From Candidatus Gastranaerophilales bacterium (GTDB taxonomy: Bacteria; Cyanobacteriota; Vampirovibrionia; Gastranaerophilales; Gastranaerophilaceae): a DNA stretch of 64,000 bases. The translations under genes and the position numbers were made by a program. Shown piece after piece: positions 1 through 64,000 of this stretch. Where the stretch lies: NCBI GenBank assembly GCA_910586855.1, contig CAJUJH010000003.1:124001-188000 (forward strand). Direction: 5' to 3'. How positions within the stretch are numbered: the first letter of the stretch is position 1; each line of letters opens with the position of its first letter. The notes below the pieces were generated by a model. The model had not been told where the DNA came from and did not search any database. It saw only the letters and a list, made by a program, of their open reading frames with translations.

Positions 1-2
1 AT

Positions 3-215
3 AAAATAAGAGGTCTAAAGCCTTGGAGTTATTGCTCCTGTGTATTAAAAACTTCGCTGGGAGAAAGAGTCTACAGGATAAAAAGTGCAAAAATTTTGGC
101 TGAGACTTGCAATATGGATAATTTTAACCCGGGTGATATAATAGAATCTTCTTTGGATAAAAATACATTCACCCTAAAATGCCTTGATTTGGCGGTTGAA
201 ATAAGGGTGTTTTAA
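3..215 (+). CDS. 3' end of a formyltransferase C-terminal-domain protein (Fmt-like), partial
   Basis: An open frame enters from the left edge and stops at TAA 213-215, giving 70 residues. They begin K-I-R-G-L-K-P-W-S-Y and contain N-P-G-D-I-I-E and a final L-K-C-L-D-L-A-V-E-I. The order I-R-G-L-x-P-W ... P-G-x-I ... x-C-x-D ... x-E-I is that of the small C-terminal domain of methionyl-tRNA formyltransferase and related formyltransferases. The protein ends soon after this block, without the usual L-Q-P-x-G-K-K tail, so a formyltransferase relative other than Fmt is possible. Most of the gene is outside the window. Confidence 0.45.
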   Translation, partial: KIRGLKPWSYCSCVLKTSLGERVYRIKSAKILAETCNMDNFNPGDIIESSLDKNTFTLKCLDLAVEIRVF

Positions 216-225
216 GGGTTTTATA

Positions 226-254
226 TTGACAAACTTATCATATAGTGATAATAT
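226..254 (+). promoter_or_regulatory. Promoter with overlapping palindromic operator for the higBA-like pair
   Basis: TTGACA at 226-231 and TAATAT at 249-254 are 17 bp apart. TTATCA (235-240) and TGATAA (246-251) form an inverted repeat within the spacer and -10, a fitting autoregulatory site for the HTH antitoxin. A start site 6-8 nt past the -10 would fall at or next to the toxin ATG (261), implying a leaderless mRNA. Confidence 0.6.
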
Positions 255-260
255 GAAAAT

Positions 261-539
261 ATGATAGAAGGCTTTAAAGATAAAGAAGCAGAAAAAATAT
301 TTAATGGTGAAATATCCAAAAAATACAGAAATATAGAAAAAATTGCAAAAAGAAAACTTGATATGCTTCATTTTGCGCATAAAGAGCAAGATTTAACAGC
401 ACCGCCGTCAAACAGACTTGAGTCATTAAAGGGCAATTTAAAAGGTTTTTATTCTATCAGAATAAATGACCAGTTTAGAATTGTATTTAAATTCCAAAAC
501 GGCACAGCCTATGATGTCCAAATTATGGACTATCACTAA
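261..539 (+). CDS. higB: RelE-superfamily HigB-type toxin
   Basis: This 92-residue protein matches HigB / plasmid-maintenance killer toxins, small RelE-fold ribosome-dependent mRNA interferases. Diagnostic features are the central P-P-S-N-R-L-E-S-L-K-G block, then Y-S-I-R-I-N-D-Q-F-R-I-V-F and a C-terminal V-x-I-M-D-Y-H. The Arg/Tyr/His-rich end is where catalytic residues lie in the family. It precedes its antitoxin gene by 15 nt, the toxin-first order typical of higBA. No Shine-Dalgarno precedes ATG 261, and the promoter lies directly in front, so translation is probably leaderless. The gene looks intact. Confidence 0.9.
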   Translation: MIEGFKDKEAEKIFNGEISKKYRNIEKIAKRKLDMLHFAHKEQDLTAPPSNRLESLKGNLKGFYSIRINDQFRIVFKFQNGTAYDVQIMDYH

Positions 540-554
540 AGAAAGGAGATTTTC

Positions 555-839
555 ATGATAAGACCCTACACACACCCGGGTGAAATATTATTGGAAGAAT
601 TTGTTAAACCATACGGCTTAACTCAAAAACAGTTGTGCGAATATTTAAACGTTGGAATTAAGACTATAAGTGAAATCTATAACCAAAAAAGGGGAATAAG
701 CCCTGTTATGGCTCTTAAATTATCCAAACTTTTTAATACAACGCCGGAATTTTGGCTTAACGCACAATCAAGCTATGACTTATATATAGCCTATGAAAAA
801 CAAAAAAGCGAAATTGACAAAATCAAAAAAATTGCATAA
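555..839 (+). CDS. higA: HigA-type antitoxin, XRE-family HTH
   Basis: The 94-residue protein starts I-R-P-Y-T-H-P-G-E-I-L, the HigA signature, followed by a helix-turn-helix (L-T-Q-K-Q-L-C-E-Y-L-N-V ... I-S-E-I) at about residues 22-60 and the F-N-T-T-P-E-F-W-L-N motif. In this family the antitoxin binds and neutralises HigB and, alone or as a complex, represses the shared promoter. A strong SD (AAAGGAGA, 541-548) lies 7 nt before the ATG, in contrast to the SD-less toxin gene; this would favour antitoxin synthesis. Confidence 0.92.
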   Translation: MIRPYTHPGEILLEEFVKPYGLTQKQLCEYLNVGIKTISEIYNQKRGISPVMALKLSKLFNTTPEFWLNAQSSYDLYIAYEKQKSEIDKIKKIA

Positions 840-856
840 TAACTGCATAACCAATT

Positions 857-1300
857 TTACGTTATCTGAAACGGGCATTTAGAGCAGCGAGCTTTAGGGT
901 GCAGCACTAAGTTATCCTCAAGGTCATACATCTTAGCCACACGAACAATAAGCTTATTCCCGCAAACAGGGCAAAGTGGTGCAAAGCCCTTATTTCCCTC
1001 ATTTTCAATAATTAAATTCTTTAATTCTTCAGTATCAGCTCCCGCCTTTGCGCCCCCAAAATGAAAATCTTCACTCTTTTCATAAAGTTTAACTTCAGAA
1101 AGCGTGGTTTTAAGCCCTTTTGCAAGTTTTTGCCTAACAGTGGACGATAAAAATAATTCGACCCCTGATTCAATATTTGCAATTTCATCAATTGTTAAAT
1201 TACATCTTTTGGCAAGCCCCGTCTGCGAAAGCCCCATCTTTTCTCTTGTTTCAGACACAAATTGCGCAAGTGTTGGATATTTTTTAACTTCTTTTTGCAA
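857..1300 (-). CDS. XRE-type HTH protein with C-terminal zinc ribbon
   Basis: The 147-residue protein has an N-terminal HTH (about 8-65; F-V-S-E-T-R-E-K-M-G-L-S-Q followed by N-I-E-S-G). A linker leads to a C-terminal treble of cysteine pairs: C-P-V-C-G near residue 110 and C-S-K-C near 140. This suggests a DNA-binding regulator with a metal-binding or sensing tail. The start is TTG at 1300, chosen because GGAAGAAG lies just upstream and no ATG is available. It is convergent with the higBA pair. Its target is unknown; the adjacent secDF genes lie upstream on the same strand but are separated by a terminator. Confidence 0.75.
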   Translation of the reverse strand: MQKEVKKYPTLAQFVSETREKMGLSQTGLAKRCNLTIDEIANIESGVELFLSSTVRQKLAKGLKTTLSEVKLYEKSEDFHFGGAKAGADTEELKNLIIENEGNKGFAPLCPVCGNKLIVRVAKMYDLEDNLVLHPKARCSKCPFQIT

Positions 1301-1325
1301 AACTTCTTCCTTTTTTAAATTAAAA

Positions 1326-1354
1326 GAGCGGTATGATTAATGCCGCCCTTTTTT
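1326..1354 (-). terminator. Bidirectional rho-independent terminator after secF
   Basis: GAGCGG (1326-1331) pairs with CCGCCC (1343-1348), with one G-T pair. It is flanked by T6 on the plus strand and T4 on the minus strand. It separates secDF from the HTH/zinc-ribbon gene. Confidence 0.75.
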
Positions 1355-1372
1355 GTCAAATTTTTATAAAAA

Positions 1373-2374
1373 CTATGCTGCAGCTTTCTTTAGAGCTTTT
1401 TTATCTCTTATTTCTTTATCCCAGGCTAAAAGCACACTTGCAAAGAAAATACTTGAATATGTACCAACTGCAATACCTAAAATCATAGCAAAAATAAATT
1501 CTTTTGTGGTTGAACCGCCAAAGAAATAAAGTGCCCCTAAGGTTAAAAGGGTTGTAACTGAAGTATTCAAGCTTCTTGCTAAAGTTTGATTAACAGAAGC
1601 ATTTACAATCTCATTAAATGTGTATTTTTTAGCTAAAAATCTGTTATTTTCACGAACCCTGTCAAATACAACAATTGTATCGTGCACAGAAAAACCTACA
1701 ACAGTAAGTACTGCCGTTATAAATAAAGCATCCACATAAACATTTGAAAATATGGACATAATTGCAAATACACCGATTACAAACAAAGCATCATGTACAA
1801 GTGATAACAAAGTAATCACAGCATAATCCGTTTTAAACCTGAATGATATATAAACAACAATCCCTAAAAACGCTAAAAGCAACGCTACAACAGAATTTTT
1901 CAATAATTCAGAACCCAAAGACGGACCAACTGATGTTGTTTGGACAAGCTCGGCAGAATCAACGGTGCCGGATACTATATCGCTGATTTTATTTGTAGTT
2001 TCGCCGGTTTTATCATCAATAAACCCTGTTTTAACAGAGATGATGTTTTTAATACCATCCTCTGAAACCTGTCCTGCATTATCGTTATTGATATTTTGAA
2101 CAACAGGGGTCATAAACCCTTCTTTTACCATTTCTTCTCTGATTTTACCGATATCATTAACGGTAACATCTCCTTTTACCGCATACTGTAAAATTGTACC
2201 GCCCGTAAAATCAATCCCCAATTTAACAGGAGCATGATTAGCCTGTGTTGCCATAAGATAAATAATTGCTGCAACACAAGGAATTAAAAGCACAGCACTT
2301 ATTGCAAGCCAGAGCCATCTGAATTTTACAACATCTATTATTTGTTTTTGGTTCATTAAATTAGGGTTTGCCAT
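1373..2374 (-). CDS. secF: Protein translocase subunit SecF
   Basis: A 333-residue inner-membrane protein that, with SecD, uses the proton gradient to assist late steps of Sec export. It has one N-terminal TM helix, then the family motif D-F-T-G-G-T near residue 55 and a periplasmic P4-like region. The C-terminal block of five TM helices includes V-G-P-S-L-G-S-E and V-G-F-S-V-H-D-T-I-V-V-F-D-R-V-R-E-N. Length and motif order are normal. It lies 79 bp downstream of secD on the same strand, as an operon. The start is ATG 2374 with AAAGGAGA upstream. Confidence 0.96.
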   Translation of the reverse strand: MANPNLMNQKQIIDVVKFRWLWLAISAVLLIPCVAAIIYLMATQANHAPVKLGIDFTGGTILQYAVKGDVTVNDIGKIREEMVKEGFMTPVVQNINNDNAGQVSEDGIKNIISVKTGFIDDKTGETTNKISDIVSGTVDSAELVQTTSVGPSLGSELLKNSVVALLLAFLGIVVYISFRFKTDYAVITLLSLVHDALFVIGVFAIMSIFSNVYVDALFITAVLTVVGFSVHDTIVVFDRVRENNRFLAKKYTFNEIVNASVNQTLARSLNTSVTTLLTLGALYFFGGSTTKEFIFAMILGIAVGTYSSIFFASVLLAWDKEIRDKKALKKAAA

Positions 2375-2453
2375 TTTTTTATATATCTCCTTTTAAAGAA
2401 TTTTCATTAAATATTCTATATGCAGCCATTCAGTACTTTTACCTGTTAAAATT

Positions 2454-3764
2454 TTAATCAAGTACACCGAATTTTGCTTTTTCTTTCTTGGTTTCAGTTG
2501 CGACAAAAGCATTTTGGATATCTGATTGCTTAAGCCCGAATAATGCAGGATGCTTCAATTCTCCTGTACCAAACATTAAGTGCATAAAGTTTTTGGTAAC
2601 GGTAATTGCTGAGAACATACTAACTAAAACGCCGATTGCAAGTGTTAGAGCAAATCCCTTAACAATACTTGTACCTAAAACATAAAGAATAATACATGTA
2701 ATAATTGTGGTCATATTTGAATCAAAAATACTTGTAAATGCACGGTCAAAACCTGAATTAATTGCGGTAAATAAGCTTCTTCCCGCCCTTAATTCTTCTT
2801 TTGTACGTTCAAATATCAAGATATTAGCATCTACTGCCATACCGATACTCAGAATAAACCCTGCAATACCTGCCAGTGTCAAAGTTACAGGAATTATTTT
2901 AAATATTGCAAAAACTATAACACTATAAATACAAAGTGCTATACAAGCTATAACACCCGGTAATCTATAATACAGAATCATAAATATCATAACTAAAGAA
3001 AGTCCGATAAGTCCTGCAAATTTTGATTTTGCAATACTATCAACACCTAAAGTAGGTCCGATTGAGTTCTCTTCAATAATTTTAGCGCCTACAGGAAGTG
3101 CTCCTGCATTTAGAAGGTCAACCATTTCTTTTGCCTGTTTATATTCAAAGCCGTCGCCTCCGCCTGTGATTTGGGCGTTGCCGCCTGTAATTTCTTCATT
3201 AATCCTTGGTGCAGATTGCAATTTCCCATTAAAGAATATTGCCATAGGCTGTCCTACAAGCCTTCTTGTAAGAGCACCAAATTTTTTAGCACCTTCCGGG
3301 TTAAATTCCAAAGATACAATCCATTCTCCTGATTGAGACGTTGCAACAGATGATTTCTTTAAATCCTTACCTGTTAAGCCGGTTGTCTTCCATATGGGCT
3401 CGCCATTTGCATCAGTACCAGCAGGCTCTTTAAATTCTAACTCAGCAGTTTCACCTAAAAATTCTTTAGCCTTAGCAGTATCTGAAATATTAGGTATTTC
3501 AATTAAAAGCCTGTTTTCACCAACCTTTTGTACAACCGTTTCACCAACACCTAAAGCATTTACACGGTTTTCAATTGCATATTGTAAACTGTCCATAATT
3601 TCAGGTGTAATCTTTTTAACGGTATCAGATGTTTGCGCTTCAAGCATCAATCTTGAACCGCCAACAAGGTCTAAACCAAGCGAGGTTGGTTTTTTCCATA
3701 TTGTAACAAGCGACAATATAACTATTAATACAATCGCCCAAAAGAGAATGATTTTGTTTTTCAT
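2454..3764 (-). CDS. secD: Protein translocase subunit SecD
   Basis: A 436-residue partner of SecF. It has an N-terminal TM helix, the G-L-D-L-V-G-G-S motif near residue 30, a short periplasmic domain, and the A-G-A-L-P-V-G ... E-x-S-I-G-P-T-L-G junction. The membrane domain carries A-V-D-A-N-I-L-I-F-E-R-T-K-E-E. At under 450 residues it is shorter than enterobacterial SecD, with a reduced P1 region, as in many Gram-positives and cyanobacteria. The final residues (K-K-E-K-A-K-F-G-V-L-D) are a short cytosolic tail. Confidence 0.96.
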   Translation of the reverse strand: MKNKIILFWAIVLIVILSLVTIWKKPTSLGLDLVGGSRLMLEAQTSDTVKKITPEIMDSLQYAIENRVNALGVGETVVQKVGENRLLIEIPNISDTAKAKEFLGETAELEFKEPAGTDANGEPIWKTTGLTGKDLKKSSVATSQSGEWIVSLEFNPEGAKKFGALTRRLVGQPMAIFFNGKLQSAPRINEEITGGNAQITGGGDGFEYKQAKEMVDLLNAGALPVGAKIIEENSIGPTLGVDSIAKSKFAGLIGLSLVMIFMILYYRLPGVIACIALCIYSVIVFAIFKIIPVTLTLAGIAGFILSIGMAVDANILIFERTKEELRAGRSLFTAINSGFDRAFTSIFDSNMTTIITCIILYVLGTSIVKGFALTLAIGVLVSMFSAITVTKNFMHLMFGTGELKHPALFGLKQSDIQNAFVATETKKEKAKFGVLD

Positions 3765-3929
3765 TTATATAATCCCTGTATTTTCTATTTTGCTAATTCA
3801 ATTAATTATATTCATTCATATTCTAACAAAAAAACAAAATCAAGTTAAGTAATTAATAAAATTTACCAATTCGGGCTAAACCAGTATTTCTAATTCAAGA
3901 TAAAAATATATTAAAAATATAATATGTCA

Positions 3930-4045
3930 AAAAGAGCAGGAACTTGTTATTTTAGGGCATTAAAGAGGCGCGGAGCAAAATTAAAATCAAATATATAATA
4001 TAAACAGCCGGGACTGTCCCTAAAATAACAAGTTCCTGCTCTTTT
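3930..4045. mobile_element. Short element with perfect 28-bp terminal inverted repeats (MITE/REP-like)
   Basis: Bases 3930-3957 are the exact reverse complement of 4018-4045, separated by 60 bp. The interior holds no ORF and includes a small palindrome (GGGACTGTCCC, 4010-4020). This layout fits a non-autonomous miniature element or the remnant ends of a transposase-bearing element. It lies in the 740-bp gap between divergent secD and the amidase gene. No target-site duplication is evident. Confidence 0.6.
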
Positions 4046-4079
4046 CTCTAACCAACCATTTAAATACAGATAAACAAAA

Positions 4080-4104
4080 AGCACCTTTTAAATTTTCAGG
4101 TGCT
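4080..4104 (-). terminator. Terminator on the minus strand
   Basis: AGCACCT (4080-4086) and AGGTGCT (4098-4104) form a perfect 7-bp stem followed on the minus strand by a T-run (TTTTTG). It would end a transcript that includes the small ORF at 4183-4260. Confidence 0.55.
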
Positions 4105-4260
4105 CATTATAATTTTTTTCTTCTCCCACTCCGCAAAGTCTAGCAGCCTTTGCTTTACTTTTTTTAAATTCTTTTAAATTTGTTAATACTCTTTTAAATT
4201 CTCTTCATTCCTTTTTTTTCCGTAAAATTTGCTGTCCTCTAACCAAACAGCCTGAGCCAT
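4096..4260 (-). pseudogene. Small ORF (25 aa) or decayed small gene of about 54 codons
   Basis: ATG 4258-4260 follows a good SD (GAAAGGAG) and opens 25 codons (M-A-Q-A-V-W-L-E-D-S-K-F-Y-G-K-K ...) to TAA at 4183-4185. The same frame resumes after this stop and a second TAA nearby. It then continues with K-V-K-Q-R-L-L-D-F-A-E-W-E-K-K-K to TGA at 4096-4098, immediately before the minus-strand terminator. I read this as either a real 25-aa protein or a small basic protein gene broken by two stops. Function unknown. Confidence 0.35.
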
Positions 4261-4550
4261 CACTCCTTTCAATCTCTTTTTCCTCTTTTTTGTGACCGCT
4301 TTTTCCTTGACTTGAATATAGTAAATAACAACCAAACATGCTATGCAAGCTTATTTCTTGTTAAAAATTTTTACAATTGACCATGCCCTTTGGCATTTAT
4401 GAACAAATTCATTTTTACAACTCTTAACTTAATATTTTGTAAATAATTAAAATAATTAAACACTCGGTTAATATAGTTAATAAACTAGCCTTATTCAAAA
4501 ATACAGTGTATTATCTTTTTGTTATGCCGACATTTAACCATATAAAGCAT

Positions 4551-6599
4551 ATGATTAAAAAATCATATAAATTTTTATCTTCATTATTATTTATAGCAGC
4601 GCTTCTTTTAGTGTTTGCCTCCAATATTAATGCAGCACAAGCTGCTTCATCTTTAAAAATTAAAGATTTAAAGTTTGATAACTCCGATAATTTAATCTTA
4701 ATAGAATCAGATGGTGTAATAAATTTAAAAAAAACGGCAGAAACTATTGAAACCTCTGCACCGGAAGAAAAGATAATAAACCATAATGAAATCAAAAAGG
4801 GTTTCTTAAAAGAACCTAACCGTGCCTATGTTGATATCTTTAATGCAACAGTTGAAGGCGGGGCGACAAAAAATTATGAATTAAAAAATTCAATATTTAA
4901 AACAGTAAGAATGTCCCAGTTTCAAACAAACCCAAATATAGTAAGAATAGTTTTTACCTATGCAAATGAAAATACGCCGAACGGCAATTTTAATTGCATA
5001 GCAAATGATAAAGGCATAGTTATACGTTATTCAAACAGTTTAAATAAAACATCAAATTATCAAATAATATATTCAAATACAAATGATGAAGACAGAACTG
5101 TTTTTTTTCAAAATACAACAGCATCAATTGCAGCCCCCGATACAATAGTGCCGGTAAGTAATGTTCAGGATAATAAAGCCGAACTAAATAAAATGTTTGA
5201 AAAAAACAATGAAAAAATAGCACAAGAAAAAGAGTACAAGCTGCAATCCAAATTTTATATAGAAACAATCGCACAAAATCCAAACGGCATCACAATTAAA
5301 GGAACAGGATTTTTAAGCTTAAAACCTGCAATATTTCTTGATAACCCGAATAGAATGGTAATAGATTTTGACGACACTGTTTTGGCGCGCAATTTAAGAA
5401 ATAGAACCTTTACAATAGGAGCACCGGAAATTGACAGTGAAGGCACATTGAAACCAAAAGAAATCGTGAGGCTCGGACAAAATTCTACAAACGTTGCAAG
5501 GCTTGTAATACAAGGGAATGATGCTAAAAATTATCGCGCGGTTATCTCGCCTGATTTGCAAAATATTTATATTGCAAAAAGGTCTGATGTTATAAATTCT
5601 AAAATTACGGAAACCCAAAGCACCATAAAATCAATAAATATAACAGATGAAACCATTAATGAAAAAGAAAATGAAGAAAATAAAAAGGAAAAAATAATAT
5701 CATCCACAATCGAATTTAATTTAACAGAACCTGTTGCATTTTCTGTTTTTGAAGAGAATAAAAATCTTTATATTGATTTTAATAACGTATCATCTATTAG
5801 TGAAAATATACTGAATGAACTTTTAAAATATGATAAAAATATCAAAAATATAAAAATAGCTCTTGATAAATTGAGAATTGTTTTTCCTTTGGATGAAAAT
5901 GTTTTGAATATTCAGGTAAAATCCACCCCGAACGCTAAATCTCTGCAAGCTGTTATAAAGAAAAAAGAAGCACCAAAAGAAGAAAATAAAGAAGATGAAG
6001 CAACTATTTCAAAAGCAAAGAAAAAAGAACCTTCAATTTCAAATCTTTATAAGGTTGTAATTGACGCAGGACATGGCGGCACAGATGTGGGCGCCACAAG
6101 AGTGGGTATTTATGAAAAAAATATAACACTTGCTATAGCAAAAATGGTTGAAAAAAATCTTCAAAATAAAAATGTTCAAACCACAATGACGCTGGATAGA
6201 GATAAAACTGTGTCCCTGCAGGAAAGATGCGATATTTCAAACGAAACAAGCCCTGATGTCTTTGTAAGCATCCATGTAAATTCAAGCGTAAACGATGCTA
6301 TCTATGGGGTTGAAACCCACTGGTGGAAGCAAGACAGTGTTGAATATGCAAAAATTGTCCACTCTCATTTGGAGAAAAATTTCAATAAGTGGAAAACAAA
6401 AGACAGAGGTTTGTTTAAGTCTCAGTTTTATGTTATAAATCATACTGAAGCACCTGCAATTCTTGTTGAAATAGGATTTATTTCAAATGCAGATGAAAGA
6501 GAAGCCATAATCACACAAAAGAGACAATCTGAAATTGCAAAAGCAATAACTGACGGGGTTATGGAATATTTAAAAACAAGAGGTAAAGAAAAAGAATGA
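4551..6599 (+). CDS. N-acetylmuramoyl-L-alanine amidase with AMIN-like region and signal peptide
   Basis: About 682 residues from ATG 4551. It begins with a standard signal peptide (M-I-K-K-S ... hydrophobic core ... N-A-A-Q-A). Two long beta-rich stretches (about 40-160 and 230-345) resemble AMIN peptidoglycan-targeting domains. A Lys/Glu-rich linker follows, then a C-terminal Amidase_3 domain of about 185 residues. That domain has V-V-I-D-A-G-H-G-G, a downstream Glu, S-I-H-V-N-S-S and L-V-E-I-G-F-I-S-N, giving the zinc ligands and catalytic Glu. It probably cleaves the glycan-peptide bond during cell separation. In-frame GTG 4506 and ATG 4524 lack SDs and would place residues before a normal signal peptide, so 4551 is preferred. 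Its end overlaps murI by 4 nt. Confidence 0.9.
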   Translation: MIKKSYKFLSSLLFIAALLLVFASNINAAQAASSLKIKDLKFDNSDNLILIESDGVINLKKTAETIETSAPEEKIINHNEIKKGFLKEPNRAYVDIFNATVEGGATKNYELKNSIFKTVRMSQFQTNPNIVRIVFTYANENTPNGNFNCIANDKGIVIRYSNSLNKTSNYQIIYSNTNDEDRTVFFQNTTASIAAPDTIVPVSNVQDNKAELNKMFEKNNEKIAQEKEYKLQSKFYIETIAQNPNGITIKGTGFLSLKPAIFLDNPNRMVIDFDDTVLARNLRNRTFTIGAPEIDSEGTLKPKEIVRLGQNSTNVARLVIQGNDAKNYRAVISPDLQNIYIAKRSDVINSKITETQSTIKSINITDETINEKENEENKKEKIISSTIEFNLTEPVAFSVFEENKNLYIDFNNVSSISENILNELLKYDKNIKNIKIALDKLRIVFPLDENVLNIQVKSTPNAKSLQAVIKKKEAPKEENKEDEATISKAKKKEPSISNLYKVVIDAGHGGTDVGATRVGIYEKNITLAIAKMVEKNLQNKNVQTTMTLDRDKTVSLQERCDISNETSPDVFVSIHVNSSVNDAIYGVETHWWKQDSVEYAKIVHSHLEKNFNKWKTKDRGLFKSQFYVINHTEAPAILVEIGFISNADEREAIITQKRQSEIAKAITDGVMEYLKTRGKEKE

Positions 6600-7369
6600 T
6601 AGGTCTGTTTGATTCAGGAGTTGGTGGATTAAGCGTATTAAAGGCTTTAATAAATTCAGGCATAAGCGATGATTTTGTATACTTTGGCGATACAAAAAAC
6701 GTTCCTTACGGCACAAAAACAAAAGAAGAAATTTTATCGTTCACAAAAGATATAATGGAATTTTTTATAAAAAAAGGGGTTGATTGCGCCATAATGGCTT
6801 GCAATACATCTTCTGCACTCGTATATGAAGATTTGCGGGCGCAATTTTCTGACAGGATAAAAATTTATCCTTTGATTCAATATGCTGCGCCATATTTTAA
6901 AGACGAAACCCAAACCATTGGAGTGATGGCAACAAATGCTACAGTAAAAAGTCTTGCATATACAAAAGAAATCGGAAAAATTAACCCAAAAATAAATATT
7001 GTTGAGCTTGAATGCCAAAAATTTGTGGAAATAGTTGAAAAAAGACTGTATAACGACCCGCAAAGCCTAAAATATATTGAAGATAAAATCGAATATTTCA
7101 AAAAAACAGACTGCAAAAAAATAATTTTAGGATGCACTCATTTTCCATATCTTGTACCGATATTCAAACGTTTTGCACCTGAGATTGAATTTATTGACCC
7201 TGCTAAACTGTTAATAAAATCCATACAAGATGAATTAAATAAAAGCCAAAACAAAAAAAATACGTTTGAATTTTATGTTTCACATAACCCTGAAAACTTT
7301 AAACAAAGCGGTTCTATGTTTTTTGATATAAACCAAACCCCCAAACTTATAGAATTTGTAAAGGTTTAA
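6596..7369 (+). CDS. murI: Glutamate racemase
   Basis: A 257-residue enzyme that converts L- to D-glutamate for peptidoglycan stem peptides. It starts I-G-L-F-D-S-G-V-G-G-L. The two catalytic cysteines are C69 (A-C-N-T-S-S) and C180 (G-C-T-H-F), with D6/S7 in the substrate site and V-P-Y-G-T near residue 36. Length is typical. ATGA overlap with the amidase gene indicates translational coupling of two cell-wall genes. Confidence 0.96.
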   Translation: MIGLFDSGVGGLSVLKALINSGISDDFVYFGDTKNVPYGTKTKEEILSFTKDIMEFFIKKGVDCAIMACNTSSALVYEDLRAQFSDRIKIYPLIQYAAPYFKDETQTIGVMATNATVKSLAYTKEIGKINPKINIVELECQKFVEIVEKRLYNDPQSLKYIEDKIEYFKKTDCKKIILGCTHFPYLVPIFKRFAPEIEFIDPAKLLIKSIQDELNKSQNKKNTFEFYVSHNPENFKQSGSMFFDINQTPKLIEFVKV

Positions 7370-7426
7370 AGTTTACACACACTTTAGCCCCTGCGTGTTA
7401 TTTTTCCCTTAGTAAAGTACAGCCTA

Positions 7427-7455
7427 TTGCAAAAGGGGAAAAAAGAGGCTACAAT
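7427..7455 (+). promoter_or_regulatory. Promoter for the zinc-ribbon protein gene
   Basis: TTGCAA (7427-7432) and TACAAT (7450-7455), spacer 17 bp, give a leader of about 80 nt before ATG 7545. Confidence 0.6.
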
Positions 7456-7544
7456 ATATTTATTCAATTCTTTAGGCAATAGATTTTTCTTTAGATTTAT
7501 TCCAAGGCTTGAAATTAATTTACTAACAAAGGAGACCAAAAACA

Positions 7545-7820
7545 ATGTACCAAGACGAAACCCTAAAATGTGAAGATTGTGGACAAGAATTTGTGTTCAC
7601 AGTAGGGGAACAAGAATTTTATGCTGAAAAGGGATTGGTGAATAAACCAAAAAGATGCCCCGAATGCAGAAAAGACAGAAGACAAAGAAACTCAAGAAAA
7701 AAAATGTATGAAGCTGTTTGTTCTGAATGCGGCGCACAAACAAAAGTTCCTTTTAAGCCTATTGAAGGAAAAGAAATCTATTGTAAAGAATGTTATTTAA
7801 AAAAACAGGCAGCTGTATAA
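7545..7820 (+). CDS. Small double zinc-ribbon protein (zf-trcl type)
   Basis: A 91-residue protein with two CxxC...CxxC units. The first is C-E-D-C-G-Q-E-F with R-C-P-E-C-R-K, with F-T-V-G-E-Q-E-F-Y-A between, a known 'probable zinc-ribbon' motif. The second is V-C-S-E-C-G with Y-C-K-E-C. A basic R-R-Q-R-N-S-R-K-K linker suggests nucleic-acid binding. Such proteins are common in cyanobacteria and anaerobes; their role is not established. It is monocistronic, with its own promoter, a good SD (AAAGGAG) and a terminator. Confidence 0.8.
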   Translation: MYQDETLKCEDCGQEFVFTVGEQEFYAEKGLVNKPKRCPECRKDRRQRNSRKKMYEAVCSECGAQTKVPFKPIEGKEIYCKECYLKKQAAV

Positions 7821-7841
7821 ATTAAATAATTAAAATTATCA

Positions 7842-7876
7842 AACCGCCCTTATAATAAACTACCGGGCGGTTTTTT
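7842..7876 (+). terminator. Rho-independent terminator
   Basis: AACCGCCC (7842-7849) pairs with GGGCGGTT (7865-7872) and is followed by T6. Confidence 0.85.
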
Positions 7877-7958
7877 AGTGCAAATTTTATGTTACAAATT
7901 TGCATAAAGGATTTTTAAAAAATATAATAGAAATACAGATTTATAAAAGGATAATAAA

Positions 7959-9197
7959 GTGTACAAAGACAAGGTTCTTACAATGATACTTGCAGGCGGA
8001 CAAGGAAAAAGACTCTTCCCTTTAACCCGCGATAGAGCAAAACCCGCTGTTCCTTTTGGCGGCAGATATCGTATCATAGATTTTGTTCTAAATAATTTTG
8101 TAAATTCAGGTTTTTATAAAATAAAAGTATTAACCCAATATAAATCAGACTCCTTAAATAAACATATATCAAGGGGTTGGAACCTTTCAGCTTCGGTTGG
8201 TCAATATGTTGACTGTGTACCAGCGCAAATGAGAACAGACGGCAACTGGTACAAAGGTACGGCAGATGCTATATATCAAAATATTAACCAGATAACAGAC
8301 GGTAATTATGGTAATATTTGCGTCTTTGGAGGCGACCATATCTATAAAATGGATGTCCGCCAAATGCTTGATTACCATAATAAAAAAGAAGCCGACCTTA
8401 CAATCGCTGCAATTCCTATCCCGATTGAACTTGCAAGCGAATACGGCATAATCGAGGTAAATGAAAACTGGCAGTTAACAGGTTTTATCGAAAAACCAAA
8501 AACAGCACCCAAACATATCCCCGGTGTACCAAATATGTGCCTTGCTTCAATGGGAAATTACATTTTTAAATCAGGAATTTTAATTGATGAAGTCTGCAAA
8601 GATTCAAAAGATGAAAATTCTGCCCACGATTTTGGCAAAAACATAATCCCTAATATGCTCTATTCCGGTAAAAAAGTATTCATCTACGATTTTGCAAAAA
8701 ATGAATTTCCGGGAATGACTCCCTCTGAAAAAGGCTACTGGAGAGATGTAGGAAATGTCGACAGTTATTTTCAGGCCAATATGGATTTATTAGACTATGA
8801 CCCTGAATTAAATCTTTATTCAAAAGATTGGCCTTTGCGTACATTTAACTACAATTTCCCTCCCGCAAAATTTATCTGGGATGAAGATAAAAGGGTGGGC
8901 GTTGCTAAAAACTCACTTGTATCTGAAGGATGTATTATATCAGGCGGTTCGCTTTCAGGATGTGTTTTATCACCAAAAGTGCATATCAACAGTTTTTGTA
9001 ATATTTCAAATTCAATCTTGCTTGAAAACGTTAAAGTAGGACGTCATTCAAGAATTAACCGCGCAATCATTGATAAAAACGTAGCAATCCCGCCATATAC
9101 AGAAATCGGATTTAATAGAGAAGAAGACCTTAAACGCGGATTCTTTGTTTCAGAAGGCGGCATTACCGTTGTTCCAAAAGATGCAATAGTGGATTAA
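7959..9197 (+). CDS. glgC: Glucose-1-phosphate adenylyltransferase (ADP-glucose pyrophosphorylase)
   Basis: A 412-residue enzyme making ADP-glucose from ATP and glucose-1-phosphate, the committed step of glycogen synthesis. It shows the nucleotide-binding [38 protein letters not shown] and I-E-K-P-K. A C-terminal left-handed beta-helix regulatory domain begins near residue 290 (S-E-G-C-I-I-S-G-G). The start is GTG 7959, supported by AAAGG 8 nt upstream. No other glycogen gene is in the window. Confidence 0.96.
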
Positions 9198-9319
9198 TAA
9201 CTTGTATTTTAAGTAATATATTGCAATTTGAATCATCATTATAACAAGCTGCGGAATGTTCCTGCTATGTTTATTGTGTATTGAATTATATTAGCACACA
9301 ATAAGAAAAGGAAAGAAAA

Positions 9320-9499
9320 ATGCATTTAAGAGTTAATGTTTGGTTTGAAGATTCAACAACAAGAATGGATATTCCGTCAAAAGATTTAAGAAAGATTCTA
9401 CCGGCTTTCCTGAAAAATGAAGACGACACTATAAAAGCGCAAACTCTTGCAAAACAATTAAACAATTTAATTAATAAACTAAATAAATTTCTTAACTGA
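9320..9499 (+). CDS. Small 59-aa protein, unknown
   Basis: ATG 9320 is preceded by AAAGGAAAG. The ORF encodes 59 residues (M-H-L-R-V-N-V-W-F-E-D-S ... L-N-K-F-L-N), with a short beta-like start and a charged amphipathic helical second half. Codon use matches neighbours and a hairpin follows (GGTGCA/TGCACC, 9506-9523). I do not recognise the family. It sits alone between glgC and the convergent glycine-rich gene. Confidence 0.6.
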   Translation: MHLRVNVWFEDSTTRMDIPSKDLRKILPAFLKNEDDTIKAQTLAKQLNNLINKLNKFLN

Positions 9500-9565
9500 C
9501 CGCAGGGTGCATTTTATTGCACCGTTCTATAACCAAAATAATTTCATTAAAGCCGTAATTTTCAT

Positions 9566-9603
9566 AAAAAAACGGGTATTGAAAGGTTACAAAATCAATA
9601 CCC
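9566..9603 (-). terminator. Rho-independent terminator of the glycine-rich gene
   Basis: GGGTATTGA (9574-9582) and TCAATACCC (9595-9603) form a perfect 9-bp stem. On the minus strand it is followed by T7 (9572-9566). Confidence 0.85.
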
Positions 9604-9631
9604 TAGAAAAATTGTTTATCGTAAATACTTT

Positions 9632-12600
9632 TTAATCTAGTGTCGTACTCTTATATTCAAGAATTACAAAACCGTTTCCGCCTTTGCCGCCGTTTCCTCC
9701 CGTATTATTAAGTACGGCACCACCACCTCCGCCTCCTCCAAATACCCCGTTATTTCCGCTTGCAGAAACTCCTGTATTTGTAATATTGCATATTTCTTCA
9801 TATAAAGGAGATAATATACTGCTTCCGCCACAGCCTGGTCTAATGGGACCGGCTGAATTATTTGTACTATCATTTGCTTTAGCGCTTGCAGCACAGGCAA
9901 TATTACCATCTTTGTCTTTGGTTTTTAATAAGCAGGCAAGATATCCGCCCATGCCACCATAATCGCTGCTGCCTTCCTGTCCCATCACGATATTCATATT
10001 TGATTGCACATATTCTTTATAAAGATTTGAATACCCATTTGGAAGCAGCTTTTTCTCTGCATGGACTCCCGTATCCATTGTGCCATTGTTTCCTTTAATT
10101 CCACCTTTTGCTGTACCCCTTATAGTTTTTCCTCCTGAAATTACGCTGATACTTGTAGTTCCGCCATTTCCATTCTCCCCGATTGTGGATTCTTCAAATA
10201 AATCAGAATCTTCATCATTTTGGGTTTTTAAAACACCGCCGCCTCTGCCAATTCTTATTTTCATAACCCTTTTGCTTGTATCGCCTTCAAGGTTACTTAC
10301 CGTCATCTGTGTAAATTCACCCACGGTACCTCCTCCGCCATTTGAACCGCCCCATTCAATGTATATATAGCCATTAGCGCCTTTACCACCACGACCCGAA
10401 CCAGAACCAAGTACAGTTACGCCTCCTCCGCCGCCTCCGCCTGCACCATAACTATTTGAAGCAGCATCCATTCCATCAGAGTGCACACCGCCGCCAACTC
10501 CGCCTTGTAGTACTGAGCCTTTTAAATCATATGATATACCGCCATTTCCGCCACCAGCACCATTCGACACGATATTTCCTTGACTACCGTTGCCACCTCC
10601 GGTGCCAAAATCAATATTGGTCCAATTATTGTATCTTGCACTACTGCTAAAATTTGTCGTTTTTATGCCACCGCCATAACCGCCGCTATTTTGTATATAT
10701 GTATCATCATTTTCATATTTTCCACCCTTTCCGCCTGATACAGAATATACATTACCTCCAACCGTAATTGAGGTTGCAGTACCGTCATTACCATTCACAT
10801 TATAGACATCTTGTGTTGTTTTATTACCACCAACGCCAATATTCATATTTATTACTTGTCCTGGGGTAACATCTATTTCCCCTATCCAGATTTGTCCGGC
10901 ACCGCCTCCACCGCCAGAATTTGCCTGAACATAGTAATCACATTTTAAACCGTTTGATACAGCAGGGACGTTGTACCATACTTTAATCGCACCTGGCCTA
11001 GCAGGGTCACCAGATACACAGTTTGAATCATTAAATATTCTACTAGCCTCTCCACCTAGTCCACAGCCGCCTCCGCCGCCCTGTGCCCACCCGCAGCCAT
11101 TACTTCCGCCATAGCCTCCGCCGCCTCCGCCGCCGCCAGTTCCTCCTCCGCCAATAACAGAATAACTATTTCCCTCAGTTCCATTTGCACTTCCTTTTCC
11201 ACCGACACCATTTCCACCGCCATACCTGCCACCTGTTCCTGGGGTACCATACGTACCACCTGTTGCGCCAATACCTCCACTGCCTTGATTCCAGCTGCCT
11301 CCGCCAGCACCACCATACCCGCCCCCAGTTATATTACCAAATCCTGCATTTGGACCTCCGCCAATGGCTCCACTTCCGCCTGCACCACCATATGCACCAC
11401 CGCCTGCGCCCCCACCGCCACCTGCGCTATATCCGTTTCCTTCACAACCACTGCCCTGTGTTCCGCTGCCGCCCCCACCACCAACTTGAAATATTATTTT
11501 ACCGCTTGTATTTGCAGCACCAGTCAATATTGTGGTTGCACCACCGCCACCTCCACCGCCACCGGTACCTATGTATTTGCCACCCCCTGCACTCTTGCCG
11601 CCTGCGCCACCATTATTATAATTATAACTCGCACTGCTGCTTCCTCCATTTCCACCCCTGATTGTTGATACACTCTCACTGCCACTTGCATTGCCTCCAC
11701 TATTAGCATTACCGCCGCCAAGAAAGCTGTTGCCACCGGCACCCCCTGGAACAACCGCACCAGCTCCGCCGTAATTGTTATTAATACTACCGCTGGTTTT
11801 AGAACCACTTTTTCCACCTTCACCAACTGCTAAATATATATTAGAAGCAGCAGTTGTGGTATTTAGTGCTTGATTTTCAACATAGCTTCCCGTTCCACCA
11901 GGCATACTATTATAACCTCTGCCACCTCCTGCTCCACATGCAGTCACTTTTGTAAGTGTGACATTTGTTTTTCCATTTCCGCCAACTTTCTTAAAAACTG
12001 TATTTGGCGCAATCTTTGTATCGCTGTCTGATACCATAGTCCATTGATTTATAACACCCGTATTTTTACAGGTAGATGGAAATTCAGGAGCCTTATAATT
12101 ACTTGGCGGGGTTATCTTATCCGCAAACACATATGCTCCCGCCTCTGTTATACTGCCATCAGCACCATTTAATGCAGGTATATCAGCATAACTTGTTTTT
12201 ATGCTACCTCCACCTGACGCCCCTCCACCTCCGGCACCCACCATAAATACCCTCAATTTAGTAACATTTTGAGGCACAGTCCAACTTTGAGAAGACGTAA
12301 ATGTTTTGTTTTCATAATAAGCATCTCCGCCTGCTCCGCCGCCGCCCATCATTGTAATTCTTACCTGGTTTGCATCTATAGGTATGTTAAAATTTGTATC
12401 AGTTGTAAAAACTGAAAAAACAGTATTTTTGTCATAATCTGCTGCTTGGCTCATTACTTTTATATCTGCTTCATTCATCCTCTTTGTCATAACAGGGGCA
12501 AGCGCTGCTAAAAGCAGCGATGCTACCAATAATGCCATAAGCATTTCGACAAGGGAAAAAGCAAAGGATTTTCGGATGGGTAATGCCCATATGGGCAGTT

Positions 12601-12703
12601 TAAGTTTCTTTACATTTAGTTTATAATTAGAAAAACCTGAAATTTTAGACATAAAAGCCTTAGGGCTAAGGAAAGCCCTTGAAACGATGAACAAATTTAA
12701 CAT
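9632..12703 (-). CDS. Very large glycine-rich protein with a prepilin-type N-terminus
   Basis: A 1023-residue protein. Residues 46-75 hold a class III (type IV prepilin) signal, A-F-S-L-V-E-M-L-M-A-L-L-V. Predicted cleavage is A48/F49, Glu53 is at mature +5, and a hydrophobic helix ends in M-T-K-R-M. The rest, from about residue 115, is Gly-rich beta sequence with many G-G-G-G runs and paired motifs such as W-T-V-P-Q-N-V-T-K-L-R-V, which resembles glycine-rich domains of surface proteins. It is therefore probably processed by a PilD-like peptidase and assembled or displayed through a type IV pilus/T2SS-like machinery. It is far larger than ordinary pilins. The start with AAAGG upstream gives a 48-residue leader; ATG 12652 would shorten it to 31. 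Confidence 0.75.
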   Translation of the reverse strand: MLNLFIVSRAFLSPKAFMSKISGFSNYKLNVKKLKLPIWALPIRKSFAFSLVEMLMALLVASLLLAALAPVMTKRMNEADIKVMSQAADYDKNTVFSVFTTDTNFNIPIDANQVRITMMGGGGAGGDAYYENKTFTSSQSWTVPQNVTKLRVFMVGAGGGGASGGGSIKTSYADIPALNGADGSITEAGAYVFADKITPPSNYKAPEFPSTCKNTGVINQWTMVSDSDTKIAPNTVFKKVGGNGKTNVTLTKVTACGAGGGRGYNSMPGGTGSYVENQALNTTTAASNIYLAVGEGGKSGSKTSGSINNNYGGAGAVVPGGAGGNSFLGGGNANSGGNASGSESVSTIRGGNGGSSSASYNYNNGGAGGKSAGGGKYIGTGGGGGGGGATTILTGAANTSGKIIFQVGGGGGSGTQGSGCEGNGYSAGGGGGAGGGAYGGAGGSGAIGGGPNAGFGNITGGGYGGAGGGSWNQGSGGIGATGGTYGTPGTGGRYGGGNGVGGKGSANGTEGNSYSVIGGGGTGGGGGGGGYGGSNGCGWAQGGGGGCGLGGEASRIFNDSNCVSGDPARPGAIKVWYNVPAVSNGLKCDYYVQANSGGGGGAGQIWIGEIDVTPGQVINMNIGVGGNKTTQDVYNVNGNDGTATSITVGGNVYSVSGGKGGKYENDDTYIQNSGGYGGGIKTTNFSSSARYNNWTNIDFGTGGGNGSQGNIVSNGAGGGNGGISYDLKGSVLQGGVGGGVHSDGMDAASNSYGAGGGGGGGVTVLGSGSGRGGKGANGYIYIEWGGSNGGGGTVGEFTQMTVSNLEGDTSKRVMKIRIGRGGGVLKTQNDEDSDLFEESTIGENGNGGTTSISVISGGKTIRGTAKGGIKGNNGTMDTGVHAEKKLLPNGYSNLYKEYVQSNMNIVMGQEGSSDYGGMGGYLACLLKTKDKDGNIACAASAKANDSTNNSAGPIRPGCGGSSILSPLYEEICNITNTGVSASGNNGVFGGGGGGGAVLNNTGGNGGKGGNGFVILEYKSTTLD

Positions 12704-12730
12704 TTTTAGAACCTTTAATTTATATCATAT

Positions 12731-12748
12731 TTGATATAATCATATCAA
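12731..12748. promoter_or_regulatory. Palindrome in the divergent intergenic region
   Basis: TTGATAT (12731-12737) and ATATCAA (12742-12748) form a perfect inverted repeat between the divergent glycine-rich prepilin-like gene and the HTH gene. It is a plausible operator for the adjacent HTH protein. Confidence 0.35.
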
Positions 12749-12799
12749 ATTTAGTATAAAAAATCAACTTTACTCCCTCAATAACATCATTATTGATAT

Positions 12800-13090
12800 A
12801 TGCATGGAAGAGATATAAGCACAAAACATTTAATTAAAGGAATGCTCCTTATGAGAGACATTTCTTTAACAAAACTTGCTGAAGAACTAAACAGGCGCTT
12901 TGGATATTCTTTCACACAGTCAAATCTTTCAAGAAAATTAAACACAGATACAGTTAAATGGAGCGAATTGCGAGACATTACAACAATTCTAGGCTATAAC
13001 ATAAGAATTTCCCCATCTGAAAACTGGGATGGCATTAACACAAACAACTCATCCTCCAAAAAAAGAGAAAATATGACAACAATTCTTTAA
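12800..13090 (+). CDS. Small HTH-domain protein
   Basis: 96 residues. Residues 10-65 form a lambda-repressor-like HTH (M-R-D-I-S-L-T-K-L-A-E-E-L, then S-N-L-S-R-K-L and L-R-D-I-T-T-I-L-G-Y). It resembles small phage- and Firmicute-type proteins described as 'LLM' or HTH-only regulators. The tail is polar and disordered. The start at ATG 12800 lacks an SD; ATG 12851 has AAAGGA upstream but would cut into helix 1. It is divergent from the giant prepilin-like gene, so regulation of that gene is plausible but unproven. Confidence 0.6.
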   Translation: MHGRDISTKHLIKGMLLMRDISLTKLAEELNRRFGYSFTQSNLSRKLNTDTVKWSELRDITTILGYNIRISPSENWDGINTNNSSSKKRENMTTIL

Positions 13091-13142
13091 TTGCTGTATA
13101 ATATTTTTGAAAACCAAATAACAAAAGCAAGGAAGGAATTTT

Positions 13143-13607
13143 ATGGTTAAGCCTTGGAATGAATATTTTTTAGAAATTGCAAAAACCTGCGCTTCAAGGT
13201 CAAATTGTCTAAGGGCACAGGTAGGCGCTGTTATTGTTGGAGAAGATAAAAAAATTAAAGCTACAGGTTACAACGGTACCCCTTCAAAAGTAGTTTCATG
13301 CCTGGAACTTGGGTATTGTTACCGTGTTGAAAATAAAATACCGTCAGGTACAAGATATGAAACCTGCCGCTCAATCCATGCCGAACAAAATGCCATAATC
13401 CAGGCAGGGCAAGATAGATGCAAGGGTGCTACAATGTATATTTACGGGCACAATTTTATCTGCATCCTATGTAAAAGATTTATAGTTCAAGCAGGAATAA
13501 AAGATGTTTATCTGCAAAAAGAAACCGGTGCACCTATTGAATATGTTGATTGCGAACACATAAGAGAAGAACTTTCTAAAGATTTTGCACCAAAAAGCAA
13601 CGTTTAA
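13143..13607 (+). CDS. Deoxycytidylate (dCMP) deaminase
   Basis: 154 residues of the cytidine/deoxycytidylate deaminase fold. H79-A-E81 supplies a zinc ligand and the catalytic Glu; C107 and C110 (I-C-I-L-C-K-R) complete the zinc site. N-G-T-P-S (residues 44-48) and the Cys-rich insert C-L-E-L-G-Y-C fit the ComEB/dCMP deaminase subgroup. It would make dUMP for thymidylate synthesis. A strong SD (AAGGAAGG) precedes ATG 13143. It is monocistronic with a terminator at 13642. Confidence 0.9.
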   Translation: MVKPWNEYFLEIAKTCASRSNCLRAQVGAVIVGEDKKIKATGYNGTPSKVVSCLELGYCYRVENKIPSGTRYETCRSIHAEQNAIIQAGQDRCKGATMYIYGHNFICILCKRFIVQAGIKDVYLQKETGAPIEYVDCEHIREELSKDFAPKSNV

Positions 13608-13641
13608 TACGGTTTTAAGAACAAATTAATAATAAAAATTT

Positions 13642-13676
13642 AAAGACGGGGAGCTAAAAGCACATCCCCGTCTTTT
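13642..13676. terminator. Bidirectional terminator
   Basis: AAAGACGGGGA (13642-13652) and TCCCCGTCTTT (13665-13675) form an 11-bp stem with T-rich ends on both strands. It serves the dCMP deaminase gene on plus and the Hsp20/structured RNA transcript on minus. Confidence 0.85.
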
Positions 13677-13790
13677 GGTTCACTGAAAGAACATTTTTGA
13701 ACCGTTAACAATCCCCTAAACAATCTTGGGTTTCCTTTGTTAAGGTATCCGTTCTTTAGTGCCAACCGGCTCCCCTGAATAAAGGTAGCC
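13677..13790 (-). ncRNA. Candidate structured small RNA, minus strand
   Basis: On the minus strand a 5' hairpin (GGCT 13790-13787 with AGCC 13771-13768) is followed by a long hairpin. Its outer helix pairs 13767-13751 with 13692-13677 (GGTT/AACC, CACT/AGTG, AAAGAAC/GTTCTTT). Its inner helix pairs 13746-13737 with 13711-13701 (ACC, TTAACAA) with one bulged base, and a CCC/GGG tip closes it. The terminator at 13676-13642 would close the transcript. It could be an independent sRNA or the hsp20 3' UTR. It does not match 6S, SRP, tmRNA or RNase P signatures. Confidence 0.4.
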
Positions 13791-13795
13791 TGAAA

Positions 13796-14266
13796 TTATT
13801 TTATATCTATCTTTTTAACCTCTTCATTTTTAGGTTCAACTTTTTTAAGGTTAATATATAATACCCCGTCTTTAAATTCGCTGTCAGCATCTTCTAAACG
13901 TACAGGATGCTCAAGTCTTATATTTCTTGAAAATTTACCGTAACGAAATTCTGAATATTTAATATCAGCCTTTTCTTCCCCATTTTCATTATTTTTTTCA
14001 AACTTTGATTCCGCTGAAATCATAACATTATCAGGCGTTAAAGCTAAAGAGATATTTTCCTTTTTAACACAAGGTAATTCTACTTTTATGTTATAGCATT
14101 CCTTTGTTTCGGAAATTTCAACTGCAGGGCGGAAATTACGTATCATAGGCATATTTGAATCTGATGGTTCAATATCGCCAAATGTATCTTTCAAAAACCT
14201 TTGCAAGTCTTCATGCATATTTTCAAAGAAAAAAGACGGCTCTCTTTTAATAAGGCTGAATCTCAT
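13796..14266 (-). CDS. Small heat-shock protein, Hsp20/alpha-crystallin family
   Basis: 156 residues: a variable N-terminal arm with F-E-N-M-H-E-D-L, then the alpha-crystallin domain from about residue 48 (F-R-P-A-V-E-I-S-E-T-K). It includes I-K-V-E-L-P-C-V-K-K-E-N-I and the Y-G-K-F-S-R-N-I-R-L segment, and ends V-L-Y-I-N-L-K-K. It is an ATP-independent holdase for unfolding proteins. Two SD-like AAAGG motifs precede ATG 14266. A TATAAT lies upstream on the minus strand, but no CIRCE element is visible. Confidence 0.92.
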   Translation of the reverse strand: MRFSLIKREPSFFFENMHEDLQRFLKDTFGDIEPSDSNMPMIRNFRPAVEISETKECYNIKVELPCVKKENISLALTPDNVMISAESKFEKNNENGEEKADIKYSEFRYGKFSRNIRLEHPVRLEDADSEFKDGVLYINLKKVEPKNEEVKKIDIK

Positions 14267-14448
14267 TAACCTTTCCTTTCGTTTGGATTATAGCTATATT
14301 TTGTATCATAAAAAATTATCCCCATCCCCCAACAGGGAAGCTTAAAAGCATTATTGTAAGAATGTTAACTTTTGTAACATAAAGTTTAAATTTTGAAATT
14401 TTTGAAGAGAAATTGTTTTTATTTAATTGTAGGAGTTTAAAAAACAAA

Positions 14449-14775
14449 ATGGCAACACCAATTACAAGTAATTACAATGCATTCCTCGCCTCTGAAATGT
14501 ATCAGACCAAATTCAAGGGCGAAAACGGAAAAAATGCAAATCAATTTAAAAACAACGTTCAGGCACCTAAGGCAAATCCTGAGGTAACCGGGGTAAACCC
14601 GTTTACCAAAGCAGCCCCGATAAGCCACACAGCAGAAGCCTATGAAGGACAAGGTACAGTATCATTTATTGCGCAAAAGAAGGCTCAAATGGCAGAAGTA
14701 GGCTTAGGCGGAAACCCGCATGCTACAGAAACTTTGGGCAACAGACTCAATGTAACCGAATATGATATGTTTTAA
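14449..14775 (+). CDS. Hypothetical protein with an N-terminal F-K-G motif
   Basis: 108 residues from ATG 14449, selected because TAGGAG lies at 14430-14435; a longer frame from 14413 has no SD. The sequence is polar, low in hydrophobics and probably largely disordered: M-A-T-P-I-T-S-N-Y ... T-K-F-K-G-E-N-G ... P-E-V-T-G-V-N-P-F-T-K. The N-terminal F-K-G-(E/N) motif recurs in the unrelated protein starting at 63788. No TM segment or signal peptide. Function unknown. Confidence 0.65.
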   Translation: MATPITSNYNAFLASEMYQTKFKGENGKNANQFKNNVQAPKANPEVTGVNPFTKAAPISHTAEAYEGQGTVSFIAQKKAQMAEVGLGGNPHATETLGNRLNVTEYDMF

Positions 14776-14820
14776 TTTAAACCCTTAAATTCTTGTTTAG
14801 GGTATTTAAAAAATGTAAAT

Positions 14821-14842
14821 AAAAAGCCCCAAAAAATGGGGC
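14821..14842 (-). terminator. Rho-independent terminator on the minus strand
   Basis: GCCCC (14826-14830) and GGGGC (14838-14842) form a hairpin. Read on the minus strand it is followed by T5 (14825-14821). It ends the 14989-15699 transcript, interleaved with the plus-strand terminator at 14878. Confidence 0.65.
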
Positions 14843-14877
14843 ATCTAAAATGAACAATGGAGTAAATTTATTTAAAG

Positions 14878-14907
14878 CACAGGTCATTATAAAGCCCTGT
14901 GTTTTTT
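14878..14907 (+). terminator. Rho-independent terminator
   Basis: CACAGG (14878-14883) pairs with CCTGTG (14896-14901), followed by T6. It ends the 14449-14775 transcript. Confidence 0.75.
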
Positions 14908-14988
14908 GTATTCAATTTTATTTTACCTATGCCTATCTGATTTTTAGCAGCATAGGATAAATTCACAAGCTTAAGCTCTTATGTGGAA

Positions 14989-15699
14989 CTACCCAAAAGT
15001 CTTAAAGCTTGTCTCTACATTTTCTTTAATAACTTTTTGAACACTTTCAATCTCTGTTTCAAGCGCACTATGTTCTGTTTCAAGTCTTTTTAGCTCGCAT
15101 TCCAAAAGCTTATCTGCTCTATGAAATTCTTTAATTCTCTTATCATAAAGACTTTGTGCCTCAGAATCATCCGTTTTATCTTCATTATCCGTAATATACT
15201 GAGCCAGCTTGCTGTCGCTGTACAGCATAGTTTCTAAATCTTTTGTATTGTACTTGCCTATTTGTTCCATATCTTTCATAACAAATAAGAAATTACCTTC
15301 ACGCAGGTTCTTTTCCAGGAAATCTGCATCATTTACATCAGGACATAAAAAATAATCATCCCTTGTTTTACCCTCAGGCATAGGGTCCGGAAGAGAAGGA
15401 ACCACGATTTTATTTGAAGTAGCGGAAACCAAAGACATACTCATACCGCCTTCTTTGTCGCTTCTTATAATGTCATCGTAGTGTAATCTTGCATTATAAT
15501 TTATTGAAGTGCTGTTTTGGTTAGCCTGCCCATACAAAAGGGTTCTGTTTTGCATAGCATCATTGTATTCTTCTGTCCAGCCGTCAACATTTTCAGCAAG
15601 CATCATACGTTGAAACGTAATAGACTGGGCTTGAAATTCATTATTGCTCTTTTGTGCCGTCAGCATTAAGAAGCGGCCTTGGCTTGCAGACATACCCAT
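14989..15699 (-). CDS. Hypothetical coiled-coil protein beginning M-G-M-S-A-S-Q-G-R
   Basis: 236 residues. The N-terminus (M-G-M-S-A-S-Q-G-R-F-L-M-L-T-A) is, from memory, the start of a family recurring in gut Melainabacteria genomes; this could not be checked here. The middle is rich in polar residues. The last 70 residues (D-K-R-I-K-E-F-H-R-A-D-K-L-L-E-C-E-L-K-R) form a predicted coiled coil. No signal peptide or TM helix. The function is not known; the N-terminal pattern could be a sorting or assembly motif. Confidence 0.6.
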   Translation of the reverse strand: MGMSASQGRFLMLTAQKSNNEFQAQSITFQRMMLAENVDGWTEEYNDAMQNRTLLYGQANQNSTSINYNARLHYDDIIRSDKEGGMSMSLVSATSNKIVVPSLPDPMPEGKTRDDYFLCPDVNDADFLEKNLREGNFLFVMKDMEQIGKYNTKDLETMLYSDSKLAQYITDNEDKTDDSEAQSLYDKRIKEFHRADKLLECELKRLETEHSALETEIESVQKVIKENVETSFKTFG

Positions 15700-15833
15700 T
15701 GTTTTAAAGCACTCCTTTGTTCTTTAATTTAAAATTGTCATCTTAGATTTGCCGGATTAATGGCTTATTACATGTTCTATATCGGCACACATTAAATTAA
15801 ACTTTATGATTCTATGAAACACTTTTACAAAAG

Positions 15834-15861
15834 TTTACAAAACAAAATCAAATGCTATAAT
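15834..15861 (+). promoter_or_regulatory. Promoter of the nitrilase-family gene
   Basis: TTTACA (15834-15839) and TATAAT (15856-15861) with a 16-bp spacer, 32 bp before ATG 15893. Confidence 0.6.
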
Positions 15862-15892
15862 TATCTAAAACAAGTGCACGAAGGAGTTTTTA

Positions 15893-16705
15893 ATGGCAGG
15901 AATTTTAAGCATACAGTTTGAGCCGGTATTAAATGAAATTGATAAAAATTTAAAAAAAGTTAAAACTATAATAGAAAATTTTGTAAAAGAAAATGGTAAT
16001 AAAAAGCTTGATTTAATAGTTTTACCTGAATTTTTTACAACAGGGGTTTCGCACAAATATGTCGATTTCCCAACACCAAAAGACGGCGGTGCCCCAATAG
16101 AATTTGTAGCAAATTTTGCAAAAAAATATAGTGTAAATATCGCTGCAGGTACCATAATTACAAAAGAAGACGAAAAGCTCTATAACACTATGTTTGTATT
16201 AAACAGAGAAGGAAAAACCATTGCAAAATATAATAAAATCCACCTTTTTAAATATTTTGGCGGAACAGAAAACTTAAGAATTACACCGGGCGAAAACAAG
16301 CCTGTGGTTGTAGATTTAGACTTTGCAAAAGTCGGTCTTGCAATATGTTTTGATATAAAATACCCGCTCCACTATAAAAAACTCGCACAAAATGGTGCTG
16401 AAATCATTGTAAATCCTGCTGCCTGGGCATATCTAAAAAGTATAAAAGGTCAAAAAGAACAAAATGCAAGGGTATTTAGAGCCCTAAGCATTGCACGCGC
16501 TGCTGAAAACCTTGTATACTTTGTGTCATCAAATGAATGTGGAAACGCAGACCCATTGGGCAATATAGGCAATTCAATGATAATATCTCCAATGGCAGAT
16601 ATTTTAGCCGAAGCCGGCAATGAAGATGATGCAATATACGCAGATATTGATTTAGAACTTGTTAGAACCCTTAAAACTACTACTCCTGTTGCATTTGAGG
16701 AGTAA
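15893..16705 (+). CDS. Carbon-nitrogen hydrolase (nitrilase superfamily)
   Basis: 270 residues with the E-K-C catalytic triad: E46 in L-P-E-F-F, K115 in Y-N-K-I-H-L-F and C152 in A-I-C-F-D-I-K-Y-P. The family hydrolyses amides or nitriles, for example omega-amides or N-carbamoyl compounds. The substrate cannot be set from sequence; the F-K-Y-F-G-G-T-E-N segment after the Lys is typical of omega-amidase/amidohydrolase-type members. SD AAGGAG precedes the ATG. It has its own promoter and stands alone. Confidence 0.88.
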   Translation: MAGILSIQFEPVLNEIDKNLKKVKTIIENFVKENGNKKLDLIVLPEFFTTGVSHKYVDFPTPKDGGAPIEFVANFAKKYSVNIAAGTIITKEDEKLYNTMFVLNREGKTIAKYNKIHLFKYFGGTENLRITPGENKPVVVDLDFAKVGLAICFDIKYPLHYKKLAQNGAEIIVNPAAWAYLKSIKGQKEQNARVFRALSIARAAENLVYFVSSNECGNADPLGNIGNSMIISPMADILAEAGNEDDAIYADIDLELVRTLKTTTPVAFEE

Positions 16706-16877
16706 CCATTAAAACATTGAATATAACTATATTTCAGGCAGTTCAAAACCTGTAGTAAAACAGTCTAAAAAATCTCTTGCAAAGTTAAAACTCTTTAGAA
16801 TATAATAAAAGTGGCTTAGGAGCATCCTTTATATACACCACGGAAATCCCCGCCGCAGTAAGAAAAGGAAGAAGAAA

Positions 16878-18152
16878 TTGGAAAGATTTGTTGGAATTTT
16901 TGGCATAATTGTAATACTTGGTATTTGTTTTTGGATGTCAAACAATAAGAAGAAAATAAGCCTAAAGACAGTAATATCAGGACTTTTACTCCAATTTTTC
17001 CTTGCGGTTTTTATTCTAAAAGTGCCTTTAGGACAAAAAATAATTGAGATTTTAGCAATAGGAATTGAAAAAATTCTACATTTCTCAAACTCAGGTGCAG
17101 ACTTTGTTTTCGGGTTCTTAAACAACTCAGGAGCCCGTATAGATGAACTATTTTACCCAGGAGCTTCGTTTTTATTTGCAATAAAGGTGATGGCAACCAT
17201 AATTTTTGTTATGGCAATTGTAAATATTCTCTACTATTTTGGCATAATGCAGCGTGTAGTAGCGTTTTTCGCCAAAATTATGTATAAAATAATGAACGTA
17301 TCAGGCGCAGAAGCCCTATCAAACATAGCAAGCGCCTTTGTAGGACAGGTTGAAGCCCAAATTATGATTCGTCCATACCTTGCAACTGCAACAAAATCAG
17401 AGCTTTTAGCCAGCATGACAGGCTCAATGGCTTGTATTGCAGGGGGTGTAATGGCAATTTACATCGCTATGGGCGTTCCCGCTAAATTCCTGCTTGCAGC
17501 CTCTATTATGGCAGCTCCGGGGGCTTTAGTGATTTCAAAAATTGTTTACCCTGAAACAGAAGAAAGCAAAACCAAAGATAAAGTTTCCGTAAATATTGAA
17601 AAAACCCATGTAAACTTAATTGATGCCATAGCCCATGGCGCATCAGACGGTATGAGAGTATCATTAAATGTTATTGCAATGCTTATTGCACTCCTTGCGT
17701 TAATTGCTATGATAGACTGGATTCTAGGGGGTTTGGGGCACTTCCTTTCAAACACACTTCATATGTCGCTGCCATTTTTAGACCTAAACCATTTGAGCCT
17801 GAAAACCATATTGGGAGCATTTTTCAGCCTTTTTGCACTTGTTATGGGTGTGCCGGTTGTTGATGTTTCAACAGTAGGTGCTCTTATGGGCGAAAAATTA
17901 GTATTAAATGAATTTATTGCATATACCGATTTAGCAGCCTTAAAGGATGTTTTAACGCCAAAAGCTTTGACCATAGCTAGTTTTGCCCTTTGCGGCTTTG
18001 CAAATTTTGGCTCAATAGCTATCCAGATCGGCGGTATAGGCGAGCTTGCACCTACAAGACGTGCAGAGCTGGCGCAATTAGGCATAAAAGCTTTAATTTG
18101 CGGGACATTTGCTTCTTATGTTTCAGCTTGTATGGCTGGAATACTGATGTAG
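16878..18152 (+). CDS. nupC: Concentrative nucleoside transporter, NupC/CNT family
   Basis: A 424-residue membrane protein importing nucleosides with a cation. It has N-terminal TM helices, then the CNT signature G-A-E-A-L-S-N-I-A-S-A-F-V-G-Q-V-E-A near residue 140. V-E-A replaces the more common T-E-A. The C-terminal core carries N-E-F-I-A-Y-T-D-L and F-A-L-C-G-F-A-N-F-G-S-I-A-I-Q. The start is TTG 16878 with AGGAAG upstream; no in-frame ATG would keep the first helix. It stands alone on the plus strand. Confidence 0.93.
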   Translation: MERFVGIFGIIVILGICFWMSNNKKKISLKTVISGLLLQFFLAVFILKVPLGQKIIEILAIGIEKILHFSNSGADFVFGFLNNSGARIDELFYPGASFLFAIKVMATIIFVMAIVNILYYFGIMQRVVAFFAKIMYKIMNVSGAEALSNIASAFVGQVEAQIMIRPYLATATKSELLASMTGSMACIAGGVMAIYIAMGVPAKFLLAASIMAAPGALVISKIVYPETEESKTKDKVSVNIEKTHVNLIDAIAHGASDGMRVSLNVIAMLIALLALIAMIDWILGGLGHFLSNTLHMSLPFLDLNHLSLKTILGAFFSLFALVMGVPVVDVSTVGALMGEKLVLNEFIAYTDLAALKDVLTPKALTIASFALCGFANFGSIAIQIGGIGELAPTRRAELAQLGIKALICGTFASYVSACMAGILM

Positions 18153-18245
18153 AAAGCATTTATAACGCTCTAACGTGCAAAAATCAGTTTCGATAAGGCT
18201 TTTAGCCTAATTTAATAAATATCTTGTAAAGAAAACATCTAAAAT

Positions 18246-18416
18246 ATGACTATAATCGAAAAAAAGATAAATTTAAATCTCAAAAACGGCACTCTGCCTG
18301 AAATTGACACTATTGAAAACGCCATAAAAGAAGCAGGGCTTGAGCCTGTGCGCTGGGCAATTGTTGATATAAATAAAAATGAATGCACTATTTTAGCTAA
18401 CGGGGTACAAAAATAG
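18246..18416 (+). CDS. Small 56-aa protein, unknown
   Basis: ATG 18246 to TAG 18414-18416. The sequence (M-T-I-I-E-K-K-I-N-L-N-L-K ... E-A-G-L-E-P-V-R-W-A-I-V-D) reads as a compact alpha/beta protein ending N-E-C-T-I-L-A-N-G-V-Q-K. Codon use and composition match real genes here. The SD is weak (GTAAAG). It lies between nupC and the cassette array. I do not recognise it; small-protein families with an 'E-x-x-R-W-A-I' strand exist. Confidence 0.55.
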   Translation: MTIIEKKINLNLKNGTLPEIDTIENAIKEAGLEPVRWAIVDINKNECTILANGVQK

Positions 18417-18728
18417 CTCATAACAAGGATTTTACCGTTAGAATAATTTTATAACGCTATGTTTATAATTTGCAAAAATAAAAACACACCCTTATCATAA
18501 AATTAGACACCCCCAGAGTACTTTAGTTTAAGGATTAAGGTAGAGAGGGTTTTTCAAATCGTCGGTAAGGCCGCTGAGTCAATATTTTAGCGGTTCATAT
18601 TTATGTAAAATACACATAAATAACCGTTTAACAGAGTTTATGCCGTTAAACCAAAGTACTTACCTAATTTTAGACACAGCGTACGTTGATATCTCAAATA
18701 TTCATTCAAAGCAGGCTATTTTATTACA
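18417..18728. other. Non-coding flank of the cassette array with inverted repeats
   Basis: No convincing gene. AGTACTTTAGTTTAA (18517-18531) is repeated inverted, with one mismatch, at 18646-18660. Between them a hairpin has TATTTATGT (18598-18606) and ACATAAATA (18614-18622), with outer CGGTT/ACCG extensions. The word TTAGACAC occurs at both ends of this block. The arrangement could mark the array boundary, a recombination site or an RNA structure. Confidence 0.4.
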
Positions 18729-19004
18729 CAGCTCTGCGACAGGGACTCAAGCTCCTCTTATGGCGCTGCACGATGTTATTACTTGCATGGCGGCTGCCAG
18801 GGCGCAGCTACAGGTAACAACGAAGCTAACCACTGCTACCCGTACGATTTATGGTCAGGCTCAGAGGTTGAAGGCAGCTCTTACCACAGAGGTTATGGGC
18901 TTTACAATGGTTATCTGCATTATGATTCCAATTTCTGCGGCACAGGTATGTATGCTAAGTGTGTTTCTGGTTATGCTTTCGCTGTGCGCTGTGTCCTGGG
19001 TTTG
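18729..19004 (+). other. Cassette 1 (intact, 276 bp)
   Basis: Opens Q-L-C-D-R-D-S-S-S-S-Y-G-A-A-R-C and contains G-G-C-Q-G-A-A-T-G and C-Y-P-Y-D-L-W-S-G-S. It ends A-V-R-C-V-L-G-L. Seven Cys. The frame continues from upstream without a start codon. Confidence 0.7.
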
Positions 19005-19042
19005 AGCTCTATTTTTTGTTGCTTCAGCTTACAGCAGGTTTA

Positions 19043-19270
19043 CAGCTGTGCGACAAGTATGAGAGCTCTAAGTACGGCGCTGTACAGTGCAAAGTTTTGT
19101 ATGGCAGCTGTCAGGGCACTTCGGATAACCACTGCATCCCGCATCACGTTTGGTCAAGTTCTTCCGGTAACAGTTGTTACTGGTATCGCTGGCTTGACTC
19201 CGGTCAGTTCGGTATTAACAATTGCAATCCAATAGGTGCAGCTCACTCTGTGCGCTGTGTCCTGGGTTTG
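19043..19270 (+). other. Cassette 2 (intact, 228 bp)
   Basis: Opens Q-L-C-D-K-Y-E-S-S-K-Y-G-A-V-Q-C. The variable part W-S-S-S-S-G-N-S-C-Y-W-Y-R-W-L-D-S-G is nearly repeated in cassette 3. Ends S-V-R-C-V-L-G-L-K and reads on to a stop at 19307-19309. Confidence 0.7.
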
Positions 19271-19309
19271 AAGAGCATAAAACCATGCAAAACACAGCAG
19301 ACAGTTTAA

Positions 19310-19717
19310 GAGCTCTGCGACAGCCAGCCCAGTGTTTCTTACGGCGCTGTACAGTATGCGTAAGCCGGTGCTAAATTTACCAATGTGCGAGCATTGGTAA
19401 AAAGAAGCATTTGCGTGGCGAGGCCCTGCCGTATGAAAGGCGACTATACGTCACGTTTTGTGGGAGGGAGATGTTGAGCAAAATTTGTGACAACGTTAGT
19501 GAAAACAAATTTTTGCGAAACACCCGCAGGAAGCTGTTATCCATTGGTTGGCGGCTGCCAGGGCGCTTACAACAGCAACTGCTACCCGCACCACGTTTGG
19601 TCAAGCTCCTCGGATAACAACTGTTATTGGTATCGCTGGCTTGATTCAGGCGAATTTGGTATTAACGAATGCCGACCGGCTACTGGCACTCACTCTGTGC
19701 GCTGTGTCCTGGGTTTG
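19310..19717 (+). pseudogene. Cassette 3, split by an insertion of about 180 bp
   Basis: The first part (E-L-C-D-S-Q-P-S-V-S-Y-G-A-V-Q) breaks at 19355, inside the Cys codon that normally follows. Cassette homology resumes at 19535 (C-Y-P-L-V-G-G-C-Q-G-A). The insert (about 19356-19534) contains a perfect 8-bp stem-loop, TACCAATG/CATTGGTA, at 19378-19399. No recognisable gene lies in it. Confidence 0.6.
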
Positions 19718-19775
19718 AAGAGTATAAATACCACATCAAAATGTTTAATGGTAAACACAGCAATATTACCGTAAA

Positions 19776-20000
19776 AGCCCTACATTTGGTGCTGTAAAAT
19801 GCGGTAGTTATGGCGGCTGCCAGGGTTCAGCATATAACAACTGCTACCCGGACCACTTATGGTCAAGCGTTTTGAGAGCAAGCGGCTACTACACGGCTAT
19901 ACGTTTGCTAGGTGGTGCATTTTCTTCTGCTTCAGTATGCGACGGCACAGGTAAGTGTATTAGCACCTACGCCTTTGGTGTGCGCTGTGTCCTGGATTTG
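19776..20000 (+). other. Cassette 4 (5' end diverged, about 225 bp)
   Basis: Lacks the Q-L-C-D opening; homology begins S-P-T-F-G-A-V-K-C and continues Y-G-G-C-Q-G-S to G-V-R-C-V-L-D-L. It is in the same frame as cassette 5, so the two read through. Confidence 0.6.
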
Positions 20001-20021
20001 ATATCCAGAGAGTACGGTTTG

Positions 20022-20282
20022 CAGCTCTGCGAGCGGTATGAGAGTTCTTCTTATGGCGCAGCACGGTGTTGGGAGTACTATGGCGGCTGCCAGGGCGCAG
20101 CTAATAGTATATCTGCAAACGCTAACAACTGCTACCCGAACGACTTATGGTCAAGCACCCCGGCTGGCTCAGAGTATCGTGCACTGGACTTAGTGGGAGG
20201 CATCTTTCGTCCGTATGGTCCTTGCGGTACTGGTTATTGTCCAAGCTCATTAGCCTTTTCTGCGCGCTGTGTCCTGGTTTTG
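20022..20282 (+). other. Cassette 5 (intact, 261 bp)
   Basis: Q-L-C-E-R-Y-E-S-S-S-Y-G-A-A-R-C opens it; A-N-N-C-Y-P-N-D-L-W-S-S in the middle; S-A-R-C-V-L-V-L at the end. Confidence 0.7.
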
Positions 20283-20304
20283 ATATCTGCAGACCACCGG
20301 TTTA

Positions 20305-20613
20305 CAGCTCTGTGACTGGGATAATAGCTCTAAGTACGGCGCTGCACAGTGCTACAGACTTGCTGGCGGCTGCCAGGGAGCTGCTACAGGTAACTCAGAT
20401 GCTAACAACTGTTTCCCATCCGCTAGGTGGTCAGGTACAAAGGTAAGCAGTACCGAGTATTATGACTATGCACTTAACTACGGCAATCTTAGTATGGAGA
20501 TAAGACGGGCTGTTTACGCCTTTTCTGTGCGCTGTTCGCTCCTTGCCATATTAGGCATAGGGTGAAGTCTCACCCTATTACCCTAGGCTGTAATACGCTG
20601 TGTCATGGATTTG
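20305..20613 (+). pseudogene. Cassette 6, 3' end interrupted by a 66-bp insert
   Basis: Intact from Q-L-C-D-W-D-N-S-S-K-Y-G-A-A to F-S-V-R-C, then the frame enters an insert. Removing the 66 bp (20536-20601) restores V-R-C-V-M-D-L and a 243-bp unit. CGCTGT directly repeats at 20530-20535 and 20596-20601. Confidence 0.65.
20536..20601. mobile_element. 66-bp palindromic insertion in cassette 6
   Basis: Flanked by the direct repeat CGCTGT (20530-20535, 20596-20601). It contains a perfect 9-bp stem, ATAGGGTGA/TCACCCTAT (20557-20578), with a 4-base loop. Size and structure suit a tiny MITE- or REP-like insertion. Confidence 0.45.
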
Positions 20614-20661
20614 TTTTAGAATTACAAAATTAGAATAAATTCAGGCTACAAATACTTGAAG

Positions 20662-20913
20662 AAATTCTGCAACAGAGGGTTAAGTTCTTCATACGGCGCT
20701 GCACAGTGTGCAAGCAGTAGACACGGTTGTCAGGGTGTTGGTGATGGCAGCTGCTGGCCAAACCATCTGTGGACTGGTACATATATTACTACTGGCATTT
20801 ACAGAGGTTTTGCCTTAAGCGGTGTCGATGGTCTTACGTCTGTTATAGCTTGCGACGGCACAGGCAGGTGTGACGCCACTATCCCTTTTTCTGTGCGCTG
20901 TGTCCTGGATTTG
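20662..20913 (+). other. Cassette 7 (intact, divergent 5' end, 252 bp)
   Basis: Opens K-F-C-N-R-G-L-S-S-S-Y-G-A-A-Q-C, the most divergent start. It has C-W-P-N-H-L-W-T-G-T, C-D-G-T-G-R-C and F-S-V-R-C-V-L-D-L. Confidence 0.7.
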
Positions 20914-20974
20914 TTTTATGTTTTGCTAGAAATTCAAAACTACTGCAAATTAACAGAATGCTGACTACTGTTTG

Positions 20975-21202
20975 CAGCTATGCGAGCAATATGAGAGTTC
21001 TAAGTACGGTGCAGTGCAGTGTAACTGGGTGGGCAGCAGCTGCCAGGGCGCTTACAATAACACCTGCTACCCGTCTGCCAGATGGTCAGGCACAAAGGCA
21101 AGCAGTACCGAGTATTATGACTACGCACTTAACTACGGCAATCTTGGTATGGAGATAAGGCTGCCTACTTATGCCTTTTCTGTGCGCTGTGTCCTGGTTT
21201 TG
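20975..21202 (+). other. Cassette 8 (intact, 228 bp)
   Basis: Q-L-C-E-Q-Y-E-S-S-K-Y-G-A-V-Q-C. Shares the middle tract S-S-T-E-Y-Y-D-Y-A-L-N-Y-G-N-L with cassette 6, although their first thirds differ. Confidence 0.7.
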
Positions 21203-21224
21203 ATATCTGCAGACCGTCGGTTTG

Positions 21225-21476
21225 CAGCTCTGCGACAGAGATGCGAGTTCTTCTTACGGCGCCGCTCAGTGCCACTGGGTTCACAGCTGTCAGGGCGCAA
21301 CTCAAGGCTATGGTGAGGCTGATTACTGTTATCCCTACATTTTATGGTCCAGCAGACGGGTAAGCAATCTTAAGGCTTGGTCGCCGGAGCTGCTTGGAGG
21401 CAGCTTTTTTGAGAACTACGGGGATGCAGGGCACCCGGTTACGCAGGCCATATCTGTGCGCTGTGTCCTGGATTTG
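21225..21476 (+). other. Cassette 9 (intact, 252 bp)
   Basis: Q-L-C-D-R-D-A-S-S-S-Y-G-A-A-Q-C to I-S-V-R-C-V-L-D-L. Its 3' end begins the 95-bp segment repeated at 21734. Confidence 0.7.
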
Positions 21477-21547
21477 ATACCTTTTAGGGTACAGACAATC
21501 AGCTCTGCGACAGAGAGTTAAGCTCTTCTTACGGTGCTGCACGGTGC
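21453..21547 (+). repeat. 95-bp exact direct repeat, copy 1
   Basis: Identical to 21734-21828, offset 281 bp. It spans the end of cassette 9, the 23-bp spacer and the start of cassette 10, matching the cassette 10/11 junction. Confidence 0.9.
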
Positions 21548-21757
21548 TACTACTTGGCTGGCGGCTGCCAGGGCGCAGCTTTGAATACTAATTGGGCTAA
21601 CAAATGCTACCCGTACCACTTATGGTCAGGTACACCAAGCGGAGCAGAGTATTGGTCGCCGAACCTGAATGCCGGTTCTATTAATCTTACCGGTGCTTGC
21701 GGTACTGGTCACTGCCCTGTTTCACTCACATTTTCTGTGCGCTGTGTCCTGGATTTG
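21500..21757 (+). other. Cassette 10 (intact, 258 bp)
   Basis: Q-L-C-D-R-E-L-S-S-S-Y-G-A-A-R-C, C-Y-P-Y-H-L-W-S-G-T, C-G-T-G-H-C, F-S-V-R-C-V-L-D-L. This is the closest to the consensus. Confidence 0.7.
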
Positions 21758-21828
21758 ATACCTTTTAGGGTACAGACAATCAGCTCTGCGACAGAGAGTT
21801 AAGCTCTTCTTACGGTGCTGCACGGTGC
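21734..21828 (+). repeat. 95-bp exact direct repeat, copy 2
   Basis: Second copy of 21453-21547, spanning the cassette 10/11 junction. Exact identity indicates recent duplication or gene conversion. Confidence 0.9.
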
Positions 21829-22056
21829 CTCAACCTGAGCGGCGGCTGCCAGGGCGCAGTTTCCGGTACCCCTTGGGCAGACCATTGCTACCCGTTTTAT
21901 ATATGGTCCGGCTCCGAGCTTGGTACTTCTTTGTATCACCAGGTTTATGAGGTAAGTTCCGGTTCTTTACGTTATGTATCAGGTACTTGCGGGAATGACG
22001 CTTATGGTAAGTGTATTAACAGCTGGGCACTTTCTGTGCGCTGTGTCCTGGATTTG
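21781..22056 (+). other. Cassette 11 (intact, 276 bp)
   Basis: The first 48 bp are identical to cassette 10. The variable part Y-Q-V-Y-E ... G-K-C resembles cassette 12. It is in frame with cassette 12 across a 36-bp spacer. Confidence 0.7.
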
Positions 22057-22092
22057 AATTTCGTTTCTGCAAATTCAAAATACAGACGATTG

Positions 22093-22356
22093 CAGCTCTG
22101 CGATGCAGGTGCAAGTTCCTCTTACGGTGCTGCACGGTGCGATGCGCTTATTAGCGGCTGCCAAGGCTCGAGTAACCCTAACTGTCACCCGTTTTTTGTA
22201 TGGTCAGGTTCAAAGGTTAGCGAGTCAGTTTATCAGGTGTATGAGCTAGGCTCCGGTGCTTGGCGTTATACATCAGATACTTGCGGCAGCGGAGCTTATG
22301 GCAAGTGCGGCAGTGTGTGGGCAAGTTCTGTGCGCTGTGTCCTGGATTTGAAGTAA
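22093..22356 (+). other. Cassette 12 (intact, terminal, with stop codon)
   Basis: Q-L-C-D-A-G-A-S-S-S-Y-G-A-A-R-C to S-V-R-C-V-L-D-L-K, then TAA at 22354-22356. It is probably the form in which the full-length gene ends. Confidence 0.7.
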
Positions 22357-22445
22357 AATACATTTAGCTGCGCAGTTTCTAATTCTCAAAGAATACCTAG
22401 CTCAACTTTCTTATTTTTAAAATATTAATAAAAAGTTAATATAAT

Positions 22446-22473
22446 TAGACAAGAGATATTGATACGTTACAAT
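22446..22473 (+). promoter_or_regulatory. Promoter of grpE-dnaJ
   Basis: TAGACA (22446-22451) and TACAAT (22468-22473) with a 16-bp spacer. The grpE SD AAAGGAG follows. No CIRCE repeat is visible. Confidence 0.5.
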
Positions 22474-22505
22474 ATTATTAATAGTGACTTTTAAAGGAGA
22501 AGATT

Positions 22506-23132
22506 ATGTTTAAAAAAGAGGATGAAGAAAAAAATAATCCCTTTAAAGATGAGAATTTTACGGAAGAAACTGCTGAAGAAAAACCTGAAAACAACGAAGA
22601 AACACCGGTAGAAGCACCGGAAACTGCAAAAGAAGAAACTCCCGGCGGCAAAGAAGCAGCACTTCAAGCAGAATTAGACAGTTTAAATAATAAATATTTA
22701 AGACTTGCAGCTGATTTTGATAATTTTAGAAAACGTCAGATGCAGGAAAGAGAAAGTCTTTTAAAATACGGTGCCGAAGATACTTTGAAAAAAATCATTA
22801 CCGTGCTTGACACATTTGAGCGTGCTAAAAAATCTGTTGCAGATATGAGCGAATGTGACAAAGTTAAAGAAAGCTATGATGTAGGTATCAAGCAGCTTTA
22901 CGATACTTTAGATAAAATTGGTTTGAAAAAAATTGAAGCCAAAGGTGAAGAATTTGACCCAAATATCCATGAAGCTGTAATGCAAACTCCGACTAATGAT
23001 TACCCCTCAAACACTGTAATTGATGAATTACAAACAGGCTATAAACTTTTTGATAAGGTTTTAAGACCAACATTTGTAAATGTTGCAACAGAAGCACCGG
23101 AAGAGCAAAATAACGAGCAAAAAGAAGAGTAA
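22506..23132 (+). CDS. grpE: Nucleotide exchange factor GrpE
   Basis: A 208-residue cochaperone that releases ADP from DnaK. It has an acidic disordered N-terminal segment (about 1-55), a long coiled-coil helix (L-Q-A-E-L-D-S-L-N-N-K-Y-L-R), then D-F-D-N-F-R-K-R near residue 75. The C-terminal beta domain contains F-D-P-N-I-H-E-A-V and V-L-R-P-T-F-V-N-V. It lies 15 nt before dnaJ. dnaK and hrcA are not in the window, so the usual hrcA-grpE-dnaK-dnaJ order is broken. Confidence 0.95.
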   Translation: MFKKEDEEKNNPFKDENFTEETAEEKPENNEETPVEAPETAKEETPGGKEAALQAELDSLNNKYLRLAADFDNFRKRQMQERESLLKYGAEDTLKKIITVLDTFERAKKSVADMSECDKVKESYDVGIKQLYDTLDKIGLKKIEAKGEEFDPNIHEAVMQTPTNDYPSNTVIDELQTGYKLFDKVLRPTFVNVATEAPEEQNNEQKEE

Positions 23133-23147
23133 AAACAGGAAAATCAA

Positions 23148-24278
23148 ATGGACTACTATCAAATACTGGAAGTTGAAAAAAACGCCTCAAAAGATGATAT
23201 AAAAAAAGCATTCAGACAAAAAGCAAGAAAATTGCACCCTGATGTTAATAAAGAACCTGATGCTGAAGAAAAATTTAAAGAATTAGGCAGAGCATATGAG
23301 ACCCTGATGGATGATGATAAACGCGCCCTATACGACCAATACGGCGAAGACGGGCTCAAAAATGCAGGGTATTCAGGACAAGGACCGTTTGATTTTGGCT
23401 TCGGCGATATTAACGATATTTTTGCTTCATTCTTTGGCGGAATGGGAGGAGGTTTTGGCGGCTACAGAGAAAATCCGAATGCCCCAAAACGCGGTGCTGA
23501 TTTAAGGATGGACATCCAAATTGATTTTATGGATGCTATGGCAGGAATTGAAAAAGAAATCAAAATCCAGCATACTGAACATTGTGAAGAATGCAACGGT
23601 TCAGGCTTTGATAAAAATGCAAAAGAAACCGTCTGCAAAACATGCGGAGGACAAGGAAGAGTTCAGCAAAATGTTAGAAGTATTTTAGGAAGCTTTACAT
23701 CTGTTACAACCTGTCCGAAATGCCACGGTACAGGGAAAAGCCCTGAATCTTTCTGCAAAAAATGCAAAGGTGAAGGCGGTATTCTAAAAGATAAAACGCT
23801 GAAAATTAAAATCCCAAAAGGTGTTGACACAGGTTCTAAAATCCGTCTTTCAAATGAAGGAAACGCAGGTAAAAACGGCGGTAATCCGGGGGATTTATAC
23901 ATTGTTCTTCATGTAAAAGAATCTGAAAAATTTATAAGAGACGGTGCAGATATCCATACAATTCTTGAAATTTCTCCCGCACAGGCGGTTTTAGGAGACA
24001 AAGTAACGGTTGAAACCATAGATGGTATGGTTGAAATGAACGTACCTAACGGTATTCAAAATCTTGATAAACTGCTTTTAAAAGGACGTGGAGTGCCGTT
24101 TTTAGGCAGTAATGACCAAAGGGGAAACCATTATGTAACGGTAAAAATAATTACCCCGAAAAAAATCTCAAAAGATGAAGAAAAATTATACAAAGCATTG
24201 TATGATATTCAAAAGAAGGATGAAGAATCAAATAAAAGCGGTATAATGGAAAAAGTAAAAACAGCACTTGGAAAATAA
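23148..24278 (+). CDS. dnaJ: Chaperone DnaJ
   Basis: 376 residues, a complete type I J-protein. The J domain has H30-P-D32 and starts [11 protein letters not shown]-rich region follows (about 75-115). The zinc domain has four CxxCxGxG-type repeats ([32 protein letters not shown]), then the C-terminal substrate domains. It stimulates DnaK ATPase and delivers clients. Co-transcribed with grpE. Confidence 0.97.
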
Positions 24279-24329
24279 AAATGTTGTTTGCCTGAAAATT
24301 AAGGCTAAAAAGCAAAAAGGAGAGTTTTG

Positions 24330-25814
24330 ATGAAAATTAAAGTGTTATTAATAACCATGATGATGGCATTAATTAATCAATGCGCTATGGCATCAAGGCT
24401 TCCGGATGATTTTTGGGCTTACCTTCAAAAGGTTTACCCAAATTCTACACAAAGATTTGATTCCGTTCTGGTACTTGCTGATGGTACAACCTATATTCCC
24501 TTGTATCCGGCACAGTTAACAGATGAAAAAAATATAAAACTTGAATATACATACCCCCTGAACAGGATGCCTCAAAATAAGCCTGAGGTTATGATTTTTA
24601 ACAATAATTTTGTATTGTTAAAACTTATGAAAGATAAAAACGGTAAATACACTATAACAAAAAATGAAAACCTGCCCTTAAAGGTAAAACTTGGGGTAAT
24701 GCCCCAGGATATGCTTGTACCTGTGGGTTTACAGGTTCCTGACAGCTTAAAATTAATCCTTGGAAATCTTATCATTCCTGAAAAAAATGATAACCTGATA
24801 ACCGCTGCAACAGATACTAAAATTGGCAATACTAAAGATAATTCAGGTAAAATTACCCCTCTTGTTGAGCTTAAAAATAAAAAAGCTTTAATTTCAACAG
24901 ATATGTCAAAATTTGTCCTCGTATATGACGGGGAAAAGAAAAATTCTTTATATGAATTAAAATTAAGCGGGCTTCCTTCTAAAATTTTAGCTTCAAATAA
25001 ATCAAAACTTGCTCTTGTTATGTATTTTGGTTCTAAAACGGTTGAAATAGTTGACCTTTCAAATGAAAGAACGGTAACCCAAATTACACTTGATGATATG
25101 CCAAAAGATGCAGATTTGGATTATGTAAATAATATGGCATATGTTGCTTCCGCTAATGCAGGCACAATCTATATGATAGATTTAAACTCGGCAAAACTTT
25201 CTAAAGCAATAAAGCTGGAACAGTCGCCTGAAAAAATTGCAATCGCGGATGATGGTAAATCTTTAGCTTTTATAGACAGAAACACTCAAAAAATCTTCAG
25301 TTTAAAAGAACAAGATGGTTCTTATATTGCAAAATATATAGCTGACGGCAAAAATTTATCAAGGATTCTTTACAAAAAAGGTAATATTTACGCCGTTTCA
25401 AGAACTGAAAACAAGCTTTCTGTTTATAATGAAGAAGAAAATATTTTAACGGCAGAAACAAAACTCAATGAAAAGCCTACAGATGCTGTATTTTATGGTA
25501 ACAAGATTTATATATTATGTTCAAAAGACAGTATCATAAATGTTTACGACACAATCAGCCAAAAAATTATAGAGAATATTGTACTTGATAATGTTGGTTT
25601 TTATTCCAAAATTACAATGATTCCAAATCAGCCAAATGCCCTTATAACAGGCATTCAGACTAAAAAATTTCTTCTTTTAAATCTTGAAAAGATGATGATT
25701 ACAAAGAAACAAAATGCTGATGTTAATGTTTCAAATATTATAATTGTAGATTCTCCAAAACCAGCGGAAATCATTGAAGATAAAGGCGTTGGAGCAAAAG
25801 AGATGTCCCTGTAA
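24330..25814 (+). CDS. Secreted beta-propeller-like protein, unknown role
   Basis: 494 residues from ATG 24330 (SD AAAGGAGAG). The signal peptide is M-K-I-K-V-L-L-I-T-M-M-M-A-L-I with C-A-M-A-S after it. From about residue 195 the protein repeats strands of the form V-x-D-L-x-x-x-x-V-x-x-I-x-L-D and Y-V-A-S-A-N-A-G-T-I-Y-M-I-D. This is like YVTN/surface-layer beta-propellers that bind partners outside the membrane. The N-terminal 190 residues have no recognisable domain. It follows dnaJ by 51 bp and may be co-transcribed. A Cys near the cleavage region (Q-C-A-M-A) makes lipoprotein processing conceivable but not convincing. Confidence 0.6.
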   Translation: MKIKVLLITMMMALINQCAMASRLPDDFWAYLQKVYPNSTQRFDSVLVLADGTTYIPLYPAQLTDEKNIKLEYTYPLNRMPQNKPEVMIFNNNFVLLKLMKDKNGKYTITKNENLPLKVKLGVMPQDMLVPVGLQVPDSLKLILGNLIIPEKNDNLITAATDTKIGNTKDNSGKITPLVELKNKKALISTDMSKFVLVYDGEKKNSLYELKLSGLPSKILASNKSKLALVMYFGSKTVEIVDLSNERTVTQITLDDMPKDADLDYVNNMAYVASANAGTIYMIDLNSAKLSKAIKLEQSPEKIAIADDGKSLAFIDRNTQKIFSLKEQDGSYIAKYIADGKNLSRILYKKGNIYAVSRTENKLSVYNEEENILTAETKLNEKPTDAVFYGNKIYILCSKDSIINVYDTISQKIIENIVLDNVGFYSKITMIPNQPNALITGIQTKKFLLLNLEKMMITKKQNADVNVSNIIIVDSPKPAEIIEDKGVGAKEMSL

Positions 25815-25856
25815 TAATAAGCATTTCCAGCATAACCTGCAAGAATTATAGGCAAA

Positions 25857-26486
25857 ATGAAATTTAGAGAAAATCTTGAAAATATCAATATAATTAAAAA
25901 AAGCAATGATAGTATGCTTTTTAATGAAAATACGCTTGATATACTGTCGTCCCTTGATAAAACACGCGAAGATTTTTGGAATGTAGATAATGAGAGCGCA
26001 AATTTTCTAAACCTTTTAATTAAAATGAGCAATGCTAAAAATGCGCTTGAAATAGGTACATCAAATGGCTACAGTGCGATTTGGCTGGCTCAAGCCTTAA
26101 AAGAAACAGGTGGAAAGCTTACAACAATTGAATTTTGGGACAATAGATTAAATGTTGCAGTTGAAAATTTTAAAAAAGCAAGGGTGGATGATATTATTGA
26201 ACCAAAGCTCGGACAGGCTATAATGATACTGGAAGAGATGGTATATTCAAAAAATCCGCCTGTGTTTGATTTTATTTTTATTGATGCAAATAAATCAGAA
26301 TATATTAAATATTTTAAACTAATCCACCCAATGCTTAAAAAAGGCGGAATCATTGCTGCAGATAATATTTTATCTCATTATAAAAAAGTTTTGCCATACA
26401 TTGAAGCAATTACAAGCCATCCCGATTATCAAAGCCAATTAATCCCAATGGATACAGGGATACTGGTATCATATAAAAGAAATTAA
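25857..26486 (+). CDS. SAM-dependent O-methyltransferase (COMT-like)
   Basis: 209 residues of the class I catechol-type O-methyltransferase family. Motif I is A-L-E-I-G-T-S-N-G-Y-S-A near residue 61. The acidic ribose-binding position is in T-I-E-F-W. Metal- and SAM-site residues lie in F-I-F-I-D-A-N-K-S-E-Y and A-A-D-N-I-L. Divalent cation dependence is usual in the family; the substrate cannot be predicted. The SD is weak. Its stop overlaps the stop of the convergent antitoxin gene. Confidence 0.88.
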   Translation: MKFRENLENINIIKKSNDSMLFNENTLDILSSLDKTREDFWNVDNESANFLNLLIKMSNAKNALEIGTSNGYSAIWLAQALKETGGKLTTIEFWDNRLNVAVENFKKARVDDIIEPKLGQAIMILEEMVYSKNPPVFDFIFIDANKSEYIKYFKLIHPMLKKGGIIAADNILSHYKKVLPYIEAITSHPDYQSQLIPMDTGILVSYKRN

Positions 26487-26743
26487 TTATATTTCTTTTC
26501 ATCATTATCCATTGCTTGTTTTAAGCTCATTTTTATATAAGTTTGGTATGGGATACCAATTTTCTTCGCAATAGCCTTTGCGCGCCTGATTTCAAATTCA
26601 GACCAGCGAAAGGTAACGCTGGCTGTTTGTTTCATCGCTTGAATGTCAGCTTCCGCCTGTTCAATATCTTCATTAATGTCATGGACATTTCCAAATTCAT
26701 CAGTATAGATTGAGGTATCAGTTATAATTTCTTTTTTAATCAT
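26483..26743 (-). CDS. Antitoxin-like protein of the CopG/BrnA kind
   Basis: 86 residues. The C-terminal half (S-V-T-F-R-W-S-E-F-E-I-R-R-A-K-A-I-A-K-K ... Y-Q-T-Y-I-K-M-S-L) matches small antitoxins that pair a ribbon-helix-helix-type DNA-binding segment with a toxin-binding arm. The N-terminal half is acidic. It follows directly on the interrupted ORF at 26736-27044, with overlapping stop and start, the layout of a toxin-antitoxin operon. It may now be an orphan antitoxin. Confidence 0.65.
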   Translation of the reverse strand: MIKKEIITDTSIYTDEFGNVHDINEDIEQAEADIQAMKQTASVTFRWSEFEIRRAKAIAKKIGIPYQTYIKMSLKQAMDNDEKKYN

Positions 26744-27044
26744 AAATATTATTCCTGTTCTTGAAAGCAGTTATTATCATTATTTTTGTTTTATCAGGGG
26801 AATAAAAGTTGTAATAAATATTTAAATCATCAGTTTCAGAATAACTTTCATATCTTTTGTATACCGAATTATAAATAGTATGTGTAATATTCATAAAAGC
26901 ACTGATAACATTTTCAGGCTCAACCTAGTGTCTGTGCCATATATGGGGTTCATATTCTTTATTAACAGGATTTAAATCAAGTTTAAACCTAAAAATTAAA
27001 CCTGTAATTGTATGTATTTCATAAAATTTGACAATAGAACCCAT
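26736..27044 (-). pseudogene. Probable toxin gene interrupted by an in-frame amber codon
   Basis: A 103-codon frame opens at ATG 27044 (M-G-S-I-V-K-F-Y-E-I-H) and is intact except for TAG at codon 40 (26925-26927). It then resumes V-E-P-E-N-V-I-S-A-F-M-N to TAA, overlapping the antitoxin start. Size, order and coupling suggest the toxin of a TA pair. Its family was not identified. Loss of toxin with retained antitoxin is a common decay route; a sequencing error or amber readthrough would also explain it. Confidence 0.6.
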
Positions 27045-27052
27045 ATTTTCAC

Positions 27053-27081
27053 ATTATATCAAAATGTACATACTTTATCAA
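27053..27081 (-). promoter_or_regulatory. Strong promoter for the interrupted toxin/antitoxin unit
   Basis: On the minus strand TTGATA (27081-27076) and TATAAT (27058-27053) are 17 bp apart. ATG lies 8 nt beyond the -10, implying a leaderless transcript, as for the higB gene. Confidence 0.65.
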
Positions 27082-27111
27082 TACATTGACAAACTTTATA
27101 ATAACATACAC

Positions 27112-28113
27112 CTACTTCTTCATAGAAGCGCCGATAACTTCGGTTAATTCCTGCGTTATACCTTCCTGACGGACTTTATTATATTGTACCGTAAGTGTTT
27201 TAATCATATCTTCCGCATTATTTGTAGCAGCACTCATCGCAGTCATTCTGGAAGATAATTCACTTGCCTGTGCTTCAAGCATAGTTTGATAAATAACATT
27301 TGTGATATACATTGGAACTATCTTTTGCAGTACAGCCTTTGGGTTTGGCAGAAATTCCATCAAAGAATCAAGCTTAATACTGTGTTCATATTCAACATTA
27401 TGTTCTTTATCAAATTCTTCTCTATGAAACTTATTAACCTGCATTTGGCGTGCCTTTTCCTGCCCTTCCTTGGGGCTCATAGCAGGTAAAAGCGTCCATT
27501 CTTCAACCTTATATGTCATAGTATTTATATAGCGGGTTGTGATAAGTTCAATCCTATCTACTCTTTTTTCAACATAATCAATTGCTAAATCCTCGGCAAC
27601 GATTTTCGCTGAACTTACGGATAAATCGTCCAAAATACCTGTATAAATTTCCTTTATCTCAAAATCTAGGTTCTTTTTAGCGTTCTTTAAAGGCGCAACG
27701 GTCTTTTGACCAACTAAATAAAGTGAAACCCTCTTATTTTGCGCATTTAATTCCTTAATTTTATTTAAAGTAAACCTTACAATATTAGCGCTATACGCAC
27801 CTGCAAGCCCTTTATTTGAAGAAATTACAACAAGAGCCACGGTATTTACATTCCGTTCGTTTAAAAGTTCAGGATAATTATCAACGGCATTTTTAACCTT
27901 AATAGCTTCAAAGCCACCGTATGTACCGTCTTTAATTTCATCATAGGTTTTTATAAACATTCTGAATAATTCATATGTAAACGGACGCGATAATTTTACG
28001 GCAGCTTCCGCTTTTTTTACCTTTGCTGCAGCCACCATTTTCATTGCGCGCGTTATCTTTTGGGTATTTTTTATACTTGAGATTCTATTCTTTATGTTTC
28101 TTAAATTTGCCAT
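27112..28113 (-). CDS. atpG: ATP synthase gamma subunit
   Basis: 333 residues, the rotating central shaft of F1. It starts M-A-N-L-R-N-I-K-N-R-I and has M-K-M-V-A-A-A-K. The conserved C-terminus is S-E-L-S-S-R-M-T-A-M-S and I-T-Q-E-L-T-E-V. It is longer than enterobacterial gamma (about 287) and closer to cyanobacterial gamma (about 315). The extra residues (S-P-K-E-G-Q-E-K ... H-N-V-E-Y) sit after T-L-L-P near residue 210, the site of the cyanobacterial/plastid regulatory insertion. No Cys pair is present, so no thiol switch. Last gene of the operon. Confidence 0.95.
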   Translation of the reverse strand: MANLRNIKNRISSIKNTQKITRAMKMVAAAKVKKAEAAVKLSRPFTYELFRMFIKTYDEIKDGTYGGFEAIKVKNAVDNYPELLNERNVNTVALVVISSNKGLAGAYSANIVRFTLNKIKELNAQNKRVSLYLVGQKTVAPLKNAKKNLDFEIKEIYTGILDDLSVSSAKIVAEDLAIDYVEKRVDRIELITTRYINTMTYKVEEWTLLPAMSPKEGQEKARQMQVNKFHREEFDKEHNVEYEHSIKLDSLMEFLPNPKAVLQKIVPMYITNVIYQTMLEAQASELSSRMTAMSAATNNAEDMIKTLTVQYNKVRQEGITQELTEVIGASMKK

Positions 28114-28163
28114 CTTTTTAAAATCCTTAAACCTTTACCTGCTGCTTGGCATGATTTCGGTCA

Positions 28164-29690
28164 CTATGCCTTAAATACACTGTTTGTAAAGGTTTCAAGA
28201 TGCTCGCACAAAAGCTTTTTATCCTCTTCCTCAAGTTTTGCACCTTCATTTAATCTTTTTTCTAAATCTGACAGGTTGCTTGAAAAATATTCAAACCATT
28301 GGTTTTTATACTCTTGAATCTTGGAATTATCAATATTGTCTAAAAAGCCTTCATTTCCTGCATATAAAATTGAAACCTGTTTGGCAGCACTAAGCGGTTT
28401 ATACTGAGGCTGAATCAAAATCTGGGTCAACTTTTCACCCTTCAACAGCTGTGCTTTTGTTGCAGAATCAAGGTCTGATGCAAATTGTGCAAAAGCTTCC
28501 AGTTCACGGTATTGGGCTAAATCCAGCCTTAGTTGCCCTGCAACTTGTTTTACACCTTTAGTCTGTGCTGCACCGCCCACACGGGAAACCGAGATACCCG
28601 CATTAATTGCAGGTCTTTGCCCTGCGTTAAAAAGATTTGTTTCTAAAAATATCTGCCCGTCTGTGATTGAAATAACGTTTGTCGGGATATACGCAGACAC
28701 GTCTCCTGCCTGAGTTTCAATAATTGGAAGCGCCGTAATTGAGCCCCCGCCAAGTTCGTCAGATAATTTGCAGGCTCTCTCTAAAAGTCTTGAGTGCAAA
28801 TAAAATACATCCCCAGGGTATGCTTCTCTGCCTGATGGTCTTTTTAAAAGCAAACTCATTGAACGATAAGCCTGCGCGTGCTTTGTAAGGTCATCATAAA
28901 TAATTAAGCTGTGGCGTCCCTGTTCCAAAAATTCTTCCGCCATAGCACACCCTGCATATGGTGCAATGTATTGAAGCGGAGCAGATTCATCGGCAGAAGC
29001 TGAAACAATAATTGTATAATCCATCGCCCCATGTTCTTCTAAGGTCTTTGCAAGCTGCGCTATTGTTGATTTTTTCTGACCGATTGCAACATAAATACAA
29101 ACTACATCCTGTCCTTTTTGGTTAATAATTGTATCAAGCGCAATCGCAGTCTTACCTGTTTGCCTGTCACCGATTATAAGTTCTCTTTGTCCTCTGCCGA
29201 TTGGTGTCAGGGCATCAATTGCGGTTAAACCTGTTTGCAAAGGCTGATGTACTGATTTTCTTGAAATAATCCCTGGCGCTATACGCTCAATAGGACGGGT
29301 TTTATCAGAATTTATATCTCCTTTGCCATCTAAAGGAATACCTGTCGGGTCAACAATACGCCCGATAAGTCCATCGCCCACGGGAGTTGAAGCTATTCTG
29401 CCTGTTGCTTTTACGCTCATTCCTTCTTTGATTTGGGTATAATCCCCTAAAATTACAACCCCGACATTGTCTTCTTCAAGGTTTAAGGCAATCCCAAGTG
29501 TTCCTTTGCCGTCATCAAATTCAACAAGTTCTGATGACATAACATTTTTAAGCCCAAAGATTCTGCAAATCCCGTCACCTACTTCAATTACTACTCCTGT
29601 ATTTGAAACATCAAGGTTATTATTGTAATTTACAATTTTTTCTTTGATTATATTTGAAATTTCGCTTGCGCTTATTGTTTGCCCAGTCAT
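28164..29690 (-). CDS. atpA: ATP synthase alpha subunit
   Basis: 508 residues, the non-catalytic nucleotide-binding F1 subunit. P-loop G-D-R-Q-T-G-K-T near residue 170; the alpha signature [13 protein letters not shown] is present near residue 365. Full length. Encoded between delta and gamma as in cyanobacteria; the catalytic beta gene is not in the window. Confidence 0.98.
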
Positions 29691-29710
29691 ATTTTATTAA
29701 CCTTTCAAAT

Positions 29711-30256
29711 TTATTTTTTCTTTAAATTTTCAATTCTGTTTTTTAAGCTTAAATCAATTACGGTATCGTTTATTTTTATTATAAACCCGCCCATAATAGT
29801 ATTATCCAGCTTATATTCAGGATTAATTGCCTTGCCTGTTTTATTTTGAAGCTTTGAAACCAAATTTTGCTTCTGCTCATCCGTTAATTCTATAGCACTT
29901 GTAATATAAGCATTTAAAATATTCTTCTCTTCATCAACAAAACCTCTAAAGGATGAGAAGATGTCTTCTAAAATATCAAGTCTTGAATTTTCATTCAAAA
30001 GAAATAAAAAATTCAAAACAGATTCTTCAATCCTGCCGCCAAATATTTTAGCTAAAACATCCTTCTTGTCAGCTTTTGAAACAGGCGGAGAGTTTAGAAA
30101 ATCAGCTAAATCTTGATTTTGTGAAATCGTATTTAATACAAAATTTAAATCTTCATAAATTTTATCATAAGAAAGCGTATCGCATGAAAGCTCTATTAGG
30201 GCTTCAGCGTATCTTTTTGCGGGTTTTAAATTTTTTATAGAGGTAAATTGAGCCAT
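29711..30256 (-). CDS. atpH: ATP synthase delta subunit
   Basis: 181 residues of the OSCP/delta family, joining the peripheral stalk to the top of F1. N-terminal helical domain with A-K-R-Y-A-E-A-L-I-E-L; C-terminal I-M-G-G-F-I-I-K-I-N-D-T-V-I-D-L-S. Three nt separate it from the b gene. Confidence 0.92.
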   Translation of the reverse strand: MAQFTSIKNLKPAKRYAEALIELSCDTLSYDKIYEDLNFVLNTISQNQDLADFLNSPPVSKADKKDVLAKIFGGRIEESVLNFLFLLNENSRLDILEDIFSSFRGFVDEEKNILNAYITSAIELTDEQKQNLVSKLQNKTGKAINPEYKLDNTIMGGFIIKINDTVIDLSLKNRIENLKKK

Positions 30257-30259
30257 AAT

Positions 30260-30787
30260 TTATATATTCACCTCCGCAAAATCAATTTCATCAAACTTTT
30301 CAATACACTTATCTATAAGTTTTGTTTGAATTTCAGCACCATTATCACCGTTCAGGCGGTTTTGAATTTCATCTTTCGATAATTCAACAACAACATCCAA
30401 AAACTCTTTTGAAGTATCATCTTTTGCCTTTAGAGTATCGCTTTCTACCCTATTTTCATATTGCCGTTGCAGAGCATTTTCTTCTTTTAAGATAACCTCT
30501 TTAATAGCTTCCCTGGCACCTTGTGCAGTACTTTTGGCACGCTCAATTATCTCATTTTTTTCATTATTAAGATTTTTTGTACTTCTTTTTGCCTCTTTAT
30601 ATTCCTTTAAAGCCGCCTGTGCTGCTTCAGAACTTGTCATAACAGATGTTCTGATATCATCAGCCATCTTATCAAAGATTGTGCCAAGTCTGAATTTTTT
30701 AAAGATAACGGTTAAAATTGTCACCATTATGATGAAATTAACAAGGTTAGATTCTAAAATCCTTTGATAGAGGGTCATCTCATGCAT
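30260..30787 (-). CDS. atpF: ATP synthase b subunit
   Basis: 175 residues: one N-terminal TM helix (N-L-V-N-F-I-I-M-V-T-I-L-T-V-I-F) and a long charged coiled coil, forming one strand of the peripheral stalk. Its start overlaps the stop of the preceding b' gene. It differs clearly from b', so the stalk is a heterodimer, as in photosynthetic bacteria. Confidence 0.88.
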   Translation of the reverse strand: MHEMTLYQRILESNLVNFIIMVTILTVIFKKFRLGTIFDKMADDIRTSVMTSSEAAQAALKEYKEAKRSTKNLNNEKNEIIERAKSTAQGAREAIKEVILKEENALQRQYENRVESDTLKAKDDTSKEFLDVVVELSKDEIQNRLNGDNGAEIQTKLIDKCIEKFDEIDFAEVNI

Positions 30788-31269
30788 TATATCTTACCCT
30801 CCATTGCCTTATTAATTCTCTCTTCACTGATATCAACAGTTTCAATATTTTCATCCAAAACTTTAGAAACCGTCATTTTTACAAAATCATTAATTTCGGT
30901 TTTTAATTGGTTCTTAATATTGCTTTTATCAGCTTTTAGGGAATCGCTATGCTTTATGAGTTCTTCCTTAATTTCATCTTTTTTGGCTTTGATAGCGCTT
31001 TCTTTTTGAAGCTTAACTTCATTTTGAGATTCAGTTAAGATATTTGACGCCTCTAATTTTGCACCTAAAATTTCATCATCTTTTTGTTTTAAAACATCTG
31101 CCGCTTTTTGCTTTGATTGAAGCTCGGTTTCTTTGTTTTTATCAAGAAATTTCTGTCTTTCATCCATAATTTTTACAATTGGACGATAGAGTATAAGATT
31201 CATTATGATAACAAAAATAATGAAACTTATAAGAGCAAATATAAACGTTCCGTCAAATTCTAAAAGCAA
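30787..31269 (-). CDS. atpF': ATP synthase b' subunit
   Basis: 160 residues, with the TM helix F-A-L-I-S-F-I-I-F-V-I-I-M-N-L-I-L-Y-R-P and then a Lys/Glu coiled coil. Its position between c and b matches the b' gene (cyanobacterial atpG) of cyanobacteria and purple bacteria. Which of the two copies is formally b or b' is inferred from order. Confidence 0.88.
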   Translation of the reverse strand: MLLEFDGTFIFALISFIIFVIIMNLILYRPIVKIMDERQKFLDKNKETELQSKQKAADVLKQKDDEILGAKLEASNILTESQNEVKLQKESAIKAKKDEIKEELIKHSDSLKADKSNIKNQLKTEINDFVKMTVSKVLDENIETVDISEERINKAMEGKI

Positions 31270-31282
31270 TTCAAGACCCTTT

Positions 31283-31516
31283 TTACTTAATTACAAACGC
31301 AATTAGAATTACAACCAACAATGCATAAATCGCACATGCTTCAATTAAACCTGCGCCGATATAAAAATATTTTGAAATTTGTCCTTCTGCTTCAGGCTGT
31401 CTTGCAATACTTTCAATAATAGCCTTTGTTGCAAGTGCTAAGCCGATACCGGGTCCAAGCACGCCAAGACCAATTGCTATACCCATTGATAATAATTTTA
31501 CTGCAGCTGTTTCCAT
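31283..31516 (-). CDS. atpE: ATP synthase c subunit
   Basis: 77 residues forming a two-helix hairpin of the rotor ring. Glycine-rich helix 1 (G-L-G-V-L-G-P-G-I-G-L), polar loop A-R-Q-P-E, and helix 2 with the ion-binding E59. The Gln of Na+-type rings is absent from helix 1 and E59 is followed by Ala-Cys, so a proton ring is more likely. Confidence 0.96.
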   Translation of the reverse strand: METAAVKLLSMGIAIGLGVLGPGIGLALATKAIIESIARQPEAEGQISKYFYIGAGLIEACAIYALLVVILIAFVIK

Positions 31517-31542
31517 TTTATTTTCTCCTTATTTTATTTATC

Positions 31543-32328
31543 TTAATGATTTTTTGCCGTTGCCGTTTCAATATAAGCAGCGGTTAAAAGTGTAAATACA
31601 AGCGCCTGAATAAATGCTACAAAAAGTTCAAAAAACATTATAGGCAAAGGCAACAATGACCCTATAAATAAACCTATATTATATACCCAGGTCTCAGGTA
31701 AAAGCCCATGGAGTGCATTTTGGGTAAATTGAGAGATACTTTCAGGAGTAAGAAGCATAAATACCAAGCCTCCAAGCACCATAATTAAAATTTCCCCTGC
31801 AAGAATATTTGCAAAAAGCCGGACTGCAAGAGTCAGAGGTCTTGTAAAATCTTCCAAAATATTAAACGGCGTCATAAAAAGCATAGGTTTAAAATAATGC
31901 TTAAAATATGATGGACCTTTTTCTATAATTCCTTGAACTATGTAATAAATTAAAACCGTAACGGCAAGGGCTGCAGTTACATTGATATCATTTGTAGGAG
32001 AAGCAAATTCTCCTTGCGGCAGATGGATTAATTTCCAAGGCAATTGCCCCGCCATATTGCCTAAGATAATGAACAAAAATATACTCATTAAAAGCGTAGT
32101 ATTGGCGCTTTTAATTCCACCTAAATTTTTTGTAAGCCCCATAAAGATGCTTACAATATTTTCAAATGCTGCCTGAAATTTATTTGGGATTAATTTTAAA
32201 TTTAAGACGGCTATAAGAGACAATAATAAAATGAAGCCCATAACAAGCCACATGGTAATGAGTGTATCCATGTGAACATTCAGCCCCAATATATTAACTA
32301 CCCAATGTTCTCCTATATGAAATTCCAT
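31543..32328 (-). CDS. atpB: ATP synthase a subunit
   Basis: 261-residue membrane stator with five to six TM helices. It carries the essential Arg segment P-L-T-L-A-V-R-L-F-A-N-I-L-A-G and the C-terminal F-V-A-F-I-Q-A-L-V-F-T-L-L. First gene of the operon (AAAAGGAT upstream); no atpI precedes it. Confidence 0.96.
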   Translation of the reverse strand: MEFHIGEHWVVNILGLNVHMDTLITMWLVMGFILLLSLIAVLNLKLIPNKFQAAFENIVSIFMGLTKNLGGIKSANTTLLMSIFLFIILGNMAGQLPWKLIHLPQGEFASPTNDINVTAALAVTVLIYYIVQGIIEKGPSYFKHYFKPMLFMTPFNILEDFTRPLTLAVRLFANILAGEILIMVLGGLVFMLLTPESISQFTQNALHGLLPETWVYNIGLFIGSLLPLPIMFFELFVAFIQALVFTLLTAAYIETATAKNH

Positions 32329-32526
32329 AATATCCTTTTATGTTAGATATATTATTATTTTTGGTATTATTTTTGGTATTATATTTGCCATTATGTTCAA
32401 TTATATAACAAACAATATAAAAGAAGTACTTTTAAATAAAAATAGCCCTGCTTGACTAGATGAAATAAATAAAAGTCAATTTTTGGGTGAGAAAGGTTTT
32501 AATTTAATTATGAGGAGAGCATTATT

Positions 32527-33300
32527 ATGAAGATAGAACCTGTAAAAATTATTTCAAATTTGCAAACAGCAGTCCAAAAAGGTGTTCCGCAAATACCAGT
32601 CTCAAAACCTGCAGCACAATTAAATGATGCTTGTGAAAAATTGCTGCAGGCGCAAGGTGTATCGGGAAAGGCGCAGCTATTAATACAAAACAGAACGCAG
32701 CCGCATCGCCTGCCTTTATTATTTCTGCCTGAAACCCTTTCTACAAAAGAAGCCCATCAAAAGATATGGGGGTTTCAAAGCTTTATAAAAAGGGATTTAA
32801 AGCCCGAACAAAAAATTATTAAAGATTCATATTCTGTGGCAGATTTACTTGGAAAATTATATACAGCGGATGAAACAGTACACTCACCTGAAGGATACAC
32901 GGACGCCATCCATGATTGCATAAGTATAATTTTAAATAATAAAAAAGATGCCTATATGCTCCATCTTTCCCCCGGAAAGCACAAAAAGCAGACAGATATT
33001 GAACGTATGAAAGATAGAATTTCATCGTTTATTGATGCACTGAGCAAAGATAACCAAAGATGCTCCGCATTCCTCTATGGCGGACAGGAAGGGGTAAGCG
33101 AAAAACTGCACGCAGATATCCTTGAAGCCCTAAAATCAAAAGGCATAAAACCTGATGAAGTATTGTTTGATAAATTTGGCGGCGGTCCCCACAGTATTTA
33201 TTATAATGTAGATAAAGGCATCGTCCTTGATAATTATTCCAGATTTGGTTTAGATGACCTAAAGGCAAATTTTAAACTTGTCAATATTTCACCCGCCTGA
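32527..33300 (+). CDS. Hypothetical protein, possibly CheD-like deamidase fold
   Basis: 257 residues, no signal peptide, divergent from atpB, with a good SD (GAGGAG). The first 75 residues are low-complexity and polar. From about residue 120 the order is I-H-D-C-I-S-I-I-L, Y-M-L-H-L-S-P-G, a helix, F-L-Y-G-G, a helix, then G-G-G-P-H-S-I-Y-Y-N. This recalls the Cys and His placement of CheD glutamine deamidases (G-S-C ... A-H ... G-G ... G-G-x-x-x-R/H-x-x-x-x), but the similarity is weak. If right it could act on a chemoreceptor such as the one at 43349. Otherwise unknown. Confidence 0.5.
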   Translation: MKIEPVKIISNLQTAVQKGVPQIPVSKPAAQLNDACEKLLQAQGVSGKAQLLIQNRTQPHRLPLLFLPETLSTKEAHQKIWGFQSFIKRDLKPEQKIIKDSYSVADLLGKLYTADETVHSPEGYTDAIHDCISIILNNKKDAYMLHLSPGKHKKQTDIERMKDRISSFIDALSKDNQRCSAFLYGGQEGVSEKLHADILEALKSKGIKPDEVLFDKFGGGPHSIYYNVDKGIVLDNYSRFGLDDLKANFKLVNISPA

Positions 33301-33534
33301 AAAAGTTGTATTGACAGAGTTTAAAGGGGCGATTTTTCGCTGTTTTAAACCAAAACTCAATCTTAAGATCTAGATAATTTTATCCACCCCAAATACCTTA
33401 AAATTCAATCCCTGTATTGATGATGGGCTCCTCCTTATAGGGTATTATTCAAGTGTAATCAGTCAAATGTATTACATTATTCATACTAAAAGACAAATAA
33501 AAAGTATTTAAAAATATAAAAAGCGGAGGATAAA

Positions 33535-34245
33535 ATGAGAAGAGCTGAGTTTTTAAGAAAGACAAAAGTACTTGTGGTAGATGATAATTATGACCATGCT
33601 TCAGGGATTAGAGAATTAATCAACCTTGAAAATGATTATGAAGTAATTGCAAATGCCGGAAATGTAAATGTTGCACTTTCTTTAATTAAAAAATATCAGC
33701 CTGATATTGTTTTAATGGATATGAACATGCCTGATATTGACGGCATTACAGCAATCTCAGAAATTGAAAAATTAAACCTGACAACAAAAGTAATAGCACT
33801 TACAGGTTATGATGATGCTGATTTAATCTTCAGAGCAATGAAAATAGGAGCAAGAGGATATATCTTAAAAACTATGGCATCTGCTCAATTAATCCATGCG
33901 CTTGATGAAGTAAGCCAAGGAAAAATCTATCTTCCAAACGTTTTATGCTCTAAGTTCTTTGAATATTTCCAAAACTTTGAAAAGAATGAAAAATTAAATG
34001 CAAAAGAAGACGAAGAAAACCTTCTAAACTACTTAACAAACAGAGAAGAAGAAGTATTAGGATTATTAACCCAAGGGGTAACATATAAAGGGGTTGCAAA
34101 AAAATTATTTATCTCTGAAACTACTGTTAAAACCCACGTTAATAATATTTTCCAAAAATTACAGGTTAATGACAGAACACAAGCTGTTTTATACGCAATT
34201 AAAAAAGGTTTTATGACCAGAAACAACATAAAAATTGCAGTGTAA
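33535..34245 (+). CDS. NarL/LuxR-family response regulator
   Basis: 236 residues: receiver domain (about 10-130) with D62 in V-L-M-D-M-N-M-P-D as phosphoacceptor and K112 in G-Y-I-L-K. The linker is charged. A C-terminal LuxR-type HTH (about 165-225) has L-T-N-R-E-E-E-V-L, A-K-K-L-F-I-S-E-T-T-V-K-T-H-V and L-Q-V-N-D-R-T-Q-A. SD GCGGAGG precedes the ATG. It is 23 nt upstream of the kinase gene, so the two form a two-component pair. Confidence 0.93.
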   Translation: MRRAEFLRKTKVLVVDDNYDHASGIRELINLENDYEVIANAGNVNVALSLIKKYQPDIVLMDMNMPDIDGITAISEIEKLNLTTKVIALTGYDDADLIFRAMKIGARGYILKTMASAQLIHALDEVSQGKIYLPNVLCSKFFEYFQNFEKNEKLNAKEDEENLLNYLTNREEEVLGLLTQGVTYKGVAKKLFISETTVKTHVNNIFQKLQVNDRTQAVLYAIKKGFMTRNNIKIAV

Positions 34246-34268
34246 ACCTTTTAAAACAGGAAAACAAT

Positions 34269-35489
34269 ATGTCTAAATTCTATCAAAATTTAAAAAACTT
34301 TATATTAATTGAAGACAGGCTGAACACCAGCCTGTTTTCCAAAAAGAGCATAATTTCAATAATAAGATGTATATTAGAACCTCTTGCAGCAGAAAATGTG
34401 CCATCGGTTATTATTCACAGACTAAAAAATACCGAAAATCTTGATAGTATTGTAAAAAGACTTGAATACTCAAGAAATATTGAGATGTACAATTTTTTAG
34501 ACCCTGATATTGTTCTAAAAGATGATTTAATTGAACTTGAATTTATTCTTTTAACATCATCCAGATACAATGCTGTATTTATGTGGGATTATTCAGATGA
34601 TGAAAAGAAAGAAAATTCATATGTTTATATGAAATTAAACTCAAAAAATGTAAATCATATCTTTGAAATTTTATCAAACAATATGAAGGTTGACCTAAAG
34701 GAAAAATTTTATTCATTTAAGCCTGAAAGACGTGAAAATGAGCTTTTAAACCATTGCATTTCAAATATTGTAAAAAATCTAAACGAAGCAAACAACGAAA
34801 ATGAATTTAATAATAATGCGCTAAATTTTGAGCCTAAAGATGAGTGTAAAAAATTAAAAGAGCAAATACGCCACACAAGCCATGAAATAAGAAATCAGCT
34901 AAGTGTTTTAGATATTTATTCAAAAATTTTAGAAAAGAAATTTAACGACGATAAAACTTCATCTTTAATTAGAAAATCCATTTCTTTAATCAATATGGAA
35001 TTAAATGAACTTAAACAATTTGACAATCTTCAATTAAAAGAAACTTCCGTTGAAGATATTATCCCTGTTTCAATCCAAATGTTTGAAGAAATTGTGAAAC
35101 AAAACAATAATAAAATAATTTTTATAAATTCTACCCTTGATGGCGATAAAAGAAAAGTCTTACTAGATGAAGAAAAGTTTTTGGCTGTTTTAAACAATGT
35201 AATTAAAAATGCCAACCAATTCACACAAAATGATGAAATCATTATAGAGCTTTCAAAAGATAAAAATTACGTTAAAATCTCAGTTCAAAACCACGGAGAA
35301 CCCATTGAAGACAGCGTTAAAAATAAAATCTTTAAAGACGGTTTTACAACACGCGAAAACGGTTTTGGAATAGGGTTAAGCGTTTCAAAAAAATATTTAG
35401 CAGAACAATTGGGGTCAATTGAATTAACTTGCTCTGATGAAGAAAAAACAGAATTTTTAATTACACTACCCTTGATGGATGTTATTTAG
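34269..35489 (+). CDS. Soluble histidine kinase
   Basis: 406 residues without TM segments. The N-terminal 190 residues are an unrecognised sensory region. The H-box is H-T-S-H205-E-I-R-N-Q-L. The HATPase domain has N-N-V-I-K-N-A (N box), a G1-like E-P-I-E-D and G-F-G-I-G-L-S-V. It presumably phosphorylates the adjacent NarL-type regulator. With no membrane anchor it senses an internal signal or a partner protein. Confidence 0.9.
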   Translation: MSKFYQNLKNFILIEDRLNTSLFSKKSIISIIRCILEPLAAENVPSVIIHRLKNTENLDSIVKRLEYSRNIEMYNFLDPDIVLKDDLIELEFILLTSSRYNAVFMWDYSDDEKKENSYVYMKLNSKNVNHIFEILSNNMKVDLKEKFYSFKPERRENELLNHCISNIVKNLNEANNENEFNNNALNFEPKDECKKLKEQIRHTSHEIRNQLSVLDIYSKILEKKFNDDKTSSLIRKSISLINMELNELKQFDNLQLKETSVEDIIPVSIQMFEEIVKQNNNKIIFINSTLDGDKRKVLLDEEKFLAVLNNVIKNANQFTQNDEIIIELSKDKNYVKISVQNHGEPIEDSVKNKIFKDGFTTRENGFGIGLSVSKKYLAEQLGSIELTCSDEEKTEFLITLPLMDVI

Positions 35490-35598
35490 TTTATATTTAT
35501 TGAATTATATTTAGTACATTGAGAATTGAATAAATAAAGATACAGGCTAAAGATTTTAACCCGACATTTCAACTGACTTTAAAAGAAAGAAAGTCGCA

Positions 35599-35676
35599 AT
35601 GTTAGTTGAAATCAGCGAAAAAGAGCTAATACTGTTAATTGTACTAGCTCTTACACTAAAAGCTCTATTAAACTAG
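35599..35676 (+). CDS. Possible 25-aa hydrophobic small protein
   Basis: ATG 35599, preceded by GAAAGAAAG, encodes M-L-V-E-I-S-E-K-E-L-I-L-L-I-V-L-A-L-T-L and five further residues to TAG 35674-35676. The sequence is an amphipathic to hydrophobic helix. A strong terminator follows at once. It lies in the 274-bp gap after the kinase gene. It could be a real membrane peptide or the truncated start of a small S-E-K-E-L-type protein. Confidence 0.35.
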   Translation: MLVEISEKELILLIVLALTLKALLN

Positions 35677-35681
35677 GGCTG

Positions 35682-35723
35682 CAGGTGTGGGTGTATTCGC
35701 CACCCATGCCTGTATTTTTATTT
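35682..35723 (+). terminator. Rho-independent terminator
   Basis: CAGG-TG-TGGGTG (35682-35693) pairs with CACCCA-TG-CCTG (35701-35712), followed by a T-rich tail. It closes the regulator/kinase transcript. Confidence 0.75.
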
Positions 35724-35763
35724 TAACCCATTTCCAACATTTTTCAACATGCAGATAAAAGTT

Positions 35764-36831
35764 TTATTTACCTGCATCTTCAAGGTTTGTGCTTAATGAA
35801 ATCCTCTTATCATCAGGGTTAAATTTCAATATAACAGTATCTATCTCATCGCCAACATCTAAAATAACACCATGTTCATTTTGATACTGTAATAATTCAC
35901 CTTGCGGCAAAAGCGCTTCAACACAAGGATATACTTCAACAAATGCACCAAAATGTTTAATTCTTGTAATTTTACCCTTAACAATAGCGCCTTCTTGAAT
36001 TTTGCCTTTAGCTTCAATCCAAGGGTCCGGTTCAAGATTCTTTAAGCTCAAAGATACTCTTTGTTTATCAAAATCTATACCTATAATTTCAATATTTATC
36101 TTCTCGCCTACTTTTAGGATATCATTTGGATGGTCAACCCATTTCCAGCTGATTTGAGATAACGGCAATAACCCATCTACTCCGCCGATATCAATAAATG
36201 CGCCAAAATCTGCAATTCTTACAACTTCACCTTTTACAACCTGACCAACTTCAAGCTGTCCGAATACATCTTTTTTAATATCTTCAATAGAATCAGCATA
36301 AACTTTTCTGTTTGAAAGAATAAAATTATTTTGCGAAACATCAATGCTCAAAATCTTTAGTTCTATCTTTTGACCAATAATATTTTCAACTTCTTTTGCT
36401 CTTAGATGGGAAGACGGCACAAAACCGCGAACACCCATGACTTCAACAAGCACACCGCCCTTAACAGACTGCACCACAGTTCCTTCAATAACTTTATCAG
36501 CCTCTTTAATTTCTTCTAATTGTTTCCAGCTGTATGCGCTTGCTACTTTTTTATATGAAACTGTAAAGCGCCCGTCTTCATCTTCTTCTCTTATGATTAA
36601 AAATTCATAAGCTTCATCTTTTTTTAGAATATCCTCAATGTTGTCCTCTTTATTAAGCTTTGCTTCTCTTTCAGGGCAAATTGCATTTGTTTTGGCACCA
36701 ATATCTACAATGGCACCTTCTGAATCAAAACCGCAAACAGTTCCTTGAACTAAATCACCCTTCTGAAATTTATACTCATACTGACTTAATAGCTGCGCAT
36801 ATTCAGCATCGCTTAACTCATTAGACAACAT
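35764..36831 (-). CDS. rpsA: 30S ribosomal protein S1-like, four S1 domains
   Basis: 355 residues from ATG 36831, preceded by AAAAGGAG; a longer frame from TTG 36855 would overlap that SD. Four S1 OB-folds: G-D-L-V-Q-G-T-V, D-K-V-I-E-G-T-V, G-Q-V-V-K-G-E-V-V-R-I-A-D-F-G-A-F-I and G-A-I-V-K-G-K-I-T-R-I-K-H-F-G-A-F-V. It binds mRNA and helps recruit it to the 30S subunit. The short form is typical of cyanobacteria and Firmicutes, against six domains in proteobacteria. Confidence 0.92.
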   Translation of the reverse strand: MLSNELSDAEYAQLLSQYEYKFQKGDLVQGTVCGFDSEGAIVDIGAKTNAICPEREAKLNKEDNIEDILKKDEAYEFLIIREEDEDGRFTVSYKKVASAYSWKQLEEIKEADKVIEGTVVQSVKGGVLVEVMGVRGFVPSSHLRAKEVENIIGQKIELKILSIDVSQNNFILSNRKVYADSIEDIKKDVFGQLEVGQVVKGEVVRIADFGAFIDIGGVDGLLPLSQISWKWVDHPNDILKVGEKINIEIIGIDFDKQRVSLSLKNLEPDPWIEAKGKIQEGAIVKGKITRIKHFGAFVEVYPCVEALLPQGELLQYQNEHGVILDVGDEIDTVILKFNPDDKRISLSTNLEDAGK

Positions 36832-36919
36832 TAAAAAGATACTCCTTTTTATCAAACCTAAACCATTATTAAGATTATTATAACAAAAATTTATAAAATT
36901 TAAGAAAATATGTTAAAGT

Positions 36920-36949
36920 TTGACTTTACACATCTTAACATTGTATAAT
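36920..36949 (+). promoter_or_regulatory. Promoter of the WYL regulator pair
   Basis: TTGACT (36920-36925) and TATAAT (36944-36949), spacer 18 bp, 40 bp before ATG 36990. Confidence 0.6.
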
Positions 36950-36989
36950 AAATTTATCGCTGAATTTAGTTTATAAGAAAACGTTAGTT

Positions 36990-37907
36990 ATGGAATTAAA
37001 ACAAAAAGTATCAACTACTGGTCTTAGGATATTATCTGTATTAGATATATTACTAAAAGGACCCGCTTCAAAAAATGAAATTTCAGACAGCCTTGTCAAA
37101 ATTCCCTGGATAAAAAATATAACAAAAGAAACAATAGGGCTTGATATAAATACGCTGAAATCTGCAGGCTTTGAAATTGAAAACATGGGAAAAGCAGCCA
37201 ATTACCGCTACAAAATCAATTGGAGCCCGATAAAATTCAAATTAACAAAAAAAGAGCTCTCCGTTTTATGTAATCTAAAAAATGCAGTAATAGAACTGTC
37301 AGAGCCTTACTATATAATAAAACTTTATCGGTTGTTTGAAAAAATAACACAATTTATTGAAGATGATGATAATATAAATGAGCTTATGAACTTTCAATAT
37401 TTTCTAAATGTTGATTTTACCCTTCTAAATGAGCTTTATACCCTGATTAAAAGAAAAAAAGAGGTGAAATTATTATACAACTCACCTGATTTTGGACATA
37501 AAGAAATTTTAATTAAATTAAAAGAAATTAAATACAACAATTCAAAACTATATCTGACAGGATACAGCCCAAATTATCCAAACGTCGCAGTTTTGAGGGT
37601 GGATAATATTATCCAAGTTTTAAAAATATTAAAACCAAAAGAAAAAACCATAAAACCAAAAATGAACACTGTCGTTTATAAAATAAAAGCAGATGCAAAA
37701 AATAAAACCAACTTAATGGATGAAGAAAAAGTCATTTCCCAGAATAATAACTTCATAAAAATAGAATTAAAGTCCGATAATGATTTTATGATAATTCAAA
37801 GACTTTTAAATTTCGGCAGTGATTTAGTTTATATAAAAAATAAAGACATAGAAGAAAAATATATATCCAAATTAAGCGCAATAAAAGAAATTTATAAAGG
37901 GGAATAA
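36990..37907 (+). CDS. WYL-domain transcriptional regulator, copy 1
   Basis: 305 residues: an N-terminal winged-HTH-like region (about 5-70; G-L-R-I-L-S-V-L-D-I-L-L-K-G), then a WYL-type sensor region with I-K-R-K-K-E-V-K-L-L-Y and L-Y-L-T-G-Y-S-P, and a WCX-like C-terminus. WYL proteins bind nucleotides or nucleic acid and control stress or defence genes. No defence genes adjoin it. One nt separates it from its paralog. Confidence 0.7.
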   Translation: MELKQKVSTTGLRILSVLDILLKGPASKNEISDSLVKIPWIKNITKETIGLDINTLKSAGFEIENMGKAANYRYKINWSPIKFKLTKKELSVLCNLKNAVIELSEPYYIIKLYRLFEKITQFIEDDDNINELMNFQYFLNVDFTLLNELYTLIKRKKEVKLLYNSPDFGHKEILIKLKEIKYNNSKLYLTGYSPNYPNVAVLRVDNIIQVLKILKPKEKTIKPKMNTVVYKIKADAKNKTNLMDEEKVISQNNNFIKIELKSDNDFMIIQRLLNFGSDLVYIKNKDIEEKYISKLSAIKEIYKGE

Positions 37908-37908
37908 A

Positions 37909-38808
37909 ATGAAAACCAAAAATTTATCCACACCTTTAAAAATAATCAAAATTTTAAAACTTATGACTGAAAAACCTGTAGCCTTAGAGGAAATTATGTC
38001 ATTTCTTGAAGAAGATAACAGTTTTGTAAATAAAGAAACAATCTCAAAATATTTTGCCACATTAAGAAATGCCGGATGTGACATTCAAAAAAGAAAAAAT
38101 AAATTCTACATAAAATATCCTGTCTTAAATTTCACAAATACTGAACTCAGTACTCTTTCAATCCTTCAAAAAACAGCCTCTAATCTTTGCTCAAAAAAGG
38201 ATAATGACGAATTTTTGAAGTTTATAGACAAGCTTTTTACTCTTGTTGATAAAACAGAAGTTAATTATTATAAAAATATTTTACAAAATTCAGAAAACAA
38301 AAGCCTTATAGATAAAGAATTAACCAATAGATTCAAAGACAAAATTGAAACCATATCCCAATTTATGGGAGCATCTGCCCAAAAAATAAAGATAACATAC
38401 CAAGAAAAAATTTATAATATAATTCCATTAAAATTTCATTATTTTAAACACTCTATCTGTCTTTTTGGATATGACTGTCTGAATAAAGTAAACAAAAATT
38501 TTTCTTTAAGTCATATTTCAGATATCAAACAAACACCAATACTGGCTCAAAATATGGATTTCAGCCTATCTACCACTTTTAAAATAAAGGGAAGATTGAA
38601 AAACGGATATCTTTTAAAAGAAGGGGAAATTCTCTCCTCATATGATGATTACGCAATTGTTACAAATAAAAATGAGGATAAAGAAGTATTGTTCAAAAGG
38701 TTATTAAAATATGGCACCTATTGCGAAGTTTTATACCCTAAAAGCGACAGAGAAAAATTTATAAATTTGGTTGAAAACCTTATTTCAAGACATACCCAAA
38801 ATGCCTAA
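37909..38808 (+). CDS. WYL-domain transcriptional regulator, copy 2
   Basis: 299 residues, a diverged tandem paralog of the preceding gene with the same plan. HTH (P-L-K-I-I-K-I-L-K-L-M-T-E-K-P), a helical linker, a WYL-like segment (K-I-T-Y-Q-E-K-I-Y-N-I-I-P-L-K) and C-terminal L-L-K-Y-G-T-Y-C-E-V. The GGGG SD sits at the end of the upstream gene, so translation is coupled. A heteromeric regulator, as in PafBC (two tandem WYL proteins), is a reasonable analogy. Confidence 0.68.
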   Translation: MKTKNLSTPLKIIKILKLMTEKPVALEEIMSFLEEDNSFVNKETISKYFATLRNAGCDIQKRKNKFYIKYPVLNFTNTELSTLSILQKTASNLCSKKDNDEFLKFIDKLFTLVDKTEVNYYKNILQNSENKSLIDKELTNRFKDKIETISQFMGASAQKIKITYQEKIYNIIPLKFHYFKHSICLFGYDCLNKVNKNFSLSHISDIKQTPILAQNMDFSLSTTFKIKGRLKNGYLLKEGEILSSYDDYAIVTNKNEDKEVLFKRLLKYGTYCEVLYPKSDREKFINLVENLISRHTQNA

Positions 38809-38811
38809 AAA

Positions 38812-39549
38812 TTAGAACATGCCAAGTTTTTTATTTAATTTTAAAATACTGTTTCTAATCTCTAAATCATTCGGGCTTACAACATATGCCATTTGATAAT
38901 AGCTTAAAGCAAGGTCCTCTTTACCGTATATTTCAAGCATCTTTGCGATATTAAAATAAGCATCGGTGCAATACGGGTTAATTTGAAGCGTTGCAAGATA
39001 TTCTCTTGCAGCCTCTTTAAAATTACCAAGCATTCTTAAAATATCTGCTTTTAAAAAATGCCCCAAAGCATAATTATTATTGAATTTTAATGCTTTATCT
39101 ATCTGACTTATAGCCTCATCATATTTTTCTTCTTTTTTTAATTTGATTGCATAGGCATAAATGTATTCTGGTCTATTTGGATATTTTTTAACCAATTTTT
39201 CAATATCTAAAGAAGCATCATCAAAATCTACTTCACCATTATTTGAAAAAGAAATATTATAAACGCTTGGAGCAATATTATTTCCCAAAGTCATATGATT
39301 TTTATTTCTTTTTTTCAAAAATACTTCAGAGCTTGAGAGCATATTAATGGGTTTAAATTTTACAAAATATCCAAGGTCAGAATATTCAATGTTTGGGATT
39401 CCTACAAAATCAAACGATGATTTATATATGACATTATCATTTATATCTTTTACATAATCGTATGAAATGCCGGCACTCATCTGGACAGCATTAGCACTAT
39501 TTATTGTAAATAAAACAATTAGCAACAATATAATATTTTGAATTTTCAT
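38812..39549 (-). CDS. Secreted TPR-repeat protein
   Basis: 245 residues with a signal peptide (M-K-I-Q-N-I-I-L-L-L-I-V-L-F-T-I, then N-S-A-N-A). The first 110 residues are beta-rich; then about four TPR units follow (Y-A-Y-A-I-K-L-K-K-E-E-K-Y-D-E-A, A-L-G-H-F-L-K-A-D-I-L, A-Y-F-N-I-A-K-M-L). It is likely a periplasmic or cell-surface scaffold. It overlaps the HD gene by one nt (TAATG). Confidence 0.75.
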   Translation of the reverse strand: MKIQNIILLLIVLFTINSANAVQMSAGISYDYVKDINDNVIYKSSFDFVGIPNIEYSDLGYFVKFKPINMLSSSEVFLKKRNKNHMTLGNNIAPSVYNISFSNNGEVDFDDASLDIEKLVKKYPNRPEYIYAYAIKLKKEEKYDEAISQIDKALKFNNNYALGHFLKADILRMLGNFKEAAREYLATLQINPYCTDAYFNIAKMLEIYGKEDLALSYYQMAYVVSPNDLEIRNSILKLNKKLGMF

Positions 39550-40151
39550 TAATTAAATTGAACCTTTATATCCAATGTTTTTTCAAGAAGCTCTTTTTTC
39601 TTATCCAAAAGTTCCTTAAACCCGATATTTAACATTATATTTACGCTTAAAATTAATGTCAAAATTCTTGAATTTTCATCAAATTTAAGTTCAAAATCAT
39701 CAACCATATTAAAATGATTATAGTCTAAAGCATCTGCAAGCCTTACTATCCCAGAAAAAACATCGACTTTTCTTTGCAAATTATTGTTAAGCATTTTGTA
39801 ATATTTATGCTTATTAATATCGGGATGCGCTCTTCTATGGTATCTGACAATATTTGCAACAACAAGGTTGGATTCTTCATCCAGTCCTGAAATTTTATTA
39901 TCTATAATTAAATCCCGCCCGATTTTATGATGACCCTTATCCATTTTTTTTTCAAAAACAACACCTATATCATGCAATAAAGCCCCGTATTCAAGCAGTT
40001 TTATATCTTCTTTATTTTCAAATTGATTCAAATTAGGAAAAAAATTTTTTAATTTATAAAACATTCTGAGACTTAATCTTGCAACAAGTTTTGAATGGTC
40101 AATTAAAGAATCCTGCCATAAATAATTTTTCATAAAATCCTTTAATTCCAT
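39549..40151 (-). CDS. HD-domain protein related to the Ppx/GppA C-terminal domain
   Basis: 200 residues. H-D in L-L-H-D-I-G-V near residue 60, with upstream H-S-K-L-V-A-R-L and downstream Y-H-R-R-A-H and R-L-A-D-A-L-D, are metal-binding positions of the HD fold. The spacing matches the HD domain at the end of exopolyphosphatase/pppGpp phosphatase, here as a stand-alone protein. The substrate may be a (cyclic) nucleotide or polyphosphate; not determinable. It lies directly downstream of cheA. Confidence 0.72.
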   Translation of the reverse strand: MELKDFMKNYLWQDSLIDHSKLVARLSLRMFYKLKNFFPNLNQFENKEDIKLLEYGALLHDIGVVFEKKMDKGHHKIGRDLIIDNKISGLDEESNLVVANIVRYHRRAHPDINKHKYYKMLNNNLQRKVDVFSGIVRLADALDYNHFNMVDDFELKFDENSRILTLILSVNIMLNIGFKELLDKKKELLEKTLDIKVQFN

Positions 40152-40176
40152 TTTTTAATAAACCTTTTAATACTAC

Positions 40177-43100
40177 CTATTTCTCGCCAAGATATTTATT
40201 TATCAATGATAAGAATTTTCTCTGTTCAAAATCATCTTTTCGTATAAAATCCTGAACATCAACATCTGCATATATTTTATTTGTAATATGTTCTTTTACA
40301 GATGTTAATACAATAACAGGAGTGCTTGCATATTTCTTCTGCTTACGAAGTTCTTTAACAAATTCCATGCCGGATAAATGAGGCATTTCATGGTCTGTTA
40401 CAATTAAATCAAAAATATCATTTTCAAGAAGTTTAAGTGCTTCTTTTGGATTGCCGCAAACTTCAACCTGATAGCCGCAGTTCATCAATATACTTTTTTG
40501 CAAAGTTCTGGTTGTTAAAGAATCATCTAAAACAAATATCTTCTTTTTAGCGTTAGCCTCAAGCGCCCGCACTCTGGTAGATGGGATAATATTTGTGCTT
40601 GCTTTCCTTGAAAGCGTTGTGTTTAGAATATCTGTCATATTTAATATTAAACACATTTCACCTGATGCCAAGGTTGTTATTCCGGCAATATTTTTTACCC
40701 TAAATAACGGAGGAGAGAGTTTTTTATGAAGTATTTCCTGGTCTCCGATTAATTTTTCAATAATAATCCCGAGTCTTGAATTTTCAGATTCAACAATAAC
40801 AAGCGTATATTTTTCGGTTTCTCTGGGCTTATTTTCAAGTTCAAGAATTTGAGATAATGTGTAAACCTGAATTACTTCACCATTGTGTATATAGTGATTT
40901 TTACCATCTCTTATAAATACATCATTAGGGTCAATCCTTAAAACTGTTTGAATAGATGAAGCGGGAAGTGCGTATAATTGCCCCTGTTCCATAATAATAA
41001 ATGTACGCAAAGTTGCCATTGTTGTGGGTAATTCCATAGTAACAAGGGTTCCTTTGTTTAATTCTGAATATACATCAATTCTGCCGTTTAACTGTGAAAT
41101 TTTTGTATGAACAATGTCAAGCCCTAAACCACGTCCTGAAAGCTCTGTAACCGTATCCCCGGTTGAAAACCCCGGATAAAATATTAGATTTACAACCTGT
41201 TCTTCAGGAAGATTATCTATCTCAGCTTGAGTAAATAATCCTTTTTCAACAGCCCTCTGTTTAATCTTTTCTACATCAATTCCTTTGCCGTCATCTTTTA
41301 CATTGATAATAATTTTGCTTTCTTTTTGAATAGCCTGAATTTCAATGCTTCCAACTCTGTTTTTTCCAAGCCTTTCCCTCTCATCAGGCTTTTCTATACC
41401 ATGGTCAATAGAATTTCTTATAATATGCATTATAGGAATTTTAATATCTTCAATAATCTTTTTATCGGCAGAAACATCAGCACCCTCTATTTTAAAATCG
41501 ATTTCCTTACCCTTATCTTTTGCAATATTGTGCACCATTCTTGGGAAAAGACCAAACACTGTTGATAATGGTAAAATACGCATATTTTTTACCATTGATT
41601 CAAGTTCATCTGATGTAGAGTATAATTTTGAGTTATTCTCCTGCAATTGCTTCATCAAAGTATCAATACTTGTCATAAGAGCATTCATTTTCTCAAAATT
41701 AGCATTATGAAGCGAAATAAGCTGTTTATTATATCCTATAAAAGACTGCATGTTTCGTAAAGCTTCATCCCCGCCTTGATTTACAAGGTGTTTTTTATCA
41801 AAAAATTTCATATAATAGCCGATTTTATGATAATTTTTCTGCCAATCTACAAAATCATTTTGAATATTCTTTGCCAAAGATAAAAGCTCTCTGGTTTTAA
41901 TCCTTGTAACAATCAAGTCTCCAATTTGATTAACAAGCTGGTCTAATTTACCTGAATCTACCCTTAGTGTTTTAATTGCAGTGGTATCAAAATTTACAAG
42001 CCAATCATTAGAGCTCAACTGCTGCATTTTGATTTTTGTCTTGCTCTTTTTATTTTGAATTGCAGGCTTACTATTTAGGGAAAACTGCACCATCTGTTCA
42101 ATAATTGCAGCCTTTTGGTCCAAAAGTTCAATATCATCTGAAATATCTTTAAAAGAATTTTTTGATGAGTTTTTTTCAATGATTTTTCCTGCAGTTTCAA
42201 CAATTTCTTTTATAATTCCGATTGTATCTTTATCAAACGGAGCATTATTGTTTTCATATATTGCAATAATTTTTAATACGGTAACAAATATTTTTTTGAA
42301 GTTTTCTTCTTCAATCCTTGAAATTGTTTCATTTATGAGACTTTTTATTTCAGCTAAATTAATTTTATTCTCTAAAAGCGTCGGAACTTTTTTTGTAATA
42401 TTTTTTATTAATTCTAAAAGTTCAGCATCTTTTAATTTATTAATAGGGGTGGTTTCCTTGGGTTCTTCGTTTTTAAAAGCCCTTGGCTCCTCTGACACTA
42501 ATTTATATGCATTTTCGTAATAATTCTTTACCTTAATGTCTTCATTTTTACAAATTTCATTAAAATATTGAACAATCTCATTAATCTGAAGATTCAAATC
42601 AATAATAAGGGGGTTTTTTGCACTATACTCATCCTTTGTTTTCCCGGATATAATTTCATCAGCAATTTCCATTATTTTGCGTGAAATTTTATCCATATCA
42701 TTTAAACCAATTTCAAAAAGTATATCTGATAACTTTTTAATAATAGGTTTTAAATCTGAAATCTGGCTAAAATCATTTTCCTGAGCACATTTAGAATATA
42801 TGAATATTATACCTGTTAAACAATCTTCAATATCGTTAATATTTCTTAATATATTCTTTTTTATCTCTGAAAATTTAACTGATTCTTTTTCAGGACTTTG
42901 AACAGATACAACGTCTTCGCTATTTCCTTCAGCAATTTTCACAAGCCTGTCTATATAAATATCAACTTCATCTGTTACATATTCATTCTTTTGTTCAAAA
43001 GTTTTTTCAATTAGACCTGAAATAAAAGATAAGGCTGATGAAATTGTATCTGTTATATAGCTGTCAGGTACAAGCTTTTCATCCTTTACAAGCCCTAAAA

Positions 43101-43323
43101 TATCTTCAATTTTATGTGCAATATTTTGTATGCCGTTAAACCCGAGCATTCTGGCTGAACCCTTTAAGCTATGGGCATCCCTGAATAATTGCATTGCAAT
43201 TTCTGTATTTTTTGGCTTCTTTTCAAGTATAAGAAGATTTTTATCCATAGATTGCAATATTTCCCCGCTTTCCTGCTGGAAAATATTTAAAATCTCATCA
43301 AGTTCTTCTTGTAAAAATTCCAT
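40177..43323 (-). CDS. cheA: Hybrid chemotaxis kinase CheA with C-terminal receiver
   Basis: 1048 residues. Hpt domain at the N-terminus with H51 in D-A-H-S-L-K-G-S-A-R. A long helical middle (about 140-440) has no clear second Hpt. Then come the dimerisation P3 region, a HATPase with I-R-N-S-I-D-H-G-I-E and G-R-G-L-G-L-D, and a CheW-like P5. The C-terminal receiver (about 925-1048) has V-L-D-D-S and V-T-D-H-E-M-P-H-L-S-G. CheA-REC fusions occur in pilus-type chemosensory systems (PixL/PilL, ChpA). With the large prepilin-like gene in the window, control of type IV pili is an inference. Confidence 0.93.
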   Translation of the reverse strand: MEFLQEELDEILNIFQQESGEILQSMDKNLLILEKKPKNTEIAMQLFRDAHSLKGSARMLGFNGIQNIAHKIEDILGLVKDEKLVPDSYITDTISSALSFISGLIEKTFEQKNEYVTDEVDIYIDRLVKIAEGNSEDVVSVQSPEKESVKFSEIKKNILRNINDIEDCLTGIIFIYSKCAQENDFSQISDLKPIIKKLSDILFEIGLNDMDKISRKIMEIADEIISGKTKDEYSAKNPLIIDLNLQINEIVQYFNEICKNEDIKVKNYYENAYKLVSEEPRAFKNEEPKETTPINKLKDAELLELIKNITKKVPTLLENKINLAEIKSLINETISRIEEENFKKIFVTVLKIIAIYENNNAPFDKDTIGIIKEIVETAGKIIEKNSSKNSFKDISDDIELLDQKAAIIEQMVQFSLNSKPAIQNKKSKTKIKMQQLSSNDWLVNFDTTAIKTLRVDSGKLDQLVNQIGDLIVTRIKTRELLSLAKNIQNDFVDWQKNYHKIGYYMKFFDKKHLVNQGGDEALRNMQSFIGYNKQLISLHNANFEKMNALMTSIDTLMKQLQENNSKLYSTSDELESMVKNMRILPLSTVFGLFPRMVHNIAKDKGKEIDFKIEGADVSADKKIIEDIKIPIMHIIRNSIDHGIEKPDERERLGKNRVGSIEIQAIQKESKIIINVKDDGKGIDVEKIKQRAVEKGLFTQAEIDNLPEEQVVNLIFYPGFSTGDTVTELSGRGLGLDIVHTKISQLNGRIDVYSELNKGTLVTMELPTTMATLRTFIIMEQGQLYALPASSIQTVLRIDPNDVFIRDGKNHYIHNGEVIQVYTLSQILELENKPRETEKYTLVIVESENSRLGIIIEKLIGDQEILHKKLSPPLFRVKNIAGITTLASGEMCLILNMTDILNTTLSRKASTNIIPSTRVRALEANAKKKIFVLDDSLTTRTLQKSILMNCGYQVEVCGNPKEALKLLENDIFDLIVTDHEMPHLSGMEFVKELRKQKKYASTPVIVLTSVKEHITNKIYADVDVQDFIRKDDFEQRKFLSLINKYLGEK

Positions 43324-43348
43324 TAATTAAACCTGTTAAAATCCGTAT

Positions 43349-44401
43349 TTACTCGTCTAAAACGCTTGTCTTGAATGATTTGGTAAGAGAATGCAAACTT
43401 TCTATATTCTTATAATTTTCTTCCGTTATTTTAAAGTTAGTTTCAAGCATACCGGTTAATTCCTTTATGTATCCGCCGGTATTTTGAGTATCTTTTTTAA
43501 GTTTATCAGACGAAGCAATAATTTCATTAACACTTGTTGAAATTTCATTCATAAAACCAATTAACTGTTCAATATTGCTTCCAATGCTGTGTGCCAAATC
43601 TATCCCGGATTCAATTTCTTTTGTACCTTCTTCGGTTGCCATAACTGTTGAATTTGTAGTTTGCTGGATATCTGTAATTAAAGATGTGATTTTTGTTGTT
43701 GCTTGTTTTGATTCATCTGCAAGTTTTCTAATCTCGCCCGCAACAACAGCAAATCCCTTACCATGTTCACCGGCTCTTGCAGCTTCAACTGCAGCATTTA
43801 AAGCAAGCAGGTTTGTTTGTTCTGCAATATCTTCAACAACACCAATGGTAGATGATATCGACTGGATAAACTCAGACAATTCTAAAATCAACTCTGCAAT
43901 AGTCTGAATTTTATGTCTTATTGCAAACATTTTTTCAATATTAGCTTTAACCGCCAGATGTTCTGTATTTGTAAAATCAAGCGAATGGTGGGTTTTAGCC
44001 TGGGTCTTGCTGATAATCTCATTCATTGATGCTATATATTCTTTTAAATTTTCAATAAGAGAAACTATGTTTGTTATCTTTGCAAAAGAAAGATTGATAT
44101 TTTCTTTCTGGCTGTTTGTTGTAGTTTCAATTTTTTTGGTCTCATCATCAGTTTGGTCGATAACTTCATACACAACACCATCTATGCTTCTTTTAAGTTG
44201 TTTTTTTGTAAATTCAAAAGCAAGCAATGCCAGGATAAAAAGAAACACAATTGTTACAGTCATTAAAGTAGGGTCAAGCTCAGCATACTCATATACCACA
44301 TATAAAACCAAGAAAATACCAAATAATACAATTATATCAAATGTGCTTTTTTTGGTAAGTTCATTTGTGAGAGTGTTTCTTTTCTTTTCATCTTTAAACA
44401 T
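43349..44401 (-). CDS. Minimal methyl-accepting chemotaxis protein
   Basis: 350 residues: two closely spaced TM helices (about 22-42 and 47-66) with almost no periplasmic loop, then a long cytoplasmic coiled coil. The signalling tip is [20 protein letters not shown], then H-G-K-G-F-A-V-V-A. Lacking an extracytoplasmic sensor, it must sense membrane or cytoplasmic cues or a partner protein, as PilJ/PixJ-like receptors can. Same strand as and 25 bp upstream of cheA. Confidence 0.92.
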
Positions 44402-44462
44402 ATTTCCCCTTTTTCAAAAAATAATGTATAATCTATTTTAATTATAGTAAATAATACGGATT

Positions 44463-45902
44463 ATGGCAAAAAAAGTTCTAATTATTGATGATAGTATTAC
44501 ACAACTATCGAGCTTAAAAATATTCTTTAAGCGCGCAGGGTTTGACGTTGAAACTGCACAAAACGGGGTAGAAGGTTTTGTAAAGGTTTATAAAACTGCA
44601 CCTGATTTAATTATTTCAGATGTATTAATGCCTCATTTGGGCGGTTTTCAACTATGCAGACTCCTAAAAAGCAACCCTGAAACAAAGCAGATACCAATTA
44701 TCATGCTAACTGTTCTGGATAAAAAGCTTGATAAATTCTGGGCATCTCAATCCGGTGCAAACAGATTTATACAAAAAGACTCGGATTTTAAAAATATTAT
44801 CCAAATTGCAGATGAAATTTCAAATGAATTTCCTGTATCACAAAGATATAAAGATTCTCTAAAAACCTATGAATTTGACGAAGAAGGAATTATTCCGCAA
44901 ATCAATAAAATCCTTGATGATGAATTGATGAAAGCCACAATTTCAAATAAATTCAGGGATTTAACCGATTATACAAGCGATGATAAAGTCATTGCAGGCA
45001 GAATCTTTAAAATTTTATCTACAATACTTGAATACGATGCAGCTTGCATTTATTTTCATTCTCCCGATGGTTCAACCAAAAAAAGATTGATTTTTGATAA
45101 ACAAAACTGCGAACTTAAGGATAACGTTTATCTTGACATCTGGCGCCAAATTCTTCCTGATTGTATTGAAGATTTTGAAATTGAGACAGTAAACAAAAAT
45201 AAAAGCGAAAATATTATCGAAAGCGCCGATGAATTTCAATCAAGAAAAGAGTTTGATTTTTATTATGAAAACAATCTTATAGGCAAAGTCTGCTTCTATT
45301 CAACTCAAAATATTGAATGGAACAAACTCAAATTTATGCCAAGTGCAAAATCAGAATTAGATTTATATTTAAGACTTAAATTCTTATATGTTAAGACTTG
45401 TTACCTTTCAATAACCGATGAACTTACAAAGTTATACACAAGACGCCATTTAGACAGCGTAATTATTCAGGAATTTGAAAGAGCAAAAAGATACGGTACC
45501 ATAATTTCTGTTGCTATGGCAGATATCGACAATTTTAAAATGATAAATGACACATACGGGCACACTGCAGGTGATTACATTTTAAAAGAAGTTTCTAAAA
45601 TATTTATAGACACTTTAAGAAAAACGGATTTTATATACAGATACGGCGGAGAAGAAATCTGTATATTAATGCCTGAAACATGCATACAAAATGTTATTAT
45701 GCCGCTTGAGCGTATTAGGAAAAATATTGAAAATAAACAATTTATTCACAATAATCAACAGATAAAAGTCACTATAAGCGTTGGTGCTACAACCTATGCA
45801 AAAGATATGAGGGTGCCGTCCGATTTAATTGAAAAAGCAGACGCCGCTTTATATAAAGCAAAAAAAACAGGGAAAAATAAGGTCGTAATTGAAAATGAAT
45901 GA
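44463..45902 (+). CDS. Response regulator with GGDEF diguanylate cyclase output
   Basis: 479 residues. Receiver domain 1-125 with V-L-I-I-D-D-S, phosphoacceptor Asp in I-S-D-V-L-M-P-H-L-G-G, and R-F-I-Q-K. The central 190 residues are an unrecognised, possibly GAF-like region. The C-terminal GGDEF domain (about 315-479) has Y-G-G-E-E as the active-site variant, D-I-D-N-F-K-M-I-N-D and V-S-V/I-S-V-G-A. It makes c-di-GMP, plausibly when phosphorylated by the adjacent CheA. Divergent from the MCP; the CheW gene overlaps its end. Confidence 0.92.
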   Translation: MAKKVLIIDDSITQLSSLKIFFKRAGFDVETAQNGVEGFVKVYKTAPDLIISDVLMPHLGGFQLCRLLKSNPETKQIPIIMLTVLDKKLDKFWASQSGANRFIQKDSDFKNIIQIADEISNEFPVSQRYKDSLKTYEFDEEGIIPQINKILDDELMKATISNKFRDLTDYTSDDKVIAGRIFKILSTILEYDAACIYFHSPDGSTKKRLIFDKQNCELKDNVYLDIWRQILPDCIEDFEIETVNKNKSENIIESADEFQSRKEFDFYYENNLIGKVCFYSTQNIEWNKLKFMPSAKSELDLYLRLKFLYVKTCYLSITDELTKLYTRRHLDSVIIQEFERAKRYGTIISVAMADIDNFKMINDTYGHTAGDYILKEVSKIFIDTLRKTDFIYRYGGEEICILMPETCIQNVIMPLERIRKNIENKQFIHNNQQIKVTISVGATTYAKDMRVPSDLIEKADAALYKAKKTGKNKVVIENE

Positions 45903-46932
45903 AATCACGGTTGCAGATAACATTCAGGAAAATGATATTTATATTTTTGTAAAAATCGGAAATTCTTCCTACGCTTTTCCTGCTTTACACGTGCTTGAGA
46001 TTATAAAACTTGTAGAGCTTGAATACCCGGAAAAAATGCCCGCTTATATAGCAGGTATTCTTGAATACAAGGGAAAAGTAATCCACATAATGGATTTAAG
46101 GTCCGTATTAAATATTGAAACAAAAGAATACAATATTGATACACATATTCTTATTATGCAAGGTAAGGATGGCAACTACGGTATTATTGTAGATAAAATT
46201 GCAGATATCAAAAGAATAGATACAGCAATTATTACTCCGCCCCCTTATTCTAAAGAAAATTGCTTTACAAAAGGGATTTACTTAAATAATGGTACCAGCA
46301 CAGTTGTTATAAATATAGATTTACTTGAAGATTGGCTTAAAGATACACAAAACACAGAGACAAGCTTTAATGAAAAGGCATCAAGGCTTTTACCAAGAGA
46401 CATAAAATCAAAAGAAGTTCTTCACCAAAGAAAAATGCAGTTAATTGCAAAAACCGAAGGTATAACATACAAAGGACTTCAAAATAAAGATGTATATATA
46501 AGTTTTACCATAGGAAACAATACTTACTGCCTTGAAATTGTTTATGTAGGAGGATTTTACAAATACTCTGAAACAAAAGTTATAAAAATGCCTTGCACGC
46601 CATCTTTTATAAAAGGTCTAATCAGCATAAAAGGTGACTATATAACCATTATTGATTTAAGAAAATATTTTGATAATGAATTTTCAAACATAACCGATAA
46701 ATCAACAATTATTGCAATTCAATCCAAAGATTTTAAAGTAGGCTTCATTGTTGATGAAATATCAGATACTATGAATATTCCATCTGCAGAATTATTCCGC
46801 AATAAGTCAAAAAATAAAAATGCAAAAGCTGACAGCAAAAACGAAATCATAGAATATGTAAAAGATGAGAAACTCTATCTTGTCTTAAATATGGATGAAA
46901 TCTTAAGCAATGAAAGATTATATGTAGGCTGA
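45889..46932 (+). CDS. Double CheW-domain adaptor
   Basis: 347 residues with two CheW domains in tandem (about 15-155 and 195-340). Each shows the I-G-N-x-x-Y-x(3)-V core, a L-D/I-D-L-R-x-x-x strand and G-x-I-V-D-x-I/G-F-I-V-D-E-I. It couples receptor arrays to CheA; two domains could bridge two partners. The start lies 14 nt inside the preceding gene, indicating coupling. No CheR or CheB is nearby. Confidence 0.88.
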   Translation: MKMNEITVADNIQENDIYIFVKIGNSSYAFPALHVLEIIKLVELEYPEKMPAYIAGILEYKGKVIHIMDLRSVLNIETKEYNIDTHILIMQGKDGNYGIIVDKIADIKRIDTAIITPPPYSKENCFTKGIYLNNGTSTVVINIDLLEDWLKDTQNTETSFNEKASRLLPRDIKSKEVLHQRKMQLIAKTEGITYKGLQNKDVYISFTIGNNTYCLEIVYVGGFYKYSETKVIKMPCTPSFIKGLISIKGDYITIIDLRKYFDNEFSNITDKSTIIAIQSKDFKVGFIVDEISDTMNIPSAELFRNKSKNKNAKADSKNEIIEYVKDEKLYLVLNMDEILSNERLYVG

Positions 46933-46970
46933 TTTTTTGCATTTTTAAAAATAAACCTTAAATAAAAAAT

Positions 46971-47549
46971 ATGAAGATTATTTTAAAAATATTAATATTA
47001 CTGCTTGCAAGCACATTTTTGTTTCAAACACCTTCTTTCGCGAATGAAAAAGAAGCATATGAAGAAATCTATGAAAAACTTGAACCTGCTGATTTTGAAT
47101 ATATGTTTGGAATTGACCCGTATCAGGCAGAAGATTATACAAAATATATGTATTCTCCCTATCCCTTATTTAGGGTGGGAGTACCTTTTATATTTAAAAA
47201 TACTGAAATAAAACCGGGATACTACATTTTAACCCCGAGAAAAAAGGATGGCAAAACCTTTGTATTATTTAAAGAACAAGGCAGAGTGAAGTATCTAATC
47301 CCGGTTTATGAAACAGATTTAGTTGACCCTCTTTTTTATGACCAGTATATTCCTGAAAGAAAAGACGGTTTTTGGGAAAAAGCGAGAAAGAAAGCTTCAA
47401 ACACAATAGGAAGGCTGTTTCCAAAACATACCCAAAGAATGCCTGCGCCAAAAGCTTATATAGAAGTAAATGATATAGAAAGACAATTCTATCAGGTAAT
47501 TTTATACTATGGGACTCAAAAGTACTATATGATTTTTCGCCAAAGATGA
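46971..47549 (+). CDS. Secreted hypothetical protein
   Basis: 192 residues. A signal peptide (M-K-I-I-L-K-I-L-I-L-L-L-A-S-T-F-L-F) ends at S-F-A-N. The mature part is Tyr- and Pro-rich, with Y-S-P-Y-P-L-F-R-V-G-V-P and a repeated theme of beta strands (G-Y-Y-I-L-T-P-R, V-K-Y-L-I-P-V-Y). I do not recognise it. Same direction as the chemosensory plus-strand genes, 38 bp downstream. Confidence 0.6.
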   Translation: MKIILKILILLLASTFLFQTPSFANEKEAYEEIYEKLEPADFEYMFGIDPYQAEDYTKYMYSPYPLFRVGVPFIFKNTEIKPGYYILTPRKKDGKTFVLFKEQGRVKYLIPVYETDLVDPLFYDQYIPERKDGFWEKARKKASNTIGRLFPKHTQRMPAPKAYIEVNDIERQFYQVILYYGTQKYYMIFRQR

Positions 47550-47574
47550 TAGAATAATAAAAAAGAGGAATAAT

Positions 47575-48528
47575 ATGAAGAGAATATTTATAATTTTTGC
47601 AGTGTTTTTGCTGATTTCATCAAGCACCCTTGCAAATAATGCTGTAGAAGAATTTGAAACCTACAGCATAAAAAACACCTTAAACAAAGAAAAAACAGAT
47701 AGAGCTCAAATTAAAGAACTTCTATATAATTTAAACGAATATTCAAACACCCACGATACTGATAAGATAAAGAAATTCTATTCAAAAGACTATATAAGCT
47801 ATGACGGTTTCAATCGCGATGCCTTTATTGCCGCCATTAAAGAAACTTTTGAAATGTACCCTGATATTACCTATAAAAGCAAAATAAAATCAATGCAAAT
47901 TTTTGATAATTGGGCTTCAGTTCAATTGACAGATACCTCAGTTTCAAATAAACAAGCATTAACACAAGCCATTGTTAATAATAAGCCTGTTTTGGATAAA
48001 AAAATTGAAGGCGTTATGGAAAGCGTTTGCGATTATGTTGTCTACCTTAAAAAAACAGCGGGCAGATGGGAAATATACGCTGATAGCATAATTGCAGAAA
48101 GCACATCAATAAAATACGGAAATGCCAAAGATTTAAAAATGGATATTATTTCCCCCCTTGTTGTAAAAGGAGGAGAAGATTACTGCATAAGTCTAAATAT
48201 TGAAAACAGACCTGAAAACTCATTAATGCTTGCTTCTCTTTCAAGAGAAGAAATTAAATATCCGCCAAAAATGCCGGTTGATGCTTTTAGAAAAGTTCCA
48301 AAAGACGGAATTTTGGAACGTGTTGTAAAAGCAAACAACAATGGAATTAATGAATACTCTCTTGCCTCTGTTGGTATTACGGAAATTTCACTAAATGAAG
48401 AAAAAACTGCAATTAATTATCAAATGTCAGGCATAGCTTTTTTAATGAAGAGAGTAAATATTTATACAAATAAAAACACTGTAGATAAAAAACATGTAGA
48501 TAAAATTCTAAAGAAGGAGCCTCTATAA
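47575..48528 (+). CDS. Secreted protein with NTF2/SnoaL-like domain
   Basis: 317 residues. Signal peptide M-K-R-I-F-I-I-F-A-V-F-L-L-I-S with S-T-L-A-N. Residues 45-160 have the cone-shaped NTF2-like pattern: L-L-Y-N-L-N-E-Y-S-N-T-H-D, F-Y-S-K-D-Y-I-S-Y-D-G, W-A-S-V-Q-L-T-D. The second half is unrecognised. SD GAGGAAT precedes the ATG. It may share a transcript with the preceding secreted gene and lspA. Confidence 0.62.
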   Translation: MKRIFIIFAVFLLISSSTLANNAVEEFETYSIKNTLNKEKTDRAQIKELLYNLNEYSNTHDTDKIKKFYSKDYISYDGFNRDAFIAAIKETFEMYPDITYKSKIKSMQIFDNWASVQLTDTSVSNKQALTQAIVNNKPVLDKKIEGVMESVCDYVVYLKKTAGRWEIYADSIIAESTSIKYGNAKDLKMDIISPLVVKGGEDYCISLNIENRPENSLMLASLSREEIKYPPKMPVDAFRKVPKDGILERVVKANNNGINEYSLASVGITEISLNEEKTAINYQMSGIAFLMKRVNIYTNKNTVDKKHVDKILKKEPL

Positions 48529-48530
48529 CA

Positions 48531-49019
48531 ATGCCTCATGATAAAAGAGCTTTTATTTTCTTTATCATCACAAGCCTTGTTTTGTGGCAGTTTGGTATAT
48601 CCGTTAGAGATTTGTGCATAAAACAAAATATGCAGTTAATGTCAGAAAATAACCCCATCCTCTCTTTTGTATATTTAAAAAATACAGGTGGAGCTTTCAG
48701 CTTACTTCATAACTATACAAATTTTCTTGCAGCCTTTGGAATAGTTTCGATAATCTGCATCTTGATATATTCTTATAAAAAACTTGAATTTAACCAAAAA
48801 TTTAAAATGTTAACCCTAATTTCACTAACATCAGGAATCTTTGGCAACCTTGTTGAAAGACTGCAGAATGGCTATGTTGTTGATTTTATCAAATTAAATT
48901 TTATAAATTTTGCCGTTTTTAATTTTTTTGATATCCTAATCACAATTTCTATTATCCTCCTTTTTGGATTAATCTTTTTTGAAGAAATTAAAAAACATAC
49001 AAAAAAAGGTGCAGAGTAG
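48531..49019 (+). CDS. lspA: Lipoprotein signal peptidase (signal peptidase II)
   Basis: 162 residues, four TM helices. Catalytic aspartates are D118 in Y-V-V-D-F and D134 in F-N-F-F-D. K-N-T-G-G-A-F-S and G-I-F-G-N-L-V-E-R are also present; the last has Glu where D-R is usual. It removes signal peptides from lipidated prolipoproteins. The SD AAGGAG lies 11 nt upstream. Its stop overlaps the next gene's GTG start. Confidence 0.93.
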   Translation: MPHDKRAFIFFIITSLVLWQFGISVRDLCIKQNMQLMSENNPILSFVYLKNTGGAFSLLHNYTNFLAAFGIVSIICILIYSYKKLEFNQKFKMLTLISLTSGIFGNLVERLQNGYVVDFIKLNFINFAVFNFFDILITISIILLFGLIFFEEIKKHTKKGAE

Positions 49020-49957
49020 TGGAATTTAAAACTGATACAACCCTTGAAAACCTGCGTCTTGATAATGCTGTGATTTCGCTTTGCAAAGAATTTTCACGCT
49101 CCAAAGTTCAAAAAATGATAGAAAATAATTACATCAAAGTTAATTCAAAAAAAGCTAAAGCTTCTTATAAATTAAAAGCAGGAGATATAATTGAAATTAT
49201 TAAAAAAGAAGATATTAAACCAGCCGTTAAAGCTCAAAATATTCCTCTTGATATAATTTATGAGGATGATTACTTTATTGTTTTAAATAAACAAAAAGGA
49301 ATTTTAACTCACCCAACCCCTTTAAATAAAGAAAATTCTCTTGTAAATGCGCTTTTTTATCATGGCTGCAAATTATCCAATATACAAGGAATTGAAAGAG
49401 CAGGCATTGTCCACAGGCTTGATAAAAACACTTCAGGGCTTATTCTTATTGCAAAAACAAATGATGCACATCTTAATCTTCAAAAACAAATCCAAATAAA
49501 ATCTGCCAAAAGAAAATATTTAGCCGTTGTGCACGGTATTATTGAAGAAAATGAAGGCATTATAAATAAACCTCTTGTGCATTTTATGAATAAAACCGTT
49601 AAAATGAATATTGCAAAAGAAGGCGAAGGGCAGGAAGCTATCACTCATTTTAAAGTTTTAGAAAGACAGGAAGATACTACCTTGCTTGAACTTGAGCTTA
49701 AAACTGGTAGAACCCATCAGATAAGATGTCACCTTTCATCAATCAATCATCCTGTATACGGCGATTCATTATACGGCGCTAAAGGCTTTAAAAGCAAAAT
49801 AAATATAAAAACAACAGAACAGCTTTTAATGTCTTATTATCTAAGTTTTACTCACCCCGCAACGGATGAATTTATGGAATTTCAACTTAATGAATCTCAA
49901 TATGATGATGATTTTAAAAGATTTTTCAACTATCTTAAAAATACAAGGAGAAAATAA
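49019..49957 (+). CDS. RluA/RluD-family 23S rRNA pseudouridine synthase
   Basis: 312 residues. An N-terminal S4 RNA-binding domain (about 12-65; R-L-D-N-A ... S-R-S-K-V-Q-K-M-I) is followed by the catalytic domain. That domain has the RluA motif II G-I-V-H-R-L-D-K-N-T-S-G-L (Asp is the nucleophile) and L-K-T-G-R-T-H-Q-I-R. The specific uridine target is not certain. GTG 49019 overlaps the lspA stop, a common lspA-rluD arrangement. Confidence 0.93.
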   Translation: MEFKTDTTLENLRLDNAVISLCKEFSRSKVQKMIENNYIKVNSKKAKASYKLKAGDIIEIIKKEDIKPAVKAQNIPLDIIYEDDYFIVLNKQKGILTHPTPLNKENSLVNALFYHGCKLSNIQGIERAGIVHRLDKNTSGLILIAKTNDAHLNLQKQIQIKSAKRKYLAVVHGIIEENEGIINKPLVHFMNKTVKMNIAKEGEGQEAITHFKVLERQEDTTLLELELKTGRTHQIRCHLSSINHPVYGDSLYGAKGFKSKINIKTTEQLLMSYYLSFTHPATDEFMEFQLNESQYDDDFKRFFNYLKNTRRK

Positions 49958-50178
49958 TGCAGGAATTAATAATTTATTTTATAGCAGGGCTTTTAACAGG
50001 CTTAATCATTATGTTTTTTGTTGTAAAAAACTTAAAAAAAGAACAATCCGCCCTTAAAAGAAAATACGAAAAAACATCCGTCGGCGCCGATGATTCTGAA
50101 TTAAAAGTTAAAACCCTTGAAAATAAAATAAAAACCCTTGAAGCCGCTCTAGAAAAAAGCTTGAAAGATAAGCAATAA
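49957..50178 (+). CDS. Small membrane-anchored coiled-coil protein
   Basis: 73 residues: an N-terminal TM helix (I-I-Y-F-I-A-G-L-L-T-G-L-I-I-M-F-F-V-V), then a Lys/Glu-rich coiled coil (L-K-V-K-T-L-E-N-K-I-K-T-L-E-A-A-L). It overlaps rluD by one base. Resembles YtxH-like or DUF-type single-span proteins; function unknown. Confidence 0.65.
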   Translation: MQELIIYFIAGLLTGLIIMFFVVKNLKKEQSALKRKYEKTSVGADDSELKVKTLENKIKTLEAALEKSLKDKQ

Positions 50179-50241
50179 TCTTTCACCTTTTTAATTTCTC
50201 CTGTAAGTTTTTGTGCATAAGCACAGGACTGTGGTTTGTGA

Positions 50242-50460
50242 CTATAATTCCATTAATCTATAAGGCTCAATATTTAAACTTTTTGCAATTGAAAATAAAA
50301 GCTCAACACTTGGGCGTTTTATCCCTACTTCAATATGGCTCAAATGCTCTCTTGTAACCCCAAGTTTAATAGCAAGCTGCAATTGCGTTAAGCCTGTTTC
50401 TTTTCTGTATTTGGCAATATTTTTGCCTAACTTCTTAAAATTTTCATCAAAACTTGCCAT
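50242..50460 (-). CDS. Small XRE-family HTH regulator
   Basis: 72 residues, almost entirely one Cro/C1 HTH: I-A-K-Y-R-K-E-T-G-L-T-Q-L-Q-L-A, G-V-T-R-E-H-L-S-H-I-E, then S-I-A-K-S-L-N-I. It lies 25 bp downstream of trkH on the same strand and may be co-transcribed with it. Target unknown. Confidence 0.8.
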   Translation of the reverse strand: MASFDENFKKLGKNIAKYRKETGLTQLQLAIKLGVTREHLSHIEVGIKRPSVELLFSIAKSLNIEPYRLMEL

Positions 50461-50485
50461 ATAAAAGAATAAAAAACCTCAAAAC

Positions 50486-51943
50486 CTACCTTTTTATCTC
50501 CCACAAATCCTTATGCAAAAGAGCTAAAAACGGGATGAGCTCTAGTCTTCCAACCAGCATATTAAACATAAAGATAAATTTTGTTGCATTCTGCAAATGG
50601 TCAAAATGATTCAAGGGTCCTATCGCCCCAAATCCGGGTCCCACGTTCCCCAAAGAAGAAATTGACCCTATTATTGCAACGCTTGTATTTTGTTCAATAA
50701 ATCCGACCAGAAATGCGCTGATTGCAAATATTGCAAAATAAAATATCACAAAAGCCATAATCTGCTGAGCGGTTTCAGAGCTTACAACCCCGCCTTCAAG
50801 CCTTATAGGATAAACCCCTTTGGGGTGAACAATTTTATTTAATTCCCTTTTTATATATTTAAAAACAAAAATCCATCTTGTAATTTTCAGCCCGCCGCAG
50901 GCAGAAATAGCTGAAGCACCGATAAACATAGGCAAAAGCAATAATAATTTGCTTGAAAAATCCCATTGTGCAAAATCAGAAGAAGCAAACCCTGCCGACA
51001 TCATAATACTAATGGTTTGAAACAACCCAGTTATAATAGCATTACTAAAGGTAAAACCCATATTTTTATGCAGTGACAAGGCTATCAAAAACCCTATAAG
51101 TAAAGTTATTATAAGATATGTTAAAAATTCTTCACTTTTAAACGGCGCCTTAAACTTTCTTTGTACAAAAAACTTATACATTAAAATGAAGTTTGTACCT
51201 GCTAAAAATGCAAATATCATAACATTTACCGTTATAAAATTATTGTGATATCCCATAATACTATCCGGATTTGGCGAGAACCCGCCTGCACCAACAGTTG
51301 AAAGGGATGTACAAATACTATTATAAAAATCGAGCCCAGATAATTTTAAAATCACCGTCTGTAAAATCGTAAGTCCCAAATATATTCCCCAAAGCCAGCT
51401 TGCAGTATGGCGAACCCTTGGTGTAATCTTTTCTTCAGAAGGATTTGGATTCTCTGCAAAAAACATTTGTCTTCCTGCAACGGAAAATTTCGGTAAAATT
51501 GCAACAAATAATACGATAATTCCCATACCGCCAAGCCATTGAGTCATTGAACGGTAAAAGAAAAAAGTTTTAGGATAAAGGGAAAAATCTTGCAAAATTG
51601 TAGCCCCTGTGGTAGAAACCCCTGAAACTGCCTCAAATAGAGAATTTATAATTCCTAAATTATAAAATAAATAAGGAACAGCAGCAGTAAGGGCGAAAAA
51701 TACCCATGCAAAAAACGCGGTAGCTAAAGCCTCAGCCTTATTAATAGTATCAATATCTTTTTCAGAAGCTTTATTTAATGAAAACAAGAATCCCAAAACA
51801 AGAGAAACAAGCGCCCCTGTTAAAAACGGCAAAATTGATTCATATTCCCCGTAGCATAAAGCAAAAATAATCGGCAGAAACATCACCAGTGCAATGTATC
51901 TAAGCATTATTCCAACTGTATTTATTACAACATTTAATCTCAT
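50486..51943 (-). CDS. trkH: Trk-type K+ uptake channel, TrkH/KtrB
   Basis: 485 residues with four M1-P-M2 repeats. The filter-like segments are S-T-T-G-A-T (about 110), S-T-V-G-A-G-G-F-S, a region near A-C-G-G-L-K, and S-S-L-G-N-V-G-P-G. The first filter has A where G is usual. It imports K+ with the NAD(H)/ATP-binding TrkA encoded 374 bp upstream. Ten or so TM helices. Same strand as trkA. Confidence 0.93.
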   Translation of the reverse strand: MRLNVVINTVGIMLRYIALVMFLPIIFALCYGEYESILPFLTGALVSLVLGFLFSLNKASEKDIDTINKAEALATAFFAWVFFALTAAVPYLFYNLGIINSLFEAVSGVSTTGATILQDFSLYPKTFFFYRSMTQWLGGMGIIVLFVAILPKFSVAGRQMFFAENPNPSEEKITPRVRHTASWLWGIYLGLTILQTVILKLSGLDFYNSICTSLSTVGAGGFSPNPDSIMGYHNNFITVNVMIFAFLAGTNFILMYKFFVQRKFKAPFKSEEFLTYLIITLLIGFLIALSLHKNMGFTFSNAIITGLFQTISIMMSAGFASSDFAQWDFSSKLLLLLPMFIGASAISACGGLKITRWIFVFKYIKRELNKIVHPKGVYPIRLEGGVVSSETAQQIMAFVIFYFAIFAISAFLVGFIEQNTSVAIIGSISSLGNVGPGFGAIGPLNHFDHLQNATKFIFMFNMLVGRLELIPFLALLHKDLWEIKR

Positions 51944-51973
51944 AAAATTCTCTTTTTGTTTATTTTAACCCTC

Positions 51974-52001
51974 TTGAAATATAGGCTAAATGGTTTATAA
52001 T
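51974..52001 (+). promoter_or_regulatory. Promoter of the antisense RNA in the trk gap
   Basis: TTGAAA (51974-51979) and TATAAT (51996-52001), spacer 16 bp. It points into a short region ending in a strong terminator. Confidence 0.6.
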
Positions 52002-52007
52002 GAGAAT

Positions 52008-52084
52008 ATCAGGAGCGGTAGCGCTTACTACCGTAACCTGCAAATGGCTAAAGTGGTGCTTATCTTAGATAAGTGCCATTTTTT
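52008..52084 (+). ncRNA. Candidate 77-nt antisense RNA (type I antitoxin-like)
   Basis: From the predicted start near 52008: a 5' hairpin (CAGG/CCTG outer, CGGTA 52016-52020 with TACCG 52029-52033 inner), then an 11-bp terminator stem (52054-52064 with 52068-52078) and T6 (52079-52084). Its last 25 nt are antisense to the end of the peptide ORF at 52060-52137. Two hairpins, own promoter, own terminator and no ORF mark it as an sRNA. Confidence 0.6.
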
Positions 52085-52137
52085 ATTACGAATAAAATCA
52101 ATAAGATTAAAATTAATGTCAAATTGAGATTCTCCAT
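52060..52137 (-). CDS. 25-aa hydrophobic peptide, candidate type I toxin
   Basis: ATG 52137-52135 to TAA 52062-52060 encodes M-E-N-L-N-L-T-L-I-L-I-L-L-I-L-F and nine more residues (V-I-K-N-G-T-Y-L-R): one membrane-spanning helix with a basic end. A strong SD, AAAGGAGGG (52154-52146), is 8 nt upstream. The leader has TTCAGC (52198-52193) able to pair with GCTGAA (52146-52141) between SD and ATG, which would hinder translation. The size, hydrophobic core and overlapping antisense RNA match Fst/TxpA-like type I toxins, but no homology was shown. Confidence 0.55.
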   Translation of the reverse strand: MENLNLTLILILLILFVIKNGTYLR

Positions 52138-52261
52138 AAATTCAGCCCTCCTTTCATTAAAAACTATCAACCCTCAGGCTAAAGTAAGTTGTGCTGAAGT
52201 TTTTAAAAAGATGCAGGCTTAGCTCCCTTGATATTCAACTTTCAATGTTCTGTTTTTTCTT

Positions 52262-52289
52262 ATTATAATAATTTGTCTGATTTTTGCAA
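52262..52289 (-). promoter_or_regulatory. Promoter for the hydrophobic peptide
   Basis: On the minus strand TTGCAA (52289-52284) and TATAAT (52267-52262) with a 16-bp spacer. The start near 52255 gives a leader of about 118 nt before the ATG. Confidence 0.55.
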
Positions 52290-52317
52290 AAAAGCAATTA
52301 AGCTCTAAACACAAAGC

Positions 52318-53670
52318 CTAACCGCAAAGCTTATTGAAATATCCCCTGATACTTTCAGCATCCTCTGTTTTTGTAAATATTATAAGTGAATCATTTCCCC
52401 TTATAAGAGTCTGCCCTTTTGGAATAATCACTCTTGAACCCCTTTGAATAATCGCAATAACTGCACGTTTTGGCAAAGTTAAATCCATTAAAACTTTATC
52501 CTCGAAGGATGATGGGATATTAATTTCCAATATTTCAGCAAGCCCCATCTCAACTGTTGCAAGCAGCCCTTCTTTATAATCGACAATTCTGTTTTTAATT
52601 TCATTCAAAGCAGCTTTTTTAGCAGAAACTGCTACATCCACCCCTACATGTTCAAATAAAGATGCCGTTGCCATCTGTCCTACGCGGGTTATAACCCTTT
52701 TTACACCTAATTGTTTAACTAAAAGTGAGCATAATAGATTTTTTTCATCACTGTCTGTAACAGAAATTGTAACATCGCACTCCCCTATTCTTTCTTCATT
52801 TAAAAGTTCAAGGTTTGTACCGTCGCTGTTTAAAATTAAAGTTTTTTTCAACTGTTCGGATAAAAATTCACACCTTTTATAATCTTTCTCAATTAATTTT
52901 GTTTTAATCGGGGTTTTTTCCAGCGATTTTGCAAGCTCAAACCCAACAGTACCGCCGCCTATAATTGCAACGTTTTTTAGGGGATTTTTTTCTTCAACAA
53001 AAAACTGCGATGCCGTTATATCAAGTCCTTCAGCCGTACCCATAAAAATCGCTTTATCATTCAACAGAAATTTATCATCTCCTTTTGGAACAAAAAGCTC
53101 ATCTTCACGTTTGATGCCCACAACAAGCGTTTCATCATTAAACGGCGTATCTTTTAAACATTTATCTAAAAGCATTGAATTTTCTTTTATGCGGTATTCA
53201 AGAAGTTTTGCCCTTCCTGAAGCAAAATCTTCAACATTTACAGCATCAGGTACGGTTACAATCCTAAAAATTTCACCCACCAATAGCTTTTCAGGCCAAA
53301 TGACATAATCAATATGCAAAGCTCCGTCCTTTTGCATTGATTCTTTTACAATTGAAAGTGAATTTCTACACTCTTTTTTAGATACAAAACATGCAGTCTG
53401 TGCATTGGAGAGCTGTTTTGCCATTAAGCATGCCACAATATTAGCTTCATCAAGACAGGTACAGGCTATAAAGACATCTGCATCCTTAATTCCCGCCTCC
53501 TTTAAAACATTTATATTTGAAGCTTCACCCACAATTGTTGCTAAATCAAGGTTATTAAATTTTTCTAACCTTGAAGGGTCTGAATCAATCACAATAATAT
53601 CGTGGTCTTCAAAAAACTCGGTTGCAATTATTGAACCTGTTTCATTTGCGCCGTAAATTATAATTTTCAT
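52318..53670 (-). CDS. trkA: Trk K+ uptake regulatory subunit TrkA
   Basis: 450 residues: two RCK units, each a Rossmann NAD(H)-binding half plus a C-terminal ligand half. Unit 1 starts I-I-Y-G-A-N-E-T-G-S-I; unit 2 has V-A-I-I-G-G-G-T-V-G-F-E near residue 230. The four-domain form is TrkA rather than the half-length KtrA. It gates the TrkH channel at the inner face of the membrane. Confidence 0.94.
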   Translation of the reverse strand: MKIIIYGANETGSIIATEFFEDHDIIVIDSDPSRLEKFNNLDLATIVGEASNINVLKEAGIKDADVFIACTCLDEANIVACLMAKQLSNAQTACFVSKKECRNSLSIVKESMQKDGALHIDYVIWPEKLLVGEIFRIVTVPDAVNVEDFASGRAKLLEYRIKENSMLLDKCLKDTPFNDETLVVGIKREDELFVPKGDDKFLLNDKAIFMGTAEGLDITASQFFVEEKNPLKNVAIIGGGTVGFELAKSLEKTPIKTKLIEKDYKRCEFLSEQLKKTLILNSDGTNLELLNEERIGECDVTISVTDSDEKNLLCSLLVKQLGVKRVITRVGQMATASLFEHVGVDVAVSAKKAALNEIKNRIVDYKEGLLATVEMGLAEILEINIPSSFEDKVLMDLTLPKRAVIAIIQRGSRVIIPKGQTLIRGNDSLIIFTKTEDAESIRGYFNKLCG

Positions 53671-53791
53671 AAAGCTATTTATACTCTAAAAAACAAACTT
53701 TTACAACTTTATTAAGTTATGCTGGTTTCATTTAGATTTTCTATTATTAGTGATAAAATTATGGGGTGCACAAAAAAGAATTAATGGCATT

Positions 53792-55021
53792 ATGACAAAT
53801 GAAATACAAAACACGCAGACTAAAAACAACAAAAATCAAATTATAATATGGATTTTAGCTTTAATTACAGGAGCGGTTGCAGGCTGTCTTGGAATAAACT
53901 TGCTAAATAAGGGTTTTAACTTCATTGCAACAGTATTTACAAGGCTTTTTCAGTTTATTGCAGTACCTACAATTGCTCTTGCCGTTATAACCACCTTGTC
54001 TGAGCTTGGTACCAAGAAAAATACAGGGAAAATCTTTGCCCGCACAATCACATATACTTTGCTTACAACATTTTCAGCCGCAATTGTAAGTCTTATTCTA
54101 TATATTTCTTTCACTCCGGATAACATAACCATAAGTGTAATAGGACAAAAAACTTCTGAAGTGAGTACAAACGGATTTTCTTATTATGAACATCTGCTGT
54201 CAATTGTGCCAAATAATATACTGCAGCCTTTAATTTCAGGCAATGTCCTTTCTGTGATATTAATTGCAGCTGCAGCAGGAATAGGTTTATCATACGCACC
54301 GCAGACGGAAAACAGATTAGCGCTTATTAAAATATTATATGGCATGCAGGAATTGCTTTTTACACTTATTCGTGCGCTAATATGGGCATTACCCATTGGT
54401 ATTATGGCATTTGCTGCCCAATTAACTTCCCAAATAGCCTCAGGTACAGTGATTAGCGCTTTAGGTAAATATACAGCCATTGTTATAGGCGGAAACCTTA
54501 TACAAATTTTTATTATAATCCCTTTGTTTCTTTTAGCACACAAGCTTAACCCTATCCAAATTTTTAAAAAAATGTCTTCAGCACTTACTGTTGCATTTTT
54601 CACAAAAAGTTCAGCAGGAACTCTTCCTGTTACCCTTTCTGCAGCTGAAAACAATCTCAAAATAAACCCTGCAGTGTCAAGATTTGTACTTCCTATCTGT
54701 ACAACGGTCAATATGAACGGCTGTGCTGCTTTTATTCTTGTTACTTCCCTTTTTGTAATGCAGAATGCAGGTTTTGAATTAACCTTAGGTACAATGATAA
54801 CCTGGATTTTTATATCTGTTTTTGCGGCAATAGGAAATGCGGGCGTTCCTATGGGATGTTATTTTCTGACGCTTTCTTTGATGTCGTCAATTGGCGCGCC
54901 AGTCGGGCTTCTTGGGGTAATTTTACCTATTTATGCAATTATAGATATGGTGGAAACTGTTGAAAATGTTTGGTCTGATTCGGCAGTGTGCGCTATGACG
55001 AATAAGGATATGGCTTTATAA
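53792..55021 (+). CDS. Dicarboxylate/amino acid:cation symporter (DAACS family)
   Basis: 409 residues from ATG 53792; a GTG at 53750 would add 14 residues without an SD. About eight TM helices and two hairpins. The HP1-like T-K-S-S-A-G-T-L-P-V-T, the T-V-N-M-N-G-C-A-A-F TM7 motif (N-M-N in place of N-M-D), and the C-terminal D-M-V-E-T-V-E-N-V-W match GltP/SstT/DctA relatives. It imports glutamate, serine/threonine or dicarboxylates with Na+ or H+; the substrate is uncertain. Confidence 0.9.
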   Translation: MTNEIQNTQTKNNKNQIIIWILALITGAVAGCLGINLLNKGFNFIATVFTRLFQFIAVPTIALAVITTLSELGTKKNTGKIFARTITYTLLTTFSAAIVSLILYISFTPDNITISVIGQKTSEVSTNGFSYYEHLLSIVPNNILQPLISGNVLSVILIAAAAGIGLSYAPQTENRLALIKILYGMQELLFTLIRALIWALPIGIMAFAAQLTSQIASGTVISALGKYTAIVIGGNLIQIFIIIPLFLLAHKLNPIQIFKKMSSALTVAFFTKSSAGTLPVTLSAAENNLKINPAVSRFVLPICTTVNMNGCAAFILVTSLFVMQNAGFELTLGTMITWIFISVFAAIGNAGVPMGCYFLTLSLMSSIGAPVGLLGVILPIYAIIDMVETVENVWSDSAVCAMTNKDMAL

Positions 55022-55363
55022 GATTTCCCGACTTTTCTCATAAGCCTAAGCCAAATTAACAATTTTTGGTTTCCCGGCTGGTACAATAAATTAAACACTG
55101 TTCCTAAATTTTCTTGAAATAAAATTATTTTACAAAAAAGGACCATTAAAAATTCGCGTCGCAAAATCAATTATGGTTTTTTAATAATAACTACGGTCAG
55201 GCGAATCCTGCGTCCTTTTTGTAAAATAATTTTGTGGAGAGAAAAAGTAAACCCAACCTGAAAATCTTTTATTATTACCAAAAGCAGGAATTAGTCCATT
55301 GTATTAATCAATCCTCAATCACAAGCATAAAACAATTTTTATCTTTGATATAAAATAATTGAT
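55022..55363. other. Intergenic region with MITE-like element; otherwise no gene seen
   Basis: The 342-bp gap between two plus-strand transporter genes holds the inverted-repeat element at 55121-55233. I found no ORF with an SD and no clear terminator. Confidence 0.5.
55121..55233. mobile_element. 113-bp element with 22-23-bp terminal inverted repeats (MITE-like)
   Basis: The left arm 55121-55143 is the reverse complement of the right arm 55212-55233 except for one missing base. An inner pair, ATTCGC (55152-55157)/GCGAAT (55201-55206), continues the symmetry. No ORF inside. Size is close to that of the element at 3930-4045, but the sequence is unrelated. Confidence 0.55.
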
Positions 55364-56026
55364 ATGCAATTTGGTATTGAAATATTTATAATTGAAGTTA
55401 TTGGAATCATTGCCTTTACAATTTCAGGCGTTATGGTTGCATTTAAAAAACGTCTGGATTTACTTGGCGTTGTTACATTAGGAACACTCACAGCCGTTGG
55501 CGGAGGAGCTCTAAGAGACATTTTGCTTGGGATTTTACCCCCCTCTATGTTTAAAAACGGAATTTATGTACTTCTTGCATTCTTAACTGCCATAATTTCC
55601 TTTTATATAGGTATTCTCACCATAAAAAAGATTAAGAGAAAACGTGAGGAATTTTATAATTTAATCACGTTCTTTGATGCGGTAGGACTCGGTGTTTTTA
55701 CGGTTGTAGGTTCAAACACAGCCATTATAAACGGTTTTGGCGATAATGCCTTTTTAACAATCTTTGTAGGAGTTATCACTGGAGTCGGCGGAGGCGTTAT
55801 CAGAGACGTTATTGCAAACACCACTCCGTTTATTATGTATAAAGACCTTTATGCTTCATCCGCCATCATAGGAGCAGCACTCTATTATGCACTCTATCAG
55901 CTGCATTCAAATAGCTTTCTTTGTATTTCAATTTCAATAATAGCAACCATTCTTGTCCGCCTTATTGCCCATAAATATCACCTCGGACTCCCAAAATTCG
56001 GGGTATATAAGGATAGGGAAGAATAA
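55364..56026 (+). CDS. UPF0126/TRIC-family membrane protein
   Basis: 220 residues with about seven TM helices and the duplicated family motif: A-V-G-G-G-A-L-R-D-I-L-L-G near residue 46 and G-V-G-G-G-V-I-R-D-V near residue 140. A D-A-V-G-L-G-V-F segment starts the second half. TRIC proteins are trimeric monovalent-cation channels. With trkHA nearby, a role in K+ balance is possible but unproven. Confidence 0.88.
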   Translation: MQFGIEIFIIEVIGIIAFTISGVMVAFKKRLDLLGVVTLGTLTAVGGGALRDILLGILPPSMFKNGIYVLLAFLTAIISFYIGILTIKKIKRKREEFYNLITFFDAVGLGVFTVVGSNTAIINGFGDNAFLTIFVGVITGVGGGVIRDVIANTTPFIMYKDLYASSAIIGAALYYALYQLHSNSFLCISISIIATILVRLIAHKYHLGLPKFGVYKDREE

Positions 56027-56040
56027 TTTATCAAATCGCA

Positions 56041-56367
56041 TTACTTCCTGTTCAAGCTTTTTGTTAAATTGTAGATAATTTCAAGCTTTTCAGGATTATC
56101 GCCGATTTCTGCTATATTACGGTTAATCATTTTTAACAACACGGGGGTTTCCTTAAGGTAATTTGTGGCAAATAATTCTTCATTTGTCACATCCAGTGCT
56201 TTTAAAAGTTTATCAATAGTTTCTGCTGTTGCAAAATTATACCCAAGTTCAATACTACTTAAGGCACGCTGTGAAATATCAACCATCTCGGAGAGTTCTT
56301 CCTGCGTATAACCTTTTGCGGTACGCATTCTTTTTATTTGTTTCCCAAGCTCTTTTTTTATGCCCAT
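56041..56367 (-). CDS. XRE-family HTH regulator
   Basis: 108 residues. The HTH lies at 8-63 (I-K-R-M-R-T-A-K-G-Y-T-Q-E-E-L, I-S-Q-R-A-L-S-S-I-E-L-G-Y). The C-terminal 40 residues are helical and include I-I-Y-N-L-T-K-S-L-N. Convergent with the UPF0126 gene and divergent from 56573. AAATTGT/ACAATTT at 56485-56507 in the divergent gap is a candidate binding site. Confidence 0.82.
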   Translation of the reverse strand: MGIKKELGKQIKRMRTAKGYTQEELSEMVDISQRALSSIELGYNFATAETIDKLLKALDVTNEELFATNYLKETPVLLKMINRNIAEIGDNPEKLEIIYNLTKSLNRK

Positions 56368-56572
56368 AACTTTACAACTTTAATTTCTTTCAAACCGCAA
56401 ACATAGTATTTACAGTTATTGTATATTAAGTTATGTAAAGCCAAAATGTATTATAAATACTATATTTTATAATAATAGCATTTTAAATTGTAAAATTATA
56501 ACAATTTTTAAAAATGAGAAGTTTTTAAATAGGTACAAAGAAAAATAAATTTATAAAAGGAAGGAATTTATT

Positions 56573-56998
56573 ATGGTAAACATTGCAAACAGCTCAGCAA
56601 AATTAATCAGCACAACAGTTAACGAAAAATCAGGTACAACAATTAAAAAATTTCTCATGCCCGAGTATGGAAGAAAAGCTATGGCAACAGTTGTAGAATA
56701 TGGCGAAAACAATCCTCTTAAAAAGAAAGGGATTGACTCTTTTGTAAAAATCACAGGAGCTCCATATGCTTGTGGCACAACTGCAGACAAAGCATTATTC
56801 AGCGGTGATAAAATAATATTAAGCGGAGCCTCAGAAAAGAAAAATTTTGAATATGTAGGAGATTTCAACTCTCGTTTTAAAGAAATGATAGATTTGCTTA
56901 AAAAATACCCAAAACTCACAGCTGCACTTATCCCAAATACTAAAACTTTAAATCCCACATACGGTTACACAGAAGCCATGGAGAAATTTCAAAAGTAA
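56573..56998 (+). CDS. Hypothetical protein, unknown
   Basis: 141 residues, with SD GGAAGGAA. Soluble alpha/beta composition: M-V-N-I-A-N-S-S-A-K-L-I ... F-V-K-I-T-G-A-P-Y-A-C-G-T-T-A-D-K-A-L-F ... L-L-K-K-Y-P-K-L-T-A-A-L-I. No signal peptide. It resembles the small polar proteins at 14449 and 63788 in starting with a Ser/Asn-rich segment, but lacks the F-K-G motif. Function not recognised. Confidence 0.6.
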   Translation: MVNIANSSAKLISTTVNEKSGTTIKKFLMPEYGRKAMATVVEYGENNPLKKKGIDSFVKITGAPYACGTTADKALFSGDKIILSGASEKKNFEYVGDFNSRFKEMIDLLKKYPKLTAALIPNTKTLNPTYGYTEAMEKFQK

Positions 56999-57030
56999 TT
57001 TTATGGCATAATTTACAACTTCGTTAAAAT

Positions 57031-59545
<2,515 letters not shown>

Positions 59546-59564
59546 ATTGTATAAATATAAAAAA

Positions 59565-60641
59565 TTAAATTTGAAGCTCATTAATGCATTTACTTACAGC
59601 ATTTAAATGGGCTTCAAATTCTTCTTTATGTTTATTATATGAGGCATCGCTGTTTTTTGTTGATTTTAAATCAGCCTCAGTAAATATTTTCATTAATTCA
59701 AATAAATTTCCCTGCCGCATATCAAAAGCCGCCATCTTTTGCGCTTCTTGTTTTTCTTTTTGTGTCGAAGTTCTATTTACATAATTTAGCCATCCATGGT
59801 TTTTAATCAAAGAATACAGCTTATTTTCTTCATTTTGTGTAAGTTTTAGTTTCTTTATAATATATTCTGTATCAATAGCACCTTTTAGCGCATGAATAGG
59901 GTCACGTTTACCTTCAGTTTTTCTTATATCATGAAACAATGAAGCAATGAGCAGTATTTTTTTATCAGAATCATTTAATCTTTTAAATTCAGGATTTTGT
60001 GCAATTTTTTGCATAACCTTTAAACTATGCTTCATTACATCAAAATCATGGTTTTTATGCTGTTTTTTCCCTATTAAAACTCTTAATTCAGGGAAAACAT
60101 TAACTATTTTATTTAATTCTTTTTCGACCCCAATATTGCTGCACATTACAGGGTTTTTCTCTAAGAACTTTGTCACTTCAGACTGCAATTTATTTGTTAT
60201 CTCACCTGTTTTTAAATTTTCATCCTCCATAAATAAAGTATTATCTGAAAGCTTATGCGGATACCCTAAAATTGAATATCCTGCGGGGTTTTCTTCATTT
60301 TGATAAAGTTCAAAACCAAAACGGCTAAAAACATCAAGTCTTTGATTTTCAGATAATCCGCTGGTTAAAGAAAAAACTTTTGCTATAAAATCATCTTTTT
60401 CATAAGCCTGTTTTATATCAAGATTATTAAATTCTTCATCACTAAGCCCGACAAGAGATAATGACAAATCAAATACTGCCCTCTCAAATAAAGTTGTATT
60501 TGATTGCATATTTACAAAAGCTTTGCCGTATATCTCTTGAATATCCGGCACAGAAACTTCAATTGCCTTATTATCTAAAGCAACATTATTATCTTTCTCA
60601 ACTCTTGAATCTCTGTTTGCTAAAAATTTTAACAGAGGCAT
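59565..60641 (-). CDS. HD-domain phosphohydrolase-like protein
   Basis: 358 residues from ATG 60641; in-frame TTG 60671 would add 10. An N-terminal helical region of unknown type (about 1-170) precedes an HD domain. Its metal ligands are in H-D-F-D-V-M-K-H-S-L-K-V, A-S-L-F-H-D-I-R-K-T and A-L-K-G-A-I-D-T, with H-G-W-L-N-Y near residue 285. The order resembles the HD domain of CCA-adding enzymes and dGTPase-like proteins. Substrate unknown. Convergent with gyrB, 19 bp apart. Confidence 0.75.
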   Translation of the reverse strand: MPLLKFLANRDSRVEKDNNVALDNKAIEVSVPDIQEIYGKAFVNMQSNTTLFERAVFDLSLSLVGLSDEEFNNLDIKQAYEKDDFIAKVFSLTSGLSENQRLDVFSRFGFELYQNEENPAGYSILGYPHKLSDNTLFMEDENLKTGEITNKLQSEVTKFLEKNPVMCSNIGVEKELNKIVNVFPELRVLIGKKQHKNHDFDVMKHSLKVMQKIAQNPEFKRLNDSDKKILLIASLFHDIRKTEGKRDPIHALKGAIDTEYIIKKLKLTQNEENKLYSLIKNHGWLNYVNRTSTQKEKQEAQKMAAFDMRQGNLFELMKIFTEADLKSTKNSDASYNKHKEEFEAHLNAVSKCINELQI

Positions 60642-60724
60642 TTTATTATAAAAGGTAATTCTCACAAGCAAAACTTTTTATACATAAAACTTTCCTGTTA
60701 AAACAAAACTGAAAATTAAATAAT

Positions 60725-60773
60725 TTTGCTCTTTATAAAGAAAGAGCAAATGCTCCCTTTAAAGGGAGCATTT
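60725..60773 (-). terminator. Tandem hairpin terminator of glnA
   Basis: Two adjoining stems: a 13-bp palindrome (60748-60773, core TGCTCCC/GGGAGCA), then TTTGCTCTTT (60725-60734) with AAAGAGCAAA (60741-60750). They share three bases, so only one can form fully at a time. Confidence 0.7.
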
Positions 60774-60816
60774 AAACACTTTATGAGCCTGTTTTGATAC
60801 AAATTTACCGGTATAA

Positions 60817-62166
60817 TTACAGATAGTTTTTAATTTCCCATTCTGAAACTTTTGTTCTGTAATCATCCCATTCTTTTTCTTTTGAAGATACAAATTCATT
60901 ATAAATGTGTTCGCCAAGAGCACGTTTTACAAGGTCATTTTTCTTCATTAAATATATTGCTTCATTTAAAGCACCGGGAAGCGAAGCTATGCCTTTTTCT
61001 TTTCTTTCTTTTGCGCTCATTTCATAAATATTTTCCTCTGTTTGTTTTGGCGGATTAGTTTTATTTTTAATACCATCAAGCATAGCTGTAAGCATTACAG
61101 CAAATACCAGATACGGGTTGCATGATGGGTCTGGAGAGCGAAGCTCAATTCTTGTGCCGTTTCCGCGTTTAGCAGGAACTCTTATAAGTGCGCTTCTGTT
61201 TGCTAAAGACCAGGCAAGATAAACAGGTGCTTCATACCCTGGAACAAGCCTTTTATAGCTGTTTACAGAAGGATTTGAAACCGCTGTAAAGCCCATAACA
61301 TTATCAAGCAATGAACCTATAGAATACATTGCCTCATTTGATAGCTGGTAAGGTGCATTTTCATCATAAAAAGCGTTTTTACCGTCTTTAAATAACGAAA
61401 CATTGCAGTGCATACCGGAACCATTAATCCCAAATACAGGTTTTGGCATAAATGTTGCATATAGGTTATTTTTTGCAGCTACCGCTTTTACAGCGTATTT
61501 AAATGAAACAACATTATCAGCAGTCGTTAGGGCATCAGCATATTTAAAATCAATCTCATGCTGTCCGTCAGCTACCTCATGGTGGCTTGCTTCAATATCA
61601 AAACCCATCTTCTTTAAGGTTTCAACCATCTGGGCACGGACATTTTCACCCCTATCATCAGGTCCCACATCGTAATAACCTGCTTTATCGTGTGTCTCAA
61701 GGGTCGGATTTCCTTTTTCATCCATATTAAATAAGAAAAATTCAGCCTCAGGACCTACATTTAAAACATATCCCATATCCTGAGCTTCTTTTATAACTCT
61801 TTTTAAATTGCATCTCGGGCACCCTTCAAAAGGTGTTCCGTCAGCGTTATGAATATCACAAATAATTCTTGCCACATTGGTGCCTTCACCGTTTTTTCTC
61901 CAAGGAAGAAGTGAAAATGTTGAAAGGTCAGGGAAAAAGTACATATCAGATGTCTCAATACTTCTGAACCCTTTAATTGATGAACCGTCCAGCATGCACT
62001 CATTATTTAAAACTTTATCAATCTGCGCTGCAGGCACTGCCATATTCTTAACATTGCCATTTATATCAACAAATTGAAGTCTTATAAAATGAACATTATT
62101 TTTTTCAATAATGCTTTTAATCTCTTCTTTTGTAAGTTTTTTTCCATGTTCCGGGATAAAATCCAT
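60817..62166 (-). CDS. glnA: Glutamine synthetase type I
   Basis: 449 residues from ATG 62166, fixed by GGAGG 8 nt upstream; longer frames to 62208 read through this SD. It makes glutamine from glutamate, ammonia and ATP. D-G-S-S-I-K-G-F, G-P-E-A-E-F-F-L-F, N-G-S-G-M-H-C-N and R-S-P-D-P-S-C-N-P-Y are the metal, ammonia and ATP site segments. Size and the E-N-I-Y-E-M-S segment, in place of the N-L-Y-D-L-P adenylylation site, place it in the GSI-alpha group, so adenylylation control is unlikely. A palindrome suited to NtcA lies upstream. Confidence 0.96.
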   Translation of the reverse strand: MDFIPEHGKKLTKEEIKSIIEKNNVHFIRLQFVDINGNVKNMAVPAAQIDKVLNNECMLDGSSIKGFRSIETSDMYFFPDLSTFSLLPWRKNGEGTNVARIICDIHNADGTPFEGCPRCNLKRVIKEAQDMGYVLNVGPEAEFFLFNMDEKGNPTLETHDKAGYYDVGPDDRGENVRAQMVETLKKMGFDIEASHHEVADGQHEIDFKYADALTTADNVVSFKYAVKAVAAKNNLYATFMPKPVFGINGSGMHCNVSLFKDGKNAFYDENAPYQLSNEAMYSIGSLLDNVMGFTAVSNPSVNSYKRLVPGYEAPVYLAWSLANRSALIRVPAKRGNGTRIELRSPDPSCNPYLVFAVMLTAMLDGIKNKTNPPKQTEENIYEMSAKERKEKGIASLPGALNEAIYLMKKNDLVKRALGEHIYNEFVSSKEKEWDDYRTKVSEWEIKNYL

Positions 62167-62245
62167 TTTTAATTCCTCCATTAGTAAATGAATATTTTTA
62201 ACATTCACTTATTATGCTACATCATGGTGTTTTAAGTCAAAAAAC

Positions 62246-62261
62246 TGTAACATTTGTTACA
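62246..62261 (-). promoter_or_regulatory. NtcA/CRP-family-like site upstream of glnA
   Basis: TGTAAC-N4-GTTACA, a perfect palindrome containing GTA-N8-TAC, the cyanobacterial NtcA consensus. Downstream toward glnA lie TTGACT (62240-62235) and CATAAT (62216-62211), 18 bp apart; the site centre is about 49 bp upstream of the likely start. Confidence 0.6.
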
Positions 62262-62463
62262 TAAGTAGTAAATAATCTACTCCATCTGCCTTAAAAAGAT
62301 TAAGTTGTGTAAAAATTAATTGAATTTTGTTAAAATTTGAGCATAATTATATTAAAAGCTTTACTTATTCATGCTTTTTACATATAGTAATAGGTAAAGA
62401 TATATTTACGAGAATGCCAAATAATATTCAAAAAAGTTAAAAACAATATGAGGGTCACATAAA

Positions 62464-63660
62464 GTGGAAAAGTTCAGACTAGATAACTATGACAGAAAAA
62501 CAACCGATTACAGTAGATACTCGTCTCAAGCTAATATAAAAGTTATAGGTGTTGGCGGCGGCGGTGGAAATGCTGTTAATCGAATGATAAAAGCAGGTTT
62601 GGGCGGCGTTGAATTTTGGGCAATGAATACAGATGCTCAGGTTCTTGAAATGTCCTCTGCTCCAAAGAAAATTCAATTAGGCGCCAAGCTTACAAGCGGT
62701 CTTGGTGCAGGCGGCGACCCTTCAGTTGGTGAAAAAGCAGCAGAAGAATCAAGAGAAGATTTACTTGTAGCACTTGATGGTTCTGATATGGTATTTGTAA
62801 CAGCAGGTATGGGTGGCGGAACCGGAACAGGTGCAGCTCCCGTTGTTGCAAAAATAGCAAAAGAATTAGGCGCCCTCACAATCGGTGTTGTTACAAAACC
62901 GTTTGGTTTTGAAGGCAAAAAACGTATGAATCAAGCCGTTGCAGGTCTTGAAAAATTAAAAGAAAATGTTGATGCCCTTATTGTTATCCCGAACGATAAA
63001 TTAATTGAAGTAGTTGAACGCAGAACCACAATGAGAGAAGCATTCCTCGTTGTTGATGAAGTTCTGTTAAGAGGTGTTCAAGGCATTTCAGATATCATTG
63101 TAATCCCTGGTTTAATTAACGTTGACTTTGCTGACGTTCGCGCCGTAATGCAGGCATCCGGTTCTGCCCTAATGGGTATCGGTAAAGCTTCAGGCGAAGG
63201 TAGAGCTATGGAAGCAGCTAAACTTGCAATTAATTCAAAACTTCTTGAAACCTCAATTAATGGTGCAACAGGTATTATTATGAACGTTTCAGGCGGTCCT
63301 GATATGACTCTTCATGAAGTAAATGAAGCTGCAAGTGTTATCCATGATGCAGTTGCAGACAATGCAGAAGTTATATTTGGTTCTGTAATTGATGATAGAA
63401 TCCAAGGAGAGATTCAAATCACAGTTATTGCAACAGGTTTCCAATTAAAGGATAGCAGCGCTCCGCAGGCTCAGGAAAGAAAATTAAGCGCAGCTGATAT
63501 CTTTGGCGGCGGATTATCATTCTCTGATTTAGGAAGCAAACCATCTCAAACTCCTCAGGCTCCAAATGCGCAGCCTCTGTTTGAGCCAACAAGACCATCG
63601 CATGAACCATCAGGCGGCGGATTATTGGATATACCTGAATTTCTAAATCCTAAAAGATAA
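62464..63660 (+). CDS. ftsZ: Cell division protein FtsZ
   Basis: 398-residue tubulin-like GTPase that forms the Z ring. [13 protein letters not shown] near residue 27, the tubulin signature [12 protein letters not shown] near 120, and N-x-D-F-A-D-V in the T7 loop (with V before D). A disordered Pro/Ser linker follows residue 330, then the conserved tail [11 protein letters not shown], which binds ZipA/FtsA/SepF-type partners. The start is GTG 62464 with GAGGG upstream. No ftsA or ftsQ is adjacent, as in cyanobacteria. Confidence 0.97.
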
Positions 63661-63673
63661 TAAATAAATTTCA

Positions 63674-63700
63674 AGGCGGATACAAAAATCCGCCTTTTTT
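63674..63700 (+). terminator. Rho-independent terminator of ftsZ
   Basis: AGGCGGAT (63674-63681) pairs with ATCCGCCT (63688-63695), followed by a T-run. Confidence 0.9.
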
Positions 63701-63787
63701 AATGTTATAATTTTAAAATCGCTTAATAACAAATTTTTAAATTTACAGGTTTTATAGGCATATCATAAATTTTATATGGGGGAAATT

Positions 63788-64000
63788 ATGAATATTTCAA
63801 GTATTAAAGCTTACTCTTTTAACAGTAGAGCCCAAAATTTCAAAGGTAACACTGAAAACAATAATGAACAAAGATATGAAAATCCGGTAAACATTAAAAC
63901 CGAAAGAAATCTTGCTGTTCTATCATCAGTAGGTACATCCCTTGTAACCGGTGCGGTTGGTGCAGGCATTACATCTGTTCTTAAAGGTTCAAGCCCGCTT
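63788..64000 (+). CDS. Hypothetical protein with N-terminal F-K-G-N motif, 3' truncated by the window
   Basis: ATG 63788 (GGGGGAA upstream) opens 71 codons to the window end. It begins M-N-I-S-S-I-K-A-Y-S-F-N-S-R-A-Q and then N-F-K-G-N, followed by a polar stretch. Next comes a hydrophobic, Gly/Ala-rich segment (S-S-V-G-T-S-L-V-T-G-A-V-G-A-G-I) that may be a membrane helix. The N-terminal pattern matches the 14449 protein (K-F-K-G-E). Function unknown. Confidence 0.65.
   Translation, partial: MNISSIKAYSFNSRAQNFKGNTENNNEQRYENPVNIKTERNLAVLSSVGTSLVTGAVGAGITSVLKGSSPL

What the first reader, a model, noticed from the sequence alone, without database searches (positions are those of the whole stretch)
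18729..22356. Twelve-unit silent cassette array encoding variable Cys-rich C-terminal domains
Twelve start-less units share 5' (Q-L-C-D) and 3' (S-V-R-C-V-L-D-L) blocks and internal Cys landmarks while the segments between differ strongly in sequence and length. Each unit is a whole number of codons, but the units are not collectively in frame, so they cannot be one tandem-repeat protein. This is what a donor library for gene conversion into an expressed copy looks like (compare pilS in Neisseria or vls in Borrelia). None of the known systems is in this lineage, and no expressed copy or RNA-templated mutator is in the window.
Basis: partly seen in the sequence, partly recalled or inferred. Interest (0 to 1): 0.93.

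Follow-up and report, generated by a model that had tools for sequence, protein, structure and literature searches.

The report
Twelve-cassette template library behind RNA leader
This stretch of DNA, likely from a gut bacterium, holds twelve start-less gene cassettes behind a predicted structured RNA element; in close relatives exact pieces of such cassettes lie inside one full-length gene for a predicted surface protein beside a reverse transcriptase gene, so the cassettes are likely ready-made templates that this enzyme would copy to switch the protein, instead of mutating it at random.

Summary
The array is real: 12 cassettes, 973 codons counted, 0 stops in the coding frame against 21 and 57 in the other two. 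It is a donor library and looks like an expanded template locus of a diversity-generating retroelement (DGR). A covariance model built only from the RNA element beside template repeats in sister genomes finds one significant place in the window, 18482-18605, 123 bp before cassette 1 (E 1.3e-9), and 16 distinct places before arrays in the two genomes held of the related genus. There, a full-length prepilin-like gene carries the cassette domain, next to a DGR-type reverse transcriptase (RT) and Avd. Its cassette domain is an exact mosaic in G002 (37+64+59 bp from three contigs; cassette-cassette maximum 30); in G096 187 bp, 46 adenines included, are exact. Sister G116 keeps one A-rich template with 20 of 21 mismatches at adenines. 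So random adenine mutagenesis seems to have been replaced by a library of pre-made templates. Shown: arrays, RNA covariation, donor tracts, RT/Avd beside the full-length gene in relatives. Inferred: that RT does the copying, and that the window's own genome holds RT and full-length gene (neither is in the window).

The parts
18482..18605 (+). predicted template-RNA leader: conserved structured element, head of the array
   Evidence: covariance model R1, built without this sequence or any from its genus: 44.4 bits, E 1.3e-9, next best in window E 0.58; fresh alignment of 17 array leaders incl. this one: 10 of 13 pairs with double compensatory changes; no Rfam match
18673..18680 (-). inverted copy of the cassette 3' core (GACACAGC) at the 5' boundary of the array; only copy on the + strand of the window
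18729..19004 (+). cassette 1
19043..19270 (+). cassette 2
19311..19355 (+). cassette 3, 5' piece
19356..19525 (+). element inside cassette 3, related (79% over 96 bp) to sequence just 5' of the first cassette in G001 array C4; shorter matches at C133 and C17
   Evidence: folding z -2.2
19526..19717 (+). cassette 3, 3' piece
19779..20000 (+). cassette 4 (5' block lost)
20022..20282 (+). cassette 5
20305..20544 (+). cassette 6 (3' end altered)
20662..20913 (+). cassette 7
20975..21202 (+). cassette 8
21225..21476 (+). cassette 9
21500..21757 (+). cassette 10
21781..22056 (+). cassette 11
22093..22356 (+). cassette 12, ends in a stop

Best explanation
The array is a library of twelve start-less cassettes headed by a predicted structured RNA element that in sister genomes sits beside the template repeat of a diversity-generating retroelement, and it likely works as one multi-template RNA from which a reverse transcriptase with Avd, predicted to be encoded elsewhere in the genome, would copy cassette segments into the lectin-like domain of one prepilin-like gene. 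Shown in relatives: the full-length gene, the RT and Avd genes beside it, RNA elements before the arrays, and exact donor tracts. Inferred: that RT rather than DNA recombination does the copying, that it does so largely without the adenine mutagenesis of ordinary DGRs, that the gene is expressed, and that the window's own genome holds the RT and the gene. In evolutionary terms a single A-rich template repeat seems to have been multiplied into many pre-diversified templates, so variation comes from choosing and mixing templates.
Against: Adenines in the donor tract are not mutated (0 of 46 in G096 against 20 of 60 in G116, Fisher 2e-6; counting both flanking A-to-T changes 2 of 48, 2e-4), which plain RecA gene conversion predicts without a changed RT; the RT motifs look unchanged (the 19 RTs extracted from 20 loci read GLPIGNLTSQ and YVDD). 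No RT, Avd or full-length gene is in the window and its genome is not held. In G001/G002 the two halves of the gene are on different contigs; the join is inferred. P0045 and P0049 run from the constant region through a cassette into array spacer: chimeric assembly, or a crossover that RT copying would not give. The genes next to the RT in G096 and G116 carry a 1-nt shift at the end of the variable region. L104 (G002 C45) has an array with 942 bp of upstream sequence and no RNA match. The window's cassette flanks do not resemble sister template flanks. Identity alone does not tell which way copies went. That the RNA binds RT/Avd is untested.
Confidence: 0.68

Rival explanations
1. Same library, but ordinary homologous recombination (RecA type) copies DNA cassettes into the full-length gene, as at pilE/pilS or vlsE; RT, Avd and the RNA are relics of the ancestral DGR or serve something else.
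For: Donor tracts are faithful at adenines and mosaic; arrays are spread over many contigs; variation by gene conversion is established for vlsE and pilE (abstract starts of PMC11499132 and PMC3547852).
Against: RT and Avd-like genes stand beside the full-length gene in the three cassette-bearing genomes and are under purifying selection between G001 and G002; the RNA element is kept before dispersed arrays with compensatory changes, which DNA recombination does not need.
Confidence: 0.22
2. An ordinary adenine-mutating DGR works from a template repeat not found here; the cassettes are an archive of past variable regions.
For: Codon make-up of cassettes is VR-like: AAY medians 0.06 window, 0.04 G096, 0.03 G002, 0.125 G001, against 0.07 in the G116 VR and 0.26 in its TR.
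Against: No TR found by blastn within the 10 kb (G002) or 3.9 kb (G001) held around the RT; no cassette pair in the four cassette sets has A-specific mismatches (top A share 0.36-0.61; G116 and G253 TR-VR pairs 0.95 and 1.0); target copies match silent cassettes exactly instead of differing at A.
Confidence: 0.06
3. Decaying duplicates of a variable domain without function.
For: Units 3, 4 and 6 are damaged.
Against: 0 stops in 973 codons, RNA element conserved by compensatory change, exact tracts in full-length genes.
Confidence: 0.04

Closest known systems
Diversity-generating retroelements (BPP-1, Treponema TvpA type)
   Same: RT with GLPIGNLTSQ/YVDD, bAvd-like protein, lectin-like variable domain, template repeat with an RNA element beside it in sisters, shared 3' block at the template/target boundary
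   Different: No single A-rich template found; 12 to over 100 A-poorer cassettes in dispersed arrays; transferred tracts faithful at adenines; mosaic of several templates in G002
Silent-cassette antigenic variation (pilE/pilS of Neisseria, vlsE/vls of Borrelia)
   Same: One full-length gene, many start-less partial copies, segmental exact donor tracts, prepilin-like target as in pilE
   Different: Arrays headed by a DGR-type RNA element; RT and Avd beside the full-length gene; known systems act on DNA by recombination (recalled; abstract starts)
DGRs with several templates or targets (PMC6642488, passages seen)
   Same: More than one TR is on record there (e.g. 6 unique TRs and 91 TR-VR pairs in Pseudomonas costantinii); 271 of 948 DGRs have multiple VRs
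   Different: No silent cassette library for one target site is described in the passages seen

Membership tests
Diversity-generating retroelement | DGR-type reverse transcriptase | tested here: met
   in relatives only: RVT_1 over cut-off, one match each in G001 and G002, motif GLPIGNLTSQ, YVDD; that this motif marks DGR RTs is recalled. Not in the window
Diversity-generating retroelement | Avd accessory protein | tested here: met
   in relatives only: PF22296 bAvd 51.4 and 46.3 bits, cut-off 40; NF033474 below its own cut-off (49.2 and 44.4 of 80)
Diversity-generating retroelement | template repeat near-identical to the variable region with mismatches at adenines | tested here: not met
   met in sisters G116 and G253; in cassette genomes no A-specific pair and exact tracts
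Diversity-generating retroelement | RNA element shared with template loci of sister DGRs | tested here: met
   window E 1.3e-9, covariation; that the element is part of the template RNA is inferred from position
Diversity-generating retroelement | variable domain of C-type-lectin fold | tested here: met
Diversity-generating retroelement | transfer through RNA, RecA-independent | not testable with these tools
   needs experiment
pilS/vls-type gene conversion | full-length copy plus silent partial copies | tested here: met
   in relatives; in the window only the partial copies
pilS/vls-type gene conversion | segmental donor tracts in the full-length copy | tested here: met
pilS/vls-type gene conversion | depends on RecA-type recombination, no RT | not testable with these tools

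The most novel reading that the evidence does not exclude
A DGR that has given up random adenine mutagenesis for a template library: RT and Avd copy, and switch between, dozens to over a hundred pre-made cassette templates carried on many multi-template RNAs, an RNA-templated antigenic-variation system.
Probability: 0.62. Interest if true: 0.95.

Novelty: new variant of a known kind. Interest (0 to 1): 0.92.

Why it matters
It would join two ways of making protein variants that are treated as separate: silent-cassette switching and reverse-transcriptase mutagenesis. It suggests an evolutionary path in living genomes (single template, adjacent array in G096, dispersed arrays in G001 and G002), a recognisable RNA element without an Rfam 15 match in the window, and an assay: does a DGR-type RT move cassettes faithfully? 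It would also explain how an uncultured lineage diversifies a prepilin-like surface protein with a lectin-like domain.

Tried and rejected
Own-genome search: none held. Genome scan with the six-cassette alignment: 7 stretches, none confirmed; the GrpE scan gave the relatives. Viral scan: one hit, L001, a phage contig whose match lies in an unrelated, terminase-like ORF (by eye): false positive. Pfam on four cassettes: nothing above cut-off. Rfam: nothing. Group II intron remnant in unit 3: considered by eye, no Rfam support, and the stretch turned out to be array-leader sequence. Template repeat beside the RT of G001/G002: not found. Adenine-type diversification among cassettes: TR-adenine sites do diverge more at codon positions 1 and 2, but no pair is A-specific, so this is no proof of descent from mutagenesis. 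G024, which I first noted as a canonical DGR (12 of 16 mismatches at A), was dropped on checking: those adenines are on the strand opposite to the coding sense. Structure from the G002 cassette protein: too poor to use. PDB sequence search: no hit at E 1. The RT tree does not unite G096 with G001/G002 (two changes of the cassette label, forced by well-supported branches, with long branches present), so arrays arose twice or were lost elsewhere. Papers (listings only unless said): 'diversity-generating retroelement'+'silent cassettes' 1 review; 'Gastranaerophilales'+'diversity-generating' 0; with 'template repeat' and 'gene conversion' 1; 'multiple template' 0; 10 of 36 listed, none of the 10 names Melainabacteria; 5 listed; 8 of 1,100 listed, none names Melainabacteria; PMC8144416 searched for six terms, 0 hits. 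Only open-licence papers are held and long lists were seen in part, so absence from print is not shown.
Full report
OBSERVATION. The 3' core GCTGTGTC occurs 12 times on the + strand of the window, all within the array. Translating each unit in its own frame gives 973 codons without a stop (the damaged 5' part of unit 3 left out); the other two frames hold 21 and 57. Invariant residues across 12 units include three Cys, Gln-Gly and the final Arg-Cys. Unit 3 is split by another element, unit 4 lacks its 5' block and unit 6 has an altered 3' end. The array lies between a nucleoside transporter gene and the grpE and dnaJ genes (transporter; grpE named by its hits; dnaJ by eye).

LINEAGE. The window's own genome is not held. 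Its GrpE is 76% identical to an unnamed MAG (L002 = G001) and 69% to a Candidatus Melainabacteria MAG (L003 = G002; mouse gut by its iMGMC name, recalled); these two are the only genomes held of their genus. In G001 two cassettes sit at the very same place, upstream of grpE.

RELATIVES HAVE ARRAYS AND A FULL-LENGTH GENE. With the window cassettes as profile, G001 has 31 and G002 112 matches, G003 none. A protein search found 42 relatives of the last two units, mostly cassettes on metagenome contigs. The full-length gene starts with a prepilin-type segment, continues Gly-rich, then a constant half-domain (..RLPTQ..), then the cassette domain. In both genomes the contig ends in or just after the cassette, and the Gly-rich C-terminal half begins another contig. 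On that contig, convergent with it, lie an Avd gene and the genome's only RVT_1 match. No expression data were seen; 'expressed' is inferred from the architecture.

DONOR TRACTS. In G002 one contig end (C26) is a mosaic of exact runs of 37, 64 and 59 bp from silent cassettes on C80, C95 and C35; the other (C118) has 56 exact bp of a C47 cassette; they share 36 bp of 3' constant sequence, so the sample holds at least two forms of the site, if both ends are the same locus. Among 117 distinct G002 cassettes the best exact run to another is 21 bp at the median and 30 at most. In G001 the 5' half (54 bp) and the 3' half (37 bp) both fit the same cassette, C158, with 123 bp between; here 37 bp is within the cassette-cassette maximum of 38, and the 5' run stops at the contig end, as an assembly overlap would. 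In G096, on one contig, 187 bp are exact against a cassette-cassette maximum of 53; the next best cassette is 75% identical. Two substitutions (both donor A to T) and one deletion flank the G096 tract; the second substitution and the deletion could be the resident 3' block. One donor-A-to-C difference flanks the G002 C118 tract. These three are at donor adenines, which hints at residual mutagenesis but is too few to claim. Across metagenomes, P0045 equals the G001 protein over 328 of 328 constant residues but carries another G001 silent cassette (one residue different over 98), and P0040 and P0049 agree in 79 of 80 constant residues with different window-type cassettes; P0045 and P0049 run on into array spacer, so chimeric assembly is not excluded.

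THE DGR LINK. RT relatives occur in 65 of 383 family genomes. Sisters G116 and G253 have a canonical template: 20 of 21 and 9 of 9 mismatches at template adenines. G039 has a template-like unit but only 21 of 54 mismatches at A, and G024 does not fit in strand (see Tried and rejected). In the self-comparison no template pair was seen in L182-L186, partial loci of other sisters. Template and target in G116 share sequence up to CGCTGTGTCCTGG and then part, about the same boundary as between cassettes and full-length genes. Seven sister template-like units, chosen at AAY 0.20 or more among 15 sister hits, lie at 0.20-0.27; cassettes are far lower.

THE RNA ELEMENT. Sister template loci carry a conserved element upstream of, and in some also downstream of, the template. 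Alignment A6 (7 sequences, none from the window's genus): 23 pairs, 11 with both sides changed and the pair kept. Model R1 from it finds window 18482-18605 (E 1.3e-9; the next match 0.58) and, in 34 loci, 20 matches: 3 in G096 and 17 in G001/G002 (L002 and L087 are the same place, so 16; E from 8e-9 to 6e-4, and the tool calls its E-values rough), none in the 10 loci without arrays. Of 11 G001 array loci 9 have it; the other two start with the array at the contig edge. Of 11 G002 array loci fetched (a twelfth contig, C63, with one match was not) 6 have it; in four of the other five the array's 5' end is within 280 bp of a contig edge, one (L104) is a true exception. Aligned afresh without the training sequences, 17 leaders give the same main hairpin with 10 of 13 pairs showing double changes; these 17 were, however, chosen by the model, and the smaller 3' hairpins did not reappear. 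In whole genomes 10 of 383 have the RNA under strict filters, 9 of them with the RT; G255 has the RNA without an RT match, G192 an RT without the RNA.

G096 AS LINK. One contig holds an Avd-like gene (named by similarity), RT, the full-length gene and, divergent upstream of it, 30 distinct cassettes; G116 and G039 have their template at that place. The G096 array starts with the RNA element (L197:7051), has another inside, and ends with the sisters' downstream element (82% over 92 bp with G204) and terminator. Its cassette flanks resemble the two G116 template flanks more than shuffles do (12.2 against 9.1, SD 1.9; 11.1 against 7.7, SD 1.7); two further references were, by my script, flanks of the downstream unit and show little (8.9 against 7.8; 8.8 against 8.1); window flanks show no excess with the G116 ones (6.8 against 7.1; 6.9 against 6.6).

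MECHANISM. I read the window array as a template-RNA gene with twelve templates. RT with Avd would copy a cassette, or several by template switching, into the target domain; the shared 3' block would play the part that IMH plays in BPP-1 (passages of PMC3240598). What speaks against RT is the faithfulness at adenines; what speaks against plain recombination is the selected RT, Avd and RNA. The step is inferred and testable.

Noticed in passing
window 9632-12703 (-): A 1023-aa prepilin-like Gly-rich protein (FSLVEMLMALLVASLLLAALAPVMTK, Gly_rich_2) resembling the full-length gene's product, but without the cassette domain.
   Followed up: partly
window 18673-18680: An inverted copy of the cassette 3' core (GACACAGC) marks the 5' boundary of the array; similar copies near the starts of G001 arrays L002, L109 and L106. 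Purpose unknown.
   Followed up: partly
window 19356-19525; L110, L109, L107: A second, hairpin-prone element between RNA element and first cassette in three G001 arrays, inside cassette 3 in the window: perhaps the join of two arrays (folding z -3.8, -1.5 and -2.2 for L109, L107 and window).
   Followed up: partly
L197:5610-6830 and L179:5250-6470: The genes next to the RT in G096 and G116 share a 1-nt shift at the end of the variable region, which separates them from the Gly-rich frame: off state, programmed frameshift or real C-terminus.
   Followed up: no
G116, G039, G024, G177, G280, G330: Sister genomes have 11 to 38 matches each to the variable domain, many in long open frames and some several times in one frame, so one template may serve many targets (list cut).
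   Followed up: no
L189 (G116:C19), L119 (G039:C1): A second template-like unit with RNA element away from the RT.
   Followed up: no
P0045, P0049: Proteins that run from the constant region through a cassette into array spacer and stop: chimeric contigs or a truncated form.
   Followed up: partly
L181:5818-6030 and 7957-8169 (G024): Repeat pair with 12 of 16 mismatches at A, but on the strand opposite to the coding sense of the variable protein: an antisense template or chance.
   Followed up: no
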